In this document: in pieces, positions 1-64,000 of the stretch | Layout: the number at the start of each line of letters is the position of its first letter | Numbering within the stretch: the stretch's first letter is position 1 | Origin: Amycolatopsis sp. 195334CR | GTDB taxonomy: Bacteria > Actinomycetota > Actinomycetes > Mycobacteriales > Pseudonocardiaceae | Direction of reading: 5' to 3' | Length of the DNA: 64,000 bases | NCBI RefSeq assembly: GCF_017309385.1 | Contig: NZ_JAFJMJ010000001.1 | Span: forward strand, 434,001-498,000 | Translations under genes and position numbers: made by a program | The notes under the pieces: model-generated | The model's database searches: none | What the model saw: only the letters and a program-made list of their open reading frames with translations | What the model was told of the DNA's origin: nothing

Positions 1-126
1 CACCAGCCGGGCCTGCTGGTCCGAGGCCGCCATCGTGCCGGTGTCGGGGCTGTCCACCAGGCTGGCGGTGATCGCCGCCAGCGTCACCAGCGCCGAGTCG
101 TCCGCGCGGATCCGAGTTGAGTTCAG
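1..126 (-). CDS. Partial hypothetical protein, start unresolved, runs off the window
   Basis: Reading the minus strand from about position 126 down to 1, one frame has G or C at the third position of almost every codon (it includes ADDSALVTLAAITASLVD), the mark of a real gene in this genome. No ATG, GTG or TTG occurs in this frame between an upstream stop near 186 and position 88. The first usable start is GTG at 87-85, or CTG at 126-124. An ATG at 132-130 lies one frame away. It follows the GAF-ANTAR gene in the same direction. Family not recognised; only about 40 residues are visible. Confidence 0.4.
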   Translation of the reverse strand, partial: MNSTRIRADDSALVTLAAITASLVDSPDTGTMAASDQQARLV

Positions 127-142
127 GCATGCTTCGCCCGTC

Positions 143-931
143 TCACTCGGCCAAATCGTCGAGCGCGATGCGGTGTTCTATGACGTCACGGGCGACCGCC
201 AGCACGGACCGCTGTCGGCCGAACGCGTGCCCGCGGAGTCGGGCCAGTGCCTCGTCGAGACCGATCCGCAGCCGCGCGGCCAGCATCCCGGTGGCGATGT
301 TGACGTCGTCGAACGAAGTCAACAGGCGCGGTTCGAAGTCCTCCCCGGCGCGTTCCGCCCGGTCGGCCTGCCGCAGCAGCACCGCCGCGATCAGGTCGGC
401 CGCCAGCACCGCGTCGGTCAGCTCCTCGTGCGCGAGCGCCCCCGCCCGGCGGCGCAGCAACTCGAAGGTCCCCATCTTGATCGCGCCGATCTGCAGCGGG
501 AAGGCGAACATCGCCCGCACCCCCGCGCTGAGCGCCTCCTCCGCGAAACCCGGCCACCGCACCTGCTCCACCCGCAGGTCCGGGACCAGGACCGGATCAC
601 CCCCGCGCAGGGACTCCACCCCGGGCCCCTCCCCCACGGTGTACTGCGTCTCCACCACGCCCGCCGCCCAGTCGTCGCTGGCGCCCAGGATCTCCTGCGC
701 CCGTTCCCCACGGGCCCACAGCGTCACCATCGCCGCGTCGACGCCGGCGAACTCCGCCACCACGCTCAAGCACAGCTCCTGCGCGCGGCCCCGGTCCTCG
801 GCCGACGGTGCGGCCCACGCGGCGATGGTGCGCCAGAGCCTCTCGCGCCTGCCCTCCACCCGCGTGATCCCTTCGCCGGCTGAGTGCGTCCCAGCTGGAA
901 CCTTCCGAGACGTCTGTCCCCACAAGGTCAT
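143..931 (-). CDS. GAF and ANTAR domain transcription antitermination regulator
   Basis: A 262-residue cytoplasmic regulator. Residues about 40-175 form a GAF-type sensor domain (VGEGPGVESL, FAFPLQIGAIKMGTFEL). The last 60 residues are an ANTAR domain (NIATGMLAARLRIGLDEALARL is typical of the three-helix RNA-binding fold). In this family ANTAR binds paired hairpins in nascent RNA and prevents termination; GAF senses a small molecule or partner. The ATG at 931 is preferred because upstream codons in the frame look non-coding. It is divergent from the GH43 gene, with a 113-bp shared upstream region. The target RNA is unknown. Confidence 0.8.
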   Translation of the reverse strand: MTLWGQTSRKVPAGTHSAGEGITRVEGRRERLWRTIAAWAAPSAEDRGRAQELCLSVVAEFAGVDAAMVTLWARGERAQEILGASDDWAAGVVETQYTVGEGPGVESLRGGDPVLVPDLRVEQVRWPGFAEEALSAGVRAMFAFPLQIGAIKMGTFELLRRRAGALAHEELTDAVLAADLIAAVLLRQADRAERAGEDFEPRLLTSFDDVNIATGMLAARLRIGLDEALARLRGHAFGRQRSVLAVARDVIEHRIALDDLAE

Positions 932-1044
932 ACCCACACCGGCCGATCGGAACCACGGACGAGTGGTCGGCTGGCGAACGGGTTTCCCGGCCTGGGCGGC
1001 GGTTACCCCTCGATCGTCGCGACGGCCGATTTCCGGGGGAGTCG

Positions 1045-2004
1045 ATGAGAACTGCTCAGCGCACCCGCGCCGCGGTGGTGGCGGTGGTGCTGGCGCTGGT
1101 GTGCGGCCATCCGCAGGCGGTCGCGGCGGGAACGACCCCGCAACGCCTGATCGACGCCGATTTCGCCGATCCCGACCTGCTGCGGACCGAGGAGGGCTAC
1201 TTCGCCTTCTCCACCAGCAGCACCACCGGAAAGGTCCCCTGGGCGAGCGCGCCCGCACCGGGCGGACCGTGGCAGGTGCGGGGTGACGCGCTCGCCCATC
1301 CGCCGGCCTGGGGCGCGGAAGGCAGCGGGTTCTGGGCACCGGACGTGACGCGCCGCGACGACGGCCGGTTCCTGCTGTACTTCTCCACCTCGACGAAGAA
1401 CGGCGGTCCGATGTGCATCGGCGTCGCGCTCGGGCCCGCGCCGAGCGGCCCGTTCACCCCGGTGGGCGAGCAACCGTTGATCTGCGTGGCCGAGGACAGC
1501 GGGGACATCGATCCGCAGACCTTTGTGGACAACGGCAAGCGGTACCTGCTGTACAAGAGCAACGGCGCGCCGGTGGGCGATCCCGCCGCGATCTGGGTGC
1601 AGGAGCTGACCCCGGACGGCCTCGCACCGACCGGGCCCCGCCGCGAGCTGCTGCGCGCGGATCTCCACCAGGAGAAGGGTGTGGTCGAAGCCCCGGTGGT
1701 GGTGCGGCGGCCGTCGAAGTACCTGCTCTTCTACGCCGCCGACACCTTCCAGAGCTCGGGCTACCACACGGCGCACGCCGCCGCCCCCGCACTGGCCGGC
1801 CCCTTCGTCAAGGCACCGACGCGGTTGCTGTCCACCGACGGACTCGGCGGGCAGGTGGACGGACCCGGCGGCGCGGACGTGCTGGAGGACCGGATCTACT
1901 TCCACGGCTGGCTCACCCCCGAGCACCGGACGCGCGGCCTGTTCTCCCTACCGCTGCGCTACCGGGACGACCTACCGGAACTCGGCACGGGAAGGGCGGA
2001 ATGA
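1045..2004 (+). CDS. Secreted glycoside hydrolase family 43 protein
   Basis: A 319-residue exported five-bladed beta-propeller glycosidase. Residues 1-28 are a Sec signal peptide ending near AVAAG. GH43 hallmarks are visible: the catalytic base Asp42 in ADPDLL, the pKa-modulating Asp156 in DIDPQTF, and the general acid Glu215 in VVEAP. Family members release arabinose or xylose from plant polysaccharides; the substrate cannot be told here. Length suits a single catalytic domain without a carbohydrate-binding module. It faces the next gene tail to tail, 17 nt apart. Confidence 0.87.
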   Translation: MRTAQRTRAAVVAVVLALVCGHPQAVAAGTTPQRLIDADFADPDLLRTEEGYFAFSTSSTTGKVPWASAPAPGGPWQVRGDALAHPPAWGAEGSGFWAPDVTRRDDGRFLLYFSTSTKNGGPMCIGVALGPAPSGPFTPVGEQPLICVAEDSGDIDPQTFVDNGKRYLLYKSNGAPVGDPAAIWVQELTPDGLAPTGPRRELLRADLHQEKGVVEAPVVVRRPSKYLLFYAADTFQSSGYHTAHAAAPALAGPFVKAPTRLLSTDGLGGQVDGPGGADVLEDRIYFHGWLTPEHRTRGLFSLPLRYRDDLPELGTGRAE

Positions 2005-2021
2005 GCCTCGCGGGCCGTGGA

Positions 2022-2798
2022 TCAGTCGGTGGTCCAGTCCATGTTTTCGATCCAGTGGTCGAGCAGGGCTTGGTCGCCGAGGACTTCCAGGGTGGTGGCT
2101 TCGGCTAGTGGCCGTCGCCTGCTCAGCACGAGCAGTAGTTCCTCGGCCGTGCCGCGCAGGGCGACGTCGGCCTTGGTGTGGGTGCGTTCGAGGACGATGG
2201 TGTCGGGTTCGCGGCGGGCTACCCATTCCCCGGGGGTGTCGGTGGTGTGGAAGTGCAGGGTCTGCCCGGTGCCCCGCATCGCGGCGGCGTAGTCCGGCTT
2301 GTTCTCCCAGTAGCCGTGTGAGGTCATCGTGTCCAGCCAGTCTTCGACGGCCGCGGCGGCGGGTTCGGGTGCCAGTTCGTACGGTCTGCCCAGTGCGGAG
2401 GCCGCGTCGGCGCGGTGCACGCAGATTTCGCCGAGCAGCCGCCGTGACCAGAACGGCACACCGGCTTCGGCGCCGGAGGGGTCCCAGACCGGGGTGTCGT
2501 CGTTGGCCGACTCGAACGCTTGTGCTGCTTCGGCGGCGCAGGCGTTGAGCCAGGCGCCCCATTGGGCGGGGTCTTCGGGGGCGGGGACGTAGCCGGCGAA
2601 GGCCTGGCTCGGTTCGGTCATCCGCCCGCCGACGAGCATGGCCACCATGCGCTGGGTCGAGCCCACGTGGTCGACCAGGTCGGCCAGTGTCCACTTCGGA
2701 CACGTCGGCACCGGGGCCGCCGGGTCCTGGCCGTCCACCCACCCGGCGAGCGTCCTGGTCTGGTCGGCGACGGTGGTCAGGAACGCTGAGGTGCTCAT
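2022..2798 (-). CDS. Maleylpyruvate isomerase family mycothiol-dependent enzyme
   Basis: A 258-residue protein of the DinB-like/TIGR03083 type. The N-terminal part is a four-helix metal-binding bundle (TLADLVDHVGSTQRMVAML, then GEICVHRADAASALG supplying a late histidine), followed by a C-terminal SCP2-like domain. Relatives use mycothiol, the actinobacterial thiol, for isomerisation or S-transfer; the actual substrate is unknown. ATG at 2798 is chosen because AAGGAGCAGGG lies just upstream. Cytoplasmic, no signal peptide. The neighbouring GH43 and inhibitor genes give no functional clue. Confidence 0.82.
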   Translation of the reverse strand: MSTSAFLTTVADQTRTLAGWVDGQDPAAPVPTCPKWTLADLVDHVGSTQRMVAMLVGGRMTEPSQAFAGYVPAPEDPAQWGAWLNACAAEAAQAFESANDDTPVWDPSGAEAGVPFWSRRLLGEICVHRADAASALGRPYELAPEPAAAAVEDWLDTMTSHGYWENKPDYAAAMRGTGQTLHFHTTDTPGEWVARREPDTIVLERTHTKADVALRGTAEELLLVLSRRRPLAEATTLEVLGDQALLDHWIENMDWTTD

Positions 2799-2836
2799 CT
2801 TTCCCTGCTCCTTGCTCACGAATGTCCGTCGTCGTC

Positions 2837-3232
2837 TCAGCCGCCGATCGACCAGTAGGTCACACCGAGATTGGGGATGGCGCTGCCGACATTGACGGTC
2901 CGGGAGTCTCCGCCGCAGCCGAAGGCGGTGTAGACCTTCTGGACCTTTCCCGTGCGGTTGTAGACGGACAGCGCGCCTCGTACTCCAGCCAGCGTCGGGA
3001 TCGGGGCGTCGGTGCAGGAGCCGGGCGGCGTCGAGGGGAAGTGCCGCCAGCCGGGGACGGTGCCGCCGTTCGTGGCCGCGAACACGCAGATGCGGTTGGC
3101 CGGGCAGTCGGCGAAGCTGGCCGGTTCGACGGAAGCTGCCGCCGGTGCGGCGAACCCCAGTGCCAGCGCGACGCTCGCCGCACCGGCCGCTGCTGAGAAC
3201 GTTCTCTTCTTCGCTGCTTTCGACACGCGCAT
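2837..3232 (-). CDS. Small secreted peptidase inhibitor (I36-like)
   Basis: A 131-residue exported protein with a clear signal peptide (residues 1-33, MRVSKAAKKR then an Ala/Leu stretch ending AAAS). The mature part has four cysteines (in FADCPANRICVF, GSCTD and FGCGG), resembling the beta/gamma-crystallin-like I36 metalloprotease inhibitor family (SMPI-type). The start at 3232 is supported by GAGGGA 7 nt upstream; a longer frame to 3292 has no such site. It is transcribed in the same direction as the AfsR-like gene, 89 nt downstream of it. The inhibitor role is inferred. Confidence 0.65.
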   Translation of the reverse strand: MRVSKAAKKRTFSAAAGAASVALALGFAAPAAASVEPASFADCPANRICVFAATNGGTVPGWRHFPSTPPGSCTDAPIPTLAGVRGALSVYNRTGKVQKVYTAFGCGGDSRTVNVGSAIPNLGVTYWSIGG

Positions 3233-3321
3233 TTCGAACTCCCTCGGTGGTTGGACTCGGTGTGCGCAGAGGGTGCTCCACCGGTCCTGCACCGAGCTTG
3301 CACCAGGCTGGAATCCGCAGG

Positions 3322-6057
3322 TCAGCGACGGCCAGGAGCATCGTCGAGCCGGGTCAGCAGCGCTTCGGCTTCCCGGACCCGTTGCTGTGCCTGGTAAAGC
3401 GCGGCGGCGAGCCGCCAGTGGTGGCGGGCCGAGTCGTGGTCGCCGAGACCGTGGTGGAGGTGGCCCACGTGTTCGTGTGTGTTGGCTTCCCGGACCGCGT
3501 CGCCCGCTTCCCGGTGCAGTGCGAGGGCTTCGCGGTAGTGCTCGAGCGCCAGTCGCGGGTGGCCGGCTTCGGTTTCGATGAAGGCCAGGCTGTCGTGCGT
3601 GGTGGCCGCGCCCTCGATCTCATCGGTGCCCTGGTACCGCGCGAGGGCGGCCAGGCAGTGTTCGCGGGCCCGGTCGTGGTCGCCGATCTTGGCGTAGTAC
3701 CAGCCCACGGTGTTCCCGGCGTCGGCGATCCAGACGGGGTTGCCCAGCAGTTCCTCCAGCCGCAGCGCGCTGCGGGCGTGGTCGAGCGCTTCGGTCAGCA
3801 AGCCGCGGGTGCTGCAGGCCCAGGCGAGCGCCGAGTGGGCGCGGGACTGGCCGGTCCGGTCTTCGCTCGCCTGCGCGATCGCCAGTGACAGCCGCAGGTG
3901 GTGCGCGGCCTCGTCGTGCAGGCCGAGATCGGCGTAGGCGGTCCCGGTGAGCCGGTGCACGGTGGCACGGAGGTCCGGCTCGGGAAGTTGTTCGGCACTG
4001 GCCACAGCGGTGCGCCAGGTCCGGAGGTCCTCGTGGCGGTGCGCCCGCCGGGCGTGGAAGGTCTCCAGTGACCAGGCCAGCTCCCACACCGGCCGGTGCC
4101 AGTGGCGGGCCGCGGCGATCTGCTGCGCGGCCAGCAGGCAGCCGTGCTCATCGTCGAACCAGCTCATCGCCGCCGCGGGGCTGGGGAACTCGGGGAGCCC
4201 GTTCGCGGTCGTGCGCTCCGCGTTCACCTCCGGTCGGTGTGGGTTGAGCACGCGGTCGGCGGCGTAGGCCGAAGCGGTGTAGAAGTCGATCACCCGGCGC
4301 AGGGCCGCTTCGACCTCCGGCGGTGCGAGCTCGTCCGCGGTGCTGATCGCGTACTGCCGGAGCAGGTCGTGCATGGTGAAACGCCCGGAGGCGTCCTGGG
4401 TGAGCAGGGAGGCGTGTTCGAGCACGTCGAGTTCCCGGCGTGCTTCCGCGACGGGCGTACCGGCCAGCGCGGCCGCGGCGGGCACGCTGATGTCCGGTCC
4501 CGGAGCCAAGCCCAGCAAGGCGAACAACGTCGTCTGCCGCACCGTGAGCCGCTTGCGCGACCAGGACAGCGCGGCAGGCAGGCTCGCTGTCGGATCGGGG
4601 GAATCCAACGCGCCGAGACCGGCTTCGCGCAGTTCCGCCGCCGACGCGGCCACGTCCGCGTCCGGCCGGGTGCGGAGCTGACCGGCCACGATGCCCAGCG
4701 CCAGCGGGAAACCACCGCACAGGCGGGCGATCTCGCGCACGGCCTCGGGAGCACCGGTGACCAGGGCCGCGCCGAGTCGCGTGCGCAGCACCGTGCCCGC
4801 GTCGTCATCGGAAAGGACACCGAGCCGCACGTGGTCCGCCTCGTGCTCGACCACGAGGCCCTGGAGCCGGTCCCGGCTGGTGATCAGGGTCGTACCGCCG
4901 TGCTCGCCGGGGAGCAGGTGGGTGAGCTGGGCGCTGTCGGCCGCGTTGTCCAGCAGCACCAGCAACTGCTTGTCGCGCACCAGACTGCGGAACAAGGCGG
5001 CCTGCGCGTGTTCGTCCGGTGGCACCGCGTCGGTCGAAACCCCCAGTGCGCCGAGGAAACCGCGCAACGCGGCCCCGGGCGCCATCGGTGCTTCGTCCGG
5101 GCTGAACCCCCGCAGGTCCACGTACAACTGGCCGTCGGGGAACCGGTCGAGGTGGCGGTGCGCCCAGTGCAGCGCCAGCCAGGTCTTGCCGATGCCGCCC
5201 GGACCGGCGATGACCACGGCGGGGGCGCCGGACGCGGCGTCCAGCCGGTCCAGCTCCGGCCCGCGACCCGCGAAGTGACGCGGTGGTGCGGGAAGTTGCC
5301 GCGGCACCGGGACCCGCTGACGCGTCGGTGGCGTCTCCGGTGTTCCGTGCAGCAGTGCCCGGTGTGCTTGCCGCACCGCGGCGCCCGGCTCGATGCCCAG
5401 TTCCTCGACCAGCCGGCGCCGGAAGTCCTGGTAGTGCGCCAGCGCCTCGGCCACCTGACCGCTCTGGTGCAGCGCACGCAGGTACTGGCCGTTGGTGCGC
5501 TCGTCCAGCGGGGCCGCCGCGACGCGTTCGGCCAGGGAGAGCACGAGTTCGTGACCACGGCCCACGGCCAGCAGCGCGTCGGCCAGTTCCTGCTCGGCGA
5601 GCGCGTGTTCCCGGTGCAGGCGGTCGCGTTCCTCTTCGGCCCAGCCACCGGCCAATCCGCCCAGCGCGTCACCACGCCACAGCGCGAGGGCTTCCCGGAG
5701 CACCGGCACCGCCGCGTCCGGCGCGACCCCACCGGCGCGAGCGACGAGAGCGCGGAACCGGTGCAGGTCGATCGCGTCGGCGGGCAGTTCGAGCACATAA
5801 CCGCCGGATCGGTGCGCGATGTCGGAACCACCGTGCCGCAACACCCGGCGCAACCGCGACACGTAGCTCTGCAGGTTTCCCCTGGCTCGCAGCGGCGGCT
5901 CGTCACCCCACACGCGGCCGAGGAGCCGCTCGATCGGCACCACCCGTCCGGCGTCCAGCGCCAGCGCGGCGAGCACGCACCGCTGACGCGCCGAACCCGT
6001 GTCGATCGGGACCCCGCCGGACAGCAGCGCCACGGTCCCCAGCAGGCTCAGCTCCAC
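3322..6057 (-). CDS. AfsR/SARP family transcriptional regulator with NB-ARC and TPR domains
   Basis: A 911-residue regulator. Domains in order: OmpR-like winged helix (about 1-95, MELSLLGTVA), bacterial transcriptional activation domain BTAD (about 97-240), NB-ARC STAND ATPase with P-loop GPGGIGKT at 285-292, Walker B LLVLLDN and sensor TSRDR, then TPR repeats to the C terminus. This is the AfsR architecture. Members bind direct heptameric repeats and activate secondary-metabolite or developmental genes. The GTG at 6057 is preferred because AGGGGG lies just upstream and MELSLLGT is the canonical SARP start. It begins 14 nt after the SpoIIE phosphatase gene, so the two are probably co-transcribed. 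The target is unknown; no antibiotic cluster is visible in the window. Confidence 0.88.
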   Translation of the reverse strand: MELSLLGTVALLSGGVPIDTGSARQRCVLAALALDAGRVVPIERLLGRVWGDEPPLRARGNLQSYVSRLRRVLRHGGSDIAHRSGGYVLELPADAIDLHRFRALVARAGGVAPDAAVPVLREALALWRGDALGGLAGGWAEEERDRLHREHALAEQELADALLAVGRGHELVLSLAERVAAAPLDERTNGQYLRALHQSGQVAEALAHYQDFRRRLVEELGIEPGAAVRQAHRALLHGTPETPPTRQRVPVPRQLPAPPRHFAGRGPELDRLDAASGAPAVVIAGPGGIGKTWLALHWAHRHLDRFPDGQLYVDLRGFSPDEAPMAPGAALRGFLGALGVSTDAVPPDEHAQAALFRSLVRDKQLLVLLDNAADSAQLTHLLPGEHGGTTLITSRDRLQGLVVEHEADHVRLGVLSDDDAGTVLRTRLGAALVTGAPEAVREIARLCGGFPLALGIVAGQLRTRPDADVAASAAELREAGLGALDSPDPTASLPAALSWSRKRLTVRQTTLFALLGLAPGPDISVPAAAALAGTPVAEARRELDVLEHASLLTQDASGRFTMHDLLRQYAISTADELAPPEVEAALRRVIDFYTASAYAADRVLNPHRPEVNAERTTANGLPEFPSPAAAMSWFDDEHGCLLAAQQIAAARHWHRPVWELAWSLETFHARRAHRHEDLRTWRTAVASAEQLPEPDLRATVHRLTGTAYADLGLHDEAAHHLRLSLAIAQASEDRTGQSRAHSALAWACSTRGLLTEALDHARSALRLEELLGNPVWIADAGNTVGWYYAKIGDHDRAREHCLAALARYQGTDEIEGAATTHDSLAFIETEAGHPRLALEHYREALALHREAGDAVREANTHEHVGHLHHGLGDHDSARHHWRLAAALYQAQQRVREAEALLTRLDDAPGRR

Positions 6058-6071
6058 GACACCCCCTGTGG

Positions 6072-7268
6072 CTAGGGAACGGCCGGTCCAGCGAGCCCGG
6101 TGCCGGGTTGTGCGGTGGGGCCGAACCAGTCCAGGCACACCACCATGGCGTCGTCTTCGGCGTGGGCGCCGTGGCGCCGGGTGGACAGTTCCTTGAGCAC
6201 GGCGCCCGGCACGTGCGCGGCGGGCAGCTCGGCGGTGGCCAGCACCGCGTCGGTCAGTTCGGCGTCGCCGTAGAGCTGGCCCTGCGGGCCCATGGCGTTG
6301 TAGACCCCGTCGCTGACGAACACGAACCGATCCCCCGCCAAGGCGTGGAACCGTTCGACCTCGTAGACGGTGTCCTCGAACGCTCCCAGCGGGAGCTGCT
6401 CGTCGAAGTGGATGCGCTCGACCTTGCCGTCACGCAACCGCCACAGCCGGGGTGAGCCCGCGTCGAGCGCGTCGACGGCGCCGGTGGCGAGGTCGAATTC
6501 CAGCAACAGCGCGGCCACATGCTCGCGGCCGCGGTAGTGCGCGTAGATGGCCTGGTCGGCGAGTTCGGCCTGGGCGTCCAGGCCCACACCGGCGCGCCGG
6601 GCGTTGCGCAGCGCGTTGACCGCCAGGTTGGTCAGCAGCGCGGCTTCGCTGCCCTCGCCCATGCCGTTGATCAGCGTCACGGCGAGTTTGTGCGCTGAGG
6701 CCGACCAGTCGAAGCAGTCGCCGTAGATGGCGTACGCGGGTTCGAGCTGACCGCCGAGGGCGAACTCCGCGCGGGAACAGGCCCGGCCTGGCAGGAGCTG
6801 CCACTGCATTTCCGCGGCCAGGGTGAGCCGGGAGGACCGGCGGGCCTGGATGTAGAGGTCGGTGTCGCGGTCGGCGACAAAGAGTTCGTGCGCCAGCGTT
6901 TCGGCGAACCGGCCGAGTTCGGCCCACACCGGCGGTTCGGGTTCGGCGGGCAGCGTGACGGCCAGCACGCCGAGCCGGTCCCCGCGAACGGTGACCGGCA
7001 GGTACCCGGTGACCGCGGAACCGTCGGGCTCGAAGGTGGCGGTCTGGGCGACGAACGCCGCGCCGGGCACGCTGCCCTCCACCGGCATCGGCTCGGTCGT
7101 GTACGGCAGGGTGCTCACCTGGCACAGCTCGGTCAGCGAGTAGTCGGCCATCAGCAGTTCGACCGCCTGGGCGCCGAAGTGCTCGCGCAAGGCCGCCCGC
7201 AGTGCCGACGGCAGTTCGTGCGGCGGTACATCGCGCAGCCTGCGCTCGACCGCCAAGGATCTGTCCAC
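6072..7268 (-). CDS. GAF-SpoIIE type serine/threonine phosphatase
   Basis: A 398-residue protein: a GAF-like sensor in residues about 1-145 (GAAFVAQTATFEPDGSAV), a short linker helix (LTLAAEMQWQLLPG), then a PP2C SpoIIE/RsbU domain to about 385. Metal-binding acidic residues are weaker than usual: the first motif reads GDCFDWSA rather than GGDWYD, and the later ones read FVSDGVYNAMG and EDDAMVV. Family members dephosphorylate anti-sigma antagonists. GTG at 7268 has GGAGGA 5 nt upstream. It is cotranscribed with the AfsR-like gene and divergent from the MarR gene. Confidence 0.82.
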   Translation of the reverse strand: MDRSLAVERRLRDVPPHELPSALRAALREHFGAQAVELLMADYSLTELCQVSTLPYTTEPMPVEGSVPGAAFVAQTATFEPDGSAVTGYLPVTVRGDRLGVLAVTLPAEPEPPVWAELGRFAETLAHELFVADRDTDLYIQARRSSRLTLAAEMQWQLLPGRACSRAEFALGGQLEPAYAIYGDCFDWSASAHKLAVTLINGMGEGSEAALLTNLAVNALRNARRAGVGLDAQAELADQAIYAHYRGREHVAALLLEFDLATGAVDALDAGSPRLWRLRDGKVERIHFDEQLPLGAFEDTVYEVERFHALAGDRFVFVSDGVYNAMGPQGQLYGDAELTDAVLATAELPAAHVPGAVLKELSTRRHGAHAEDDAMVVCLDWFGPTAQPGTGLAGPAVP

Positions 7269-7348
7269 TGCGTCCTCCTGCTCGACCTGTGCCGCACCGG
7301 TGCCGACCGCGTTACCGCATCAGTCCAGGCCCCGGTGTACCACCAGCC

Positions 7349-7361
7349 GAGCTGACAGCTC
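7349..7361. promoter_or_regulatory. 13-bp palindrome between phosphatase and marR genes
   Basis: GAGCTGACAGCTC is a perfect palindrome around a central A, in the 98-bp divergent intergenic region and 5 nt before the proposed marR start. It could be an operator for MarR autoregulation. Its sequence differs from the palindrome at 7879-7902, so one protein may not bind both. Confidence 0.35.
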
Positions 7362-7366
7362 AGCAT

Positions 7367-7849
7367 ATGAATGCGACAGTGGACACCGTGAACCGGTCTC
7401 GCGAGCAGCTCAGCACTGATGCGGCCGCCGCGGTGACCGACCTGGCCGAACTGCTGGAAATCATGTTCGAGCAGGCGGCGGAAGCCTCCGCCAGGCCGTT
7501 GTCGACCTCCCAGCTGCGCGCCGTGGTCGCGCTGGACCGGCACGACGGGCTCAACCTGCGGGCGCTGGCCGAACTGCTCGGCTCGACCCCGCCGCTGGTG
7601 AGCAGGCTGTGCGACCGGTTGCAGGCGGTCGGTTTCCTCGAACGCCTGCCCAGTTCCCGCAGCCGCCGCGAGCTGACCCTGCGGCTCAGCGAACGGGGTC
7701 GCGCCTACCTGCGGGACCTGCGGGCCCGTCGCCGCGAGAGCGTGCAGTCGGTGCTGGCGAAGATGAGCCCGGACGCCCGCGCCGCGCTCGACACCGGCCT
7801 GCGTGGTTTTCACGCCGCCGCGGCCGAATCGGCTGGTCCGCGCACCTGA
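7367..7849 (+). CDS. MarR family transcriptional regulator
   Basis: A 160-residue winged-helix repressor-type protein. The helix-turn-helix is at about 60-100 (LNLRALAELLGSTPPLVSRLCDRLQ), followed by the wing (SSRSRRELTLRLSERGRAYL) and dimerisation helices. The start is ambiguous: ATG at 7367 has no ribosome site, and GTG at 7388 is possible with a weak one. It lies 97 bp upstream of the rsbR-like gene in the same direction, with a palindrome over that gene's -10 box. It may therefore regulate the stressosome operon, possibly sensing a ligand. The target is inferred. Confidence 0.83.
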   Translation: MNATVDTVNRSREQLSTDAAAAVTDLAELLEIMFEQAAEASARPLSTSQLRAVVALDRHDGLNLRALAELLGSTPPLVSRLCDRLQAVGFLERLPSSRSRRELTLRLSERGRAYLRDLRARRRESVQSVLAKMSPDARAALDTGLRGFHAAAAESAGPRT

Positions 7850-7863
7850 CCCCACCCCCGGCA

Positions 7864-7902
7864 TTGCCCGGCCGAGTTCACTGTTGTTATATGACAACAG
7901 TG
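7864..7902 (+). promoter_or_regulatory. Promoter and palindromic operator of the rsbRST-like operon
   Basis: TTGCCC (7864-7869), a 17-bp spacer and TTATAT (7887-7892) form a sigma-A-like promoter. A 9-bp perfect inverted repeat, CACTGTTGT and ACAACAGTG (7879-7887 and 7894-7902), flanks the 6-bp TATATG and covers the -10. A 24-bp AT-rich palindrome is typical of MarR operators, and the adjacent marR gene is the obvious candidate repressor. It lies 44 bp before the rsbR-like start. Confidence 0.6.
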
Positions 7903-7946
7903 GGCCTCGGTTCGGCAAGGCCCCCGACTTCACCTGGAGGGACCCG

Positions 7947-8804
7947 GTGCCGGGGACGGACGAGACCGCTGTGCGGGAACTGGTGGTCCGGGCGCTGGAC
8001 ACCGACCAGGCGGCGGTGACCAGCGAGTGGATCGAGCGGCAGCGCGAGCGGTCGCCACTGCCACCGGCCGAGCTCCACCGGGAGGCCGCCGACCTGCTCG
8101 GGGCCCTGTGCGCGGCGCTGACCTCGCCGATGCCCGCGGCCCGGATCGCCGAGCACGACGACGCCGTGCGCGAAGCGCTGACCGCGTTGTCCGAGCGGCG
8201 GGCCCGTGCCGGCGCGGATCCGTCGGCCACGGCCATGGCGGTACTCGGGCTCAAGCACGCGGTGCTGGCGGCGGTCGAACGCCACACCGACGACCCGGCG
8301 CGGTGCTACCGGGCCGCCCTGCTGGTCAACGAACTGCTCGACGGCGCCGGGGTCCGCACGTTCTCCGTCTACGCCGACGGGCGTGAGGAGATCATCCGCC
8401 AGCAGCACAGCCAGATGCTCGAACTGTCCACCCCGGTCGTCCGGTTGTGGCGCCACGTGCTGGCCGTGCCGCTGATCGGCACGCTCGACAGCGCCCGCAC
8501 GCAGATCGTGATGACCGGCCTGCTCGAAGCGATCCAGGCGCACGAGGCCCGGATCGCCATCATCGACATCACCGGCGTGCCCACTGTGGACACCGCGGTG
8601 GCCCAGCACCTGCTGCAGACCGCGGGCGCGGTCCGGCTGATGGGCGCCGAATGCGTGATCAGCGGGATCCGGCCGTCCATCGCGCAGACGATCACCCAGC
8701 TGGGCATCGACCTGTCCCACATCCTGACCCGGTCCTCGCTGGCCGACGCGCTCGCCGCGGCACTGCGCCTGCTCGGCGCCGAACCCGGCAGGGCCGCCGG
8801 GTGA
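7947..8804 (+). CDS. rsbR: RsbR-like stressosome scaffold protein with STAS domain
   Basis: A 285-residue protein. The N-terminal half is a helical RsbR-type sensor domain (non-haem globin fold in the family). The C-terminal half is a STAS domain closely matching RsbR: PLIGTLDSAR, IIDITGVPTVDTAVAQHLL, SGIRPSIAQTITQLGIDLS. The Thr in TVDTAV corresponds to the conserved phosphorylated Thr205 of Bacillus RsbR, and TLDS to the Thr171 region. RsbR builds the stressosome with RsbS and is phosphorylated by RsbT. GTG at 7947 is supported by CTGGAGGGA 5 nt upstream. First gene of a five-gene overlapping operon. The symbol is by homology. Confidence 0.85.
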   Translation: MPGTDETAVRELVVRALDTDQAAVTSEWIERQRERSPLPPAELHREAADLLGALCAALTSPMPAARIAEHDDAVREALTALSERRARAGADPSATAMAVLGLKHAVLAAVERHTDDPARCYRAALLVNELLDGAGVRTFSVYADGREEIIRQQHSQMLELSTPVVRLWRHVLAVPLIGTLDSARTQIVMTGLLEAIQAHEARIAIIDITGVPTVDTAVAQHLLQTAGAVRLMGAECVISGIRPSIAQTITQLGIDLSHILTRSSLADALAAALRLLGAEPGRAAG

Positions 8805-9205
8805 GCGTGACCGGCTCGACCGGGCTGCCGCTGCTGCGCCTCGGTGACATCCTGCTCGGCGGGCTGCTCAGCGACCTCGACGACGCGACCGCGCTGCGGT
8901 TCACCGACGAACTGACCACCCGCATCAGCGAGGAACGCATCCGCGGGGTGATCATCGACATCTCCCGGCTGGAGATCATCGACTCCTTCGTGGCCAGGGT
9001 GCTGATGCAGCTGGCCCACACCGGGCGGCTGCTCGGCGCCCGGATGATCGTGGCGGGCATGCGGCCCGCGGTGGCGATCACCCTGTCCGAACTCGGGCTC
9101 CAGCTCACCGGGGTGCAGACCGCGCTCAACCCGGAACAGGCCATGGAACAGCTGGGATGGCGCCGTCCCACCGAGGCCGCCGAAGAGGCGCCTCATGCTT
9201 CCTGA
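8801..9205 (+). CDS. rsbS: RsbS-like STAS antagonist
   Basis: A 134-residue single STAS domain protein: IRGVIIDISRLEIIDSFVAR and AGMRPAVAITLSELGL match the RsbS pattern. The serine in EIIDSF is the expected RsbT phosphorylation site (Ser59 in Bacillus). In the stressosome model RsbS holds RsbT until phosphorylated. GTGA overlap of 4 nt with rsbR shows translational coupling. The last 11 nt overlap rsbT. Confidence 0.86.
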   Translation: MSVTGSTGLPLLRLGDILLGGLLSDLDDATALRFTDELTTRISEERIRGVIIDISRLEIIDSFVARVLMQLAHTGRLLGARMIVAGMRPAVAITLSELGLQLTGVQTALNPEQAMEQLGWRRPTEAAEEAPHAS

Positions 9206-9611
9206 CCAGCTCGCCGCCGGCGAGGAACACCAGATCCGCGTCGAGGAGGACCTGCTCACCGCCCGGCACGCCGTGCGCGCCAGCGCGGTGAGCGCCGGGT
9301 TCTCCATCGTCGACCAGACCAAGATCGTGACCGCCGCCAGCGAACTGGTCCGCAACGCCTACATCCACGGCGGTGGTGGCACGCTGACCATCACCGTCCT
9401 GCGCGACCGGGCCCGGGTGGGGCTGCGACTGCGCGTCCGCGACCGGGGTCCCGGCATCCCCGACGTCGACCAGGCGATGACCGACGGGTTCAGCACCGGG
9501 GCCGGCCTCGGGCACGGGCTCGGTGGCACGCGCCGCCTGGTCGACGACTTCGGCATCGACACCGGACCCGGCGGGACCACCGTCACCGCCGTGCGCTGGA
9601 AGCCGCGATGA
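9195..9611 (+). CDS. rsbT: RsbT-like serine/threonine kinase (GHKL ATPase)
   Basis: A 138-residue GHKL kinase of the anti-sigma type. The N box is SELVRNAYIHG, G1 is DRGPGIPD, and G2 is GLGHGLGGTRRLVDDF. RsbT phosphorylates RsbS and RsbR and, once freed, activates a partner phosphatase of RsbU type. Length matches Bacillus RsbT (about 133). It overlaps both neighbours (11 nt and 4 nt). Confidence 0.87.
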   Translation: MLPDQLAAGEEHQIRVEEDLLTARHAVRASAVSAGFSIVDQTKIVTAASELVRNAYIHGGGGTLTITVLRDRARVGLRLRVRDRGPGIPDVDQAMTDGFSTGAGLGHGLGGTRRLVDDFGIDTGPGGTTVTAVRWKPR

Positions 9612-10621
9612 CCGTCTCGGTCTCGGCGACCACCCCGACCCGGCGGGTGCGCATCGACCACCCCAGCGCCGTCTACGCCGCCACCAGGGCCGCCCGCGCC
9701 GCGGCCAGGGACGCGGCGCTGCCGGACGTGCTGGCCGAACGGGCCGCCGTGGTGACCTCCGAGCTGGCGAGCAACCTGGACAAGCACGCCACCGGCGGCT
9801 CGGTGTTCATCCAGCGGGCGCTGACCGGCCGGGGCGTCGACGTGCTCACCGCCGACGACGGGCCGGGCATGGCCGACCTCGCCCACTGGCTCGTCGACGG
9901 CAACACCACCACCTCCACCCTGGGCAGCGGGCTCGGCGCCATCGGCCGCATGTCCACCACGTTCCAGATCCGCTCCACCCCGGGCACCGGCACCACCACC
10001 GCCGCCCGCGTCCTGGCGCCCGGCACCCCGGCCGGACCCGCCGACGCGGTCGGGCACTTCTGCCTGCCACGCGAGGGCGAACAGCACTGCGGGGACGCCA
10101 TCGCGCTCGCCGAGGACACCGGCAGCCGGACCGTCGTCGTCGCCGACGGTCTCGGCCACGGCCCCGACGCCGCCGAAGCGGCCGACCTCGCGATCGGCGT
10201 GTTCGGGAACAACCCGGACCGCGCCCTGTCCGCGCAACTGGCCGCCATGCACCGCGCGCTGCGCGGCACCCGCGGCGCGGCGGTCGCGCTGGCCCGCGTC
10301 TCCGGCCGCGGCGTCGAGTTCTGCGGCGTCGGCAACGTCAGCGCCACCATCCTCACCCCGGGACGGTCCTCGCAGCTCCTGCTCAGCGTGCCCGGCGTGG
10401 TCGGGTTCATCCTGCCCGCCGTCCTGCCCCGGCACGCACCCCTGACCGGCGGCGCCGTCGTCGTGCTCCACACCGACGGCATCGACCACAGCTGGCGCGC
10501 GCCGCTCCCGCCCGCCCAGCCCGCCGGCGCGCTGCTGCTCGCGGCCGAACTCGCCCACCGGCACCGCAATCCCCGTGACGACGCGGCCGCGATCGCCCTG
10601 CACGCCGACCAGCTCCCGTGA
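9608..10621 (+). CDS. Fusion of GHKL ATPase and RsbX-like PP2C phosphatase
   Basis: A 337-residue protein with two catalytic modules. Residues about 1-135 are a second GHKL ATPase (TSELASNLDKHATGG, DDGPGMADL, GLGAIGRMSTTF). Residues about 145-335 are a PP2C domain (VVVADGLGHGPDAAEAA, HTDGIDHS, RDDAAAIAL). Position and length of the PP2C part resemble RsbX, which resets the stressosome by dephosphorylating RsbS and RsbR. The fusion places a kinase-like domain on the reset enzyme. The ATPase lacks the usual long G2 loop (GSGLGAIGR). It overlaps rsbT and the next gene by 4 nt each. Confidence 0.8.
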   Translation: MTVSVSATTPTRRVRIDHPSAVYAATRAARAAARDAALPDVLAERAAVVTSELASNLDKHATGGSVFIQRALTGRGVDVLTADDGPGMADLAHWLVDGNTTTSTLGSGLGAIGRMSTTFQIRSTPGTGTTTAARVLAPGTPAGPADAVGHFCLPREGEQHCGDAIALAEDTGSRTVVVADGLGHGPDAAEAADLAIGVFGNNPDRALSAQLAAMHRALRGTRGAAVALARVSGRGVEFCGVGNVSATILTPGRSSQLLLSVPGVVGFILPAVLPRHAPLTGGAVVVLHTDGIDHSWRAPLPPAQPAGALLLAAELAHRHRNPRDDAAAIALHADQLP

Positions 10622-11805
10622 ACCACACCGACCTCGACAGCTTCCGGCGGCAGCTGCGCGAGGCGTGCGGCCAGGCCGGGGTGCTGACCGAGGAACGCGC
10701 CCGCGCGGTGCTTTCCGCCACCCTGCTCGCCGAACCCGCCATCACCGCCGGCACGGCGGTCGACCTGCGCACCGAAACCCGGGACGCCCTGCTCGCGATC
10801 ACCCTGCGGTTGCCCCAGCCGGTTCCCCAGCACGAGCGCAACCTCCTGCCGCTGCTGCCCGACCCCGGCGACGGCGACACCCTCACCTGGCACCTGGCCA
10901 CCGGCGCGATCCCGGCGGCCGTCCCCGGCCCCGACGAGCAGGCCACCCGAGAGGAAATGCTCGCGCTCGTCGCCCACACCGACGCGCTCGCCCAGCAACA
11001 ACGCCGGCTCAAACACGAACTCGCCGAAACCAACAGCGGCGTGCTCGCCATGTTCACCGAACTCGAGCGGCGCGACGAAGAACTCCGCCGCGCCCACGGT
11101 GTCATCTTCCGCGAACTCGAAGACGCCCTCCGCCCACCACCGCCCGCGGTGCCCGGTCTGGAGCTGGGCGTGCACTACTCGCCCGCCGACCCGGACTCCC
11201 CCACCGGCGGCGACCTCTACGACTGGTTCACCCTGCCCAGCGGCGAGGTCCACATCACCCTCGTCGACGCCGTCGGCCACGGCGTCACCTCCACCCGCCA
11301 GGCCATCACCGTCACCCACGCGATCCGCACCCTCGCGCTCGAAGGCCACCCGTTCGCCGATCTCGTCGCCAGGACGTCGAACGCCCTGACCCCCATCGAC
11401 CCCACCCTGATGGCCACCGTGCTCCTGGTCAGGATCACCCCGGCGACCGGACGGGTGCGCCTGGCCAACGGCAGCCACCCGCCGCCGGTGCTGATCACCA
11501 CCACCGGCCACACCCGGCTGCTCGCGACCCGCAGCCCCGGCCGCGGCGTCGGCTTCCCCCGGCCGGGCACGCCCGACCTCGTCCACCACACCCTCGACGC
11601 CGGCGACACCCTCCTGCTCTACACCGACGGCCTCGTCGAGAGCCGCAAGAACTACGACGAAGGCGAATCCCGGCTGCTGACGCTGGCCCGTACGCACGCC
11701 CACCGCCCCACCATCGGAATCCCGCGCGAACTCACCGGCCAGATGCACGACGTCGTCCTGCACATCGACGACACCGTGGTCATGGCCATCCGCCGGACAC
11801 CGTGA
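10618..11805 (+). CDS. RsbU-like PP2C phosphatase with coiled coil
   Basis: A 395-residue protein. The N-terminal part (1-110) is unrecognised. A charged coiled coil follows at about 113-165 (QQQRRLKHELAETNSGVLAM, ELERRDEELRRAH), then a SpoIIE/RsbU PP2C domain with its acidic metal motifs intact (SPTGGDLYDWF, VDAVGHGV, YTDGLVESRKNY, DDTVVMAI). It is the best candidate for the effector phosphatase switched on by RsbT. It is the last gene of the overlapping operon, starting GTG within the previous stop. No sigma-B-type operon follows; an ECF sigma factor lies 82 nt beyond. Confidence 0.83.
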   Translation: MNHTDLDSFRRQLREACGQAGVLTEERARAVLSATLLAEPAITAGTAVDLRTETRDALLAITLRLPQPVPQHERNLLPLLPDPGDGDTLTWHLATGAIPAAVPGPDEQATREEMLALVAHTDALAQQQRRLKHELAETNSGVLAMFTELERRDEELRRAHGVIFRELEDALRPPPPAVPGLELGVHYSPADPDSPTGGDLYDWFTLPSGEVHITLVDAVGHGVTSTRQAITVTHAIRTLALEGHPFADLVARTSNALTPIDPTLMATVLLVRITPATGRVRLANGSHPPPVLITTTGHTRLLATRSPGRGVGFPRPGTPDLVHHTLDAGDTLLLYTDGLVESRKNYDEGESRLLTLARTHAHRPTIGIPRELTGQMHDVVLHIDDTVVMAIRRTP

Positions 11806-11887
11806 GCGCGGCTGCACCGATCAGAATTCCGCCGCCACGTCGTCAGTTCTGGTAGCCCCCTCACCACCGGTGGAAGGATCGACGACC

Positions 11888-12850
11888 ATGACCGACGCCA
11901 GCTCGCTGAACGCCGACGAGGCGCGGTTCGCGCTCCTCACCGAGCGCCACCGGCGTGAGCTGCAGGTGCACTGCTACCGGATGCTCGCGAACTACGAGGA
12001 CGCCAGGGACCTGACGCAGGAGACGTTCCTGCGCGCGTGGCACAAGCGGGAGTCGTTCAAGGGCAACGCCACGCTGCGGACCTGGCTGTACCGGATCGCC
12101 ACGAACGCCTGCCTCGACTTCCTGGAGAAGCGCGAGGACCGCACGCCCGTACCGGCCGGGCTGCCCGGCGCCGGGTCCGAGGTGCTGTACCTGCAGCCGT
12201 ACCCCGACCGGATGCTCCCCGAGGACCCGCAGGAATCGGTGGTGGCGCGGGAAACGATCGAGCTGGCGTTCATCGTCGCCGTGCAGCACCTGCCACCGCG
12301 GCAGCGGGCGGTGTTCATCCTGCGCGACGTCCTCGGCTGGCCGGCGTCGAAGGCGGCCGACGCCCTCGAGTTGACCGTCGCCTCGGTGACCAGCGCGCTG
12401 CAGCGGTCGCGCGTGACGATGCGCGAGCAGCTGGCCGGCCACCGCCTCGACTGGCGGAGCCCCGAGCTGTCGAGTGACGAGCGCGACGTGGTGAAGTCGT
12501 ACATCGACGCCCACGAGCGCAACGACCTCGAGGGGCTGACCTCCCTGCTGCGCGACGACCTGCGCTTCGCGATGCTGCCGGATGCGGGCACCTCGACCAC
12601 GACGGCCAAGGACGCGGTGGACGGCTGGGTCTCCGGTGGGCTCTTCCAGCGCGGCCACGACGACTGGCGCGGGACCACCACGACGGTCAACCGCATGCCC
12701 GCCGCCGCGCTGTACCTCCGCGCCCCCGGCGACGCGGAGCACCGGCTGTTCGCCATCGCGGTCCTGCACGTCGCCGAGGGGAAGATCGCCGAGCTCACCG
12801 GGTTCGACGCCAGCGGCAAACCCTGGCTGGGCCTGCCCCCGACGCGGTGA
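11888..12850 (+). CDS. ECF RNA polymerase sigma factor with SnoaL-like C-terminal domain
   Basis: A 320-residue sigma factor: region 2 at about 20-85 (HCYRMLANYEDARDLTQETF), region 4 at about 135-185 (LPPRQRAVFILRDVLGW, then a helix-turn-helix), and a SnoaL_2/NTF2-like domain from about 200. This is the SigG/TIGR02960 type, in which the C-terminal domain rather than a separate anti-sigma factor modulates activity. No anti-sigma gene is adjacent. ATG at 11888 is taken because GGAAGG lies 11 nt upstream; GTG at 11870 is an alternative. It follows the stressosome operon, but no direct link is shown. Confidence 0.86.
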   Translation: MTDASSLNADEARFALLTERHRRELQVHCYRMLANYEDARDLTQETFLRAWHKRESFKGNATLRTWLYRIATNACLDFLEKREDRTPVPAGLPGAGSEVLYLQPYPDRMLPEDPQESVVARETIELAFIVAVQHLPPRQRAVFILRDVLGWPASKAADALELTVASVTSALQRSRVTMREQLAGHRLDWRSPELSSDERDVVKSYIDAHERNDLEGLTSLLRDDLRFAMLPDAGTSTTTAKDAVDGWVSGGLFQRGHDDWRGTTTTVNRMPAAALYLRAPGDAEHRLFAIAVLHVAEGKIAELTGFDASGKPWLGLPPTR

Positions 12851-12862
12851 CCACGCCCGCGC

Positions 12863-13450
12863 TCACCGCCGCGTCTCGTACCGGGTCAGCAGCACGCCGC
12901 CGGGGAACGTCCGGGTTTCGGTCAGGGTCAGGTTCACCCAGCTGTCCAGCGCGGTGAAGAACGGCGTGCCGCCGCCCACCAGCACCGGCACGGTGACCAG
13001 CAGGTACTCGTCGATCAACCCGGCCCGCATGGCGGCCCCGGCGAGCGTCGGGCCGCCGATGTCCATCGGGCCGGCGTCCTCGGCCTTGAGCCGGGTGATC
13101 TCGGTGACCGCGTCGCCGGTGACCAGGCGGGCGTTCCCGTCGACCGCGCCGGCCGTCGTCGTCGAGAACACCACCTTCGGCATGGCCTGCCAGCGGTGGG
13201 CGTACTCGATCACCGCCGGGGTGGCGCCGGGCTGCTGGTCCGCAGTCAGCCAGTCGGGGCTCATCGTTTCCCACAGCTTGCGCCCGTACAGCGCCAGGTC
13301 CGTCGCCGCGACCCGGTCGGACCACCACTGGAACAACTCGTCGCCCGGCGAGGAGTCCGGTCCGTCACCGCCGCTCCAGCCGAGGTCGCCGCCGGGCGCG
13401 GCGGTGTAGCCGTCCAGGGTCACGTTCATCGCGAAGGTCAGTTTCCGCAT
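12863..13450 (-). CDS. Dihydrofolate reductase-like (RibD C-terminal) protein
   Basis: A 195-residue NADPH-dependent reductase of the RibD_C/YyaP type: FAMNVTLDGYTAAPGGD at the start and IGGPTLAGAAMRAGLIDEYL near the end, the nucleotide-binding signature of the fold. The substrate is unknown; these are common, uncharacterised actinobacterial proteins. ATG at 13450 sits 10 nt after GGGAGG; the ATG at 13459 is too close to it. Convergent with the ECF gene and divergent from the SRPBCC gene. Confidence 0.8.
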   Translation of the reverse strand: MRKLTFAMNVTLDGYTAAPGGDLGWSGGDGPDSSPGDELFQWWSDRVAATDLALYGRKLWETMSPDWLTADQQPGATPAVIEYAHRWQAMPKVVFSTTTAGAVDGNARLVTGDAVTEITRLKAEDAGPMDIGGPTLAGAAMRAGLIDEYLLVTVPVLVGGGTPFFTALDSWVNLTLTETRTFPGGVLLTRYETRR

Positions 13451-13537
13451 GGCCGTCATGCCTCCCGTGAGTCGGTTTCCCAGGTACGGACGGCCGGGGC
13501 GCGGAAACCTGATCGGTCCCGCAAAGGACAGTCGTGG

Positions 13538-13547
13538 CTTATATAAG
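13538..13547. promoter_or_regulatory. CTTATATAAG palindrome, possible -10/operator
   Basis: A perfect 10-bp AT-rich palindrome in otherwise GC-rich DNA, 42 nt before the SRPBCC gene and 87 nt before the divergent reductase gene. TATAAG could serve as a -10 for the rightward gene. No adjacent regulator gene is present. Confidence 0.35.
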
Positions 13548-13589
13548 TTCATGCTGATACGATCTCGGCGTGATCGGAAGGGACAGGAC

Positions 13590-14240
13590 ATGAAAGACGT
13601 GTTGGACGAACTGGCCGCCGCGCGCCGGACGATGGGCAAGGGCAACTTGCCCGCCGGCGACGCCTACACCATCGAGCTGCGGCGTCGATACGACGCGCAG
13701 GTCGAGGACGTGTGGGACGCCCTCACCAACCCCGAGCGACTGCGACGCTGGCTGAAGCCGGTCACCGGGGACCTTCGGCCGGGCGGGCAGTTCGCATTGG
13801 ACGGTGGGGAACACGGCGAGATCCTGCGGTGCGAGCCGCCGCGCCTGCTGAAGGTTTCCTGGCTCTTCGGCCCGGAAGCCGACGACTGGCCCGGTACCAG
13901 CGAGGTGGAAGTGCGCCTGGCCGCGGCCCCGGCGGGCGACACCGAATTCGAACTCATCCACGCGGCGGTCGTCGGTGAGCCCCTCTTCCCGACCTACGGC
14001 CCCGGCGCCGGCGGCGTCGGCTGGGACCTGCACCTCCTGGCCCTGGCCCAACTGCTGGCCGGCGAGGAGCCCGCCGACCACGGGACGAGGGAAAAGTCGC
14101 CGGAAATCCGCGAGTTCATCCGGCGCAGCGCCGCCGCCTGGGGCACCGCCCACCACTCCGCCGGCGGCGACCCCGGCCACGTCGCCGCCGCCGTCCAAGC
14201 CACCACGAACTTCTACGCCCCCGACCACAAGCCGTTGTAG
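13590..14240 (+). CDS. SRPBCC / AHSA1-like domain protein
   Basis: A 216-residue START-like fold protein. The N-terminal half matches AHSA1 homologues (ELRRRYDAQVEDVWDALTNPERLRRWLKP, FALDGGEHGEILRCEPPRLL). The C-terminal 70 residues are helical (EIREFIRRSAAAWGTAH). Such proteins bind hydrophobic ligands and are often paired with an ArsR repressor, but none is present here. ATG at 13590 follows GGAAGGGACAGG. Ligand unknown. Confidence 0.78.
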   Translation: MKDVLDELAAARRTMGKGNLPAGDAYTIELRRRYDAQVEDVWDALTNPERLRRWLKPVTGDLRPGGQFALDGGEHGEILRCEPPRLLKVSWLFGPEADDWPGTSEVEVRLAAAPAGDTEFELIHAAVVGEPLFPTYGPGAGGVGWDLHLLALAQLLAGEEPADHGTREKSPEIREFIRRSAAAWGTAHHSAGGDPGHVAAAVQATTNFYAPDHKPL

Positions 14241-14328
14241 CTGAACCATCACACGATGCGCACGATTCGAAGGCATCGCCACCAGATGATGTTCCTGGTC
14301 GGTGACGATCCAGTCGAAGGAGTCGTTC

Positions 14329-15414
14329 GTGAAGTTCGGATTTGCTGCCGTGGCGGCGTTCATGGCGGCGACCGCCTCGCCCGCGGTGGCCAGTGGCGGG
14401 CAGGCGGTCGGCGAAGTGCAGCGCGCCATGGAACAAATAGCCGAGGTGCCCGGCGTCGTGGGAGCGCTCGCGGGCTCCTACCAGGACGGCGTTGCCGTCG
14501 GCCACGGCACCGCCGGGTCGCGGCTGCTCGACGGGCACGGCGGCCCGATCCCGGTGGACTCCCGGTTCCGCATCGCCTCGCAGACCAAGACCATGACAGC
14601 CGTCATAGTGCTGCAGTTGGTCGACGAGAAGCGGGTGGGACTGGAGGACCGGCTCGCGACGGTGCTGCCCGAGGTCACCGATCTGGTGGACCGCGCCGAC
14701 GAGATCACGGTGCGCCAGCTCATCCAGCACACCTCCGGCGTTCCCGACTACTTCTCCCCGCCCGGCTCGGTCGAGCCGGCGTTCGACGTCTTTGACTTCA
14801 CCACCTACTACCCGCCCATCGACGTCGTGGCGTCGTCGCGGGGGTGGCCACGCACCGGCGCGCCGGGCGAGAAGTTCAACTATTCCAACACCAACTACAC
14901 CCTGCTCGGCATGATCGCCGAGAAGCTGACGGGCCAGCCGCTCGCCGACGAGTTCGACCGGCGGCTGTTCGGCCCGCTGCAGATGACCAAGAGCTACTAC
15001 ACCACCAAACCGCCGGAGGGCATCGTGGGCCCGCACGGCCACGGCTACTACCCCGACGCCACCGGCCGGCTGCGCGACGTGCACCGGTTCAACACGAGCT
15101 GGGCCAACGGGGCGGGCGCGGTCGTGTCGACCACGCGGGACGTCAGCCGGTTCCAGCGGGCGTTCTACCAGGGCACGCTCCTGCCCGCGGAACTGCGTGA
15201 CGTCCTCACCAGCGGCCCCGCCACCGCGACGCGGTCCAGCGAGTGCGGTGACCTGCGGCTCTACGGCGGTTCGGCGCCCGGGTTCACCGTGCTGACCTTC
15301 GCCTCCACCGACGCCCGACGGCAGATCGTCGTCTCGGTCACCCGGACCACGGTCGACGACATGCCCATCATCGACGCCACCTTCCGCGCGGTCGAGGACG
15401 TGATCTGTGCCTAG
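14329..15414 (+). CDS. Secreted serine hydrolase, class C beta-lactamase / D-Ala-D-Ala carboxypeptidase family
   Basis: A 361-residue exported enzyme with signal peptide residues 1-22. The nucleophile motif SxxK is SQTK at 84-87, the YxN motif is in FNYSNTNYT, and a GG-containing third motif occurs near YGGSAPG. The family includes beta-lactamases, DD-peptidases and esterases; which one this is cannot be told. GTG at 14329 is chosen because AAGGAG lies 6 nt upstream; a GTG at 14302 gives a longer frame without a site. Its TAG overlaps the TAG of the convergent phosphatase gene. Confidence 0.83.
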   Translation: MKFGFAAVAAFMAATASPAVASGGQAVGEVQRAMEQIAEVPGVVGALAGSYQDGVAVGHGTAGSRLLDGHGGPIPVDSRFRIASQTKTMTAVIVLQLVDEKRVGLEDRLATVLPEVTDLVDRADEITVRQLIQHTSGVPDYFSPPGSVEPAFDVFDFTTYYPPIDVVASSRGWPRTGAPGEKFNYSNTNYTLLGMIAEKLTGQPLADEFDRRLFGPLQMTKSYYTTKPPEGIVGPHGHGYYPDATGRLRDVHRFNTSWANGAGAVVSTTRDVSRFQRAFYQGTLLPAELRDVLTSGPATATRSSECGDLRLYGGSAPGFTVLTFASTDARRQIVVSVTRTTVDDMPIIDATFRAVEDVICA

Positions 15415-16634
15415 GTTCCGCCGAGCGAGGCCCGTCTCCGCACGATGAGCATGGCGATGTCGTCGGGGACGGGTTCCCGGCCGATCAGCTCGGTCATGAT
15501 CGCCGCGCACACCTGTTCCGGCGGACCGGCGGTGATGGCGGCGGTGAGCTTGCGCACGCCGTCGTCGAGGGAGGCGCCACGGCGTTCGACCAGCCCGTCC
15601 GTGTACCAGCAGAGCAGTCCGCCGGGTGGCAGGTCGATGGTGGTGCTGTGGCGTTCGACCACGGGCATGGCCAGGCCGATCGGCGGGTCGGGGGCGACGG
15701 GCACGCTGGTGGCGTCGCCGGTCGGCCGCGCGAGCACCGGTGGGAGGTGCCCGGCCAGTGAGATGCTGACACGTTCGTGTGCGGGATCGAGCACGCCGTA
15801 ACCGACCGTGCTCATGATGCCGGCCTCGAAGTGGCGGGCTTTGCGGTCGAGCTTGCCGATGACGTCAGCGGGGTCGTCGTAGTCCAGGGCGTACGCACGC
15901 AGGGCGCTGCGCAGGCGGCCCATCACCACGGCGGCCCCGAGCCCGTGCCCGGCGACGTCGCCGATGACGATGCCGAGGCGGCCGCCGGGCAGCTCGAACT
16001 GGTCGTACCAGTCGCCGCCGACGCCGGTGTTGGCGCCGGGCACGTAGCGGGCGGCGAAGTCGAGGTCGCCGATGGCGGGCAGGTGCGCTGGGAGCAGGCC
16101 GCGTTGCAGTGCGGTGGCCGCGGCCCGGTCGGCGGCGGCGTCCTCGAGCTGGACGGCCAGCGCGAGCCGGGTCGCGATCAGTTGCAGCAGTTCGGTGTCG
16201 GTGTCGGTGAAGTCCCGCCGGTCCACCGAGCCGACGTGGAGCACCCCGACGAGGTCGTCCCCGGCGAGCAGGGGAACGCCCAGCAAGGCGGCCAGGCCGC
16301 GTTCCCAGAGCAGGGGGTTCACCACGGTGCCGGGACCGACGTCGTCGAGCACGAGCGGGCTGCGGGTGGCGGCGATGCGCCCGGCGAACCCGGCTCCGAC
16401 CGGGACGCGCACGCCCTGGAAGACCTCTTCTTCGATGCCGGAGGAGGCGATCGCGGTGAGCAACCCGGCGTCCGAGTCGTGCCGCAGCACGGTGGCGGTG
16501 TCGACGCCGAGCACCGAGCGGACGCGTTCGAGCAGGGTCACGAGCAGCTTGTCGAACTCGAGATGGCTCAGCGCCGAGTCGGTGATCGCCTCCAACACGC
16601 GCAGCCGACCGTCCAAGCCGGGGATCTGCGACAT
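15411..16634 (-). CDS. GAF domain PP2C (RsbU/SpoIIE) phosphatase
   Basis: A 407-residue regulator: GAF sensor at about 20-165 (LLWERGLAALLGVPLLAGDD), a linker helix (ADRAAATALQRGLLP), then a complete SpoIIE domain to the C terminus (GVGGDWYDQFEL, IGDVAGHGLGAAVVMG, WYTDGLVERRG, DDIAMLIV). All acidic metal ligands appear present, unlike the phosphatase at 6.1-7.3 kb. It probably dephosphorylates an anti-sigma antagonist. Fourth PP2C-type gene within 11 kb. It meets the beta-lactamase-like gene tail to tail with overlapping stops. Confidence 0.86.
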   Translation of the reverse strand: MSQIPGLDGRLRVLEAITDSALSHLEFDKLLVTLLERVRSVLGVDTATVLRHDSDAGLLTAIASSGIEEEVFQGVRVPVGAGFAGRIAATRSPLVLDDVGPGTVVNPLLWERGLAALLGVPLLAGDDLVGVLHVGSVDRRDFTDTDTELLQLIATRLALAVQLEDAAADRAAATALQRGLLPAHLPAIGDLDFAARYVPGANTGVGGDWYDQFELPGGRLGIVIGDVAGHGLGAAVVMGRLRSALRAYALDYDDPADVIGKLDRKARHFEAGIMSTVGYGVLDPAHERVSISLAGHLPPVLARPTGDATSVPVAPDPPIGLAMPVVERHSTTIDLPPGGLLCWYTDGLVERRGASLDDGVRKLTAAITAGPPEQVCAAIMTELIGREPVPDDIAMLIVRRRASLGGT

Positions 16635-16673
16635 CGATCCAGCCTAACAGTCACCAGTGCTTTTCATCCGGCG

Positions 16674-16892
16674 TCAGACGGGCCGGCCGATCGGCCGGAT
16701 CGTCACCGTGTTGAGGTCGACGCCCACCGCCCGGTCCAGCGCGAAGCCGACGCCGTCCGTCCGGAACTCGGGTGCTCCCGGGCCGGGCGACGGGCGTGCA
16801 CCGCCCTGCCCCCCGTTACCTTTTTCGTAGTTCCTGATCAAGGAGCTGTGGTCGCCAGGTTCGGCATGACTGATGCCCCCAGTCGAGTCCAT
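16674..16892 (-). pseudogene. Probable gene remnant left of the IS110 element
   Basis: A 72-codon minus-strand frame. Only its last 35 codons (from about PEFRTDGVGFALDRAV) have the high third-position GC of a real gene; the first half looks random. It ends with TGA at 16674 and has no recognisable family. It lies within 50 nt of the left edge of the insertion sequence, so it is best read as the 3' end of a gene broken by insertion or decay. It could also be a short real gene. Confidence 0.35.
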
Positions 16893-16941
16893 GATCCGGG
16901 GGGTGGTGTCACCGGGCCTGGCGGCATCGAGGGACCGCTGA

Positions 16942-16951
16942 ATAGGGACAC
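16942..16951 (+). repeat. Left direct repeat ATAGGGACAC
   Basis: A ten-base sequence identical to 18255-18264 on the same strand. It probably marks the left boundary or target core of the IS110-family element. Confidence 0.6.
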
Positions 16952-17041
16952 GGCCGCCCGCAGGGCAGGTCTCGTCGTAACGTGGGTGCCGGCCATCGAT
17001 GCCTGACCGGCGACCACCCGCGACGGACGAAAGAACCGTGC

Positions 17042-18247
17042 ATGACCAGCAGTTTCGGCGTGTTCCTCGGCCTTGACGTCGGCAAGGGCAGCCACCACGC
17101 GGTGGGCCTGGATCCGGCTGGCAAGCGGCTGCATGACGGGCCCTTGCCCAACAGCGAACCCAAACTTCGCGCGTTGTTCGACAAGCTCGCCCAGCTCGGT
17201 CCGCTGCTGGTCGTGGTTGATCAGCCAGCCACGATCGGCGCGCTGCCGGTCGCCGTCGCCCGCGCAGCCGGTCACCAAGTCGCCTATCTGCCCGGGCTGG
17301 CGATGCGCCGCATCGCCGATCTCTACCCGGGCAAGGCCAAAACCGATGCTCGCGACGCGTTCATCATCGCCGACGCGGCCCGCTCGCTGCCGCACACGCT
17401 GCGCCCGGTCGACGTCGGGGACGACACCCTGGCCGAGCTGGAAGTGCTGGTCGGCTTCGACGACGACCTGGCCGGCGAAGCCACCCGGATCGCCAACCGC
17501 ATCCGCGGGCTGCTCACCGGCGTCCACCCCGCCCTCGAACGCGCGATCGGCCCGAAGATCAGTCATCCGGCGGTCCTGGAAATCCTGTCCCGTTGCGGTG
17601 GCCCCACCGGAATCCGCAAGGCCGGGCGCCGCAAACTCACTGCCATCGCGAAGGTTCACGCCCCGCGCATGGGCGACACACTCGTCACCGCGATCCTCGA
17701 CGCACTGGACGAGCAAACCGTCACCGTCCCCGGAACCACCGCCGCGGACACCGTGCTGCCCAGACTCGCCGACAGCCTCAAAACCGTGCTCCAGCAACGC
17801 ACACAACTCGCCACCGAGGTCGAGGAGATTCTCGATGCGCACCCTCTTGCCGGGGTCCTGACCTCGATGCCCGGCATCGGGATCAGGACCGCCGCCCGCA
17901 TCCTGCTCGAAATCGGCGACGCCTCCAACTTCGCCAGCTCCGCCCACCTGGCCGCCTACGCCGGCATCGCCCCGGTCACCCGCACCTCGGGCACCAGCAT
18001 CAAAGGCGAACACCCCGCCCGCACCGGCAACCGCAAACTCAAACGCGCGTTCTTCCTCGCCGCCTTCGCCGCACTGCACGACCCGACCAGCCGCGCCTAC
18101 TACGACCGCAAGAGAGCCGAGGGCAAGAAACACAACGCCGCCCTCATCTGCCTCGCCCGACGACGCTGCGACGTCCTCTACGCCATGCTCCGAAACGGAG
18201 CCCGCTACCGACACCCCGAACCAACCCACGCCGCAGCAGCCGCTTGA
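17042..18247 (+). CDS. IS110 family transposase
   Basis: A 401-residue DEDD-type recombinase. The N-terminal RuvC-like domain has LGLDVGKGSHHAV, VVVDQPATIG and AKTDARDAFIIADAAR. The C-terminal transposase_20 domain has TSMPGIGIRTAARILLEIGD and AAYAGIAPVTRTSG with its catalytic-type serine. The length is normal and the frame intact, so it may be active. The usual second acidic residue (Glu in vEaTG) is Asp in VVVDQPATIG. ATG at 17042 is the natural start. IS110 enzymes work with a structured RNA that specifies target and donor. Confidence 0.93.
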   Translation: MTSSFGVFLGLDVGKGSHHAVGLDPAGKRLHDGPLPNSEPKLRALFDKLAQLGPLLVVVDQPATIGALPVAVARAAGHQVAYLPGLAMRRIADLYPGKAKTDARDAFIIADAARSLPHTLRPVDVGDDTLAELEVLVGFDDDLAGEATRIANRIRGLLTGVHPALERAIGPKISHPAVLEILSRCGGPTGIRKAGRRKLTAIAKVHAPRMGDTLVTAILDALDEQTVTVPGTTAADTVLPRLADSLKTVLQQRTQLATEVEEILDAHPLAGVLTSMPGIGIRTAARILLEIGDASNFASSAHLAAYAGIAPVTRTSGTSIKGEHPARTGNRKLKRAFFLAAFAALHDPTSRAYYDRKRAEGKKHNAALICLARRRCDVLYAMLRNGARYRHPEPTHAAAAA

Positions 18248-18254
18248 CAAACTC

Positions 18255-18264
18255 ATAGGGACAC
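18255..18264 (+). repeat. Right direct repeat ATAGGGACAC
   Basis: Copy of the left repeat, 8 nt after the transposase stop codon and followed by a run of C residues. It probably marks the right boundary of the element. Confidence 0.6.
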
Positions 18265-18355
18265 CCCCCCATGGCCACCGACGAAATCGAAACACTCGCC
18301 GTCGTGCAGGTGGGCGCTGCAACTGCCGACCGGGGTGAGGGCGAACGGCTCCGAC

Positions 18356-18571
18356 ATGTACGACATCGATATCGCGCCCTACGAACTCCTCATTCACCGG
18401 ATCCTCGACCTCAACTCCGCCAGCAAACACACCGTGATGCGCGGGCTGCTCGAGGCTGTCCTAGCACCATCGGTGGTGGTCTTGGAGCGCAGTGGACGGC
18501 CGATCAAGCCCCGGTCGGAACAGGAGACCGAACTCCTCGACCGCGCGAAAGAACTTTCGATGGCCAAGTGA
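18356..18571 (+). CDS. Small hypothetical protein, possibly the remnant of an interrupted gene
   Basis: Starting at ATG 18356 (MYDIDIAPYELLIHRILDL) there are 71 codons with mostly G/C third positions, ending TGA at 18569-18571. The reading can be extended to GTG 18335. A separate short frame just inside the flank (from 18271, MATDEIETLAVVQVG) is out of phase. This suggests a frame-shifted or rearranged gene beside the insertion sequence. No family recognised. Confidence 0.42.
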   Translation: MYDIDIAPYELLIHRILDLNSASKHTVMRGLLEAVLAPSVVVLERSGRPIKPRSEQETELLDRAKELSMAK

Positions 18572-18654
18572 TGCAGCGGGGCGACCGGTGTGTGAGTTGA
18601 TCGGCTCAAGCCCGGCAGGGCAGGCGCCCTCATCGCCCCCGGCCGTGGCGAGCA

Positions 18655-18776
18655 CAACCGGGCTCCGCACGGACAGCCGCCGGGCCTCCGGCCGTGGTCG
18701 CGTCGAGATCCAGGACAAGCTCGCCCGCCACCTGGCCGAGCACGACGGCCTGCGCAAAGCGGAACGCCCGAGCTGA
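18655..18776 (+). pseudogene. C-terminal gene fragment beside the IS110 element
   Basis: About 40 codons with coding-like third positions (GRVEIQDKLARHLAEHDGL) end with TGA at 18774-18776. No start codon or ribosome site fits upstream. It is a different frame from the 18356-18571 reading. Best explained as debris of a gene lost near the insertion; function unknown. It ends 10 nt before the convergent FtsX gene end. Confidence 0.3.
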
Positions 18777-18786
18777 GACGACGTGA

Positions 18787-20565
18787 CTACGCGGTCCCGA
18801 GCACCGGCGTGACCGGGCGGCGCGCGTCGAGCACCGCGGGCACGGTGGCGCTGGCGGCGACCAGGAGCACCAGTCCGGCGCCCGCGGTCAGCAGCCACCA
18901 GGCCGGTGGCGGCGTGGTCATCGGGGCGGCGGAGAGCACCTGGACCAGGCCGAGGCCGAGCGGCAGTCCGACGGCGGCGCCGCCCGCCGCGGCCGGGAGC
19001 TGCGCCACCGCGAGCGCGGCGGTGACCTGGCCCGGAGTCGCGCCGAAGGCCCGCGCCACGGCCAGCGAACGCCGCGCGTCCAGTGCCGTGGACCAGGTGA
19101 GGATGAGTGTGTTGACCGCGGCCAGCACGAGCAGCGCCGCGGTGACGGCCAGCACCGTGCGGTCGGTCTGGTCACCGCGCAGGTTGGTCAGCGTGGTGCC
19201 GCCGAGGTCGTAGCCCTTCGACGGCTGCGCCCGCAACGCCAGCGCGGCGCTGATCGCCACCCCGGCCGTGGCGACGCTCGCGGCGCTGAGCAGAGCACGG
19301 CGCGGCCTGCGCGCGACCAGGCGCAACCCCAGCAACAACGGCACGGGCAACCGGCCAGCCAGCGCGGTGAGCCCGGCGGCGTGGTCCACCGACCGCACCA
19401 CCGCGACCAGCGCGGGCACTGTGGCGGAGCGCGCCGCGCGCACCGACGGCCCGGCCGTGCTCGCCAACGCGACCAGCACGGCCAGCACCAGCACCGGCAG
19501 CGCGGTGCCGAACGTGACCGGGAGATCCGCGTCCAGCAGGCTGGCGCTCGCACCGGCCAGCAGGGGCGTGGCGAACTGCCCGGCGACCAGCCCCAGCCCC
19601 GCCGCGACGAGCCCGAGGACCAGGTACTCGGCGAGCAGGACCGCGGTGACCACGGCGGGCGTGGCGCCGACGGCCTTGAGCAGACCGGCCCGGCGGGTCT
19701 GCCCGTCCGCCCGCGCGGCGGCCAGGACGGCTGCCCCGGTGACCGCGGAGATCGCGAGCAGCCAGCCACCGACGATCAGCGCCGGCGTGGTGTCGCGGAA
19801 GACCTTCGCGTCCTGGCTGGAGATGTCCTGCCACGCGCGGAGGTGCAGCCGCACCTCGCCGTGGCCGAGCGAGCGCCGGAACACCGGCGCGTCGCCGGGA
19901 TCGACCAAGCGCAGGTGCATCGCGTACGCGGGCGCGAGCTGCGTGGAGGACAGCGCCTGTGCGTCCACTTCGGACAGCCACACCAGGCCGCTGTAGTTGC
20001 TCGGACCGCCGTAGGGGCCGGTCCCCTCGGCGCCGGGGTAGACGCCGTGCGCGGCGGTGACGGCGATTCCGGCCACCGGGAACTCCTTGCCCGCCACGGT
20101 GATCCGCTCCCCCGCCCGGACACCGAGCGCCTCGGCGAAGCCCCGTTCGACCACCACCCCGCCTTCGCGCAGCCAGCCACCGGAGGTCACCAGCGGCTGG
20201 TCGAGCGCGTCCGGCTCGCCCCGGCGGCCTTCGACCACCACCCTGGCCTCCCGGCCGTGCGCGGTCACCGACGCGTACAGCAGCAGATGCGGTCCACTGT
20301 GGATGGTCACCTCCGGCCGGTCCGCCACCTCGTCGAGTGCGGCCAGGTCGGCGGGGCCGGTTTCCTCGGTCTGCACCACCACATCCGGCCCGCCGGTGAC
20401 CGCGCGGGTGTGCTCGTAACGCACGCCGGTCGCGCCGGACACGGACAGGCCCACCGCCAGCGCGGTGGCCGCGATGCCGACGGTGAGCAGGAAAACGGTG
20501 GCCTGCACCGGACGCCGGCGCAGGTCGGCGAGGACCAACCGGCACCCCAGCAGGATCCGCCCCAT
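18787..20565 (-). CDS. ABC transporter permease, FtsX-like (MacB type)
   Basis: A 592-residue membrane protein. An N-terminal membrane anchor (ATVFLLTVGIAATALAVGL) is followed by an extracytoplasmic domain (about 45-260), an FtsX domain (LLAISAVTGAAVLAAARAD, three helices) and a second FtsX-like segment at the C terminus (AVTAALLVLAAVNTLILTW). It is shorter than the usual roughly 800-residue two-FtsX permeases. It starts 3 nt after the ATPase gene and forms its partner. Probable export of a lipid, peptide or drug; the substrate is unknown. The 3' end points at the IS110 scar. Confidence 0.85.
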   Translation of the reverse strand: MGRILLGCRLVLADLRRRPVQATVFLLTVGIAATALAVGLSVSGATGVRYEHTRAVTGGPDVVVQTEETGPADLAALDEVADRPEVTIHSGPHLLLYASVTAHGREARVVVEGRRGEPDALDQPLVTSGGWLREGGVVVERGFAEALGVRAGERITVAGKEFPVAGIAVTAAHGVYPGAEGTGPYGGPSNYSGLVWLSEVDAQALSSTQLAPAYAMHLRLVDPGDAPVFRRSLGHGEVRLHLRAWQDISSQDAKVFRDTTPALIVGGWLLAISAVTGAAVLAAARADGQTRRAGLLKAVGATPAVVTAVLLAEYLVLGLVAAGLGLVAGQFATPLLAGASASLLDADLPVTFGTALPVLVLAVLVALASTAGPSVRAARSATVPALVAVVRSVDHAAGLTALAGRLPVPLLLGLRLVARRPRRALLSAASVATAGVAISAALALRAQPSKGYDLGGTTLTNLRGDQTDRTVLAVTAALLVLAAVNTLILTWSTALDARRSLAVARAFGATPGQVTAALAVAQLPAAAGGAAVGLPLGLGLVQVLSAAPMTTPPPAWWLLTAGAGLVLLVAASATVPAVLDARRPVTPVLGTA

Positions 20566-20568
20566 GCC

Positions 20569-21293
<725 letters not shown>

Positions 21294-21297
<4 letters not shown>

Positions 21298-21818
21298 CCC
21301 GCCTCCCCTCGCGGTGCCCATGCCCGCTCGCACGCTTCCAGCCACCGCAGATCTGCTCGCAACCGCAACACGACGCCCTCCAGCAACAAGCCCGACACCG
21401 AGCCTTCGTCCTCGTCCAGCGCCGCTCGCTGCGCGTCCCGCAGGCGGCGCAGCAGTTCGCGGCGCTGCGCGTCGATCACCGCGAGCGGGTCCGCGAGCCG
21501 GGCCGCCGCGGCGGCCACCAGTTTGAGGTGGAACTCCGCGAGATCCGGCTTGGGCCAGCTCACCTCGGCCACCCATTCCGCAACGCGCCGCTGCCCGGCC
21601 GGGGTCAGCGCGTAGGTCTTGCGCTCGGGCCGGTCCGGCAGCCCGGGCGCGCGCTCGGCGGTGACCAGCCCGGCCTTCTCCAGCCGGGCCAGCGTCACGT
21701 ACACCTGCCCCGCGTTCAGCGACTCCCCCAGCGGGCCGAGTGCATCACGCAACCGCGCCCCCAGCTGGTAACCGTGCGACGGCTCCTTGGCCAGCAACGC
21801 CAGCACCACATCGCGCAC
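21294..21818 (-). CDS. PadR family transcriptional regulator
   Basis: A 174-residue repressor. The N-terminal winged helix is canonical (VVLALLAKEPSHGYQLGARL, GQVYVTLARLEKAGLV), and the C-terminal helices dimerise. PadR proteins usually repress the transporter they sit with and release DNA on binding its substrate. GTG start at 21818, 10 nt from the palindromic site upstream. First gene of the efflux operon, so autoregulation is likely. Confidence 0.88.
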
Positions 21819-21828
21819 CGGCTCACCC

Positions 21829-21858
21829 CTAACAGTTAGGCGTATACCTATCTGTTAG
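21829..21858 (-). promoter_or_regulatory. Probable PadR operator, two related sites
   Basis: CTAACAGTTAG (21829-21839) is a perfect palindrome. CTATCTGTTAG (21848-21858) is the same motif with two mismatches, 19 bp away. Between them lies GTATAC. On the minus strand a TAGGTATAC -10-like box falls between the sites, so bound PadR would block the promoter. Confidence 0.6.
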
Positions 21859-22005
21859 CCATCTGACCTGTCAAGGATCACCGTGACGGCGCCGTCGGAG
21901 GTCACCGTCCAAGAAGCTGCCGCCCAGTCGAGGCGACCATCACCATCAGCCTGCCCATCGATCAGCTGCCCCAAGGTCACCGAGACAGCGGAGAGGGTCC
22001 TCGAC

Positions 22006-22048
22006 ACAAAAACAAACCAGCCCGCCACCTCGTAAGGTGACGGGCTGG
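22006..22048 (-). terminator. Rho-independent terminator of the tRNA operon
   Basis: A 14-bp stem (22017-22030 with 22035-22048, one C/T mismatch that pairs as G-U in RNA) has a 4-nt loop. On the minus strand it is followed by TTTGTTTTTGT. It lies directly downstream of tRNA-Glu. The stretch from 21859 to 22005 holds no gene that I can see. Confidence 0.8.
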
Positions 22049-22055
22049 TGGTGCG

Positions 22056-22128
22056 TACCCCCGATGGGATTCGAACCCACGCTACCGGCGTGAGAGGCCG
22101 GCGTCCTAGGCCGCTAGACGACGGGGGC
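22056..22128 (-). tRNA. tRNA-Glu (anticodon CUC)
   Basis: A 73-nt cloverleaf: acceptor GCCCCCG pairs with CGGGGGT, anticodon stem CCGGC/GCCGG with loop CTCTCAC giving anticodon CUC, T loop GTTCGAATC. Discriminator base A. The CCA tail is not encoded. It is transcribed after tRNA-Gln in the same direction, 60 nt downstream. It supplies GluRS, whose gene lies 1.1 kb upstream. Confidence 0.95.
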
Positions 22129-22188
22129 TAGGAACTTCTTCCTTTGTTGCGAGAGAGAACTTACCAGACCGGTTTTTCCCTCTTGCAG

Positions 22189-22260
22189 CTGGGGTACCAG
22201 GACTCGAACCTAGACTAACTGAACCAGAATCAGTCGTGCTGCCAATTACACCATACCCCA
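22189..22260 (-). tRNA. tRNA-Gln (anticodon CUG)
   Basis: A 72-nt cloverleaf: acceptor TGGGGTA pairs with TACCCCA, anticodon stem ACTGA/TCAGT with loop TTCTGGT giving anticodon CUG, T loop GTTCGAGTC, discriminator G. In organisms lacking GlnRS this tRNA is first charged with Glu by GluRS and then amidated by GatCAB; both are encoded in this window. An AATATA (TATATT on the minus strand, 22307-22312) could be its -10. Confidence 0.95.
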
Positions 22261-22353
22261 ATGGGGTGCGTTTCCGATCTTGACCGGCTTCGCACCGCCG
22301 GGAAGAAATATAGACCACCCCCTCCGGGCCCCCGCAGGCGGGGGCACCGAGAG

Positions 22354-23133
22354 TCACCTCGGGGCGGGCACCCCGACCCTGGCGAACTCGCAAACCAGCA
22401 GTTCAGGCAGCTCCGCCAAGCCTTCAAGCACGTGCACGCCGCGGGGCACTTCAGCCCCGGTGGCCGCCCGGTCCAGCCAGACCGCGCCGAGGCCGGCGTC
22501 GCGGGCGCCGATCGCGTCGGTGTCCAGCTTGTCGCCGACGTGCACCGCCTCGCCGGGGTCGCAGCCCAGGGCCAGGCACACTGTGTGAAACATCACCGGA
22601 TCGGGTTTGGCGGCGCCCATCTCCCCCGCGATGGCGATGTGGTCGAAGAACCGGGCGAGCCCGAGATCAGCCAGCTTGGTGCGCTGGTGCGCACCGGAGG
22701 CGTTGGTCACCGCCGCGAGGTGGACGCCGGCCGCCCGCAGCCACTCCAGGCACGGCAGCACGTCGTCGAACAGGCGCCACGAGCGCCGCAGGAGGTCCAG
22801 CCGCCGCCGTTCGAAGGACGCGGCCTCCTCCACGCACACGGGCTGCCCGATCTCGGCGAGAAAGCTCTGGGTACGCGTGCGGTGCATCGCCGCGTAGTCG
22901 AGGTCGCCGGCGACCACCATGGCCACGTGCCGGTCGGTCACCGTCTCCCACAGCGGCCAGAGGTCGGCGCGGCCGAGCACGGCGGCCAGCGCGCCACTGC
23001 TGGACGCGGTGAAGTCGATCAGGGTGTCGTCGATGTCGAGGCAGACCAGGCGCAGGGCCGGGGCAGCCCACGGGTCGGCCGGTGAAGCCGGGGTTGTCCC
23101 CCGCTGTCTCGGGGGTGCGAGCGCAAATTCCAC
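22354..23133 (-). CDS. HAD superfamily hydrolase
   Basis: A 259-residue phosphatase-like protein: motif I DIDDTLIDF (nucleophile and acid Asp), motif II TNASG, motif III around KPDPV, motif IV GDKLDTDAIGA. An inserted helical cap follows motif I, as in subfamily I. The substrate is probably a small phosphorylated metabolite, unidentified. GTG start at 23133 with only a weak ribosome site. It lies 80 nt downstream of gltX in the same direction and may share its transcript. Confidence 0.85.
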   Translation of the reverse strand: MEFALAPPRQRGTTPASPADPWAAPALRLVCLDIDDTLIDFTASSSGALAAVLGRADLWPLWETVTDRHVAMVVAGDLDYAAMHRTRTQSFLAEIGQPVCVEEAASFERRRLDLLRRSWRLFDDVLPCLEWLRAAGVHLAAVTNASGAHQRTKLADLGLARFFDHIAIAGEMGAAKPDPVMFHTVCLALGCDPGEAVHVGDKLDTDAIGARDAGLGAVWLDRAATGAEVPRGVHVLEGLAELPELLVCEFARVGVPAPR

Positions 23134-23213
23134 TCAGAGAGGCTAGGGGTAGCCACGGCTTCACCGATTCGACCAACGAGGTGAACTAAGAAAGAACTGA
23201 CACGGTCAAGCGG

Positions 23214-24701
23214 TTACAGCCCGACACCGTCGAGTGCACGCCGCAACCGGCCGAGAGAGACCTCTCGCCCGAGCAGTTCCATCGATTCGTAAAGCGGCGG
23301 TGAAACCGTACGTCCGGTAATTCCCACGCGCACCGGCGCAAAAGCCTTGCGGGGCTTGAGCCCCAGCTTCTCCACAAGTGCGTTCTTCAGCGCTTCCTCG
23401 ATACCGGGAGTATCCCAGGAGGACAGTTCCTCGAGCGCCTCCACAGCGGCGCGGAGTACCGGCTCGGCGTCCGGGCCGAGCACCTTGGTCGCCGCGGCCT
23501 CCTCCGGCGCGAACTCCTCTTCGGACACAAAAAGGAAACGAACCATGTCCACTGTGTCCGACAACACGGTCACCCGCTCCTGCACCAGCGGGGCGATCGC
23601 GCGCAGCCTGGTCAGCTCGCTTTCGGACGGTTGCGCCGGAAGTACGCCCGCGGTCTGCAGATAGGGCACCACGCGCGCGGTGAAATCGTCCACGTCGAGG
23701 GCCCGCACATGCGTTCCGTTGATCGCTTCGGCTTTCTTCAAGTCGAACCTCGCCGGGTTCGCGCTCACCTTGCCGATTTCGAACGCGTCCACCAGTTCCG
23801 CCGCGCTGAAGATGTCCCGATCGTCCGCGATCGCCCAGCCCAGCAGGGCCAGATAGTTGACCAGGCCCTCCTTGATGAAACCGCGGTCGCGAAGGTTGAA
23901 CAGATTCGAAGACGGATCACGCTTGGACAGTTTTTTGTTGCCCTCCCCCATCACATAGGGAAGGTGCCCGAACTGCGGCGTGCCCTCGGCCACGCCGATG
24001 CGCTCCAGCGCCGCGTACAGCGCGATCTGCCGCGGTGTGGACGGCAGCAGGTCCTCCCCGCGCAGCACGTGGGTGATCTTCATCAGCGCGTCGTCGACCG
24101 GGTTGGTCAGCGTGTACAGCGGCTCGCCGTTGTTCCGCACCAGCACCGGGTCGGGAATGGTGCCCGCCGGGAAGCTGATCTCCCCGCGCACCAGGTCGGT
24201 CCAGCCCAGGTCCTGCTCGGGCATGCGCAGCCGGAGCACCGGCTTGCGGCCCTCGGCGCGGAACGCGGCGCGCTGCTCGTCGCTCAGCTCGCGGTCGAAG
24301 TTGTCGTAGCCGAGCTTGGGGTCCTGGCCGGCCGCCTTGCGCCGCGCCTCGACCTCTTCGTTGGTCGAGAACGCCTCGTACAGCTCCCCCGCCGCGAGCA
24401 GCTTGGCGGCCACGTCGGCGTAGATCTCCCGCCGCAGGCTCTGCCGGTACGGTCCGTGCTCGCCGCCGACCTCGGGGCCCTCGTCCCAGTCGATCCCCAC
24501 CCAGCGCAGCGCCTCGATCAGCGATTCGTAGGACTCCTCGGAGTCGCGGGCGGCGTCGGTGTCCTCGATCCGGAACACCAGGCTGCCGCCGTGGTGCCGG
24601 GCGAAGGCCCAGTTGAACAAGGCCGTCCGGATCATCCCGACGTGCGGGGCGCCGGTCGGCGATGGGCAGAAGCGGGCGCGCACAGGCGTGGTCTCAGTCA
24701 T
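23214..24701 (-). CDS. gltX: Glutamyl-tRNA synthetase
   Basis: A 495-residue class I synthetase. The HIGH-type motif is [10 protein letters not shown] (13-22), the KMSKS-type motif KLSKR is at 257-261, and IEDTD lies near 46. The C-terminal anticodon-binding domain starts at about 330. The length suits bacterial GluRS. In actinobacteria without GlnRS this enzyme is non-discriminating and also loads tRNA-Gln with Glu. The gene is followed by the HAD gene and the Gln/Glu tRNAs; the ATG at 24701 is divergent from the flavoprotein gene. Confidence 0.97.
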
Positions 24702-24800
24702 AGCCCGACCAGCGTATCCAGTGGCCGGACGCTTGACACACGGGTGGTGCCGGGTGCACGCTCGATTTATTCAACAAGCGATGAAAAAGAGGTGGTAGCC

Positions 24801-26057
24801 ATGACCGAGCGCACCGACTGCGTGGTCATCGGCGGCGGACCGGCGGGCATGGTGCTGGGGCTGCTGCTGGCCAGGGCCGGCGTGGAGGTGACCGTGCTGG
24901 AGAAGCACGCCGACTTCCTGCGCGACTTCCGCGGGGACACCGTGCACCCGTCCACCCTGCAGCTGCTCGACGAGCTGGGGCTGGGCGAGCGGTTCCACGC
25001 CCTGCCGCACAGCGAGATCCAGCAGATCGGCTTCCCCATCGGCCGCGACGGCGTGCTCACCTTCGCCGACCTGTCGCGGCTCAAGGTCAACTACCCGTAC
25101 GTCGCGATGGTGCCGCAGTGGGACTTCCTCGACCTGCTCGCCGACGCCGGCCGCGAGGAACCGGCGTTCACCCTGCGGATGAGCACCGAGGTCACCGGCC
25201 TGGTCGCCGAGGGCGACCGCATCGCGGGCGTGCGCTACCGCACCACCGACGGCACCGAGGGCGAACTGCACGCCAACCTGGTCGTGGCCGCCGACGGCCG
25301 CTGGTCGCTGGCGCGGCGGCAGGCCGGAATGCGGCCGCAGGAGTTCGACGTGCCGTTCGACGCCTGGTGGTTCCGGCTGCCACGGCACGAGAACGAGCGC
25401 GGCGACACCATCAGCCCGCAGATGCGGAACCGGAAGTTCGCCGTGGCGCTGCCGCGCGAGGGCTACTTCCAGATCGCCTACCTGGCGCCGAAGGGTTCGG
25501 ACGAGGACCTGCGCCACGCCGGGATCGAGCGGTTCCGGGCCAGCGTCGCCGACGCCTACCCGGACTACGCCGACCGGCTGGACACGCTGGAGACGATGGA
25601 CGACGTCAAGTTCCTGGACGTGCGGCTGAACCGGCTGCACCGCTGGCACACCGACGGCCTGCTGTGCATCGGCGACGCCGCGCACGCCATGTCCCCGATC
25701 GGCGGGGTCGGCATCAACCTGGCCGTGCAGGACGCGGTGGCCACCGCGCACCTGCTCGCCGCGCCGCTGCGCCGGGGCAGGCCGCGGCCGAAGGACCTGG
25801 CCAGGGTGCGGACCAGGCGGTGGCTGCCGACCGTGGCGGTGCAGCTGCTCCAGCGGCTGCTGCACCGCGCGGTGATGCGGCCGGTGATGGAGGGCAGGCG
25901 GAACGGACCGCCGAAGCCGGTGATGGTGTTGCTCACCCGGTTCCCGGCGCTGTCGGTGGTCCCGGCCTACCTGATCGGGGTCGGCCTGCGGCCCGAGCAC
26001 GCGCCGGGGTTCGCCCGGCGGAAGAGCGAGCTCAGCCCTGCACCACGGGGTTCGTGA
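24801..26057 (+). CDS. FAD-dependent aromatic-ring monooxygenase-like protein
   Basis: A 418-residue flavoprotein of the PHBH/UbiH class. The FAD-binding GxGxxG is CVVIGGGPAGMVLGLLL, the DG motif is LVVAADGRWSLARRQ, and the GD motif is LLCIGDAAHAMSPIGGVGIN. Such enzymes hydroxylate phenols or other aromatics with NAD(P)H. ATG at 24801 has GAGGTGG upstream. The substrate is not evident. Its last 26 nt overlap the convergent FAH-family gene. Confidence 0.88.
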   Translation: MTERTDCVVIGGGPAGMVLGLLLARAGVEVTVLEKHADFLRDFRGDTVHPSTLQLLDELGLGERFHALPHSEIQQIGFPIGRDGVLTFADLSRLKVNYPYVAMVPQWDFLDLLADAGREEPAFTLRMSTEVTGLVAEGDRIAGVRYRTTDGTEGELHANLVVAADGRWSLARRQAGMRPQEFDVPFDAWWFRLPRHENERGDTISPQMRNRKFAVALPREGYFQIAYLAPKGSDEDLRHAGIERFRASVADAYPDYADRLDTLETMDDVKFLDVRLNRLHRWHTDGLLCIGDAAHAMSPIGGVGINLAVQDAVATAHLLAAPLRRGRPRPKDLARVRTRRWLPTVAVQLLQRLLHRAVMRPVMEGRRNGPPKPVMVLLTRFPALSVVPAYLIGVGLRPEHAPGFARRKSELSPAPRGS

Positions 26058-26805
26058 GCGTGCCGATGCCCTCGACGGTGATCGACACCTGCTGCCCGTC
26101 GGTGATCGGGCCGACGCCCTCCGGGGTGCCGGTCAGGATCACGTCGCCGGGCAGCAGCGTCATCACCGAGGAGACGAACTCGACCAGCTGCGGGATCTTG
26201 TGGATCAGGTCCGCGGTGGTGCCGTCCTGCTTGAGCTGACCGTCCACCTCGGACTTCAGCGCCAGGTTGCCCGGCTCGGGCAGCTTGGTCTCGATCCACG
26301 GGCCGAGCGGGCAGAAGGTGTCGTAGCCCTTGGCGCGGCCCCACTGCCCGTCGGACTTCTGCAGGTCGCGGGCGCTGACGTCGTTGGCGACGGTGTACCC
26401 GAGCACCACGCTCGCCGCGCGGGAGGCGGGCACGTTCTTCACCGGCTGGCCGATCACCACGGCCAGCTCGCCCTCGAAGTCCACCCGGCCGGCGCCGGGC
26501 GGCAGCTTGATCGCCGCGTTCGGGCCGATCACGCTGGTCGACGGCTTGAGGAAGAGCATCGGGGCCTGCGGCACCTCGTTGCCGAACTCCGCGGCGTGCT
26601 TGGCGTAGTTGCGGCCGACGGCGATCACCTTCGACGGCAGGATCGGCGCGAGCAGCCGGACGTCGGCCAGCGGCCAGCGCTTGCCGGTGAAGTTCGGGTC
26701 GCCGAACGGGTGCTCGGCGATCTCCAGTACCTGGGCGTCGTCACCGTCCCCCTCGATCGAAGCGAAGGCGACACCACCGGGATGAGCGATTCGAGCTAGG
26801 CGCAC
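26032..26805 (-). CDS. Fumarylacetoacetate hydrolase family protein
   Basis: A 257-residue FAH-fold enzyme: GRNYAKHAAEFG, FEGELAVVIG, NDVSARDLQKSDGQW and GDVILTGTPEGVGPI contain the conserved metal-binding and catalytic residues. Family activities include fumarylpyruvate hydrolysis, oxaloacetate decarboxylation and acylpyruvate hydrolysis. GTG at 26805 begins 9 nt after the cimA stop, so the two are co-transcribed. The link to branched-chain synthesis is unclear; oxaloacetate decarboxylation is possible. Confidence 0.87.
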   Translation of the reverse strand: MRLARIAHPGGVAFASIEGDGDDAQVLEIAEHPFGDPNFTGKRWPLADVRLLAPILPSKVIAVGRNYAKHAAEFGNEVPQAPMLFLKPSTSVIGPNAAIKLPPGAGRVDFEGELAVVIGQPVKNVPASRAASVVLGYTVANDVSARDLQKSDGQWGRAKGYDTFCPLGPWIETKLPEPGNLALKSEVDGQLKQDGTTADLIHKIPQLVEFVSSVMTLLPGDVILTGTPEGVGPITDGQQVSITVEGIGTLTNPVVQG

Positions 26806-26814
26806 GCCCCCACC

Positions 26815-28422
26815 TTACGTCCTCACGCGGAGGCTCTTGTGGACCAGGGCGTCGCACAGCGCGAGCCAGCTGGCTTCGACGATGTTGCCGTGCACCCCGA
26901 CCGTGGTCCACTCGCGGCTGCCGTCGGTGGTCTCCACCAGCACCCTGGTCACCGCGTCGGTGCCGGGGTGCCCGGGCAGGATGCGCACCTTGTAGTCGGC
27001 CAGCTCCACACTGTCCAACCAGGACAGATGCGGGGTGAGCGCCTCGCGCAGCGCGGCGTCGAGCGCGTGCACCGGGCCGTTGCCCTCGGCGGTGGCGATC
27101 ACCCGCTGCCCGCCGACGTGCACCTTGACCGTGGCCTCGGACACGATCTCGCCGTCCGCGCGGTGGTCGAGCACCACGCGGTAGGACTCCAGCACGAACG
27201 GCGGCTCCTCGAGCGCCTCCCCCGCTTCCCGGCGCAGCAGCAATTCCAGCGAGGCGTCGGCGGCTTCGAAGGACCAGCCCTCGGCCTCCAGCCGCTTCAC
27301 CTTGTGCACCGCGCTGGTCAGCGCTTCGGGCCGGCCGGCAAGGTCAACCCCCAACTCACGTCCCTTGAGTTCGAGGCTGGCCCTGCCGGCCATCTCGGTG
27401 ACCAGTACCCGCATGTCGTTGCCGACCGAAGGGGGATCGATGTGGTTGTACAGCAACGGATCCACCTTGATCGCGCTCGCGTGCAACCCCGCCTTGTGGG
27501 CAAAGGCCGAAGCTCCCACATAAGCCTGGTGGGCGTAGGGGGCGATGTTCGCGATTTCGGCAAGAGCATGGGAGACGCGGGTGAGCTCGGCGGCGTTCCC
27601 GGTGGGGAGCACCTCCATGCCGAGCTTGGCCACCAGGTTTCCCGTCACGGCGAACAGATCGGCGTTGCCCGCCCGTTCCCCGTAACCGTTGGCGGTGCAC
27701 TGGACGTGCGTCGCGCCGGCCTGCACGGCGGCGATGCTGTTCGCCACCGCGCAGGAAGTGTCGTCCTGACAATGGATACCGAGCCGGAACCCGGTGCGGT
27801 CCTTGACTTCGCGCACGGTCTCGGCCAGGCCCAGCGGGAGCTGGCCGCCGTTGGTGTCGCACAGCACCACCACGTCGGCCCCGGCACCGGCGGCCGCGTC
27901 GGCCACCCGTAGCGCGGTGTCCCGGCTGAACGCATAACCGTCGAAAAAGTGTTCCAGGTCAACAAAAACGCGACGGCCTTCGCGGACGAGGAACTCGACG
28001 GTGTCCCGCACCATCTCGCACGCCTCGGCCACCTCGACCTTGAGCGCGCGCTCGATGTGCCGCAGGTCGGACTTCGCGACCAGGGTGACCGCGGGTGCCC
28101 GCGAGTCGAGCAGCGCGCGCACCTGCGGGTCCTTTTCCGCGCTGGTACCGGCTTTGCGCGTGGCTCCGAACGCGACCAGCACCGCGTGCTTGAGGCTCAG
28201 CTCCCCCGCCGCCTTCGCGAAGAACTCGGTGTCCTTCGGCAGCGCGCCCGGCCAGCCGCCTTCGATGAAGCCGACGCCGAGTTCGTCGAGCAGCCGCGCC
28301 ACGGCGAGCTTGTCGGTCACCGAGTAGGAAATGCCCTCGCGCTGGGCCCCGTCCCGCAACGTCGTGTCGTAGAGGTGGAACTCGTCGCCCAGCGCGGTTC
28401 CGGCCGGTTCGGTGCGAGTCAC
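26815..28422 (-). CDS. cimA: (R)-citramalate synthase
   Basis: A 535-residue enzyme of the LeuA/DRE-TIM family that condenses pyruvate and acetyl-CoA to citramalate, the threonine-independent entry to isoleucine. DTTLRDGAQREG is the DRE motif, HCQDDTSCAVANS carries metal ligands, and a C-terminal regulatory (LeuA allosteric) domain lies at about 400-535. GTG at 28422 follows GGAGAA. It is controlled by the attenuator leader upstream (28465-28609). The length and HCQDDTSCA favour CimA over LeuA. Confidence 0.9.
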   Translation of the reverse strand: MTRTEPAGTALGDEFHLYDTTLRDGAQREGISYSVTDKLAVARLLDELGVGFIEGGWPGALPKDTEFFAKAAGELSLKHAVLVAFGATRKAGTSAEKDPQVRALLDSRAPAVTLVAKSDLRHIERALKVEVAEACEMVRDTVEFLVREGRRVFVDLEHFFDGYAFSRDTALRVADAAAGAGADVVVLCDTNGGQLPLGLAETVREVKDRTGFRLGIHCQDDTSCAVANSIAAVQAGATHVQCTANGYGERAGNADLFAVTGNLVAKLGMEVLPTGNAAELTRVSHALAEIANIAPYAHQAYVGASAFAHKAGLHASAIKVDPLLYNHIDPPSVGNDMRVLVTEMAGRASLELKGRELGVDLAGRPEALTSAVHKVKRLEAEGWSFEAADASLELLLRREAGEALEEPPFVLESYRVVLDHRADGEIVSEATVKVHVGGQRVIATAEGNGPVHALDAALREALTPHLSWLDSVELADYKVRILPGHPGTDAVTRVLVETTDGSREWTTVGVHGNIVEASWLALCDALVHKSLRVRT

Positions 28423-28464
28423 GGGATTCTCCTCGATTCGTGGCGAAAAAGGCCTCAGAACAGC

Positions 28465-28495
28465 AAAAAACCTCCCGCAGGATGATGCGAGAGGT
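28465..28495 (-). terminator. Attenuator terminator before cimA
   Basis: On the minus strand ACCTCTCGCA, loop TCATCC, TGCGGGAGGT, then six T's: a 10-bp stem with one G-U pair. It lies 43 nt upstream of cimA and after the leader peptide and hairpin, so it would stop transcription unless an alternative fold forms. Confidence 0.8.
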
Positions 28496-28496
28496 C

Positions 28497-28534
28497 GCGC
28501 GCCGGGTGTTCGTGAGAACAGCTACCCGGCGCGC
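28497..28534 (-). promoter_or_regulatory. Leader hairpin overlapping the cimA leader peptide stop
   Basis: Arms GCGCGCCGGGT and ACCCGGCGCGC (11 bp, perfect) enclose a 16-nt loop that contains a second GTTC/GAAC stem. On the minus strand the first arm begins right after the two Ile codons and includes the leader stop. Stalled or released ribosomes would change its folding. The exact antiterminator pairing is not resolved by eye. Confidence 0.65.
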
Positions 28535-28572
28535 CTGCCGATAATGCTGGCGGCGAAGAACGTGACAGTCAC
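28522..28572 (-). CDS. cimA leader peptide
   Basis: A 16-codon open frame, GTG to TAG, reads VTVTFFAASIIGRRAG, with GTG read as initiator Met. The adjacent Ile codons ATT ATC are the control codons expected for a gene in isoleucine synthesis. It is too short for ordinary gene calling. GTG lies 7 nt after a -10 box, so the messenger is probably leaderless. Confidence 0.7.
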   Translation of the reverse strand: MTVTFFAASIIGRRAG

Positions 28573-28579
28573 GAGGCCG

Positions 28580-28609
28580 ATAGTGCCACAGACCCGCCCG
28601 GGGTTCCAA
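28580..28609 (-). promoter_or_regulatory. Leaderless promoter of the cimA leader
   Basis: TTGGAA (28604-28609) is -35, CACTAT (28580-28585) is -10, with an 18-bp spacer. Transcription would start about 7 nt downstream at the leader GTG. The arrangement matches the ilvB promoter exactly. Confidence 0.6.
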
Positions 28610-28642
28610 GCCCTGGCCAACTTCTCCCACATGCTGGAACCC

Positions 28643-28701
28643 AATGCTATGAGTGGGGCATTACTTGCGTTGATTGCAAGTAATGCCCCACTCATAGCAT
28701 T
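28643..28701. repeat. 26-bp perfect palindrome downstream of leuB (copy 1)
   Basis: Two 26-bp arms (28643-28668, 28676-28701) pair perfectly around the 7-nt loop GTTGATT. The same element, with two arm changes, lies after ilvD at 45587-45645. It starts 10 nt beyond the leuB stop and probably ends its transcript. It is unusually long and AT-rich for the genome. Confidence 0.85.
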
Positions 28702-28711
28702 CAGGTGCGGC

Positions 28712-29749
28712 TCAGGCGGTGCGGGTGTTCGAGGAGACGAGGGCGGCCAGGCGGTCGCCGATGGCGTGGGTGGAACCGGGGTTGGCCTGGTCGCGGGTGG
28801 CCAGGTCGAAGGCCACCGAGGCCTCGATCCGGCGCGCGGCCTCCTTCTGGCCGAGGTGGTCCAGCAGCAGCGCCACCGAGAGCACCGCGGCGGTCGGGTC
28901 GGCCAGCGCCTGCCCGGCGATGTCCGGCGCGCTGCCGTGCACCGGCTCGAACATGCTCGGGTTGCGGCGGGTGATGTCCAGGTTCCCGCTGGCGGCCAGG
29001 CCGATGCCACCGGTCACCGCGGCGGACAGGTCGGTGATGATGTCGCCGAACAGGTTGTCGGTGACGATCACGTCGAAGCGGCCGGGGTCGGTGACCATGT
29101 GGATGGTCGCGGCGTCCACGTGGGAGTAGGCCACGGTGACGTCGGGGTGCTCCAGCGAGACCTCCTCGACCACGCGCGACCACAGCGAACCGGCGTGCTC
29201 CAGCACGTTGGTCTTGTGCAGCAGGGTCAGGTGCTTGCGCGGGCGCTGCTCGGCCCGGTCGAAGGCGTCGGAGACGACCCGCCGGATGCCGAACGCGGTG
29301 TTCACGCTCACCTCGGTGGCGATCTCGTGCTCGGTGTCCTTGCGCAGCAGACCGCCGTTGCCCGCGTACGGGCCTTCGGTGCCTTCGCGGACCACGACCA
29401 TGTCGATCTCGCTGGTGTCGGCCAGCGGGCCGCGCACCCCCGGGTAGAGCCGGGCCGGGCGCAGGTTCACGTGGTGGTCGAGCTCGAACCGCAGGCGCAG
29501 CAGCAGGCCGCGCTCGAGGATGCCGCTGGGCACCGTCGGGTCGCCGACCGCGCCGAGCAGGATCGCGTCGTGCTGGCGCAGCTCGCCGAGCACCGACTCG
29601 GGGAGCAGCTCGCCGGTGGAGTGCCACCGCGCGGCGCCGAGGTCGTAGTTGGTGGTCTCCGCGTTGGGCGCTACCTCACCAAGCACCTTCAGCGCCTCGG
29701 TGACCACCTCGGGCCCGATCCCGTCACCTGGGATCACAGCGAGCCGCAT
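28712..29749 (-). CDS. leuB: 3-isopropylmalate dehydrogenase
   Basis: A 345-residue NAD-dependent decarboxylating dehydrogenase of leucine synthesis. [10 protein letters not shown] opens the fold, [13 protein letters not shown] and [12 protein letters not shown] contain substrate residues, and [12 protein letters not shown] and [13 protein letters not shown] are classic. The length matches the short actinobacterial LeuB. ATG at 29749 has GGAGG 8 nt upstream; upstream codons are not part of it. It is transcribed toward cimA but separated from it by the palindrome. No adjacent leuA or leuCD. Confidence 0.95.
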
Positions 29750-29932
29750 CCACACACCTCCGTCGATCTGGGTCCGGCGTCCCGGATGGCCCATCCGCAC
29801 AAAACTCCAGCGACGGCAGGTTACCGGCTGCCGACATTCGGCCGAAGCCGCACCACCCTTATGTCTGATCTTCCCGCGTCGTGAGACACCCGGAAGTGTC
29901 ACCCGCTACTCCGTTAGGAACAAGTCTCACTT

Positions 29933-29963
29933 TTTCACACGGTCGGCTTACGACCGTGTGAAA
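29933..29963. repeat. 13-bp inverted repeat beside the subtilase terminator
   Basis: TTTCACACGGTCG pairs with CGACCGTGTGAAA around a 5-nt loop (perfect stem). It abuts the GC-rich hairpin at 29964-30010. T's precede rather than follow the stem on the plus strand, and A's follow it on the minus strand, so it is not a standard terminator by itself. The leuB upstream region 29750-29932 contains no other gene. Confidence 0.6.
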
Positions 29964-30010
29964 GCGGGACGGCGCCCGGGAGCACCTGGCTCCCGGGCGC
30001 CGTTTCCCGC
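29964..30010 (-). terminator. GC-rich terminator hairpin after the subtilase gene
   Basis: A long stem (29964-29983 with 29989-30010, two bulged bases) of nearly pure G/C with a 5-nt loop lies 8 nt beyond the subtilase stop. It has no T-tract, common for actinobacterial terminators. Confidence 0.65.
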
Positions 30011-30018
30011 TGCTTCGC

Positions 30019-33000
30019 TCAGTCGGCCGGGGCCGGCGGGGCGACGTTCAGCTGCACCACGTTCGCCCGGTTGCCCGAGGCGTTGTGGTGGTTGAGCGCG
30101 AGCAGGCCGAGCACGGTGTCCTGCCCGGCCGAGGCCGCATCGCGGTTGACCACCAGCGCGGTACCCGGGCGCGCCAGGTAGGACAGCGCGGCGTCCCCGC
30201 CACCCTGCACCCAGTACCCCGGCGAGACCGCGTCGAACGACAGCGGGGTGTCGATGCTGTCGATCACGCCGCTGCCCGGCGCGGTGTAGTACCCCGCGAC
30301 CCCGACCGTGTAGCTGACCCGGTGCGAGTCCGCGTTCGGGTCGATGCCCAGTGCGGCCAGCCGGACCGGCAGGACCGCCACGTCGGTGTCGAAGACGTTG
30401 GTGTCCACGTTGCCGAGGTGCCCGTTGAGCGGCTGGAGGTCGACCGAGGGGAAGCCCGGCTTGTTCAGGTCCACCGTGTTGACCAGGAGCACGTCGCTCG
30501 AGGTCGCCTTGGTCACGTAGGACTCGAAGTCCGCCTGGCCGTCCCCGGTGGTGTCGATGTCCACGAACGGGATGGTGTTGCTGCCGAGGTTGGCCCAGTT
30601 GCTCCAGGTGGCCAGGCCGAAGGCGAGCAGCGCCTCTTCCGGAGCGCCCTGCTGCTTGGCCAGCGGGGCGGTGGACGCCGCGCCGACGTACTTCAGGTCG
30701 CCGCCCTTGGCGGTGCCGTTGATCGTGCACTGCGTCGGCTGGTCGTCGCACTCGGGCAGCTGCGGGGACTGCGCCTGCAGCTCGAACATGCTGACCAGCG
30801 AGCGGTAGGCCTGCGTGCCGGAGCCCTGGCTGACGCCGCGGCCGCCGAGGTTGACCACGGCCTGCTGCTGCCCGGCCGGGAAGGCGACCTGGGCCGGGGT
30901 GGTGATCGCGGCGACCGGCTTCGGCGCCGCGTACACCGGCACGCGCAGGCCGACGGTGGCGCCGTTGCGCGGGGTGAAGGCCACCCGGCCCGAGGCGTCG
31001 GCGAGGAACTGGCGCGCCAGGCCGGCCTGCGTTGCCTGCATGGTCGGGTCCATGACCTTGCGCAACGCCTTCGGGTCGTCGATCTTCAGCGTCACGGTGA
31101 CCGTGGCGATCCCGCGCGGGCTGAGCTTCACGCTGTTCTTGTTCAGCTCGTACCGCACCCCGGGCATCTGGGTGACGCCCTGGTAGGCCACGCCGTACTC
31201 GACCGGCTTCACGCCCTTGTTGACCACCTTGATGGTCTTGGTCAGGCTGACCGGGCCCGCCGCCTCGACGGTGCCGAACGAGGCGCTCACCGCGCCCGGG
31301 TTGTCCTGCACGTAGGCCAGGACCTGGTTGTCCAGCGCCGACTTCGCGTTGATCCGGCCGGAGCCGACCCGCTGCGGGCCGAAGGTCTTGCCGCCCTCGA
31401 CCACGTCGGTGCCGGCGGTGTTGACCACCGCGGCCTTGACCTCCTCGACCGACCAGTCCGGGTGGGCCTGGCGGATCAGCGCGGTGATGCCCGCGGTGTG
31501 CGGGGCGGCCATCGAGGTGCCCGACAGCACGGTGCGGCCGTTGCCGCTGCCGCTGTACGCCGAGGAGATGCTGTCACCCGGCGCGGCCACGTCCGGCTTC
31601 ACCGACGGCCCGCGCACGCCACGCGAGGTGAACGAGCTCGGAGTGTCCACAATGGACTGGTCGAAGGTCTGCAGCGCGGACCGGCCAAGGCCGGACAGGC
31701 GCACCTGCAGGGTGCCCGCGTCCAGCGCCGGGCGCACCGAGGCGGTGGCCGAACCGGTCAGCTGGAACATCGGCACCACCGCGTTGCCCGCGATGCCGGC
31801 CGCGAAGTTCTCCAAAGTGGACGAGAGCAGCACCCCGGCCGCCCCGGCGGCCTGCGCGTTGTTCGCCCTGGCACCGGAACCGCAGGCGCGGGTGGCGTCG
31901 TTGTCGTCCCACTCCAGCCAGGCGATCTTGCCCTGCACGGCGGCCTTGTCGGCGGCCGAGAAGGGCGCGCAGCCCGCCGCGTTCGCCGCGGAGACCTTGA
32001 CCACCGGCGCGGTCACGTCGAGCGCGTCGTAGTTCGCGAAGTTCTGGCTGAACTGGCCGCCCTTCTGCCCGGTCGAACCGGCCGGGGCCACCACGTCGAC
32101 GGCGTCGCGCAGGACCGAGGCGTCCCGCGTGCTCGCCACCGTCAGCGCCTCGGGCGTGTTGCCCGGCGAACCGCCGACGTCGTTGAGGTCACCGCCGTTG
32201 CCACCGGAGAACACCGGCAGCACGTTGTTCGCGGCCAGCTTGCGCACGAACAGCGAGTCGGGGTCGTCCGGCGCGCCGAAGTCGCTGCCCAGCGAGAGGT
32301 TCACCAGGTCCAGCTTGTCGGTCGGGTCGCCGTCGCGGTCCGGGTCGAGCGCCCAGTCCAGCGCCTGCGTGGTGACGTTGGTGGAACCGTCGCAGCCGAA
32401 CACCTTGATCGCGTAGAGCAGCGCCTTGGGCGCGGTGCCCGGCCCGATGCGCATCTGCGCGACGGTCTCCGGGGTCAGCTTCGCGTAGTCACCGGTGAAG
32501 GTGCTGCCGTCGGCGTTGACGCCGAACCCGCCCGCGGTGCCCGCGACGTGCGTGCCGTGGTGGCCGCACGAAATCGGGTTGGGGTCGGGCTTGGGCACGG
32601 TGACTTCGCCTTCGCCACCCGAGTCGTACTCGTCGCCGACCAGGTCGACCCCGCCGACCACCTTGGCGGTCGGGAAGAACGAGGGCGAGACCTGCGTCGG
32701 GTCGATCGCGTCGTAGGCCTCCTTGGTGCCGGGACCGCCGAAGGCCGCGTGGGTGTAGTCGATGCCGTCGTCGATGATGCCGACGCGGATGCCGTCGCCG
32801 AAGCGGCCGGTCTGCTGCCACACGTTGAGCGTCTGGGTCAGCTGCACCGCGCTGGTGTTGGTGCGCTTCTTCGGCACCACGGTGCGGACCGAGACCACGT
32901 CGTCGCGGTGCGCCAGCTCGCGGATCTTCGCCGCGTCGGCCGTCACCACCGCGCCGGGAACCGCGGTCGAGGTCTCGGCGAGCAGTTCGGTGCCCGCGTC

Positions 33001-33345
33001 GGCGCTGGTCAGCTGGCCGACCACGGAGTCGACCGCGGACTCGGTCTCGGCCTGGGCCGCTTTCGCCGCCTGCTTGGCCTTCTCCTTGCCGGCGCCCTTG
33101 CTCTGCTCGGCGTTGAAGGCGTCCACAGCGGGGCGCTTGGCCAGCTCCACGAACGCGGTGACCTTGCCCTGCGCGGCGCCGAGGCGCGGCTCGACCTTGC
33201 CGGCGAAACCGGCGGCGCCGGATTGCGGCAGCGCGTCGGCGAGCGGGACGTCCTGCGCCGATGCGGCCGGTGCCCCGATGAATCCGGCCGTCAGCACCAC
33301 CACCGACAACCGCGCGGCCCATCGGGGAACGCGAGTTCTTTTCAT
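30019..33345 (-). CDS. Secreted subtilisin-like serine protease with PA and C-terminal domains
   Basis: An 1108-residue exported S8 protease. Signal peptide 1-30, I9-like propeptide about 50-160, catalytic domain with Asp192 (GIIDDGID), His263 (HGTHVAG), oxyanion Asn383 (SGGNGG) and Ser611 (SGTSMAAPH). A PA domain is inserted at about 440-550. Fn3-like repeats run from about 690. A C-terminal domain has a four-Cys-free propeller-like stretch with internal cysteines CDDQPTQC. It resembles large multidomain S8 proteases of Actinobacteria. Probably digests extracellular protein. ATG at 33345 is the only good start. Confidence 0.92.
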   Translation of the reverse strand: MKRTRVPRWAARLSVVVLTAGFIGAPAASAQDVPLADALPQSGAAGFAGKVEPRLGAAQGKVTAFVELAKRPAVDAFNAEQSKGAGKEKAKQAAKAAQAETESAVDSVVGQLTSADAGTELLAETSTAVPGAVVTADAAKIRELAHRDDVVSVRTVVPKKRTNTSAVQLTQTLNVWQQTGRFGDGIRVGIIDDGIDYTHAAFGGPGTKEAYDAIDPTQVSPSFFPTAKVVGGVDLVGDEYDSGGEGEVTVPKPDPNPISCGHHGTHVAGTAGGFGVNADGSTFTGDYAKLTPETVAQMRIGPGTAPKALLYAIKVFGCDGSTNVTTQALDWALDPDRDGDPTDKLDLVNLSLGSDFGAPDDPDSLFVRKLAANNVLPVFSGGNGGDLNDVGGSPGNTPEALTVASTRDASVLRDAVDVVAPAGSTGQKGGQFSQNFANYDALDVTAPVVKVSAANAAGCAPFSAADKAAVQGKIAWLEWDDNDATRACGSGARANNAQAAGAAGVLLSSTLENFAAGIAGNAVVPMFQLTGSATASVRPALDAGTLQVRLSGLGRSALQTFDQSIVDTPSSFTSRGVRGPSVKPDVAAPGDSISSAYSGSGNGRTVLSGTSMAAPHTAGITALIRQAHPDWSVEEVKAAVVNTAGTDVVEGGKTFGPQRVGSGRINAKSALDNQVLAYVQDNPGAVSASFGTVEAAGPVSLTKTIKVVNKGVKPVEYGVAYQGVTQMPGVRYELNKNSVKLSPRGIATVTVTLKIDDPKALRKVMDPTMQATQAGLARQFLADASGRVAFTPRNGATVGLRVPVYAAPKPVAAITTPAQVAFPAGQQQAVVNLGGRGVSQGSGTQAYRSLVSMFELQAQSPQLPECDDQPTQCTINGTAKGGDLKYVGAASTAPLAKQQGAPEEALLAFGLATWSNWANLGSNTIPFVDIDTTGDGQADFESYVTKATSSDVLLVNTVDLNKPGFPSVDLQPLNGHLGNVDTNVFDTDVAVLPVRLAALGIDPNADSHRVSYTVGVAGYYTAPGSGVIDSIDTPLSFDAVSPGYWVQGGGDAALSYLARPGTALVVNRDAASAGQDTVLGLLALNHHNASGNRANVVQLNVAPPAPAD

Positions 33346-33487
33346 GAGAAAGTGCCCTCACCCGAGGCCTACCTGAGAACCTGCCTGGGCTCGAACACAC
33401 CCCCGACGGTGAGCTCCCGGCGCGCGTGCCGTGCCCTCGACGGCGCGCGGTTCAGCCTCGCGGGGGGAAATTTAGTCGCAGAATGCA

Positions 33488-33501
33488 CCTACTTTGGTAG
33501 G
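33488..33501. promoter_or_regulatory. CCTAC-TTTG-GTAGG inverted repeat
   Basis: A short perfect inverted repeat in the region upstream of the subtilase start. The 33346-33600 interval otherwise holds no gene. It may be an operator; the regulator is unknown. Confidence 0.25.
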
Positions 33502-33600
33502 CCATTCGAGTGAGCACCACCCGGGCGGATGAGATCCGGTCGGTCCACCTGGGAATACCGGCCGTTCCCGATCCGCTCCGTTACGCATTCGCAATTGGTG

Positions 33601-33634
33601 CGCGGCCGCGCGGGGTGATTCCCGCGCGGCCGCG
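33601..33634 (-). terminator. serA terminator hairpin
   Basis: CGCGGCCGCGCGGG and its 14-bp perfect complement CCCGCGCGGCCGCG enclose GTGATT, starting 6 nt after the serA stop. No T-tract, but very stable. Confidence 0.7.
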
Positions 33635-33640
33635 AACGCC

Positions 33641-35239
33641 TCAGCCGAACGAGATGGCGCGGATGGTGCTCGCCTGCACCACGGTGCCGATCGGCTCCAG
33701 CACGTGCTGGTCGACCGCGCGGTCCACGCGCAGCAGCATCACCGCGTCGGCGCGGTCGGTGGTCTGGCTGATCTGCGCGGCCTCGATGTTGATGCCCGCC
33801 TCGCCGAGCAGGGTCCCGACGCGGCCCATGATGCCGGGGCGGTCCGGGTACTCCAGCAGCAGCAGGTTGCCCTCGGCGCGCAGGTCGAACGAGCGGCCGT
33901 TCACCTCGACCAGCTTCTCCACCTCGTCCTTGCCGGTCAGCGCACCCGAGACGGACAGCGTGCTGCCGTCGGCGTGCACCGCGCGGACGGTGACCAGGCT
34001 GCGGTGGTTGGGGCTCTCCGACTCCTTGGTCAGCTCGACGCGGACGCCCAGCTCCTCGGCCAGCCGCGGCGCGTTGACGAAGGTGACCGGGTCGCGCACC
34101 ACACCGGCGAACACCCCGCGCTCGGCGGCCAGCGGCAGGATGCTCACGTCCTCGTCAGCCAGCTCACCGCGGACGTGCACGGTCAGCGTGGACGGCGCCT
34201 TCGGGTTCAGCGAGGCCAGCACGGTGCCGAGCTTCTGGGTCAGGCTCAGGTACGGCCGGACCTCCTCGCCCACCGGGCCACCGGCCGAGACGTTCACCGC
34301 GTCCGGCACGAAGTCGCCGCGCAGCGCGAGCAGCACCGAGCGGGCCACGTCCGTGCCCGCGCGGTCCTGCGCCTCCGCGGTCGACGCGCCGAGGTGCGGG
34401 GTGACGACCACGTTGGGCAGCTCGAACAGCGGGCTGGCGGTGGTCGGCTCGGTGACGAAGACGTCCACGCCCGCGCCGCCGACGTGACCCTCGCGGATGG
34501 CGGCGGCGAGCGCTTCCTCGTCGACCAGGCCACCGCGGGCGGCGTTCACCACGATCACGCCCGGCTTGGTCTTCTTCAGCGCCTCGGCGTCGATCAGGCC
34601 CTTGGTCTCCGGGGTCTTCGGGAGGTGGATGGAGAAGGCGTCGGCCCGTGAGAGCAGCTCGTCCAGGCTGACCAGCTCGATGCCGAGCTGCGCGGCGCGC
34701 GCCGCCGAGACGTAGGGGTCGTAGGCGATCAGCGTGGTGCCGAAGGCGGCCAGGCGCTGGGCGAACAGCTGGCCGATCTTGCCGAGGCCGACCACGCCGA
34801 CGGTCTTGCCGTTCAGCTCGATGCCCGAGTAGGAGCTGCGCTTCCACTCGCCACCGCGCAGGCTCTGGTCGGCGGCGGGCACCCGGCGGGCCACCGCGAG
34901 CAGCAGGGCGACCGCGTGCTCGGCGGCCGAAACGATGTTCGAGGTCGGCGCGTTGACCACCAGCACCCCGCGCTCGGTGGCGGCGGGCACCTCGACGTTG
35001 TCCAGGCCGACCCCGGCCCGCGCGACCACCTTGAGCCTGCTGGTGGCGCCGAGCACCTCGGCGTCGACCTTGGTGGCGGACCGCACCAGCAGCGCGTCGG
35101 CCCCCTTCACCGCCTCGAGCAGCGCCGGCCGGTCGGTGCCGTCCACATGCTGGACATCGACCTCGTCGCCGAACACGCTCAGCACGGACGGCGCGAGCTT
35201 CTCCGCGATGAGTACGACGGGCTTGCTGGGCGTGGTCAC
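33641..35239 (-). CDS. serA: D-3-phosphoglycerate dehydrogenase
   Basis: A 532-residue first enzyme of serine synthesis, oxidising 3-phosphoglycerate with NAD. VVGLGKIGQLFAQRLAAFG is the nucleotide-binding loop, ARGGLVDEEAL and TPHLGASTAEAQDRAG are the catalytic signatures. An ASB domain and a C-terminal ACT domain (LLLEYPDRPGIMGRVG) give serine feedback. The length is that of the long actinobacterial form. GTG at 35239 has GGGAG 8 nt upstream; the frame extends further but without support. Confidence 0.95.
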   Translation of the reverse strand: MTTPSKPVVLIAEKLAPSVLSVFGDEVDVQHVDGTDRPALLEAVKGADALLVRSATKVDAEVLGATSRLKVVARAGVGLDNVEVPAATERGVLVVNAPTSNIVSAAEHAVALLLAVARRVPAADQSLRGGEWKRSSYSGIELNGKTVGVVGLGKIGQLFAQRLAAFGTTLIAYDPYVSAARAAQLGIELVSLDELLSRADAFSIHLPKTPETKGLIDAEALKKTKPGVIVVNAARGGLVDEEALAAAIREGHVGGAGVDVFVTEPTTASPLFELPNVVVTPHLGASTAEAQDRAGTDVARSVLLALRGDFVPDAVNVSAGGPVGEEVRPYLSLTQKLGTVLASLNPKAPSTLTVHVRGELADEDVSILPLAAERGVFAGVVRDPVTFVNAPRLAEELGVRVELTKESESPNHRSLVTVRAVHADGSTLSVSGALTGKDEVEKLVEVNGRSFDLRAEGNLLLLEYPDRPGIMGRVGTLLGEAGINIEAAQISQTTDRADAVMLLRVDRAVDQHVLEPIGTVVQASTIRAISFG

Positions 35240-35407
35240 GATGCGGCTCCCAATATTCGGATTCGGCAGAAAGTGCTTGAGTGGCAACGCTTTTTTCCTG
35301 CGGCCAGCCGATCCGTGCCAGGGTTCCGCTCGCGCCCCACCTCCGCTGACCGGCCACCACGGTGTGCCCGGACCCAGCGCAGTTTAGCCCGCTGGAGACC
35401 CATCTCG

Positions 35408-35974
35408 TTAACTGGGACGCAACCCGGAGAAAACAAGTTCGAGCAGGACGGGCACGCTCTGGTCCCCGACCGGATCGTGCTGCGAGGCCCACGCTACCCC
35501 GTTGACCAGCAGCAACATGTCCTCGGTTGCGACGTCTTCGCGGAGTTCACCCGCCGCCCGCGCCCGATCGGCCAGGTCTCCCCCGATGGCCCGCATGGCG
35601 TGGCACGACTCGTACAACTCGGACGTTTCGTCCCGGAGTGCCACCGCGACCGTCTCGATGAGACCTCGGAAGCTGGTCGACAGCACGGCGAGTTCGTGCA
35701 GCCAGCGGAACAGCGCGTCGCCGGGGCGGTCGTGGCCGAGCAGTTCCCTGCCCAGTTCCGCCTGCCCGTCGAACTGCTCGCGCAGCAGCGCCTCCAGCAA
35801 CGCGGAACGCGTGGGGAAATGCCGGTAGAGCGTGCCGATGCCGACCCCGGCGGCCTTGGCGACGTCCTCCAGTGAGGCGTCGACGCCGTCCCGCGCGAAG
35901 GCGGCACCGGCCTCGGCGAGCAGCCGGTCGTAGTTGCGCCTGGCGTCGGCACGCAGGGGTTTCACGGTGGTCAT
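35408..35974 (-). CDS. TetR family transcriptional regulator
   Basis: A 188-residue repressor. The helix-turn-helix is at about 32-52 (SLEDVAKAAGVGIGTLYRHF), with a ligand-binding C-terminal domain. It is divergent from the F420-type gene across an 89-bp region that holds two near-identical palindromes, so it very likely represses that operon and perhaps itself. Inducer unknown. Confidence 0.9.
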   Translation of the reverse strand: MTTVKPLRADARRNYDRLLAEAGAAFARDGVDASLEDVAKAAGVGIGTLYRHFPTRSALLEALLREQFDGQAELGRELLGHDRPGDALFRWLHELAVLSTSFRGLIETVAVALRDETSELYESCHAMRAIGGDLADRARAAGELREDVATEDMLLLVNGVAWASQHDPVGDQSVPVLLELVFSGLRPS

Positions 35975-36003
35975 CGCTGTCCGAGCATAGCCCCTGGCGT
36001 TTC

Positions 36004-36050
36004 GGAGGCAGCCTCCGTATAGTCGGCCGAGTTAACCGGAGGCTGCCTCA
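36004..36050. promoter_or_regulatory. Two TetR-type operators flanking a -10 box
   Basis: GGAGGCAGCCTCC (36004-36016) is a perfect palindrome. GGAGGCTGCCTCA (36038-36050) is the same with one end base changed; centres are 34 bp apart. TATAGT (36018-36023) between them is a likely -10 for the rightward gene. Binding to either would block it. Confidence 0.7.
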
Positions 36051-36063
36051 TGTTAGGGACTTC

Positions 36064-36957
36064 ATGGAACTGATCGAACGGACCCGCGCGTCGCTGGGCG
36101 CGGTCGGGGTCTGGCTGGCGAACGCCCCGCTCAAGCCGCCCGTGGACGTTGAACGGCGGGAAACCCGCAGGCTGGACGGGCTGGGGTACGGCTCGCTGTG
36201 GAGCGGCGAAGGCGTCGGCGCGCGGGAAGCACTCGCGATCCACGGAATTCTGCTCGGCGATACGCGGAATCTGGTCCTGGGCACCGGGATCGCCAACGTC
36301 TGGTACCGCCCGGCCGCCACCCTGCAGACCGGCGCGGCCACCCTGGCCGCCGCCCATCCCGGCCGGTTCGTGCTCGGCGTCGGCATCGGGCACGCCTTCC
36401 AGGCGGCCAAAACCGGCGGTGACTACCGGCCGCTGTCCCAGATGCGCGACTACCTGTCCGCGATGGACGCCGAAGCCGCGGAAAACCCGCCCCCGGTGGA
36501 GTTCCCGCGGGTGCTCGCCGCGGTCGGGCCGCGCATGCTCGAACTGGCGCGGGAGCGCGCGGAGGGCGCGCACCCGTTCTTCACCCCGGTCGAGCACACG
36601 GCTTTCGCCCGCGAAATCCTCGGTCCGGACAGGCTGCTCATCCCGCAGGTGAACGTACTGCTGGAGACGGATCCGGTGCGGGCACGGGAAAGCCAGCGTT
36701 CCTGGCTCGGTTATGGACTGGAAGTGAAGCCGTACGCCGACGCCTGGCGCCGGTTCGGTTACGAGCCCGAACTGACCGACCGGTTCATCGACGCGGCGGT
36801 GGCCTGGGGTGACGAGGCGGCGATCGCGCGCCGGGTGCGCGAGCACCTGGACGCCGGGGCGGACCACGTGCTGGTCACCCCGTCCACCGGCGACCTGCCC
36901 GCGCAGGTCGACATGCTGGCGAAGCTCGCGCCCGCCCTGCTGGAGGTGACCGGGTGA
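36064..36957 (+). CDS. LLM class F420-dependent oxidoreductase
   Basis: A 297-residue TIM-barrel flavin/F420 enzyme of the luciferase-like family (IANVWYRPAATLQTGAATLA, GRFVLGVGIGH, EHLDAGADHVLV). Family members transfer hydride from reduced F420 to a substrate. First gene of a two-gene operon under the TetR operators. GTTAGGGAC precedes the ATG. Substrate unknown. Confidence 0.85.
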   Translation: MELIERTRASLGAVGVWLANAPLKPPVDVERRETRRLDGLGYGSLWSGEGVGAREALAIHGILLGDTRNLVLGTGIANVWYRPAATLQTGAATLAAAHPGRFVLGVGIGHAFQAAKTGGDYRPLSQMRDYLSAMDAEAAENPPPVEFPRVLAAVGPRMLELARERAEGAHPFFTPVEHTAFAREILGPDRLLIPQVNVLLETDPVRARESQRSWLGYGLEVKPYADAWRRFGYEPELTDRFIDAAVAWGDEAAIARRVREHLDAGADHVLVTPSTGDLPAQVDMLAKLAPALLEVTG

Positions 36958-37757
36958 GCGTGGGGATCTGGACCTTCGCCTTCGACGAGCAGCCCGTCGG
37001 CGAGGTCGTCGAGGCGGCGCGGGAGATCGAGGAACTGGGGTTCGATTCGATCTGGTTCGGCGAGTACCGCGGCCGGGAAGCCTTCACCCAGGCCGGTTTG
37101 CTGCTCGCGGCGACCCGGCGGCTCACCGTCGCGACGGGCATCGCGCGGTTCAGCGAGCGCAGCCCGCACGCCGCGGCCGCCGCCGGACGAACGCTCGCCG
37201 AGGCGCACCCGGACCGGTTCGTGCTCGGCCTCGGCGGGCACCTGCCCGGCGACCGTCCACTGAGGAGGATCACCGAGTACCTCGACGGCATGGACGCCGC
37301 CGACCTCAGCGTTCCGGCCGCGCCACCCCGCCGGGTGCTGGCCGCGCTCGGACCGCGGATGCTGGAGCTGGCGGCCACGCGCACCGATGGCGCGCACCCG
37401 TACTTCGTCCCGCCGGAACACACCGCGATCGCCAGGGAAGCGTTGGGGCCCAAGGGATACCTCGCGGTCGAGCAGACCGTGGTACTGGACCCGGACCCGG
37501 GCGCGGCCCGTGAATTCGTCGCGGGCTACGTCGGACTGGCCGCGCACCACCGCGCGAACCTGCGGCGGCTCGGGTTCACCGACGAGGACCTCACCGACGT
37601 CAGCGACCGGCTGGTGTCGGCGATCGTGACCGTCGGCGAGCAGGCGGCGCACGACCGGATCCGCGCCCACCTCGACGCCGGGGCCGACCACGTGTGCGTG
37701 CAGGTGCTCGGCGACGGCCTGCGCGAGAAGTGGCGGGTGCTCGCGGGGCTGGTGTAG
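36954..37757 (+). CDS. LLM class F420-dependent oxidoreductase
   Basis: A 267-residue paralogue of the preceding gene (both share GPRMLELA, DGAHPYFVPPEHTAIARE and HLDAGADHV). GTG at 36954 overlaps the previous stop by 4 nt. Slightly short for the family. It may form a heteromer with its neighbour or have a related substrate. A small intergenic gap (37758-37887) follows. Confidence 0.84.
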   Translation: MSVGIWTFAFDEQPVGEVVEAAREIEELGFDSIWFGEYRGREAFTQAGLLLAATRRLTVATGIARFSERSPHAAAAAGRTLAEAHPDRFVLGLGGHLPGDRPLRRITEYLDGMDAADLSVPAAPPRRVLAALGPRMLELAATRTDGAHPYFVPPEHTAIAREALGPKGYLAVEQTVVLDPDPGAAREFVAGYVGLAAHHRANLRRLGFTDEDLTDVSDRLVSAIVTVGEQAAHDRIRAHLDAGADHVCVQVLGDGLREKWRVLAGLV

Positions 37758-37887
37758 CGTCGGCCGGGCGCGGCCGGGGCCGCGTCCCGTCCGCGGGCAG
37801 GGCCGAGCCCACCCCGGTTCCACCCCATGCCAGCAGTGCTTTCTTCCTGCCCGGCCGGCGGACGACGGGCGTGGGGAAGGAAGTGCC

Positions 37888-39225
37888 GTGCTCAACGCCG
37901 AACAACTGCGCAAGCGGGCGAAGGACCTGCTGAAGGCGCACCGCGCCGGTGATCCCGCCGCCGTCGAGCGGCTCCGCTCCGCCCGCGGCCCGGTGAAACT
38001 GGCCGACGCCCAGCACGTGATCGCGCACGAGCAGGGCTTTCCCAGCTGGCCGAAGTTGAAGTCCTATGTGGACAGGCTGCACCGGTTCGGGCCGGAGCTG
38101 CGGCACGCCTACCACCCGGATCCGCACTACTACGCCGAGCGCGCGCTCGGCCTGCTCGCGTCGGCGAAGGACGGCACCCCGGCGGCGGTGGCCTCGTTCA
38201 CCGCCGCCGAGGCGCCGCTGACCAGGGCGGGCGCGCGCACGGTGGTCGCGCGGGAACACGGCTTCGACGGCTGGGCGTCACTGGTGCGGCACGTCCGGGA
38301 GCTCGGGGACGAACCGTTCACCCTCGCCTACCGCGCGCTGGAAGCACGGGACGTGGCCGGGCTTTCCGCCGCGGTGGCGCGCTTCCCGCACCTGGTCGAG
38401 GCCCAGGGCACCAACGGCAACGACCTGCTCGGCATGGCCGGTGCCACCTGCGACGAACGCCTGGTGCGGGTGCTGCTGGACGCGGGCGCGGACGTCGACC
38501 ACGCGAACGCGCACGGCTGGACGGCCCTGCACCAGGCCGGGTACACCGGGCTGCCGCACCTGGCGCGCCTGCTGCTCGACGCCGGGGCGCGGACGGACCT
38601 CTCCGCCCGCGGTGACGGTGGGACCGCGCTGGTGGTCGCGTTGTTCTGGGGGCACACGGAGACGGCGGAGGTACTGGCCGCGCGGTCGGTGTGGCCGCGG
38701 AACCTGCGAGTGGCCGCCGGACTGGGACGGCTGGACCTGGCCGCCGGTCACACCGAGGCAGGTGCGCATCGGGAGTTCTACCGGCCGCACAGCGGTTTCC
38801 CGCGCTGGCGGCCCTCCTCCGATCCGGGTGAGGTGCTCGACGAAGCCCTCTCGTGGGCGGCGCGCAACGACCAGGCCGACGCGATCTCGGCCCTGGTGGC
38901 GCGCGGCGCGCGGATCGACGCCGACGTCTACCGGGGCACCGCCCTGACCTGGGCCGCCGCCGGTGGCAAGGTGCGGGCCGTGCGCCGCCTGCTCGAGCTG
39001 GGCGCGGACCCGAACCGGCGCGGCACGTTCGGCGGGCCGGACCACGGGGAGGGCGTCACCGCCCTGCACCTGGCCGCGCAGCACGGCCACCTCGACGCCA
39101 TCTCGCTGCTGCTGGCCGCCGGTGCCGACCGCACCCTGCGCGACCACAACCACCACGGCGACGCCCTCAGTTGGGCCGAATTCGGCGGCCACCCGGCGGC
39201 CGCCGCCCTGCTACGCGAGCGGTGA
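37888..39225 (+). CDS. Ankyrin repeat protein
   Basis: A 445-residue cytoplasmic protein. The first 140 residues are two similar helical blocks (ADAQHVIAHEQGFPSWPKLK and ARTVVAREHGFDGWASLVRH). Ankyrin repeats follow: about 178-250 (NAHGWTALHQAGYTGLPHLA) and 320-440 (ALTWAAAGGKVRAVRRLLEL, GVTALHLAAQHGHLDAISLL). Ankyrin repeats mediate protein binding; the partner is unknown. GTG start at 37888, from a region with GGGGAAGGAAG upstream. It ends 2 nt before the convergent DUF397 gene. Confidence 0.88.
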   Translation: MLNAEQLRKRAKDLLKAHRAGDPAAVERLRSARGPVKLADAQHVIAHEQGFPSWPKLKSYVDRLHRFGPELRHAYHPDPHYYAERALGLLASAKDGTPAAVASFTAAEAPLTRAGARTVVAREHGFDGWASLVRHVRELGDEPFTLAYRALEARDVAGLSAAVARFPHLVEAQGTNGNDLLGMAGATCDERLVRVLLDAGADVDHANAHGWTALHQAGYTGLPHLARLLLDAGARTDLSARGDGGTALVVALFWGHTETAEVLAARSVWPRNLRVAAGLGRLDLAAGHTEAGAHREFYRPHSGFPRWRPSSDPGEVLDEALSWAARNDQADAISALVARGARIDADVYRGTALTWAAAGGKVRAVRRLLELGADPNRRGTFGGPDHGEGVTALHLAAQHGHLDAISLLLAAGADRTLRDHNHHGDALSWAEFGGHPAAAALLRER

Positions 39226-39227
39226 GG

Positions 39228-39455
39228 TCAGAGGTCGGCCGGGCGGTCGAATTCGGCGTCGTGCACGCCGGCGCGGAAGGCGGTCCACTCGGACGGGGTG
39301 AACACCAGCACGGTGTCCGCGCCCGCCTTGCGCAGGGCGATGTAGGTGACCCCGTCGGTGTGCGGCACGAAGGCCACCTCGCCCTCCGGCCCCGCCTGCC
39401 GCCACTGCGCGGCGGAAAGATCGAGTGCGTGCCGGATGTGCGCCTTGTCGTCCAT
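39228..39455 (-). CDS. DUF397 domain protein
   Basis: A 75-residue protein (MDDKAHIRHALDLSAAQW, then VAFVPHTDGVTYIALRKAGA, then VLVFTPSEWTAFRAGVHDAE): the DUF397 fold, common in filamentous actinobacteria and usually next to an XRE-type regulator. No such regulator is adjacent. ATG at 39455. Convergent with the ankyrin gene. Confidence 0.85.
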   Translation of the reverse strand: MDDKAHIRHALDLSAAQWRQAGPEGEVAFVPHTDGVTYIALRKAGADTVLVFTPSEWTAFRAGVHDAEFDRPADL

Positions 39456-39521
39456 GCCGCACACGGTAGCGGCCCCGGCCCGGAAAGATCATTCCGAACC
39501 GGGGCCGCGTTCGCGAACCGA

Positions 39522-40565
<1,044 letters not shown>

Positions 40566-41072
40566 TTAGCGAGTACTGGTTGCGGTGATGGAACGCGGAC
40601 CGCGGCCGACGGCGACCATGCCCGACTGCACGAGTTCCCGCACACCGTACGGCTCGAGCATGCGCAGCAGCGCACCGATCTTGTCGCTGGTACCGGTGGC
40701 TTCCACGGTCAGCGACTCCGGCGAAACGTCCACCACCTTGGCCCGGAACAACTGCACGGTCTCGAGCACCTGGCTGCGCACGGTGGCGTCGGCCCTGACC
40801 TTGACCAGCAGCAGTTCGCGGCGGACCGCGGTGGACGGTTCGAGCTCCACGATCTTGATGACGTTGACCAGCTTGTTGAGCTGCTTGGTGACCTGTTCGA
40901 GGGGTAACTCGTCGACGGCCACCACGATCGTCATCCTGGACACCTCCGGGTTCTCCGTGGGTCCGACGGCGAGGGACTCGATGTTGAAGCCCCGGCGGGA
41001 GAACAACCCGGACACCCGGGCGAGCACACCGGGCACGTTCTCCACGAGAACGCTCAGCGTGTGGTTGGTCAT
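40566..41072 (-). CDS. ilvN: Acetolactate synthase small subunit
   Basis: A 168-residue regulatory subunit of acetohydroxyacid synthase: N-terminal ACT domain ([20 protein letters not shown]) and C-terminal IlvN domain. It confers valine feedback. ATG at 41072 overlaps the ilvB stop by 4 nt (ATGA), showing translational coupling. Confidence 0.96.
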
Positions 41073-42946
41073 TGCGACACCTCGTCGTCGTCGAAGAGCG
41101 GGCGGATGCCGCGCGCGGCCATGATCTCGTCGTTGCCGGTGCCCGCGGCCACCATCGGCCACACCTGGGCGTCCTTGCCGACCACGAAGTCGATCACCAC
41201 CGGGCGGTCGTTGATCTCCATCGCGCGCTGGATCACCTGGTCGACCTCCTCCTTGGTCTCGCAGCGGAGACCGGCGCAGCCGAGCGCCTCGGCGAGCAGG
41301 GTGAAGTCGGGGATGCGGTGCTTGTGCGTACCGAGATCGGTGTTCGAGTACCGCTCCGAGTAGAAGAGGTTCTGCCACTGGCGGACCATGCCGAGGTTGC
41401 CGTTGTTGATCACCGCGACCTTGATCGGCGCGCCCTCGATGGCGCAGGTGGCCAGTTCCTGGTTGGTCATCTGGAAGCAGCCGTCGCCGTCGATCGCCCA
41501 GACCTGCTTGTCCGGCATGCCGAACTGCGCGCCCATCGCGGCGGGCACGGCGAAGCCCATCGTGCCGAGCCCCCCGGAGTTGATCCAGGTGGCCGGCTTC
41601 TCGTACTTGATGAACTGCGCGGCCCACATCTGGTGCTGGCCGACGCCCGCGGTGTAGATCGCGTCCGGGCCGACCAGCTGGCCGATCCGCTCGATCACGT
41701 ACTGCGGCGAGAGCGTGCCGTCGACCGGCCACTCGTACCCGGCCGGGAAGGTGCCGCGCCACGAGTCGATCTGCGTCCACCACGCGCTGAGGTCCGGCTT
41801 GTCGTTCTCCGCGTGCACGGCGGCGATGAGCTCGTTGATGATCTCCGCGCAGTCGCCCACTATCGGCACGTCCGCCTTGCGGTTCTTGGAGATCTCCGCC
41901 GGGTCGATGTCGGCGTGCACCACGGTGGCGTCCGGCGCGAACGAGGACAGCTGACCGGTGACCCGGTCGTCGAACCGGGCGCCCAGCGCGATCATCAGGT
42001 CCGCGCGCTGCATCGCGGCCACCGCGGCGACCGAACCGTGCATGCCCGGCATGCCGAGGTGCTGCTGGTGCGAGTCGGGGAAGGCACCGCGCGCCATCAG
42101 CGTGGTGACCACCGGGATGCCGGTGGTCTCGGCCAGTTCGAGCAGCTGCCTCGACGCCTTGGCCTTGATCACGCCACCACCGACGTAGAGCACCGGGCGG
42201 CGCGAGCGCGCGATCAGCTTGGCCGCCTCGCGGACCTGCTTGCCGTGCGGGCGCAGGGTCGGCCGGTAGCCGGGCAGGCGCATCTCCGGCGGCCAGCTGA
42301 ACGAGGTGGTCTCCTGCAGCACGTCCTTGGGGATGTCCACCAGCACCGGGCCGGGCCTGCCGGTGGCCGCCAGGTGGAAGGCCTCGGCGATCACCCGCGG
42401 GATGTCGACCGGGTTGGTGACCAGGAAGTTGTGCTTGGTGATCGGCATGGTGATGCCGCAGATGTCGGCTTCCTGGAAGGCGTCGGTGCCGATCAGCGCG
42501 CGGCTCTGCTGCCCGGTGATGGCGACCACCGGCACCGAGTCCATGTTCGCGTCGGCCAGCGGGGTGACCAGGTTCGTCGCACCCGGGCCCGAGGTGGCCA
42601 TGCACACCCCGACCTTGCCGGTGGCCTGCGCGTAGCCGGTGGCCGCGTGGCCGGCGCCCTGCTCGTGCCGGACGAGCACGTGCCGCACCTTCGTCGAATC
42701 GAGCAGCGGGTCGTAGGCCGGGAGGATGGTGCCGCCGGGAATGCCGAACACCACCTCCGCGCCGACGGCCTCGAGCGAGCGCACGAGGGACTGGGCCCCG
42801 GTCACCCGGACCGGGGTGCCGGCCGGCGGGGTGGGCTTCGGACGGTGCCCGGACTGGCCCGTTGCGGCGGGCGGCCCGGCGTTCGTTTCCGATCGCGAGG
42901 TGGCGCTAGTCATCGGTTCTGCCTCGTGGGTGTCGGTGTCACTCAT
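41069..42946 (-). CDS. ilvB: Acetolactate synthase large subunit
   Basis: A 625-residue thiamine-diphosphate enzyme catalysing the first common step of valine, leucine and isoleucine synthesis. [19 protein letters not shown] has the catalytic glutamate, the C-terminal ThDP motif is [15 protein letters not shown], and FAD-binding residues lie between. A 45-residue Pro/Thr-rich N-terminal extension precedes the fold. ATG at 42946 has no strong ribosome site; ATG 42913 is an alternative. The first gene of ilvBNC, behind an attenuator. Confidence 0.96.
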
Positions 42947-42973
42947 TCGGGTGGCAAACGGGGCTGGGGCAAC

Positions 42974-43010
42974 AAAAAACCCCCGCCGACCGATAAAGGT
43001 CGCACGAGGG
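42974..43010 (-). terminator. Attenuator terminator before ilvB
   Basis: On the minus strand CCCTCGTGCGACC, loop TTTATC, GGTCGGCGGGGG, then six T's: an imperfect GC-rich stem 28 nt before ilvB. Same position in the leader as the cimA terminator. Confidence 0.8.
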
Positions 43011-43012
43011 TC

Positions 43013-43052
43013 GCGCGTCGACGCAGCGGGCTCTCCCTAAGCGTCGACGCGC
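43013..43052 (-). promoter_or_regulatory. Leader hairpin overlapping the ilvB leader peptide
   Basis: GCGCGTCGACGC and GCGTCGACGCGC (12-bp perfect stem) around a 16-nt loop that contains GGG/CCC. On the minus strand the first arm covers the last codons of the leader, immediately before its stop. The arrangement equals the cimA leader. Confidence 0.65.
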
Positions 43053-43084
43053 TGAGGAAGTACGAGGCCGGTCTGCGGTGTCAC
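43037..43084 (-). CDS. ilvB leader peptide
   Basis: A 15-codon frame, GTG to TAG, reads VTPQTGLVLPQRVDA, initiator GTG. The Leu-Val-Leu run and a second Val are control codons for branched-chain amino acid supply. Leaderless, 7 nt after the -10. Confidence 0.75.
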   Translation of the reverse strand: MTPQTGLVLPQRVDA

Positions 43085-43091
43085 GGCACGG

Positions 43092-43121
43092 ACGTTAATC
43101 CTTCGACCGCGAGGGTGTCAA
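43092..43121 (-). promoter_or_regulatory. Promoter of the ilvBNC leader
   Basis: TTGACA (43116-43121) and TAACGT (43092-43097) with an 18-bp spacer. The GTG of the leader follows 7 nt later. Strong sigma-A-type match. Confidence 0.7.
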
Positions 43122-43201
43122 CTCTGCGGGACGGTGTGTCCGGATGCTGGGAGCCCGGACCCCGCTCGAAGGGCGCCCCGCGCGCGGTGCACCATCTTGG
43201 G

Positions 43202-43648
43202 GTGGCCGAAGAAACACCGCAGGACAACGCCCCCACCGCCCCGAAGGCGATCTTCCGGGTACCCGGTACGGCGATCCTGGCCGTGCTCTTCCTCGCCGTC
43301 TGTGTGACCCCGGTCGCATTCACCCTGCCCGGCCTGCAGGTGCTCTACCTGGTCCCGCTGGCCCTCGGCGCGTGGGTGCTGCGCACGCGCACCACCGCCG
43401 ACGGCGACGGGCTGACCGTGCGCACCGTGTTCGGCAAGCGCGTGCTGCCGTGGGCGTCGATGAAGGGCCTCTCGCTGACCGAGAAGTCGAAGGTGGTCGC
43501 GGTGCTCGGCGACGACACCAGGGTGGCGCTGCCCGCCGTGCGCACCCGGCACCTGCCGGTGCTCAGCCTGGTCAGCGGCGGCCGGCTCGACGACCCCAGT
43601 GGGCAGCTGGCCGACGACCCCGGTGGGAAGCGCGCCGACGAGGAGTAA
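43202..43648 (+). CDS. Membrane-anchored PH domain protein
   Basis: A 148-residue protein with two hydrophobic segments (AILAVLFLAVCVTPVAFTL and LYLVPLALGAWVL), then a small bacterial PH-like domain (GLTVRTVFGKRVLPWASMKGL). Found widely next to ilvD in actinobacteria. GTG at 43202 is chosen over upstream readings; it could be leaderless. The function is unknown. Divergent from the ilvBNC promoter, upstream of ilvD. Confidence 0.75.
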   Translation: MAEETPQDNAPTAPKAIFRVPGTAILAVLFLAVCVTPVAFTLPGLQVLYLVPLALGAWVLRTRTTADGDGLTVRTVFGKRVLPWASMKGLSLTEKSKVVAVLGDDTRVALPAVRTRHLPVLSLVSGGRLDDPSGQLADDPGGKRADEE

Positions 43649-43672
43649 TCTCGGGCGTACCGCTCCCGGCAT

Positions 43673-43719
43673 GGCCCTGTGGCGCACACCCGCGCCTGGG
43701 CCGAACTCCTGAGTTTTTT
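43673..43719 (+). terminator. Possible terminator between the PH gene and ilvD
   Basis: A two-part stem (GGCCC/GGGCC outside, GGCGC/GCGCC inside) is followed 11 nt later by TTTTTT, 24 nt before the ilvD start. It may terminate the PH-gene transcript or regulate ilvD. No leader peptide with branched-chain control codons was found. Confidence 0.4.
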
Positions 43720-43742
43720 CGAGCACAAGTTACGGAGGAGCC

Positions 43743-45587
43743 GTGCCTCAGCTGCGCTCCCGCACCACCACCCACGGCCGCAACGCCGCGGGCGCCCGTT
43801 CCCTGTGGCGTGCCACCGGGATGACCGACAGCGACTTCGGCAAGCCCATCGTGGCCATCGCCAATTCCTACACCCAGTTCGTGCCGGGGCACGTGCACCT
43901 CAAGGACCTCGGCGACATCGTGGCCGAGGCCGTCGCCGAAGCCGGTGGCGTCGCGCGCGAGTTCCACACCATCGCCGTCGACGACGGCATCGCCATGGGC
44001 CACAGCGGCATGCTCTACTCGCTGCCCTCGCGCGAGATCATCGCCGACTCGGTGGAGTACATGGTCAACGCGCACCAGGCCGACGCGCTGGTGTGCATCT
44101 CCAACTGCGACAAGATCACCCCGGGCATGCTCAACGCCGCGATGCGGCTGAACATCCCGGTGGTCTTCGTCTCCGGCGGTCCGATGGAGGCCGGGAAGGC
44201 CGTGGTGGTCGGTGATGTGGCGCACCCCTCGTCCGACCTGATCACCACCATCTCCGCCTCGGCCAACGCGGCGGTGGACGAGCAGGCGCTGGACGAGGTC
44301 GAGCGCTCGGCCTGCCCGACCTGCGGTTCGTGTTCGGGCATGTTCACCGCGAACTCGATGAACTGCCTGACCGAGGCGCTCGGGCTTTCCCTGCCGGGCA
44401 ACGGTTCCACGCTCGCCACGCACGCCGCGCGCCGCGAGCTGTTCGCCGAGGCGGGCCGCACCGTGGTCGAGCTGTGCAAGCGCTGGTACGGCCAGGACGA
44501 CGAGACCGCGCTGCCGCGCACCATCGCGAACAAGCAGGCCTTCGAGAACGCGATGGCGCTGGACATGGCGATGGGCGGCTCGACGAACACCGTGCTGCAC
44601 GTCCTCGCCGCCGCGCAGGAGGGTGAGATCGACTTCACCATCGACGACATCGACGCGATCGGCCGGCGCGTGCCGTGCCTGTCGAAGGTGGCGCCGAACT
44701 CCGATTACCACATGGAGGACGTGCACCGCGCCGGTGGCATCCCGGCGATCCTCGGTGAGCTGTGGCGCGGCGGCCTGCTCAACGAGGAGGTCACCTCGGT
44801 GCACACGCCGACGCTGGCCGAGTGGCTGTCCACTTGGGACATCCGCGCCGCGGAACCGTCGGCGAAGGCGATCGAGCTGTACCACGCGGCGCCGGGCGGG
44901 GTGCGCACCACGAAGGCGTTCTCCACCGAGAACCGCTGGTCCTCTTTGGACACCGACGCGGCCGGCGGCTGCATCCGCGACGTCGAGCACGCCTACACCG
45001 CCGACGGCGGCCTGGCCATCCTGCGCGGCAACCTCGCCGAGAACGGCGCAGTGATCAAGTCCGCGGGCATCGACGAGTCGCTGTGGCGGTTCCAGGGCCC
45101 GGCGCGCGTGGTGGAGAGCCAGGAGGAGGCCGTTTCGGTCATCCTCGGCAAGCAGATCCAGGCCGGTGAGGTGCTGGTGGTGCGGTACGAGGGTCCGGCG
45201 GGCGGGCCGGGCATGCAGGAGATGCTGCACCCGACCGCGTTCCTCAAGGGCTCGGGCCTCGGCAAGAAGTGCGCGCTGATCACCGACGGCCGGTTCTCCG
45301 GTGGCTCGTCGGGCATCTCGGTCGGGCACATCTCGCCGGAGGCGGCCGCGGGCGGCACGATCGGCCTGGTCCAGAACGGCGACGAGATCCTGCTGGACGT
45401 GCGTGAGCGGCGGCTCGAACTGCTCGTCGACGCCGACGTGCTGGCGGAGCGGCGGGCGAAGATGGACGCCAGCGAGCGGCCGTGGCAGCCCGCGGAACGG
45501 CAGCGGCCGGTCACCAGCGCGCTGCGCGCCTACGCCCGGATGGCCACCTCGGCCGACACCGGCGCCGTCCGCGACCCGAACCGCTGA
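43743..45587 (+). CDS. ilvD: Dihydroxy-acid dehydratase
   Basis: A 614-residue Fe-S dehydratase of valine and isoleucine synthesis. The cluster cysteines are in [11 protein letters not shown] and [32 protein letters not shown] is the C-terminal signature. Start GTG at 43743 follows ACGGAGGAG. The gene stands alone on the opposite strand to ilvBNC and is terminated by the palindrome repeat. Confidence 0.96.
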
Positions 45588-45645
45588 TTGCTATGAGTGG
45601 GGCATTACTAGCGTTGATTGCAAGTAATGCCCCACTCATAGCATT
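45587..45645. repeat. Palindrome downstream of ilvD (copy 2)
   Basis: Near-identical to 28643-28701: same GTTGATT loop and right arm; the left arm differs at two bases, leaving a 21-bp uninterrupted core stem. It lies between the ilvD stop and the convergent DoxX stop (45648), well placed as a shared terminator. Confidence 0.85.
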
Positions 45646-45647
45646 GG

Positions 45648-46280
45648 TCAGCGGAACAGCGTGAGGATGAGCACCGAGGCCGCGGCGGCGATCAGCAGGC
45701 CGAAGATGGCGAACGGCATCGGCTTGCGGCGCCACGGGGTGTTCACGTCGAGCGCGATCCGGCCCGAGCCGGTGAACAGCAGCGCCAGCGCGGCCGTGGC
45801 CAGCAGCAGCTCGAACTCGAAGCCCTTGCCCGCCGCGCTGAAGAAGCCCCCGCCGAACTTGACGTAGACGATGCTCGCGGTCACCCCGAGCAGGGCCGAT
45901 GCGCCGATCGGGGTGAACAGCCCCAGCACCAGCAGCACGCCGCCGACCACCTCGCTCAGCGCGGTGATCCAGGACAGCAGGGTGAACTGCCCGGTGAAGC
46001 CGAGCTGCTGCAGGTACCCGGCGAAGCCGTCGATGCCGGGGCCGCCGAACGAGCCGAACAGCTTCTGCAGGCCGTGCGCGCCCATCGTGCCGCCGAGCAC
46101 CAGGCGCAGGAGCAGCAGCCCGAAGTCCAGCCCGCCGTGCCAGCGGGTGCTGGTGTCCTTGGCCGGCTTGTCCTCGACCTCGTCGATCAGGCTGGTCGGC
46201 GTGGTGGAGTAGGCGCTGTCGTCGAACAGGCTGCCGCCGCCGGTGCCGCTCGTCCGATAGTCGTCATCGTGAGTGCTCAC
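45648..46280 (-). CDS. DoxX family membrane protein
   Basis: A 210-residue protein: an acidic, flexible cytoplasmic N-terminus (about 1-60) and four transmembrane helices of the DoxX type (LLRLVLGGTMGAHGLQKLFG, GGVLLVLGLFTPIGA). DoxX-like proteins take part in thiol or quinol redox homeostasis in mycobacteria. GTG at 46280. Substrate unknown. Confidence 0.86.
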   Translation of the reverse strand: MSTHDDDYRTSGTGGGSLFDDSAYSTTPTSLIDEVEDKPAKDTSTRWHGGLDFGLLLLRLVLGGTMGAHGLQKLFGSFGGPGIDGFAGYLQQLGFTGQFTLLSWITALSEVVGGVLLVLGLFTPIGASALLGVTASIVYVKFGGGFFSAAGKGFEFELLLATAALALLFTGSGRIALDVNTPWRRKPMPFAIFGLLIAAAASVLILTLFR

Positions 46281-46339
46281 GCGCGCAGGGTAAGGGATAC
46301 GGCTGTCCGGCGCATGCCCTACGCGCGAAATCGCGGGGC

Positions 46340-47248
46340 TCAGTACTCCCCGTGGACCAGGTTGTCCGGGAGCTCGCCGCTGGCGTACCGGCCGATCTCG
46401 GTGGCCGCGACCGCGTACGAGCGCCGCCGCGAGCCCCGGGCGGCGCCGGCCACGTGCGGGGTCAGCAGCACCCCCTCCATCGTCCACAGTGGATGGTCGG
46501 CGGGCAGCGGTTCCGGGTCCACCACGTCGAGCGCGGCCCGCAGCCTGCCCGTGCCCAGTTCCGCGACCAGCGCGTCGGTGTCGGCCACCTGCCCGCGCGC
46601 GGCGTTGACCAGCACCGCGCCGTCCCGCATCGAGGCGAGGAACTCCGCGCCGACCATGCCGCGGGTGCGCGAGGTCAGCGGCACCATCAGCACCACGACG
46701 TCGTGCTCGGGGAGCAGCGCGGGCAGCTCCTCCACGCCGGACACGCCCTCGCGGGCGGTCAGCCCGACCATGGTCACGTGCGTGTCGAACGGCTCCAGCC
46801 TGCGGCGCAGCTGCCTGCCGAGGTCACCGGCGCCGATGATCAGCACCCGCTGCTCCTGCAGGGTGTCGGTGCTGTGCCGGTTCCACACGCGGGCGGCCTG
46901 ATCGGCACCGAACTGCCCCAGTTCCCGGTAGATGGACAGCAGCGCGGCAACCACCCATTCGGCCGTAGCCCCGCCGTGCGCGCCGCGGCAGGTGGACAGG
47001 AGCACGTCGGGCGGGACCACCGGGATCCAGTCCTCGGCACCCGCCGACAGCAACTGGATGAGTTTCAGCTTCGGCAGCCGCGGCAGCAGCTCGGGCGCCG
47101 AGCGCACCGGCCCCGGGACCAGGACCTCCGCTTCGGCGGCCTCCGGCGGCAGCTCCGAACCTGGCGTGTACCGCACGGGTTTCACCCCGGGAACGCGGGA
47201 GAGCGCGGTCACGCCGTCTTCGTCGGGCACGAGCACGATGAGCGGCAT
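46340..47248 (-). CDS. D-isomer-specific 2-hydroxyacid dehydrogenase family protein
   Basis: A 302-residue NAD(P)-dependent dehydrogenase: Rossmann loop IIGAGDLGRQL, catalytic Arg in NAARGQ, Glu in VVDPEPLP, His in TPHVAG. Shorter and more divergent than SerA. May reduce glyoxylate or hydroxypyruvate; substrate unknown. ATG at 47248; divergent from the lipoprotein gene by 68 bp. Confidence 0.88.
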   Translation of the reverse strand: MPLIVLVPDEDGVTALSRVPGVKPVRYTPGSELPPEAAEAEVLVPGPVRSAPELLPRLPKLKLIQLLSAGAEDWIPVVPPDVLLSTCRGAHGGATAEWVVAALLSIYRELGQFGADQAARVWNRHSTDTLQEQRVLIIGAGDLGRQLRRRLEPFDTHVTMVGLTAREGVSGVEELPALLPEHDVVVLMVPLTSRTRGMVGAEFLASMRDGAVLVNAARGQVADTDALVAELGTGRLRAALDVVDPEPLPADHPLWTMEGVLLTPHVAGAARGSRRRSYAVAATEIGRYASGELPDNLVHGEY

Positions 47249-47316
47249 GATCACCACGTTAGCCGGTCGGGGCGCTCACCCGAGGTTCACGGGCGGGCGC
47301 CTACGCTCTGGAGATC

Positions 47317-48516
47317 ATGCGCACCAGGTCACGGCGGATCGCCCACTGGCCGCTGGCCCCGCTGGCCTGCGGCATCCTGCTGCTGTCCGGCTGCGCCGAC
47401 TTCGACGGCACGCCGACCGCCTCGGACTGGAAGCCGGCCCCGGAGTTGACCCCGCAGGCCGGGCCGCAGCCGAACCTGCCCGGCGCGGAGGGTTCCGCCC
47501 CCGGCAAGCCGGGCCCGTCGGCGCCGCCGACCTCGGTCCCACCGCCCCAGGGCTGCAAGGACTTCGACGAAGCGGTGATCGGCACCTGCCTGGACACGGT
47601 CGCCGCGGTGGCCGCGCTGCCCGGCGGGCAGACCCCGGCGGCGCTGGCCGGTGAGCGCAAGAGCGGGCGCGTGTTCCAGGTGACCTCGGGGGCGGAGAAG
47701 GAGCAGTACGCCGAGCTGGCGGTGGACGCCACCGGTGGCGGCGGGCTGACCGGGCTGACCCTGTCCCCCAGTTTCGCCGAGGACCAGTTGGTCTTCGCCT
47801 ACGTCACCACGCCGACGGACAACCGGGTGGTGCGCTTCGCCAGGGGGCAGCAGCCGAAACCGGTGCTCACCGGGATTCCGCGCGGGAGCAGCGGCAACGG
47901 GGGCTCATTGACCTCGGACGGCAACGGCGCGCTGCTGGTGGCCACCGGCAACGCGGGCAACCCGGCCGCGGCGGCCGACCCGAACTCGCTGGCGGGCAAG
48001 GTGCTGCGCATCGACACCTCCGGCCAGCCGGCGCAGGGCAACCCGACGCCGTCGTCGGCCGTGCTGGCCAGTGGGCTGACCCAGCCGGGCGGGCTGTGCA
48101 AGTCCCCCGACGGCTCGCGGCTGTGGGTCACCGACCGCGCCGCCGACAAGGACGCGCTGTACCGCGTCACGCCGGGGCAGGCGCTGACCTCGCCGGCGTG
48201 GACCTGGCCGGACCGGCCGGGCGTGGCCGGGTGCGTGGACGGGACGAGCCTGATCATGGTCGCCACGTCGACCGCCGGGAACATGCAGAACCTGCCGATC
48301 GCCACGGACGGCTCGATCAGCGGTAAGCCCTCGGTCACGCTCGACGGGCAGAACAACAGCCGCACCTACGGGCGGCTGGCCGGGATGGAGCAGATCAGCG
48401 CGGAACTGGCGGTGGCGGGCACGGTCAACAAGGACGGCGGGGAGCCCGTCTCCAGTGATGACCGGGTGGTGCTCATCGTCATCCAGCCGAGCGCCGCCAT
48501 CCCGGGCAAGGACTGA
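47317..48516 (+). CDS. Lipoprotein with beta-propeller (PQQ-dependent sugar dehydrogenase-like, LppZ type)
   Basis: A 399-residue exported lipoprotein. The lipobox LLSGC places the lipidated cysteine at residue 26. A Pro-rich linker (about 30-80) is followed by a six-bladed propeller of the glucose/sorbosone dehydrogenase fold (GLTGLTLSPSFAEDQLVFAY, NGGSLTSDGNGALLVATG, LTQPGGLCKSPDG). Close in type to mycobacterial LppZ, whose function is not known. PQQ ligands were not checked. Cell-surface protein. Confidence 0.83.
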   Translation: MRTRSRRIAHWPLAPLACGILLLSGCADFDGTPTASDWKPAPELTPQAGPQPNLPGAEGSAPGKPGPSAPPTSVPPPQGCKDFDEAVIGTCLDTVAAVAALPGGQTPAALAGERKSGRVFQVTSGAEKEQYAELAVDATGGGGLTGLTLSPSFAEDQLVFAYVTTPTDNRVVRFARGQQPKPVLTGIPRGSSGNGGSLTSDGNGALLVATGNAGNPAAAADPNSLAGKVLRIDTSGQPAQGNPTPSSAVLASGLTQPGGLCKSPDGSRLWVTDRAADKDALYRVTPGQALTSPAWTWPDRPGVAGCVDGTSLIMVATSTAGNMQNLPIATDGSISGKPSVTLDGQNNSRTYGRLAGMEQISAELAVAGTVNKDGGEPVSSDDRVVLIVIQPSAAIPGKD

Positions 48517-48535
48517 TCCCCCCTTCGGTGGTGCA

Positions 48536-48807
48536 GTGAATGTGGCTTTCACTGCACCGAAGCCGCGCCCACCAGGACACGAAGGGGCGCATCCACCCCA
48601 CCGACGCCGCAGTGAATGTGGCATTCACAGCCGATTCCGCAGCGAATGTGGCTTTCACAGCACCGACGCCGCACCCACCAGGACACGAAGGGGCGCATCC
48701 ACCCCACCGACGCCGCAGTGAATGTGGCATTCACAGCCGATTCCGCAGTGAATGTGGCTTTCACTGCACCGACGCCGCGCCCACCAGAGCACGAAGGTGG
48801 CTTCGTG
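48536..48807. repeat. 106-bp tandem repeat with hairpin units
   Basis: Two full copies (48539-48644, 48645-48750) and a partial third share a 106-bp period. Each copy has two 17-19-bp hairpin units, GTGAATGTGGCWTTCAC (W is A or T), with 5-6-bp stems. It fills the convergent gap 48517-48810 and no start codon or ribosome site for a gene is visible. The same unit occurs at 54925-54972. Confidence 0.8.
48790..48807 (-). terminator. Hairpin with changed stem after the cupin gene
   Basis: CACGAA-GGTGGC-TTCGTG is a 6-bp stem with the same GGTGGC-type loop as the repeats but different, mutually compensating stem bases. It starts 3 nt after the cupin stop. Confidence 0.5.
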
Positions 48808-48810
48808 ACA

Positions 48811-49563
48811 TCAGGGCTTGGCGGCTCGGATGGCGTCCGGGACCGTGATGCCCGGGAGCTCGTACTCGTCCCGGCGGCCGCACATGCCGTAGCCCCCGTG
48901 CCGTGAGGGCGTCGCGGTCACGACCCGCGCCTGCGCCAGGTGGCTCGCGTCGCCGTCGAGGAGGGCTTTCAGGTGGGCGCCCGTGCGTTCGGCGGCGGCC
49001 AGCGCGCCCTCCTGCCAGATCGGCAGCCAGCGCGCCACCTTCGGCGCCACGATCGCCGCGGCCGCCCGGTGGAACTCCCGCATCGGCCCGTCGTCACCGT
49101 CCCGGGCAGCCTCCCGCAGCACCAGGTACCCCTCGACGGCCAGGTCCCGCCGACGCCGAGCCGCCGCCTCCGCGAGCGGGCCCTCCTTCGCGGGCAGGGC
49201 CGCCGCCTCCGCGTACGCCGCCGGGTCGGCCAGCACGGCGGGCGGGAAGGTGAACACCGCGTCCCCCGCTTCGGGCAGGCCGCTGTTCTGCATCAACACG
49301 GTGATCCGCAGGTCCTCCCGCTGGATCATCCGGTGCACGGTGCCCGGGGTGAACCACACGATCGACCCCGCCGACAGGTCGTTCTCCTGGTACCCGTCCA
49401 CGGTCAGCGTCTGCACCGCGCCGACCCCGCCGGTGACCACGTAGGCCTCGGTGCAGGTCAGGTGCATGTGCGGGCTGCCACCGCGCACCCCGTCCTCGGC
49501 CAGCCATTCGTAGCAGCTCAGGTGCGAAACCCCGACCGCGCCGGGAAGCGGGACATGCGACAT
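48811..49563 (-). CDS. Cupin domain protein
   Basis: A 250-residue protein with a single cupin in residues about 15-120 (HMHLTCTEAYVVTGG, GSIVWFTPGTVHRMI). Metal ligand positions (His-x-His, Glu, His) appear present. The C-terminal 120 residues are helical. Cupins include dioxygenases and isomerases; activity unknown. It is 24 nt downstream of the membrane protein gene of the gat operon and may be its last member. Confidence 0.82.
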   Translation of the reverse strand: MSHVPLPGAVGVSHLSCYEWLAEDGVRGGSPHMHLTCTEAYVVTGGVGAVQTLTVDGYQENDLSAGSIVWFTPGTVHRMIQREDLRITVLMQNSGLPEAGDAVFTFPPAVLADPAAYAEAAALPAKEGPLAEAAARRRRDLAVEGYLVLREAARDGDDGPMREFHRAAAAIVAPKVARWLPIWQEGALAAAERTGAHLKALLDGDASHLAQARVVTATPSRHGGYGMCGRRDEYELPGITVPDAIRAAKP

Positions 49564-49587
49564 CGCGCGTACTCCTGCCAGCAGTGG

Positions 49588-50091
49588 TTACCGCTTGGCT
49601 CCCCGGTACTGGGCCCGCGCGGCTCGGACGTCGAACACCGAGCCTGCCACGGAAGCCGCCGCGGCGGCCAGCCCCAGGAACCGGCCGATCGCCGGTTCGA
49701 TCGACACCCCGCCCGCCAGGAGCACCTCGCGCTGGTCCTCGGCGAACTGCCAGTCGATCAGCCACCAGCCGAGCACCAGCAACCCCAGCGACAGTACGGC
49801 GACGACCAGCCACAGGTGCGGCAGCCCGTTCACCCTGGCCGCCCGCGACCGCCCGAACACCACCGCCACGACCCCGGCCAGCAGCAACAGCACCGGCGCG
49901 GCCCAGGCGAAGAAGCCCGAGTTCCACGCCGACCGCACCACGTCACCGGCGGGCAGCTCGCGCAACGCCTCGGCGACCTCGGGATCGGCGGCGGTCAGCT
50001 CGGTCCAGGGCAGGAACATGGCGCCGAACGCCACGACCCCCGCCCCGAACCCGAGCCACTGCCACCAGGGAACCTGTCGGAAATCCGCCAA
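49588..50091 (-). CDS. Four-helix membrane protein
   Basis: A 167-residue protein with about four hydrophobic helices (WLGFGAGVVAFGAMFLPW, WAAPVLLLLAGVVAVVFG, LWLVVAVLSLGLLVLGWWL, GRFLGLAAAAASVAGSVF). No family name recognised. Starts 2 nt after the gatB stop, so it is translated from the same messenger. Confidence 0.75.
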   Translation of the reverse strand: MADFRQVPWWQWLGFGAGVVAFGAMFLPWTELTAADPEVAEALRELPAGDVVRSAWNSGFFAWAAPVLLLLAGVVAVVFGRSRAARVNGLPHLWLVVAVLSLGLLVLGWWLIDWQFAEDQREVLLAGGVSIEPAIGRFLGLAAAAASVAGSVFDVRAARAQYRGAKR

Positions 50092-50093
50092 GG

Positions 50094-51599
50094 TCAGGTG
50101 CCGACCCGTTCCAGTACCAGTTCCCGCACGCGCTTCGCGTCGGCCTGGCCCTTGGTCGCCTTCATCACGTCGCCGACGATCTTGCCCGCTGCCTGCACCT
50201 TGCCGCCGCGGATCTTCTCCGCGATGTCCGGGTTCGCCGCGAGCGCCTCGTCGACCGCCTTGTACAGCGCCGAATCATCCGAGACGACCTTCAGATCGCG
50301 CTTCTCCACGACCTCGTCCGGTTCGCCCTCGCCGGCGAGCACGCCGTCGACCACCTCGCGGGCCAGCTTGTTGGTCAGCGCGCCTTCCCCGACCAGCGCG
50401 ATCACCCGCGCCACCTGCGCCGGGGTGATCGCCAGCTCGCCCAGCTCCACACCGGACTTGTTGGCCTGCTGGGTCAGGTACGAGACCCACCAGCCCCGCG
50501 CGTCGGCCGGGCTCGCGCCCTTGTCGACGGTGGCCGCGATCAGGTCGACCGCGCCCGCGTTGATCAGGTCGCGCAGTTCCGCGTCGGTCAGCTCCCACTC
50601 GGCCTGCACCCGCTTGCGCCGCTCCCACGGCAGCTCGGGCATGGTGCCGCGCAGTTCCTCGACCCACTCCCGCGACGGCGCGATCGGCACCAGGTCGGGC
50701 TCCGGGAAGTACCGGTAGTCCTCGGCGGTTTCCTTGGTGCGACCGGACGAGGTGGTGCCGTCGGCCTCCTGGAAGTGCCGCGTCTCCTGGGTGATCGACC
50801 CGCCGCCGACCAGGATCGCCGCCTGGCGCGTCATCTCGTAGCGCACCGCGCGCTCGACGCTGCGCAGCGAGTTGACGTTCTTGGTCTCGGTGCGCGTGCC
50901 GAACTCGGTGGCGTCCTTGGCCATCAGCGAGACGTTGGCGTCGCAGCGGAGCGAGCCCTGGTCCATCCGGACGTCGGAGACCTCCAGCGCGCGCAGCAGG
51001 TCCCGCAGCGCGGTGACGTAGGCGCGGGCGACCTCGGGGGCGCGCTCACCGGTGCCGGTGATCGGCTTGGTGACGATCTCGATCAGCGGCACGCCGGCGC
51101 GGTTGTAGTCGAGCAGCGAGTGCTCGGCGCCGTGGATGCGCCCGGTGGCGCCACCGACGTGCAGCGACTTGCCGGTGTCCTCCTCCATGTGCGCGCGCTC
51201 GATCTCGATGCGCACGACCTCACCGTCGTCGAGGGTGACGTCGAGGTGGCCGTTGAAGGCGATCGGCTCGTCGTACTGCGAGGTCTGGAAGTTCTTCGGC
51301 ATGTCCGGGTAGAAGTAGTTCTTCCTGGCGAACCGGCACCACTGCGCGATCTCGCAGTTGAGCGCCAGGCCGATCCGGATCGCCCCCTCCACCGCGCGCC
51401 CGTTGACCACCGGCAGCGCGCCGGGCAGGCCGAGGCAGGTCGGGCAGACGTGCGTGTTGGGCTCGCCGCCGAAGCGGTTCTCGCAGCCGCAGAACATCTT
51501 GGTGTTCGTGGACAGCTCCACGTGCACCTCGAGGCCCAGCACCGGGTCGAACCGCTCGATGACCTCGGCGTAGTCCATGGTTTCCGCCACGGCCGTCAC
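50094..51599 (-). CDS. gatB: Aspartyl/glutamyl-tRNA amidotransferase subunit B
   Basis: A 501-residue tRNA-binding subunit of the amidotransferase that converts Glu-tRNA-Gln to Gln-tRNA-Gln. [18 protein letters not shown] with zinc cysteines ([15 protein letters not shown]), the kinase-like [16 protein letters not shown], and a C-terminal YqeY tail helix domain. GTG at 51599 overlaps the small gene stop by 4 nt; ATG 51578 is an alternative. Confidence 0.96.
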
Positions 51600-51796
51600 T
51601 TCTTCCCGTCCTTCCGCAGCGTGCGCACCGCCAGCAGGGCACCGGTGATGGCCACCACGGCACTCGCCACGGCGTTGACCATGGTCAGTTTGTCCTTGTC
51701 CTCCCGCGCCTTGCGGACGCCGGAGAAGGCGCTGGTCGCGCTGGCCGCCGAGGTGCCGAGCGCGATCAGCCCGCGGATCTGGTTCTTCTTGCTCAC
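51596..51796 (-). CDS. Small hypothetical membrane protein inside the gat operon
   Basis: A 66-residue protein, GTG start at 51796 ([20 protein letters not shown]), with a basic N terminus, a central charged stretch ([11 protein letters not shown]) and one hydrophobic helix ([18 protein letters not shown]). It overlaps the gatA stop by 4 nt and the gatB start by 4 nt, so it is a real coupled member of the operon, easily missed. Function unknown. Confidence 0.8.
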
Positions 51797-53307
51797 TTGG
51801 CTGCCTCCAGTTCCGGGACGCGGTGGATCAGCGGGCCACCGGCCGCCGCGTCGCGCGCCACCTCGTAGGCGGCGCCGACCCGGTACAGCCGGTCGTCGGC
51901 CAGCGACGGGGCCATGATCTGCAGCCCGACCGGCAGACCGTCCTCTTCGGACAGTCCACTCGGGATGCTCATGGCGGCGTTGCCGGCCAGGTTCGACGGG
52001 ATCGAGCAGATGTCGGACAGGTACATCGCCATCGGGTCGTCCACCCGCTCGCCGATCTTGAACGCGGTGGTCGGCGTCGTCGGGCTGACCAGCACGTCCA
52101 CCTTGGCGAAGGCGTTGTCGAAGTCGCGGGTGATCAGCGTGCGGACCTTCTGCGCCGAGCCGTAGTAGGCGTCGTAGTAGCCGGCCGACAGCGCGTAGGT
52201 GCCGAGCATGATCCGCCGCTTGACCTCGGGGCCGAAACCGGCCTCGCGGGTCAGCGACATGACCTCCTCGGCGCTGTGCGTGCCGTCGTCCCCGACGCGC
52301 AGGCCGTAGCGCATGGCGTCGAACCGGGCCAGGTTCGACGACGCCTCGCTCGGCGCGATCAGGTAGTAGGCGGACAGCGCCAGGGTGAAGTTCGGGCAGG
52401 AGACCTCGACCACCTCGGCACCGAGCTCTCGCAGCTGCTCGACGGCCGCCTCGAAGGAGCGCAGCACGCCCGGCTGGTAGCCCTCGCCGGAGAACTCCTT
52501 GACCACGCCGACGCGCACGCCCTTGAGGTCGCCGTTGAGGCCCTCGCGGGCGGCGGCCACCACCGGCGGCACCGGGGCGTCGATGGAGGTGGAGTCGAGC
52601 GGGTCGTGCCCGGCGATGACCTCGTGCAGCAGCGCCGCGTCCAGCACGGTGCGCGCGCAGGGCCCAGCCTGGTCCAGCGAGGAGGAGAAGGCGACCAGCC
52701 CGTAGCGGGACACGCCGCCGTAGGTGGGCTTCACGCCGACCGTGCCGGTGACCGCACCGGGCTGGCGGATCGAGCCGCCGGTGTCGGTGCCGATGGCCAG
52801 CGCCGCCTCGAACCCGGCGATCGCGGCGGAGGAACCACCGCCGGAGCCACCGGGGATGCGGTCGTGCGCCCACGGGTTGCGGGTCGGCCCGAAGGCGGAG
52901 TTCTCGGTGGAGGAGCCCATCGCGAACTCGTCCATGTTCGTCTTGCCGAGAATCACCACGCCCGCGTCGCGGAGCTTGCGGGTGACGGTGGCGTCGTACG
53001 GCGGGAGCCAGCCTTCGAGCGTGCGCGAGCCGCAGGTGGTCGGCAGGCCCTTGGTGGTCAGCACGTCCTTAAGCGCGAGCGGCACGCCGGCCAGCGGCGA
53101 GGCCTGGCGGCCCTCGGCGGCGTCGGCGTCGACCGCGCGGGCGGCTTCGAGCGCGCCCTCGGTGTCGACGTGCAGGAACGCGTTCAGCGCGCCGTCGACC
53201 TCGGCGATCCGGTCCAGGTGGGCCTGGGTGACCTCGACCGCGGAGACCTCACGGGACTTGATCTTGTCCGCCAGTTCGGTGGCGGTGAGCCTGGTCAGCT
53301 CGGACAT
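51793..53307 (-). CDS. gatA: Glutamyl-tRNA(Gln) amidotransferase subunit A
   Basis: A 504-residue amidase-signature enzyme that releases ammonia from glutamine. The signature [19 protein letters not shown] with Ser-cis-Ser-Lys catalysis, [16 protein letters not shown] near the N terminus with the catalytic Lys. It overlaps the small gene and is 2 nt after gatC. Confidence 0.97.
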
Positions 53308-53309
53308 GC

Positions 53310-53606
53310 TTACTCCTCCCCCAGGATGCGCGGCACGCGGAACCGGCCCTCTTCGGCGGCCGGCGCGCCGGAGAGCGCCTGCTCCTGCGCGAGGCTGGGC
53401 CGGACGACGTCCTCGCGGAAGACGTTCGTCAGCGGCACGGCGTGCGAGGTGGGCGGAACGTCCTGGTCGGCGACGACGCCCACCTTGGCCACCGCGTCCA
53501 GGATCTGGTCGAGCTGGCCGGCGAAGGTGGCCAGCTCCTCGTCGGTGACGGCCAGCCTGGCGAGCTTCGCCAGGTGTGCGACCTCGTCGCGGGAAATGTT
53601 GGGCAC
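53310..53606 (-). CDS. gatC: Glutamyl-tRNA(Gln) amidotransferase subunit C
   Basis: A 98-residue helical subunit that wraps GatA and Gat[21 protein letters not shown] and [18 protein letters not shown] are typical. First gene of the five- or six-gene operon. ATG at 53606. The 53607-53836 gap upstream of gatC and the ACT gene holds no gene. Confidence 0.95.
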
Positions 53607-53836
53607 GCGAGTGACTCTCCGTGGCTGTGTCGGGTCGGTTCTTCCGAGGTCGTCAGTCTATGGTCACCGCACCGGCGGACTCGACTGGGTTATCGGGGGT
53701 CATCGGTGACGGTGGCGTCCCCGCGCGTCCCGCGACCCGGACGGCGAATCCCCATCGTCATCTCCGTCTGCCACAATCGGCGCCCGGCACCTGCGTGGAC
53801 GGCGAGGCTCCGCGCCCGGCGTGAGAGGGGTTCGCT

Positions 53837-54490
53837 GTGTCGTTCCTGATCCGGGTCCAGCTCCCGGACAGCCCGGGGACCCTCGGCGCGGTGGCCACCG
53901 CACTGGGCACGGTCGGGGCCGACATCCTCAGCGTGGACGTGGTGGAACGCACCAGCGGCGTGGCCATCGACGACCTGGTGGTCGAGCTGCCCACCGGCAG
54001 CCTGCCCGACGCGCTGATCACCGCGGCCGAGAGCGTGGAAGGCGTGGAGGTCGACGCCGTGCGGCCGTACGCGGGCGTGCTCGACACGCACCGCGAACTG
54101 GAGTTGGTCGAGGAGATCGCGGCGACGCCGAACACCGGGCTGGACCTGCTGGCCGAGGGGGTGCCGCGGATCATCCGGTCGGGCTGGGCCATCGTGGTCA
54201 CCCCGGCGGGCGACTCGCTGCAACGCCTGGCCTCCTCCGCGGCGGCGCCCGAGGCGCCGATCACGGACCTGCCGTGGCTGCCGCTGGAGCGCGCCACGGT
54301 GCTGGACAGCGAGGCGGCGTGGATCCCGGACACGTGGAAGGAACTCGGCACCGAGCTGGCCGCGACGCCGCTGGGGAAGCCGGACCGGGCCCTGCTGGTG
54401 GGCCGGCCGGGCGGCCCGATGTTCCGGGCGGCGGAGGTGGCGCGCCTGGCGCACCTGGCCGGCATAGTCGCCGTAGTCCTGGACGGCTGA
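53837..54490 (+). CDS. ACT domain protein
   Basis: A 217-residue protein with an N-terminal ACT domain (FLIRVQLPDSPGTLGAVATA) typical of amino-acid-binding regulators, then a C-terminal domain that resembles a degenerate GNAT or regulatory domain (RAEVARLAHLAGIVAVVLDG at its end is only loosely ACT-like). GTG at 53837 after GAGAGGGG. Conserved next to gatCAB in relatives. Ligand and role are unknown. Confidence 0.72.
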   Translation: MSFLIRVQLPDSPGTLGAVATALGTVGADILSVDVVERTSGVAIDDLVVELPTGSLPDALITAAESVEGVEVDAVRPYAGVLDTHRELELVEEIAATPNTGLDLLAEGVPRIIRSGWAIVVTPAGDSLQRLASSAAAPEAPITDLPWLPLERATVLDSEAAWIPDTWKELGTELAATPLGKPDRALLVGRPGGPMFRAAEVARLAHLAGIVAVVLDG

Positions 54491-54872
54491 CACCCGGCCT
54501 GACCTGGGCGGGCTGACGCCTGACCTGGCACCTTGCCTGCCCGAGCTGACACCTGGCCTGGGCGCTGGCACCTCGCCTACGCGAACTGGTGCCTGGCCTG
54601 CGCGGGCAGACACCTGGCCTGGGCGCTGGCACCTCGTCTGCGCAGGCTGACGCCCTGACCTGCGCGGGCAGACACTTTGCCCGCGCGCGGGCTGACACCT
54701 CGCCTACGCGAACTGGTGCCTGGCCTGCGCGGGCAGACACCTGGCCTGGGCGCTGGCACCTCGTCTGCGCAGGCTGACGCCCTGACCTGCGCGGGCAGAC
54801 ACTTTTGCCCACGCGCGGGCCGACACCTCGCCTACGCGGGCTGACACCTCGCCTGCGCGGGCTGACGCCTGG
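54487..54872. repeat. Minisatellite of degenerate ~20-bp units in a 127-bp higher-order repeat
   Basis: About 19 degenerate copies of a roughly 20-bp unit (near GCGGGCTGACACCTGGCCTG) occupy the convergent gap after the ACT gene. A 127-bp block (54569-54695) repeats almost exactly at 54696-54823, with one inserted T, and begins a third time at 54824. I see no coding frame with proper third-position bias in it. Confidence 0.85.
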
Positions 54873-54924
54873 CGATCGAAGCTGAAGCCCCCCGGATCCA
54901 GGCGGCCGGGCCTGGGCTCGTGCT

Positions 54925-54972
54925 GTGAAGGTGGCATTCACTGCCGATTTCGCAGTGAATGTGGCTTTCACT
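54925..54972. repeat. Two hairpin units as in the 48.5 kb array
   Basis: GTGAAGGTGGCATTCAC (54925-54941) and AGTGAATGTGGCTTTCACT (54954-54972), the same unit as at 48.5 kb. A diverged copy, CGAAGGTGGCTTTCG, lies at 55043-55057. The region up to 55100 holds no gene. Confidence 0.7.
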
Positions 54973-55100
54973 GCGCCTCGGCTGGGAGCGAGCGGCTTCC
55001 GGAGGCGCCTCGGCCGGGCGAGCGGCGCCTCGGCGGGTGACACGAAGGTGGCTTTCGGGGCGTGGGTGTCCCTCGGTCGAGTGGTTTGCGCAAAAAGACA

Positions 55101-56024
55101 TCACCGCAGGGAGGCGGCGATCGGGGCGAAAGCGTGCATGTCACGGTCCGAGATGACGTGGTAGCTCAGGCCGTACCGCTCCCGCCGCGACTGCAGTTCG
55201 TCGGCGATTCGGGTGGCGGAGCCCGTCACGCGCGAGGGCATGGCCAGCACGAAGTCCGCCGCCGAGGCGCCCCAGCCCCGGCTGCGCGCGGTGCGTTCCG
55301 CGGCCGCGCGGTGGTCGTCGGCCAGGTCGAACGACAGGATTTGGCTCAGCTCCACGTCCCGCCCGCTCTCGCGCACCCAGCCCACCTTGCGCGTCATCGT
55401 CTCGGCCGAACGCTCCGACATGGCATCCGAGATGCTCCCGCCGGGCAGCGCGATCGGCAGGATGCCGACCGTGTCCGCGACCGCGCCGGCCAGCCGCAGC
55501 ATGCGTTTGCCCCCGGCCCCGACCAGCAGCGGGGGCCGACCAGCAGAAGGGAACACCGACAGCTCCCGCACCCGGTAGTGCGCCCCCGAATAGGTCAGCT
55601 TCTCCCCGCTCAACAACCCGTCCAGCACGCTCAGCGACTCCCCCAGCCGCGACACCCGGACACCCGCCGCGTCGAAGGGCAGCCCGGCGCGCTCGTACTC
55701 GTCCAGCAGCCAGCCCGCCCCGATGCCCAGCTCGAACCGCCCGCCGGACAGGTGCTGCAGCGTCGCGGCCTCCTTCGCCAGCAGCACGGGGTGCCGGTAG
55801 TCGTTCGACAGCACCAGCGTGCCCACCCGCAACCGCGTGGTCGCCGCCGCCACCGCGGTCAGCGCCAGCATCGGCGACAGCTGGTCGCCGAACGGCTCGG
55901 TGACGAAGTGGTCCCGGACCAGCAGGGTCGAGTACCCGAGCCGTTCGGCCTCCTTCGCCGTCTCGATCAGTCCCGCGCCATCGCGCACGGACTCCGCCAC
56001 CACCCCGAACCGGAACTCACGCAT
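55101..56024 (-). CDS. LLM class F420-dependent oxidoreductase
   Basis: A 307-residue luciferase-like enzyme (FGVVAESVRDGAGLIETAKE, ATTRLRVGTLVLSNDYRHP, GGRFELGIGAGWLLDEYERA) of the TIGR03621 F420 subgroup. Third such protein in this window. ATG at 56024. Substrate unknown; not part of a visible operon. Confidence 0.87.
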   Translation of the reverse strand: MREFRFGVVAESVRDGAGLIETAKEAERLGYSTLLVRDHFVTEPFGDQLSPMLALTAVAAATTRLRVGTLVLSNDYRHPVLLAKEAATLQHLSGGRFELGIGAGWLLDEYERAGLPFDAAGVRVSRLGESLSVLDGLLSGEKLTYSGAHYRVRELSVFPSAGRPPLLVGAGGKRMLRLAGAVADTVGILPIALPGGSISDAMSERSAETMTRKVGWVRESGRDVELSQILSFDLADDHRAAAERTARSRGWGASAADFVLAMPSRVTGSATRIADELQSRRERYGLSYHVISDRDMHAFAPIAASLR

Positions 56025-56073
56025 GAGCCGATCCTCGGAAAGCAGCCGCGAAGAAGCTGGCGGTTTTCGGACG

Positions 56074-58931
<2,858 letters not shown>

Positions 58932-58946
58932 GTACGCGACTCTAGG

Positions 58947-59963
58947 TCACCAGCCCTCCGGGGGTTCGGCAAACGCCTTACCCAGGTCCCTGGTCAGCGA
59001 AAGCGCCCGCCGCATCCAGTCCGCCGAAGCGCCGGCCAGGCCGCACACCGGGGTCGGCACCGCGCGTTCGGTGAGGATCGAGCGGTTGAACCCCAGCCGG
59101 TCGGCCAGTTCCAGGGCGGGACGGGCGATCGCGCGCAGGTTCTTTTCGGACCGCGTCGCCGGGGTCAGGCCGAGGAACAGTTCCACGCCCGAGTCCCAGG
59201 TCTCGCCGAGCTCGTCGAGCACGGCGGACGACAAGTCGACAACGGTCAGGTCGAAGGCGATCGCCCCGGCCCCGGCCGCGCGCAGCAGCGCGAACGGCGG
59301 CCGGTCGGCGCAGCAGTGCACGATCACCGGCTGCCCGGTGATCGACCGCACGCCCTCGACCATGCGCGTGAGCAGTTCGCGCGCCTCCGGCTCGGGCACC
59401 GCGGGCACGGTGCCGTAACCGGACGGGGTGGACAGCGAACCGGCGAGAATGGCGGGCAGCGACGGCTCGTCCAGCTGCACCACCACCTTCGCGCCGGTCC
59501 GCGCGCTCAGTTCGGCGACGTGCCCGCGCAGGCCTTCGAGCAGCGATTCGGTGAACTCGCGCAGCGCGCCGCGATCGGTCAGCACCCGGTGCCCGCGCGG
59601 GAGCTCGATCCCGGCGCCCAGCGTCCACGGGCCCGCGATCTGCGCCTTGATCAGCTCGGGCTTGCCCGCCGCCTCCTGCACCGCGTCGAGGTCCCAGCGG
59701 CGCAGGTCGACCGCCCGCCGGTGGTCGTGCCCCGGCCGCGCGGCCACGCGGTAACCCGACGGCACCACTTCGACCGCCAGGTCCACCAGCAGCGCGGCGG
59801 TCCGGCCGAGCAGGTCGGCGCCCACCCCGCGCGCGGGCAACTCCGGTTCGTGCGGGAAGTCCGCGAGTTCGCCGAAGATCACCGCCGCCGCTTCGGTCAC
59901 GTCGGTGCCCGGCATCGATCCGATCCCGGTGGCCGCGCCGGCCCGCCATGCTCGTTCGTTCAC
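58947..59963 (-). CDS. Short cobalamin-independent methionine synthase-like protein (UROD/MetE fold)
   Basis: A 338-residue protein corresponding to the C-terminal catalytic barrel of MetE: GIGSMPGTDVTEAAAV at the start, VVQLDEPSLPAI, zinc-type HCCAD and the late Cys in PVCGLAG. It lacks the N-terminal barrel of full MetE. Single-barrel versions are found in archaea and actinobacteria and may use a different methyl donor. First gene of metE-like/hypothetical/ligA operon. ATG at 59963. Confidence 0.84.
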   Translation of the reverse strand: MNERAWRAGAATGIGSMPGTDVTEAAAVIFGELADFPHEPELPARGVGADLLGRTAALLVDLAVEVVPSGYRVAARPGHDHRRAVDLRRWDLDAVQEAAGKPELIKAQIAGPWTLGAGIELPRGHRVLTDRGALREFTESLLEGLRGHVAELSARTGAKVVVQLDEPSLPAILAGSLSTPSGYGTVPAVPEPEARELLTRMVEGVRSITGQPVIVHCCADRPPFALLRAAGAGAIAFDLTVVDLSSAVLDELGETWDSGVELFLGLTPATRSEKNLRAIARPALELADRLGFNRSILTERAVPTPVCGLAGASADWMRRALSLTRDLGKAFAEPPEGW

Positions 59964-60088
59964 CCGGCCGATTGTGCTCGGTGTTGCACGCGGGTAAACG
60001 GTCGCCCCGTCGCCTGTCGCTCCCGGCGTGCGGAAGTCACACTGTGGTCAGTCAGCTACCGGATGATCAACGAGGAGGTGAAACCGCG

Positions 60089-60922
60089 ATGCGCGTGGCA
60101 CTGGCCCAGACCGACTGCCGCCTCGGCGACGTCGACGGGAACTTGACCAGCACCGAGCAGCTCATCAAGGAATCCGCGGCACAGGACGCGGACCTGGTGG
60201 TCTTCCCCGAGCTGAGCCTCACCGGCTACGCGCTCGGGCAACTCGCCGAGGACATCTCCCTGTGGCCGGACGACCCGCGCCTGGCCGAACTCGCCAAGCA
60301 CGGCCCCGACGTGGTGATCGGTCTGCTCGAGGACGGCCGGATCCGCAGGCACAACTCCGCGCTGTACCTGTCCGACGGCGAGATGGTGCACAACCACCGC
60401 AAGCTGTACCTCCCGAACTACCTGATCTGGGAGGAGCGCAAGCACGCCAGCCCCGGGCAGACCATGCGGGCCTTCGACACCCGGCACGGCCGGTTCGCCA
60501 CGCTGATCTGCAACGACGCCTGGCAGCCGATGCTGCCGTGGCTGGCCGCGCAGGACGGGGCCGAGGTGCTGGTGGTGCCGACCAACAGCGCGGCCAAGCT
60601 GACCGGCGGCTCGTTCGACCCCGCCGAGTACTGGCACGACCTGCTCGTGTTCACCGCGCGCATGCAGCAGTGCTGGGTGATCTTCGTGAACCGGGTCGGC
60701 GACGAGGCCGGGGTGCGCTTCTGGGGTGGTTCGCGGGTGATCGACCCGTGGGGTTCGGTGGTGGCCACCGCGCCGACCTGGGAGGAATCGCTGACCCTGG
60801 TGGACATCGACCTGACCGCGGTGCGCCGTCGCCGCCGGGAGATCCCGCTGCTCGCCGACGCCCGGCTCGGCCTGCTCCGCCGGGAGCTGGAGCGGCTGAT
60901 CAACGAGAGCGGACCCGACTAG
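60089..60922 (+). CDS. Nitrilase-family carbon-nitrogen hydrolase
   Basis: A 277-residue amidase-type enzyme with catalytic triad Glu41 (FPELSLTGY), Lys105 (NHRKLYLPN) and Cys141 (LICNDAW). Hydrolyses a small amide or nitrile, substrate unknown. Similar to the N-terminal domain of glutamine-dependent NAD synthetase. ATG at 60089 follows GAGGAGGTG 6-9 nt upstream. Confidence 0.9.
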   Translation: MRVALAQTDCRLGDVDGNLTSTEQLIKESAAQDADLVVFPELSLTGYALGQLAEDISLWPDDPRLAELAKHGPDVVIGLLEDGRIRRHNSALYLSDGEMVHNHRKLYLPNYLIWEERKHASPGQTMRAFDTRHGRFATLICNDAWQPMLPWLAAQDGAEVLVVPTNSAAKLTGGSFDPAEYWHDLLVFTARMQQCWVIFVNRVGDEAGVRFWGGSRVIDPWGSVVATAPTWEESLTLVDIDLTAVRRRRREIPLLADARLGLLRRELERLINESGPD

Positions 60923-61018
60923 TCCGACCAGTCCGCACGGTCGGGGTGAACACGGACATTTTCCGTAAATCCCCTGATCACCGCCACCGCGGGGGTGCTC
61001 GCATTACGCTCAACCGCC

Positions 61019-61828
61019 ATGACGAGCTCTTCGCCGCCGGGCTGGTACGCCGACCGCGCCGATCCCACCACGCAGCGCTGGTGGGACGGTGCCGGGTGGA
61101 CCGAGCAGACCCGCCCGGCCCCGCGTCCGCACGACGCCGAGAGGATCGAGCTGGACATCGAGGGCGCGCCCGACCCGGACCGGATCCGGGCGCAGGCGGC
61201 CAGGGCGACGAAGGGCCAGGCGGTGCGCGGTGGCGGCGGAACGCTGTTCACCGAACCGGTGCTGGTGGTCAACCAGCGGGCGAAGCTGATCGAGCTGGCC
61301 AACGAGTTCGGCGTGTTCGACGCCGACGGCAACCGGCTCGGCGGGGTGGTCCAGGTCGGGCAGAGCGCGCTGCGCAAGGTGATGCGCCTGCTCACCGCGT
61401 ACGACCAGTACCTCACGCACCGGTTCGAGGTGCGTGACGCCAACCACAGCACGGTGCTCAAGGTGACCCGGCCGCGCAAGATCTTCAAGTCGAAGTTCCT
61501 GGTCACCAGGGCCGACGACTCGCCGATCGGCGAGATCGTGCAGGAGAACATGATCGGCAAGATCAGGTTCGCTTTCCTGGTCGGTGCTCGTAAGGTGGGA
61601 GGCATCCACGCGGAGAACTGGCGCGCGTGGAACTTCTCCATCCGCGACGAGTCCGGCGAGGAGGTGGCCAGGGTGACCAAGACCTTCGGCGGGTTCGTCA
61701 AGGCCGCCTTCACCACCGCGGACAACTACGTGGTGCAGATCCACCGGCAGCTGCCGGACCCGCTGGCCAGCATGGTGGTCGCCGCCGCGCTGACCATCGA
61801 CACGGCGCTCAAACAGGACTCCGACTAA
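61019..61828 (+). CDS. DUF2510 and LURP-one/scramblase-like domain protein
   Basis: A 269-residue protein. DUF2510 at residues about 7-40 (PPGWYADRADPTTQRWWDGAGWTEQTRP fits the Trp-rich motif), a linker, then a LURP-one-related barrel (about 75-265, VVQVGQSALRKVMRLL, SKFLVTRADDSPIGEI). Such barrels bind phospholipid or nucleotides. ATG at 61019 preferred over 60995. Location uncertain, possibly membrane-associated. Confidence 0.82.
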   Translation: MTSSSPPGWYADRADPTTQRWWDGAGWTEQTRPAPRPHDAERIELDIEGAPDPDRIRAQAARATKGQAVRGGGGTLFTEPVLVVNQRAKLIELANEFGVFDADGNRLGGVVQVGQSALRKVMRLLTAYDQYLTHRFEVRDANHSTVLKVTRPRKIFKSKFLVTRADDSPIGEIVQENMIGKIRFAFLVGARKVGGIHAENWRAWNFSIRDESGEEVARVTKTFGGFVKAAFTTADNYVVQIHRQLPDPLASMVVAAALTIDTALKQDSD

Positions 61829-61835
61829 GGACTTC

Positions 61836-62882
61836 ATGGAACTCACCCCCGACGACGGTTCCCAGCACTGGGCGGAACCCGGCGTGTACGCGGTTTCGCC
61901 CGGCGTCTACCGGATCCCGTTGCCGCTGCCCAACGACGCGCTGAAGGCGATCAACGTCTACGCGGTCACCGACGGCTCCCGGCTGGTGCTGGTCGACTCG
62001 GGCTGGGCACTGGTGGAGGCCCGCGAACTGCTCGGCGCCGGGCTCAAGGCGATCGGCGCCGAACTCGGGGACGTGGCGGAGTTCCTGATCACCCACGTGC
62101 ACCGCGACCACTACACCCAGGCGGTGGCGCTGCGCCGCGAGTTCGGCGGGCGGGTGGCGCTCGGCGAGGGGGAACGCGAATCGCTGAAGATCAGCGGTGA
62201 TCCCTCGACCATGCCGATGAACACGCAGATCCGGCTGCTGAGCCAGGCCGGGGCCGCGCCGGTGATCGAGGCGCTGGCCGAGATGTTCGGCGGGTACAAG
62301 CGCCCGCGCACGGACACCGACCTGTGGGAGGAGCCCGACGAGTGGCTCACCCCGGGCCGCCGCACCGTGCTGCCGGACCGTGAGCTGGACGTGGTGCACA
62401 CGCCGGGCCACACCGCCGGGCACATGGTCTTCGTCGACGACGCGGCGAACCTGATGTTCACCGGGGACCACGTGCTGCCGCACATCACCCCGTCCATCGG
62501 CTTCCAGCCGGTCCACACGGCACTGCCGCTCAAGGAGTTCCTGGACTCGCTGCGCCTGGTGCGCGGCCTGCCGGACCGGCGCATGCTGCCCGCGCACGGC
62601 CCGGTCACGCCCAGCGTGCACGCGCGGGTCGACGAACTGCTGGCGCACCACGACGACCGCCTCGCCGAGATGGGCTCGCGCGTGGCCGACGGCGCGAGCA
62701 CCGCCTACGAGGTCGCGCTGCGGCTCGGCTGGACGCGGCGGCAGCGCGAACTCGGTGAGCTGGACGCGTTCAACCAGTGCCTCGCGGTCAACGAAACCGG
62801 GGCGCACCTGGAGCTGCTCGCCTTCCGCGGCGAGCTCACGGCGTCCGATGTGGACGGTGTCCGGCGGTACCGGCTCCCGTGA
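61836..62882 (+). CDS. Metallo-beta-lactamase fold hydrolase
   Basis: A 348-residue protein with HxHxDH (THVHRDHYTQAVAL), HTPGHTAGHMVF and MFTGDHVLPH metal-binding motifs. C-terminal 100-residue helical domain. Related enzymes cleave thioesters, lactones or sulfonates. Starts 7 nt after the LURP-like gene, probably co-transcribed. Overlaps the convergent SMP-30 gene end by 47 nt. Confidence 0.9.
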   Translation: MELTPDDGSQHWAEPGVYAVSPGVYRIPLPLPNDALKAINVYAVTDGSRLVLVDSGWALVEARELLGAGLKAIGAELGDVAEFLITHVHRDHYTQAVALRREFGGRVALGEGERESLKISGDPSTMPMNTQIRLLSQAGAAPVIEALAEMFGGYKRPRTDTDLWEEPDEWLTPGRRTVLPDRELDVVHTPGHTAGHMVFVDDAANLMFTGDHVLPHITPSIGFQPVHTALPLKEFLDSLRLVRGLPDRRMLPAHGPVTPSVHARVDELLAHHDDRLAEMGSRVADGASTAYEVALRLGWTRRQRELGELDAFNQCLAVNETGAHLELLAFRGELTASDVDGVRRYRLP

Positions 62883-63756
62883 CGTTGAGCATCAGCGAGT
62901 AGAGCGACGAGCTGGCGCAGAGGAACAGGCGGTTCCGCTTGGGGCCGCCGAAAACGAAGTTCGCCACGACCTCGGGCACCTTGAGCTTGCCGAGGCGCGT
63001 GCCGTCGGGGTCGAAGCAGTGCAGACCGTCCCCGGCGGCGGCCCAGACGCGGCCGGTGTTGTCCAGGCGCAGCCCGTCGAACCGGCCGGCGTCGCAGGTC
63101 GCGAACTCCGCGCCGCCACCGAGCGTGCCGTTGTCCCGGACGTCGAACACGCGGATGTGGTTCGCCCCGGTGTCGGCGATGTAGAGCTGGGAACCGTCCG
63201 GCGAGAAGGCCAATCCGTTGGGGCGCGCGAAATCGTCGGCCACGATGGCGGCCTCGCCGGTGCCGGGGTCGACCCGGTACACGTGGCAGGCGCCGATCTC
63301 GCTCTCCGCCCGGTGGCCCTCGTAGTCGCTGTCGATGCCGTAGCTGGGGTCGGTGAACCAGTGCGCGCCGTCGGCCGAGACGACCACGTCGTTGGGGCTG
63401 TTGAACCGCTTGCCCCGGTAGGTGTCGGCGATGACGGTGACGGAGCCGTCGTGCTCGGTGCGGGTGACGCGGCGGTGGCCCTGCTCGCAGCTGACCAGCC
63501 TGCCCCGCGGGTCGACGGTGGCGCCGTTGGTGTACCCCGCCGGGCTGCGGAACACGCTGACCACGCCGCTGGTCTCGTCCCAGCGGAGCATGCGGTCGTT
63601 GGGGATGTCGCTCCAGACCAGGTAGCGGCCGGCCGGGAAGTAGGCCGGGCCCTCGGCCCAGCGCGTGCCCTCGTACAGCCGTTCCAGCCGGTCGTCCCCG
63701 CCGACGCGGGCGAACCGCTCGTCCAGAACTTCCAGCTCCGTCGGAACCGTGTCCAT
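62836..63756 (-). CDS. SMP-30/gluconolactonase family protein
   Basis: A 306-residue six-bladed beta-propeller lactonase: YEGTRWAEGPAYFPAG with metal Glu, NSPNDVVVSADGAHWFTDP, RPNGLAFSPDGSQLYIAD. Hydrolyses sugar lactones or similar; substrate unknown. ATG at 63756 is divergent from the Lrp gene by 68 bp. Its last 47 nt overlap the convergent MBL gene. Confidence 0.9.
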   Translation of the reverse strand: MDTVPTELEVLDERFARVGGDDRLERLYEGTRWAEGPAYFPAGRYLVWSDIPNDRMLRWDETSGVVSVFRSPAGYTNGATVDPRGRLVSCEQGHRRVTRTEHDGSVTVIADTYRGKRFNSPNDVVVSADGAHWFTDPSYGIDSDYEGHRAESEIGACHVYRVDPGTGEAAIVADDFARPNGLAFSPDGSQLYIADTGANHIRVFDVRDNGTLGGGAEFATCDAGRFDGLRLDNTGRVWAAAGDGLHCFDPDGTRLGKLKVPEVVANFVFGGPKRNRLFLCASSSLYSLMLNVTGAGTAGHRPHRTP

Positions 63757-63812
63757 AATTTCTCACTTCTACTGAATGACATCCGGTGTGCCAAGCATAT
63801 GGCTGAATGAGA

Positions 63813-63818
63813 TATGGT
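63813..63818 (+). promoter_or_regulatory. -10 box of a leaderless lrp-type gene
   Basis: TATGGT lies 6 nt before the ATG at 63825. No ribosome site is at normal spacing. ATATGG occurs twice, 15 bp apart (63797 and 63812), a possible binding repeat for the regulator. Confidence 0.4.
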
Positions 63819-63824
63819 CAAGGC

Positions 63825-64000
63825 ATGGATGACGTGGACCGGCGACTGTTGGAGGAACTGCAACGCGACGCCACCCAGTCGTACGCGGCGCTCGGCCGGG
63901 CCGTCGGCCTGTCCAGCGGCGCGGCCCACGAGCGGGTGCGGAAACTGCGCGACGCCGGGGTGATCCGCCGGACGACGGTGGAGGTCGACCCGGTGGCGCT
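63825..64000 (+). CDS. Lrp/AsnC family transcriptional regulator, partial
   Basis: The first 58 residues of an Lrp/AsnC regulator run off the window: MDDVDRRLLEELQRDATQSY and ALGRAVGLSSGAAHERVRKL form the helix-turn-helix. The C-terminal ligand domain is missing from the window. Divergent from the SMP-30 gene, which it may control. Confidence 0.88.
   Translation, partial: MDDVDRRLLEELQRDATQSYAALGRAVGLSSGAAHERVRKLRDAGVIRRTTVEVDPVA

Follow-up and report, generated by a model that had tools for sequence, protein, structure and literature searches.

The gap in front of the citramalate synthase gene cimA holds a conserved isoleucine leader-peptide attenuator, a reading that is well supported by sequence comparison; the attenuator appears to be new and widespread, and it falls within a known kind of control. 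It is probably a ribosome-mediated transcription attenuator that would set cimA expression by the supply of isoleucyl-tRNA, with the hairpin over the end of the leader ORF (H1) serving as antiterminator to the intrinsic terminator that follows it (T). The original prediction had already named an Ile leader-peptide attenuator before cimA, and this is still the best reading, given that its parts occur together across the class and that the control codons change with the gene. The prediction left the role of the overlapping hairpin open; most likely it is an antiterminator and not a trp-like pause hairpin. The analysis started from a stretch of 64,000 nucleotides (the window), which covers positions 434001-498000 of a contig in a 9.9-Mb genome, and the element proved to be widespread in the class and no local oddity.

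The gene downstream is a citramalate synthase by the equivalog model, as had been predicted, its product scoring 575.8 bits against the NCBI equivalog TIGR00977 (cut-off 450). leuB (28712-29749, minus strand) lies upstream of cimA on the same strand, and the element sits in the gap between them (Table 1). Every position that had been given for a 16-codon leader ORF with adjacent Ile codons is correct on the minus strand, base for base, and the arms of the 11-bp hairpin overlapping the ORF end are located as described; they are 100% complementary, and the hairpin spans the last codons of the ORF. The terminator with six T's was found where it had been predicted, as the single site in a terminator scan of 28300-28900 (0.4 expected), and since H1 ends at 28497 and T starts at 28496 there are zero bases between the two hairpins. 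The region 28423-28580 folds with z = -3.75, and 0 of 200 shuffles folded as well. An outer helix, in which the Ile-codon side pairs with bases after the U-tract, is present in some folds; it was set aside because its distal bases lie beyond the termination site. As for the leaderless promoter of the original prediction, the -35-like and -10-like hexamers are there as described, but a promoter scan around the leader with an E. coli-like rule called no promoter, because this rule demands more than CACTAT offers. The distance of the -10-like hexamer to the GTG reads as that of a leaderless transcript, with a putative transcription start at the leader.

Table 1. Features of the cimA attenuator and of the sister element before ilvB, in window positions.
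Feature	Positions	Strand	Basis and remarks
cimA, citramalate synthase, 535 aa	26815-28422	-	TIGR00977 equivalog; Pfam HMGL-like, LeuA_dimer
Shine-Dalgarno-like GAGGAG of cimA	28429-28434	-	sequence
Intrinsic terminator T	28465-28496	-	stem 28496-28486 with 28479-28469, loop 28485-28480, six T's 28470-28465
H1 3' arm ACCCGGCGCGC	28497-28507	-	flush against terminator T
H1 5' arm GCGCGCCGGGT	28524-28534	-	end of ORF, overlaps T of TAG; covariation
Control codons ATT ATC (Ile-Ile)	28540-28545	-	-11 and -8 from H1 base
Leader ORF VTVTFFAASIIGRRAG, 16 codons + TAG (28524-28522)	28522-28572	-	GTG start 28572; frame conservation
-10-like CACTAT	28580-28585	-	sequence; 7 nt before leader GTG
-35-like TTGGAA	28604-28609	-	sequence; 18-nt spacer to -10
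ilvB leader H1 (43052-43041 with 43024-43013) and flush terminator with six T's (43012-42974)	42974-43052	-	coordinates read off sequence
ilvB leader ORF VTPQTGLVLPQRVDA, control codons CTC GTA CTT	43037-43084	-	sister element in window

Between leuB and the cimA promoter, positions 28643-28701 form an inverted repeat of 59 bases without a mismatch, made up of 26-nt arms and a 7-nt loop. It is a high-copy dispersed palindrome: its arm (21 bases, up to 3 mismatches) was found at 70 forward and 70 reverse sites in the genome and at 0 with the reversed control, and among the places listed most of the sites stand as facing pairs. A search of 27900-29000 with Rfam 15 gave 7 matches with E no higher than 5, none of which reaches the gathering score, and in 10 relatives the number at gathering score was likewise 0; the best of the weak matches (miRNA families) mark only this palindrome and were rejected. 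A lone terminator would suit the leuB-cimA gap, which also holds the inverted repeat, and the site could therefore be read as a terminator that acts constitutively on the leuB transcript from upstream, or as a small RNA, with the ORF arising by chance. The evidence from the reading frame, the codons and the match of codons to gene, given below, speaks against this, and we regard it as very improbable.

The attenuator that we favour would work as follows. RNA polymerase would start at or beside the leader start codon, and a ribosome would load on the leaderless message. When isoleucine is plentiful, the ribosome would pass the Ile codons as far as the stop codon and cover the whole 5' arm of H1; with H1 blocked, T would form together with its U-tract, and transcription would end before cimA. 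When isoleucine is short, the ribosome would stall at the Ile codons, its front reaching the base of H1 or slightly into it, H1 would fold, and by abutting the base of T it would hinder the completion of T in the polymerase, so that cimA would be transcribed. In this scheme H1 is free on starvation and blocked in plenty, and it would thus behave as an antiterminator.

Comparison across relatives provides strong and, in our opinion, decisive evidence for the element, beyond what folding scores offer. The CimA search confirmed 570 loci, and the best 80 named ones were used for the comparison; the best 38 named relatives are all Amycolatopsis, which places the window in or close to that genus. 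Leader, H1 and T stand before cimA in 80/80 of these loci, of which an earlier and narrower element pattern had missed 5. Among the same best 80 of 570, a start codon lies 5-8 nt past a -10-like hexamer and in frame with the Ile run in 78, an off-frame start codon (additional or sole) occurs in 6, and all 80 have a stop codon in the Ile frame within 36 nt, compared with 1/80 and 7/80 for the other two frames. A -35-like hexamer (at least 4/6 against TTGACA) is positioned 16-19 nt before the -10 in 56/80, versus 60/800 control positions, and the -10 is CATGAT in 53/80, the gap to ATG or GTG being mostly 6-7 nt; the CACTAT of the window departs from this commonest form. The codon aligned to the first Ile codon of the window is ATT in 80/80, although only 38 of the 1075 Ile codons in the cimA genes of the same loci are ATT. 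Most of the best 80 of 570 relatives have three adjacent Ile codons; the window copy has two, as has its closest relative (L084), and the preceding codon in the window is AGC (Ser).

Two further cimA-like loci deserve mention. In one genome of the genus (G047:C1:480176-481776) the cimA match falls in three pieces; either the gene is broken or the sequence has an error there. Another cimA-like gene of full length (L002, G000:C2:2244868-2246463), 78% identical, begins 3 nt downstream of what by eye is a type II thioesterase gene, which in turn follows an aminotransferase-like gene (also by eye); this gap has no room for a leader or a terminator, and the gene is perhaps an unattenuated copy feeding a biosynthetic cluster.

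The spread of the element was followed with a covariance model built from 34 sequences (R1). In its own genome R1 has one significant place; the weak matches there (L114, L115 and L116, E 0.139 to 0.834) were all dropped, L114 lying within a long open frame and L115 being H1 read on the opposite strand. In the family, 186/200 genomes carry a match, a figure that counts model matches and not loci read individually, and 13 of the 14 genomes without one belong to two genera. In the class the figure is 236/394. When the class sample is divided by the presence of cimA (best TIGR00977 E <1e-40 in a class sample matched in size and handles, with 10 genomes of intermediate scores among the cimA-bearing), an R1 match anywhere in the genome is found in 229/313 cimA-bearing versus 7/81 cimA-less genomes. 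Three families supply 64 of the 84 cimA-bearing genomes that have no match; matches were found there in 6/34 (f20), 8/40 (f28) and 1/5 (f41) genomes, and in 214/234 of all others.

We read the downstream gene at 91 element loci outside the named set, picked as best matches, then mainly one per genus, then from genomes with a second or cimA-less match; the gene was cimA in 69 (by tblastn), ilvB in 17, leuS in 3 and a small unnamed protein in 2, and these shares are no census. From the class search, 24 of the 29 fetched loci were carried into later analysis. For ilvB, 16/17 were confirmed by tblastn with the IlvB of the window, the 17th (L284) being cut by a contig end, and for leuS 3/3 scored above the cut-off of TIGR00396. 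The small protein (~100 aa), preceded by an Ile attenuator, occurs in two genomes of one genus (L144 and L154; f22 g73); that of L154 has no Pfam or NCBIfam match and by eye resembles an ACT-type regulatory domain, and one may ask whether the product could be an Ile-controlled regulator.

A sample of 296 genomes of the phylum gave 40 with an R1 match at E <= 0.001, some of them outside the class. Among 15 phylum loci that were read, the element stands before ilvB in 8, leuA in 2, cimA in 1 and cysteine-hydrolase-like genes in 2; of the other two, L296 is truncated and L299 appears to be unrelated. Only at 4 of the 15 did the script pick out a leader ORF together with a -10-like hexamer. The two loci with hydrolase-like genes (L297 and L298, outside the class) have attenuator-like leaders before genes resembling cysteine hydrolases by eye (start MTKTALLIVDMQNDLAH); the L297 leader ends VVVT, and the L297 product has no NCBIfam match at 1e-20.

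For the comparison of elements, 149 cimA, 17 ilvB and 3 leuS elements were used. Dropped before these counts were two matches at L266 (G063), which are opposite strands of one terminator, and the weak matches L281 and L282, which by eye are coding sequence. Adjacent Ile codons are present in 145/149 cimA leaders and in 0/17 ilvB and 0/3 leuS leaders, and adjacent Leu/Val codons are present in 17/17 ilvB leaders. An exception is L260, which stands outside the 149 cimA rows, its gene having been identified only later: cimA lies downstream, yet its leader carries a run of Leu (MTNLLLT). In the control runs of the cimA leaders, the rare Ile codon ATT is used in strong excess. In 66 more distant leaders, ATT makes up 81/150 Ile-run codons versus 45/944 Ile codons in the adjoining cimA stretches, and at least one ATT is found in 62 of the 66 Ile runs of cimA leaders outside the named family. 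The ilvB leaders likewise favour GTA and CTT, and in C. glutamicum the control codons of ilvBNC are given as CUU and GUA in the available text of PMC11857589. The ilvB leader MRTRILVLGKRVG of genus g28 is a letter-for-letter match to the S. lividans IlvL as printed in the available part of PMC8079986, which suggests that g28 is Streptomyces.

Both the pairing and the placement of the two hairpins are conserved. In 63 distinct class sequences, 101 double-changed pair cells were counted versus 24.1 in shuffles, and 98.2% of the cells were paired, with 0/500 shuffles as high in either measure; this alignment was fitted to the model and leans towards it. Two of the five covariation measures were not beyond the shuffles, namely double-change pairs (34/500 as high) and pair types (195/500 as high). 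The spacer between H1 and T measures 0 nt in 134/149 and 1 nt in 15/149 cimA elements, and in all 149 cimA, 17 ilvB and 3 leuS elements it is 0-1 nt, with the first control codon between -20 and -9 relative to the base of the hairpin. Among cimA elements the Ile run begins 17 to 9 nt before the H1 base (80 at -14 and 33 at -11, n = 149), and the stop codon lies at -3 to +1 from the H1 base in 36 elements and at +10 to +16 in 113.

The leading edge of the ribosome was set, after E. coli footprints, 12 nt beyond the A-site codon's first base. With this footprint, stalling at the first control codon would put 0-4 nt of the H1 5' arm under the ribosome in every one of the 149 cimA elements, and arrival at the stop codon at least 10 nt. 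If stalling should leave at least 5 bp of H1 free, and if the whole uninterrupted arm should be covered at the stop codon, both are seen in 137/149 cimA, 16/17 ilvB and 3/3 leuS elements. The window has its first Ile codon at -11, where a stalled ribosome would cover two H1 bases; 33/149 elements share this arrangement. Since the genomes are related and the loci were selected by the model, these geometry counts are not independent events. Because the class loci had been found by a model that fixes the position of the Ile codons, 30 loci picked by CimA protein score alone were also read with a model-free script. The terminator, the abutting hairpin (at a gap of -3 to 1 nt as this script counts it) and an ORF whose Ile codon lies 17 to 11 nt ahead of that hairpin are present in 25/30, with no terminator seen in the other 5/30; many of these 30 loci come from genomes that R1 also matches, so the reading is independent and the genomes are not.

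The leader ORF, the control codons, the hairpin over the ORF end and the terminator are the usual parts of a classical trp/his-type attenuator, in which H1 (segments 1:2) would be the pause hairpin and a 2:3 antiterminator would form on stalling. The folding results are difficult to reconcile with this. T had a mean pair probability of at least 0.88 in every ribosome state (at each Ile codon, at the stop, absent) in 81/81 sequences, and segments 2 and 3 alone fold no better than shuffles (mean z +0.43, with 1/172 elements below -2), so a trp-like 2:3 antiterminator is not seen. Moreover, stalling at the first control codon would leave almost all of segment 1 uncovered, and such a switch needs the opposite. 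The 2:3 antiterminator was rejected on the folding with ribosome states and the segment shuffles, and we consider the trp/his-type reading quite improbable. An overlapping antiterminator as in C. glutamicum was looked for as well and not found: pairs shared by H1 and T are absent in 136/149 cimA elements, where H1 continues into T with 0 contiguous outward pairs, the other 13 having 1-2. A 3-bp helix with the start of T, in any register, is possible in 14/149 cimA and 6/17 ilvB elements.

H1 and T can co-exist, and folding shows no exclusion of T by H1. With no thermodynamic switch and with compatible hairpins, the hindrance of T by H1 would have to be kinetic or steric, and as the overlap is missing and the abutment conserved, we propose that H1, lying flush with T, may hinder T from closing inside the polymerase. 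That no base-paired switch was found would also fit attenuation by other means, such as a protein or uncharged-tRNA ligand, Rho, or ribosome-polymerase coupling, in which H1 would be only a pause or stability hairpin; codon changes in S. coelicolor ilvB without regulatory effect, cited in the available text of PMC1262725, point the same way. Nevertheless, each kind of gene has its own control codons, rare ones are preferred among them, and neither the T-box, a riboswitch nor any other Rfam family reaches its gathering score, which together make such means unlikely in comparison with the antiterminator role of H1.

To hypothesize further, the branched-chain pathway across Actinomycetota might share one modular attenuator chassis that switches by abutment and not by competing base pairs, an idea that we put forward tentatively. 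It would possibly consist of codons that are rare and encode the end product, then a stop codon, a hairpin acting as antiterminator and a terminator flush with it, and the codons would perhaps be swapped per gene (Ile in front of cimA, Leu/Val in front of ilvB, Leu in front of leuS and leuA). On the same doubtful footing, a helix flush with the terminator base could be one that cannot be held inside RNA polymerase, so that the terminator could not close.

The original prediction also held that a cimA attenuator was not well described, and this holds as far as the searches reached: full-text searches, which covered few subscription journals and main texts only, gave no report of one, and the kind of switch was already known. 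For Actinobacteria, Seliverstov 2005 (PMC1262725) describes leader peptides or related elements upstream of the trp, trpS, leuS, ilvB, leuA and cys genes, with no mention of cimA or citramalate in the available text. The accessible part of the S. lividans reannotation (PMC8079986) gives eight attenuators, none for cimA, the ilvB-II motif paper (PMC10272879) treats ilvB only in the part available, and the Streptomyces transcript-end literature, as far as its text is accessible, has nothing on cimA regarding attenuation or isoleucine. The isoleucine branch point may be added to the genes that are apparently under ribosome-mediated attenuation in Actinobacteria. The most interesting feature seems to be an antiterminator that would work by lying flush against the terminator. 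Given many natural variants, a strict layout and no overlapping antiterminator, a sharp and testable question follows, namely how an adjacent hairpin prevents termination; the unclear S. coelicolor ilvB results cited in the available text of PMC1262725 leave the same question open. The element is also a possible handle for engineering the supply of isoleucine or 2-oxobutyrate in these producers.

In E. coli, the trp, his and ilvGMEDA leader attenuators work with a ribosome that stalls at control codons before an intrinsic terminator. The cimA element differs from these in that no 2:3 antiterminator was found and in that the stall leaves H1 nearly free and segment 1 unmasked. A leader ORF, a run of end-product codons and a related synthase gene are shared with the LEU element before leuA, which is set apart by its description as a pseudoknot in which the codon run pairs with the Shine-Dalgarno box (available text of PMC1262725). 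The actinobacterial ilvB leaders (ilvBNC/ilvBHC) have a leaderless short ORF with branched-chain codons, a hairpin over the stop region and a flush intrinsic terminator, and some of them are matched by the same covariance model; they differ in their Leu/Val codons with GTA and CTT, where the cimA element has Ile-Ile(-Ile) with ATT. For two of them the accessible texts describe a switch that follows the logic proposed here: in M. tuberculosis ilvB1 the antiterminator is masked once a ribosome stands at the stop codon (PMC13236596), and in C. glutamicum ilvBNC the antiterminator and terminator hairpins stand side by side with a 3-nt overlap (PMC11857589), unlike H1 and T of cimA, which do without this overlap. 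The Streptomyces leuS leaders (Seliverstov 2005; LeuL2 of S. lividans) have the same layout, as seen in the three leuS leaders that the model matched, and differ from the cimA element in their Leu codons and in the gene, a tRNA synthetase; they are called classical attenuators with antiterminator hairpins in the available text of PMC1262725. With the same layout before ilvB and leuS, the cimA element thus joins the known leader-peptide attenuators of actinobacteria.
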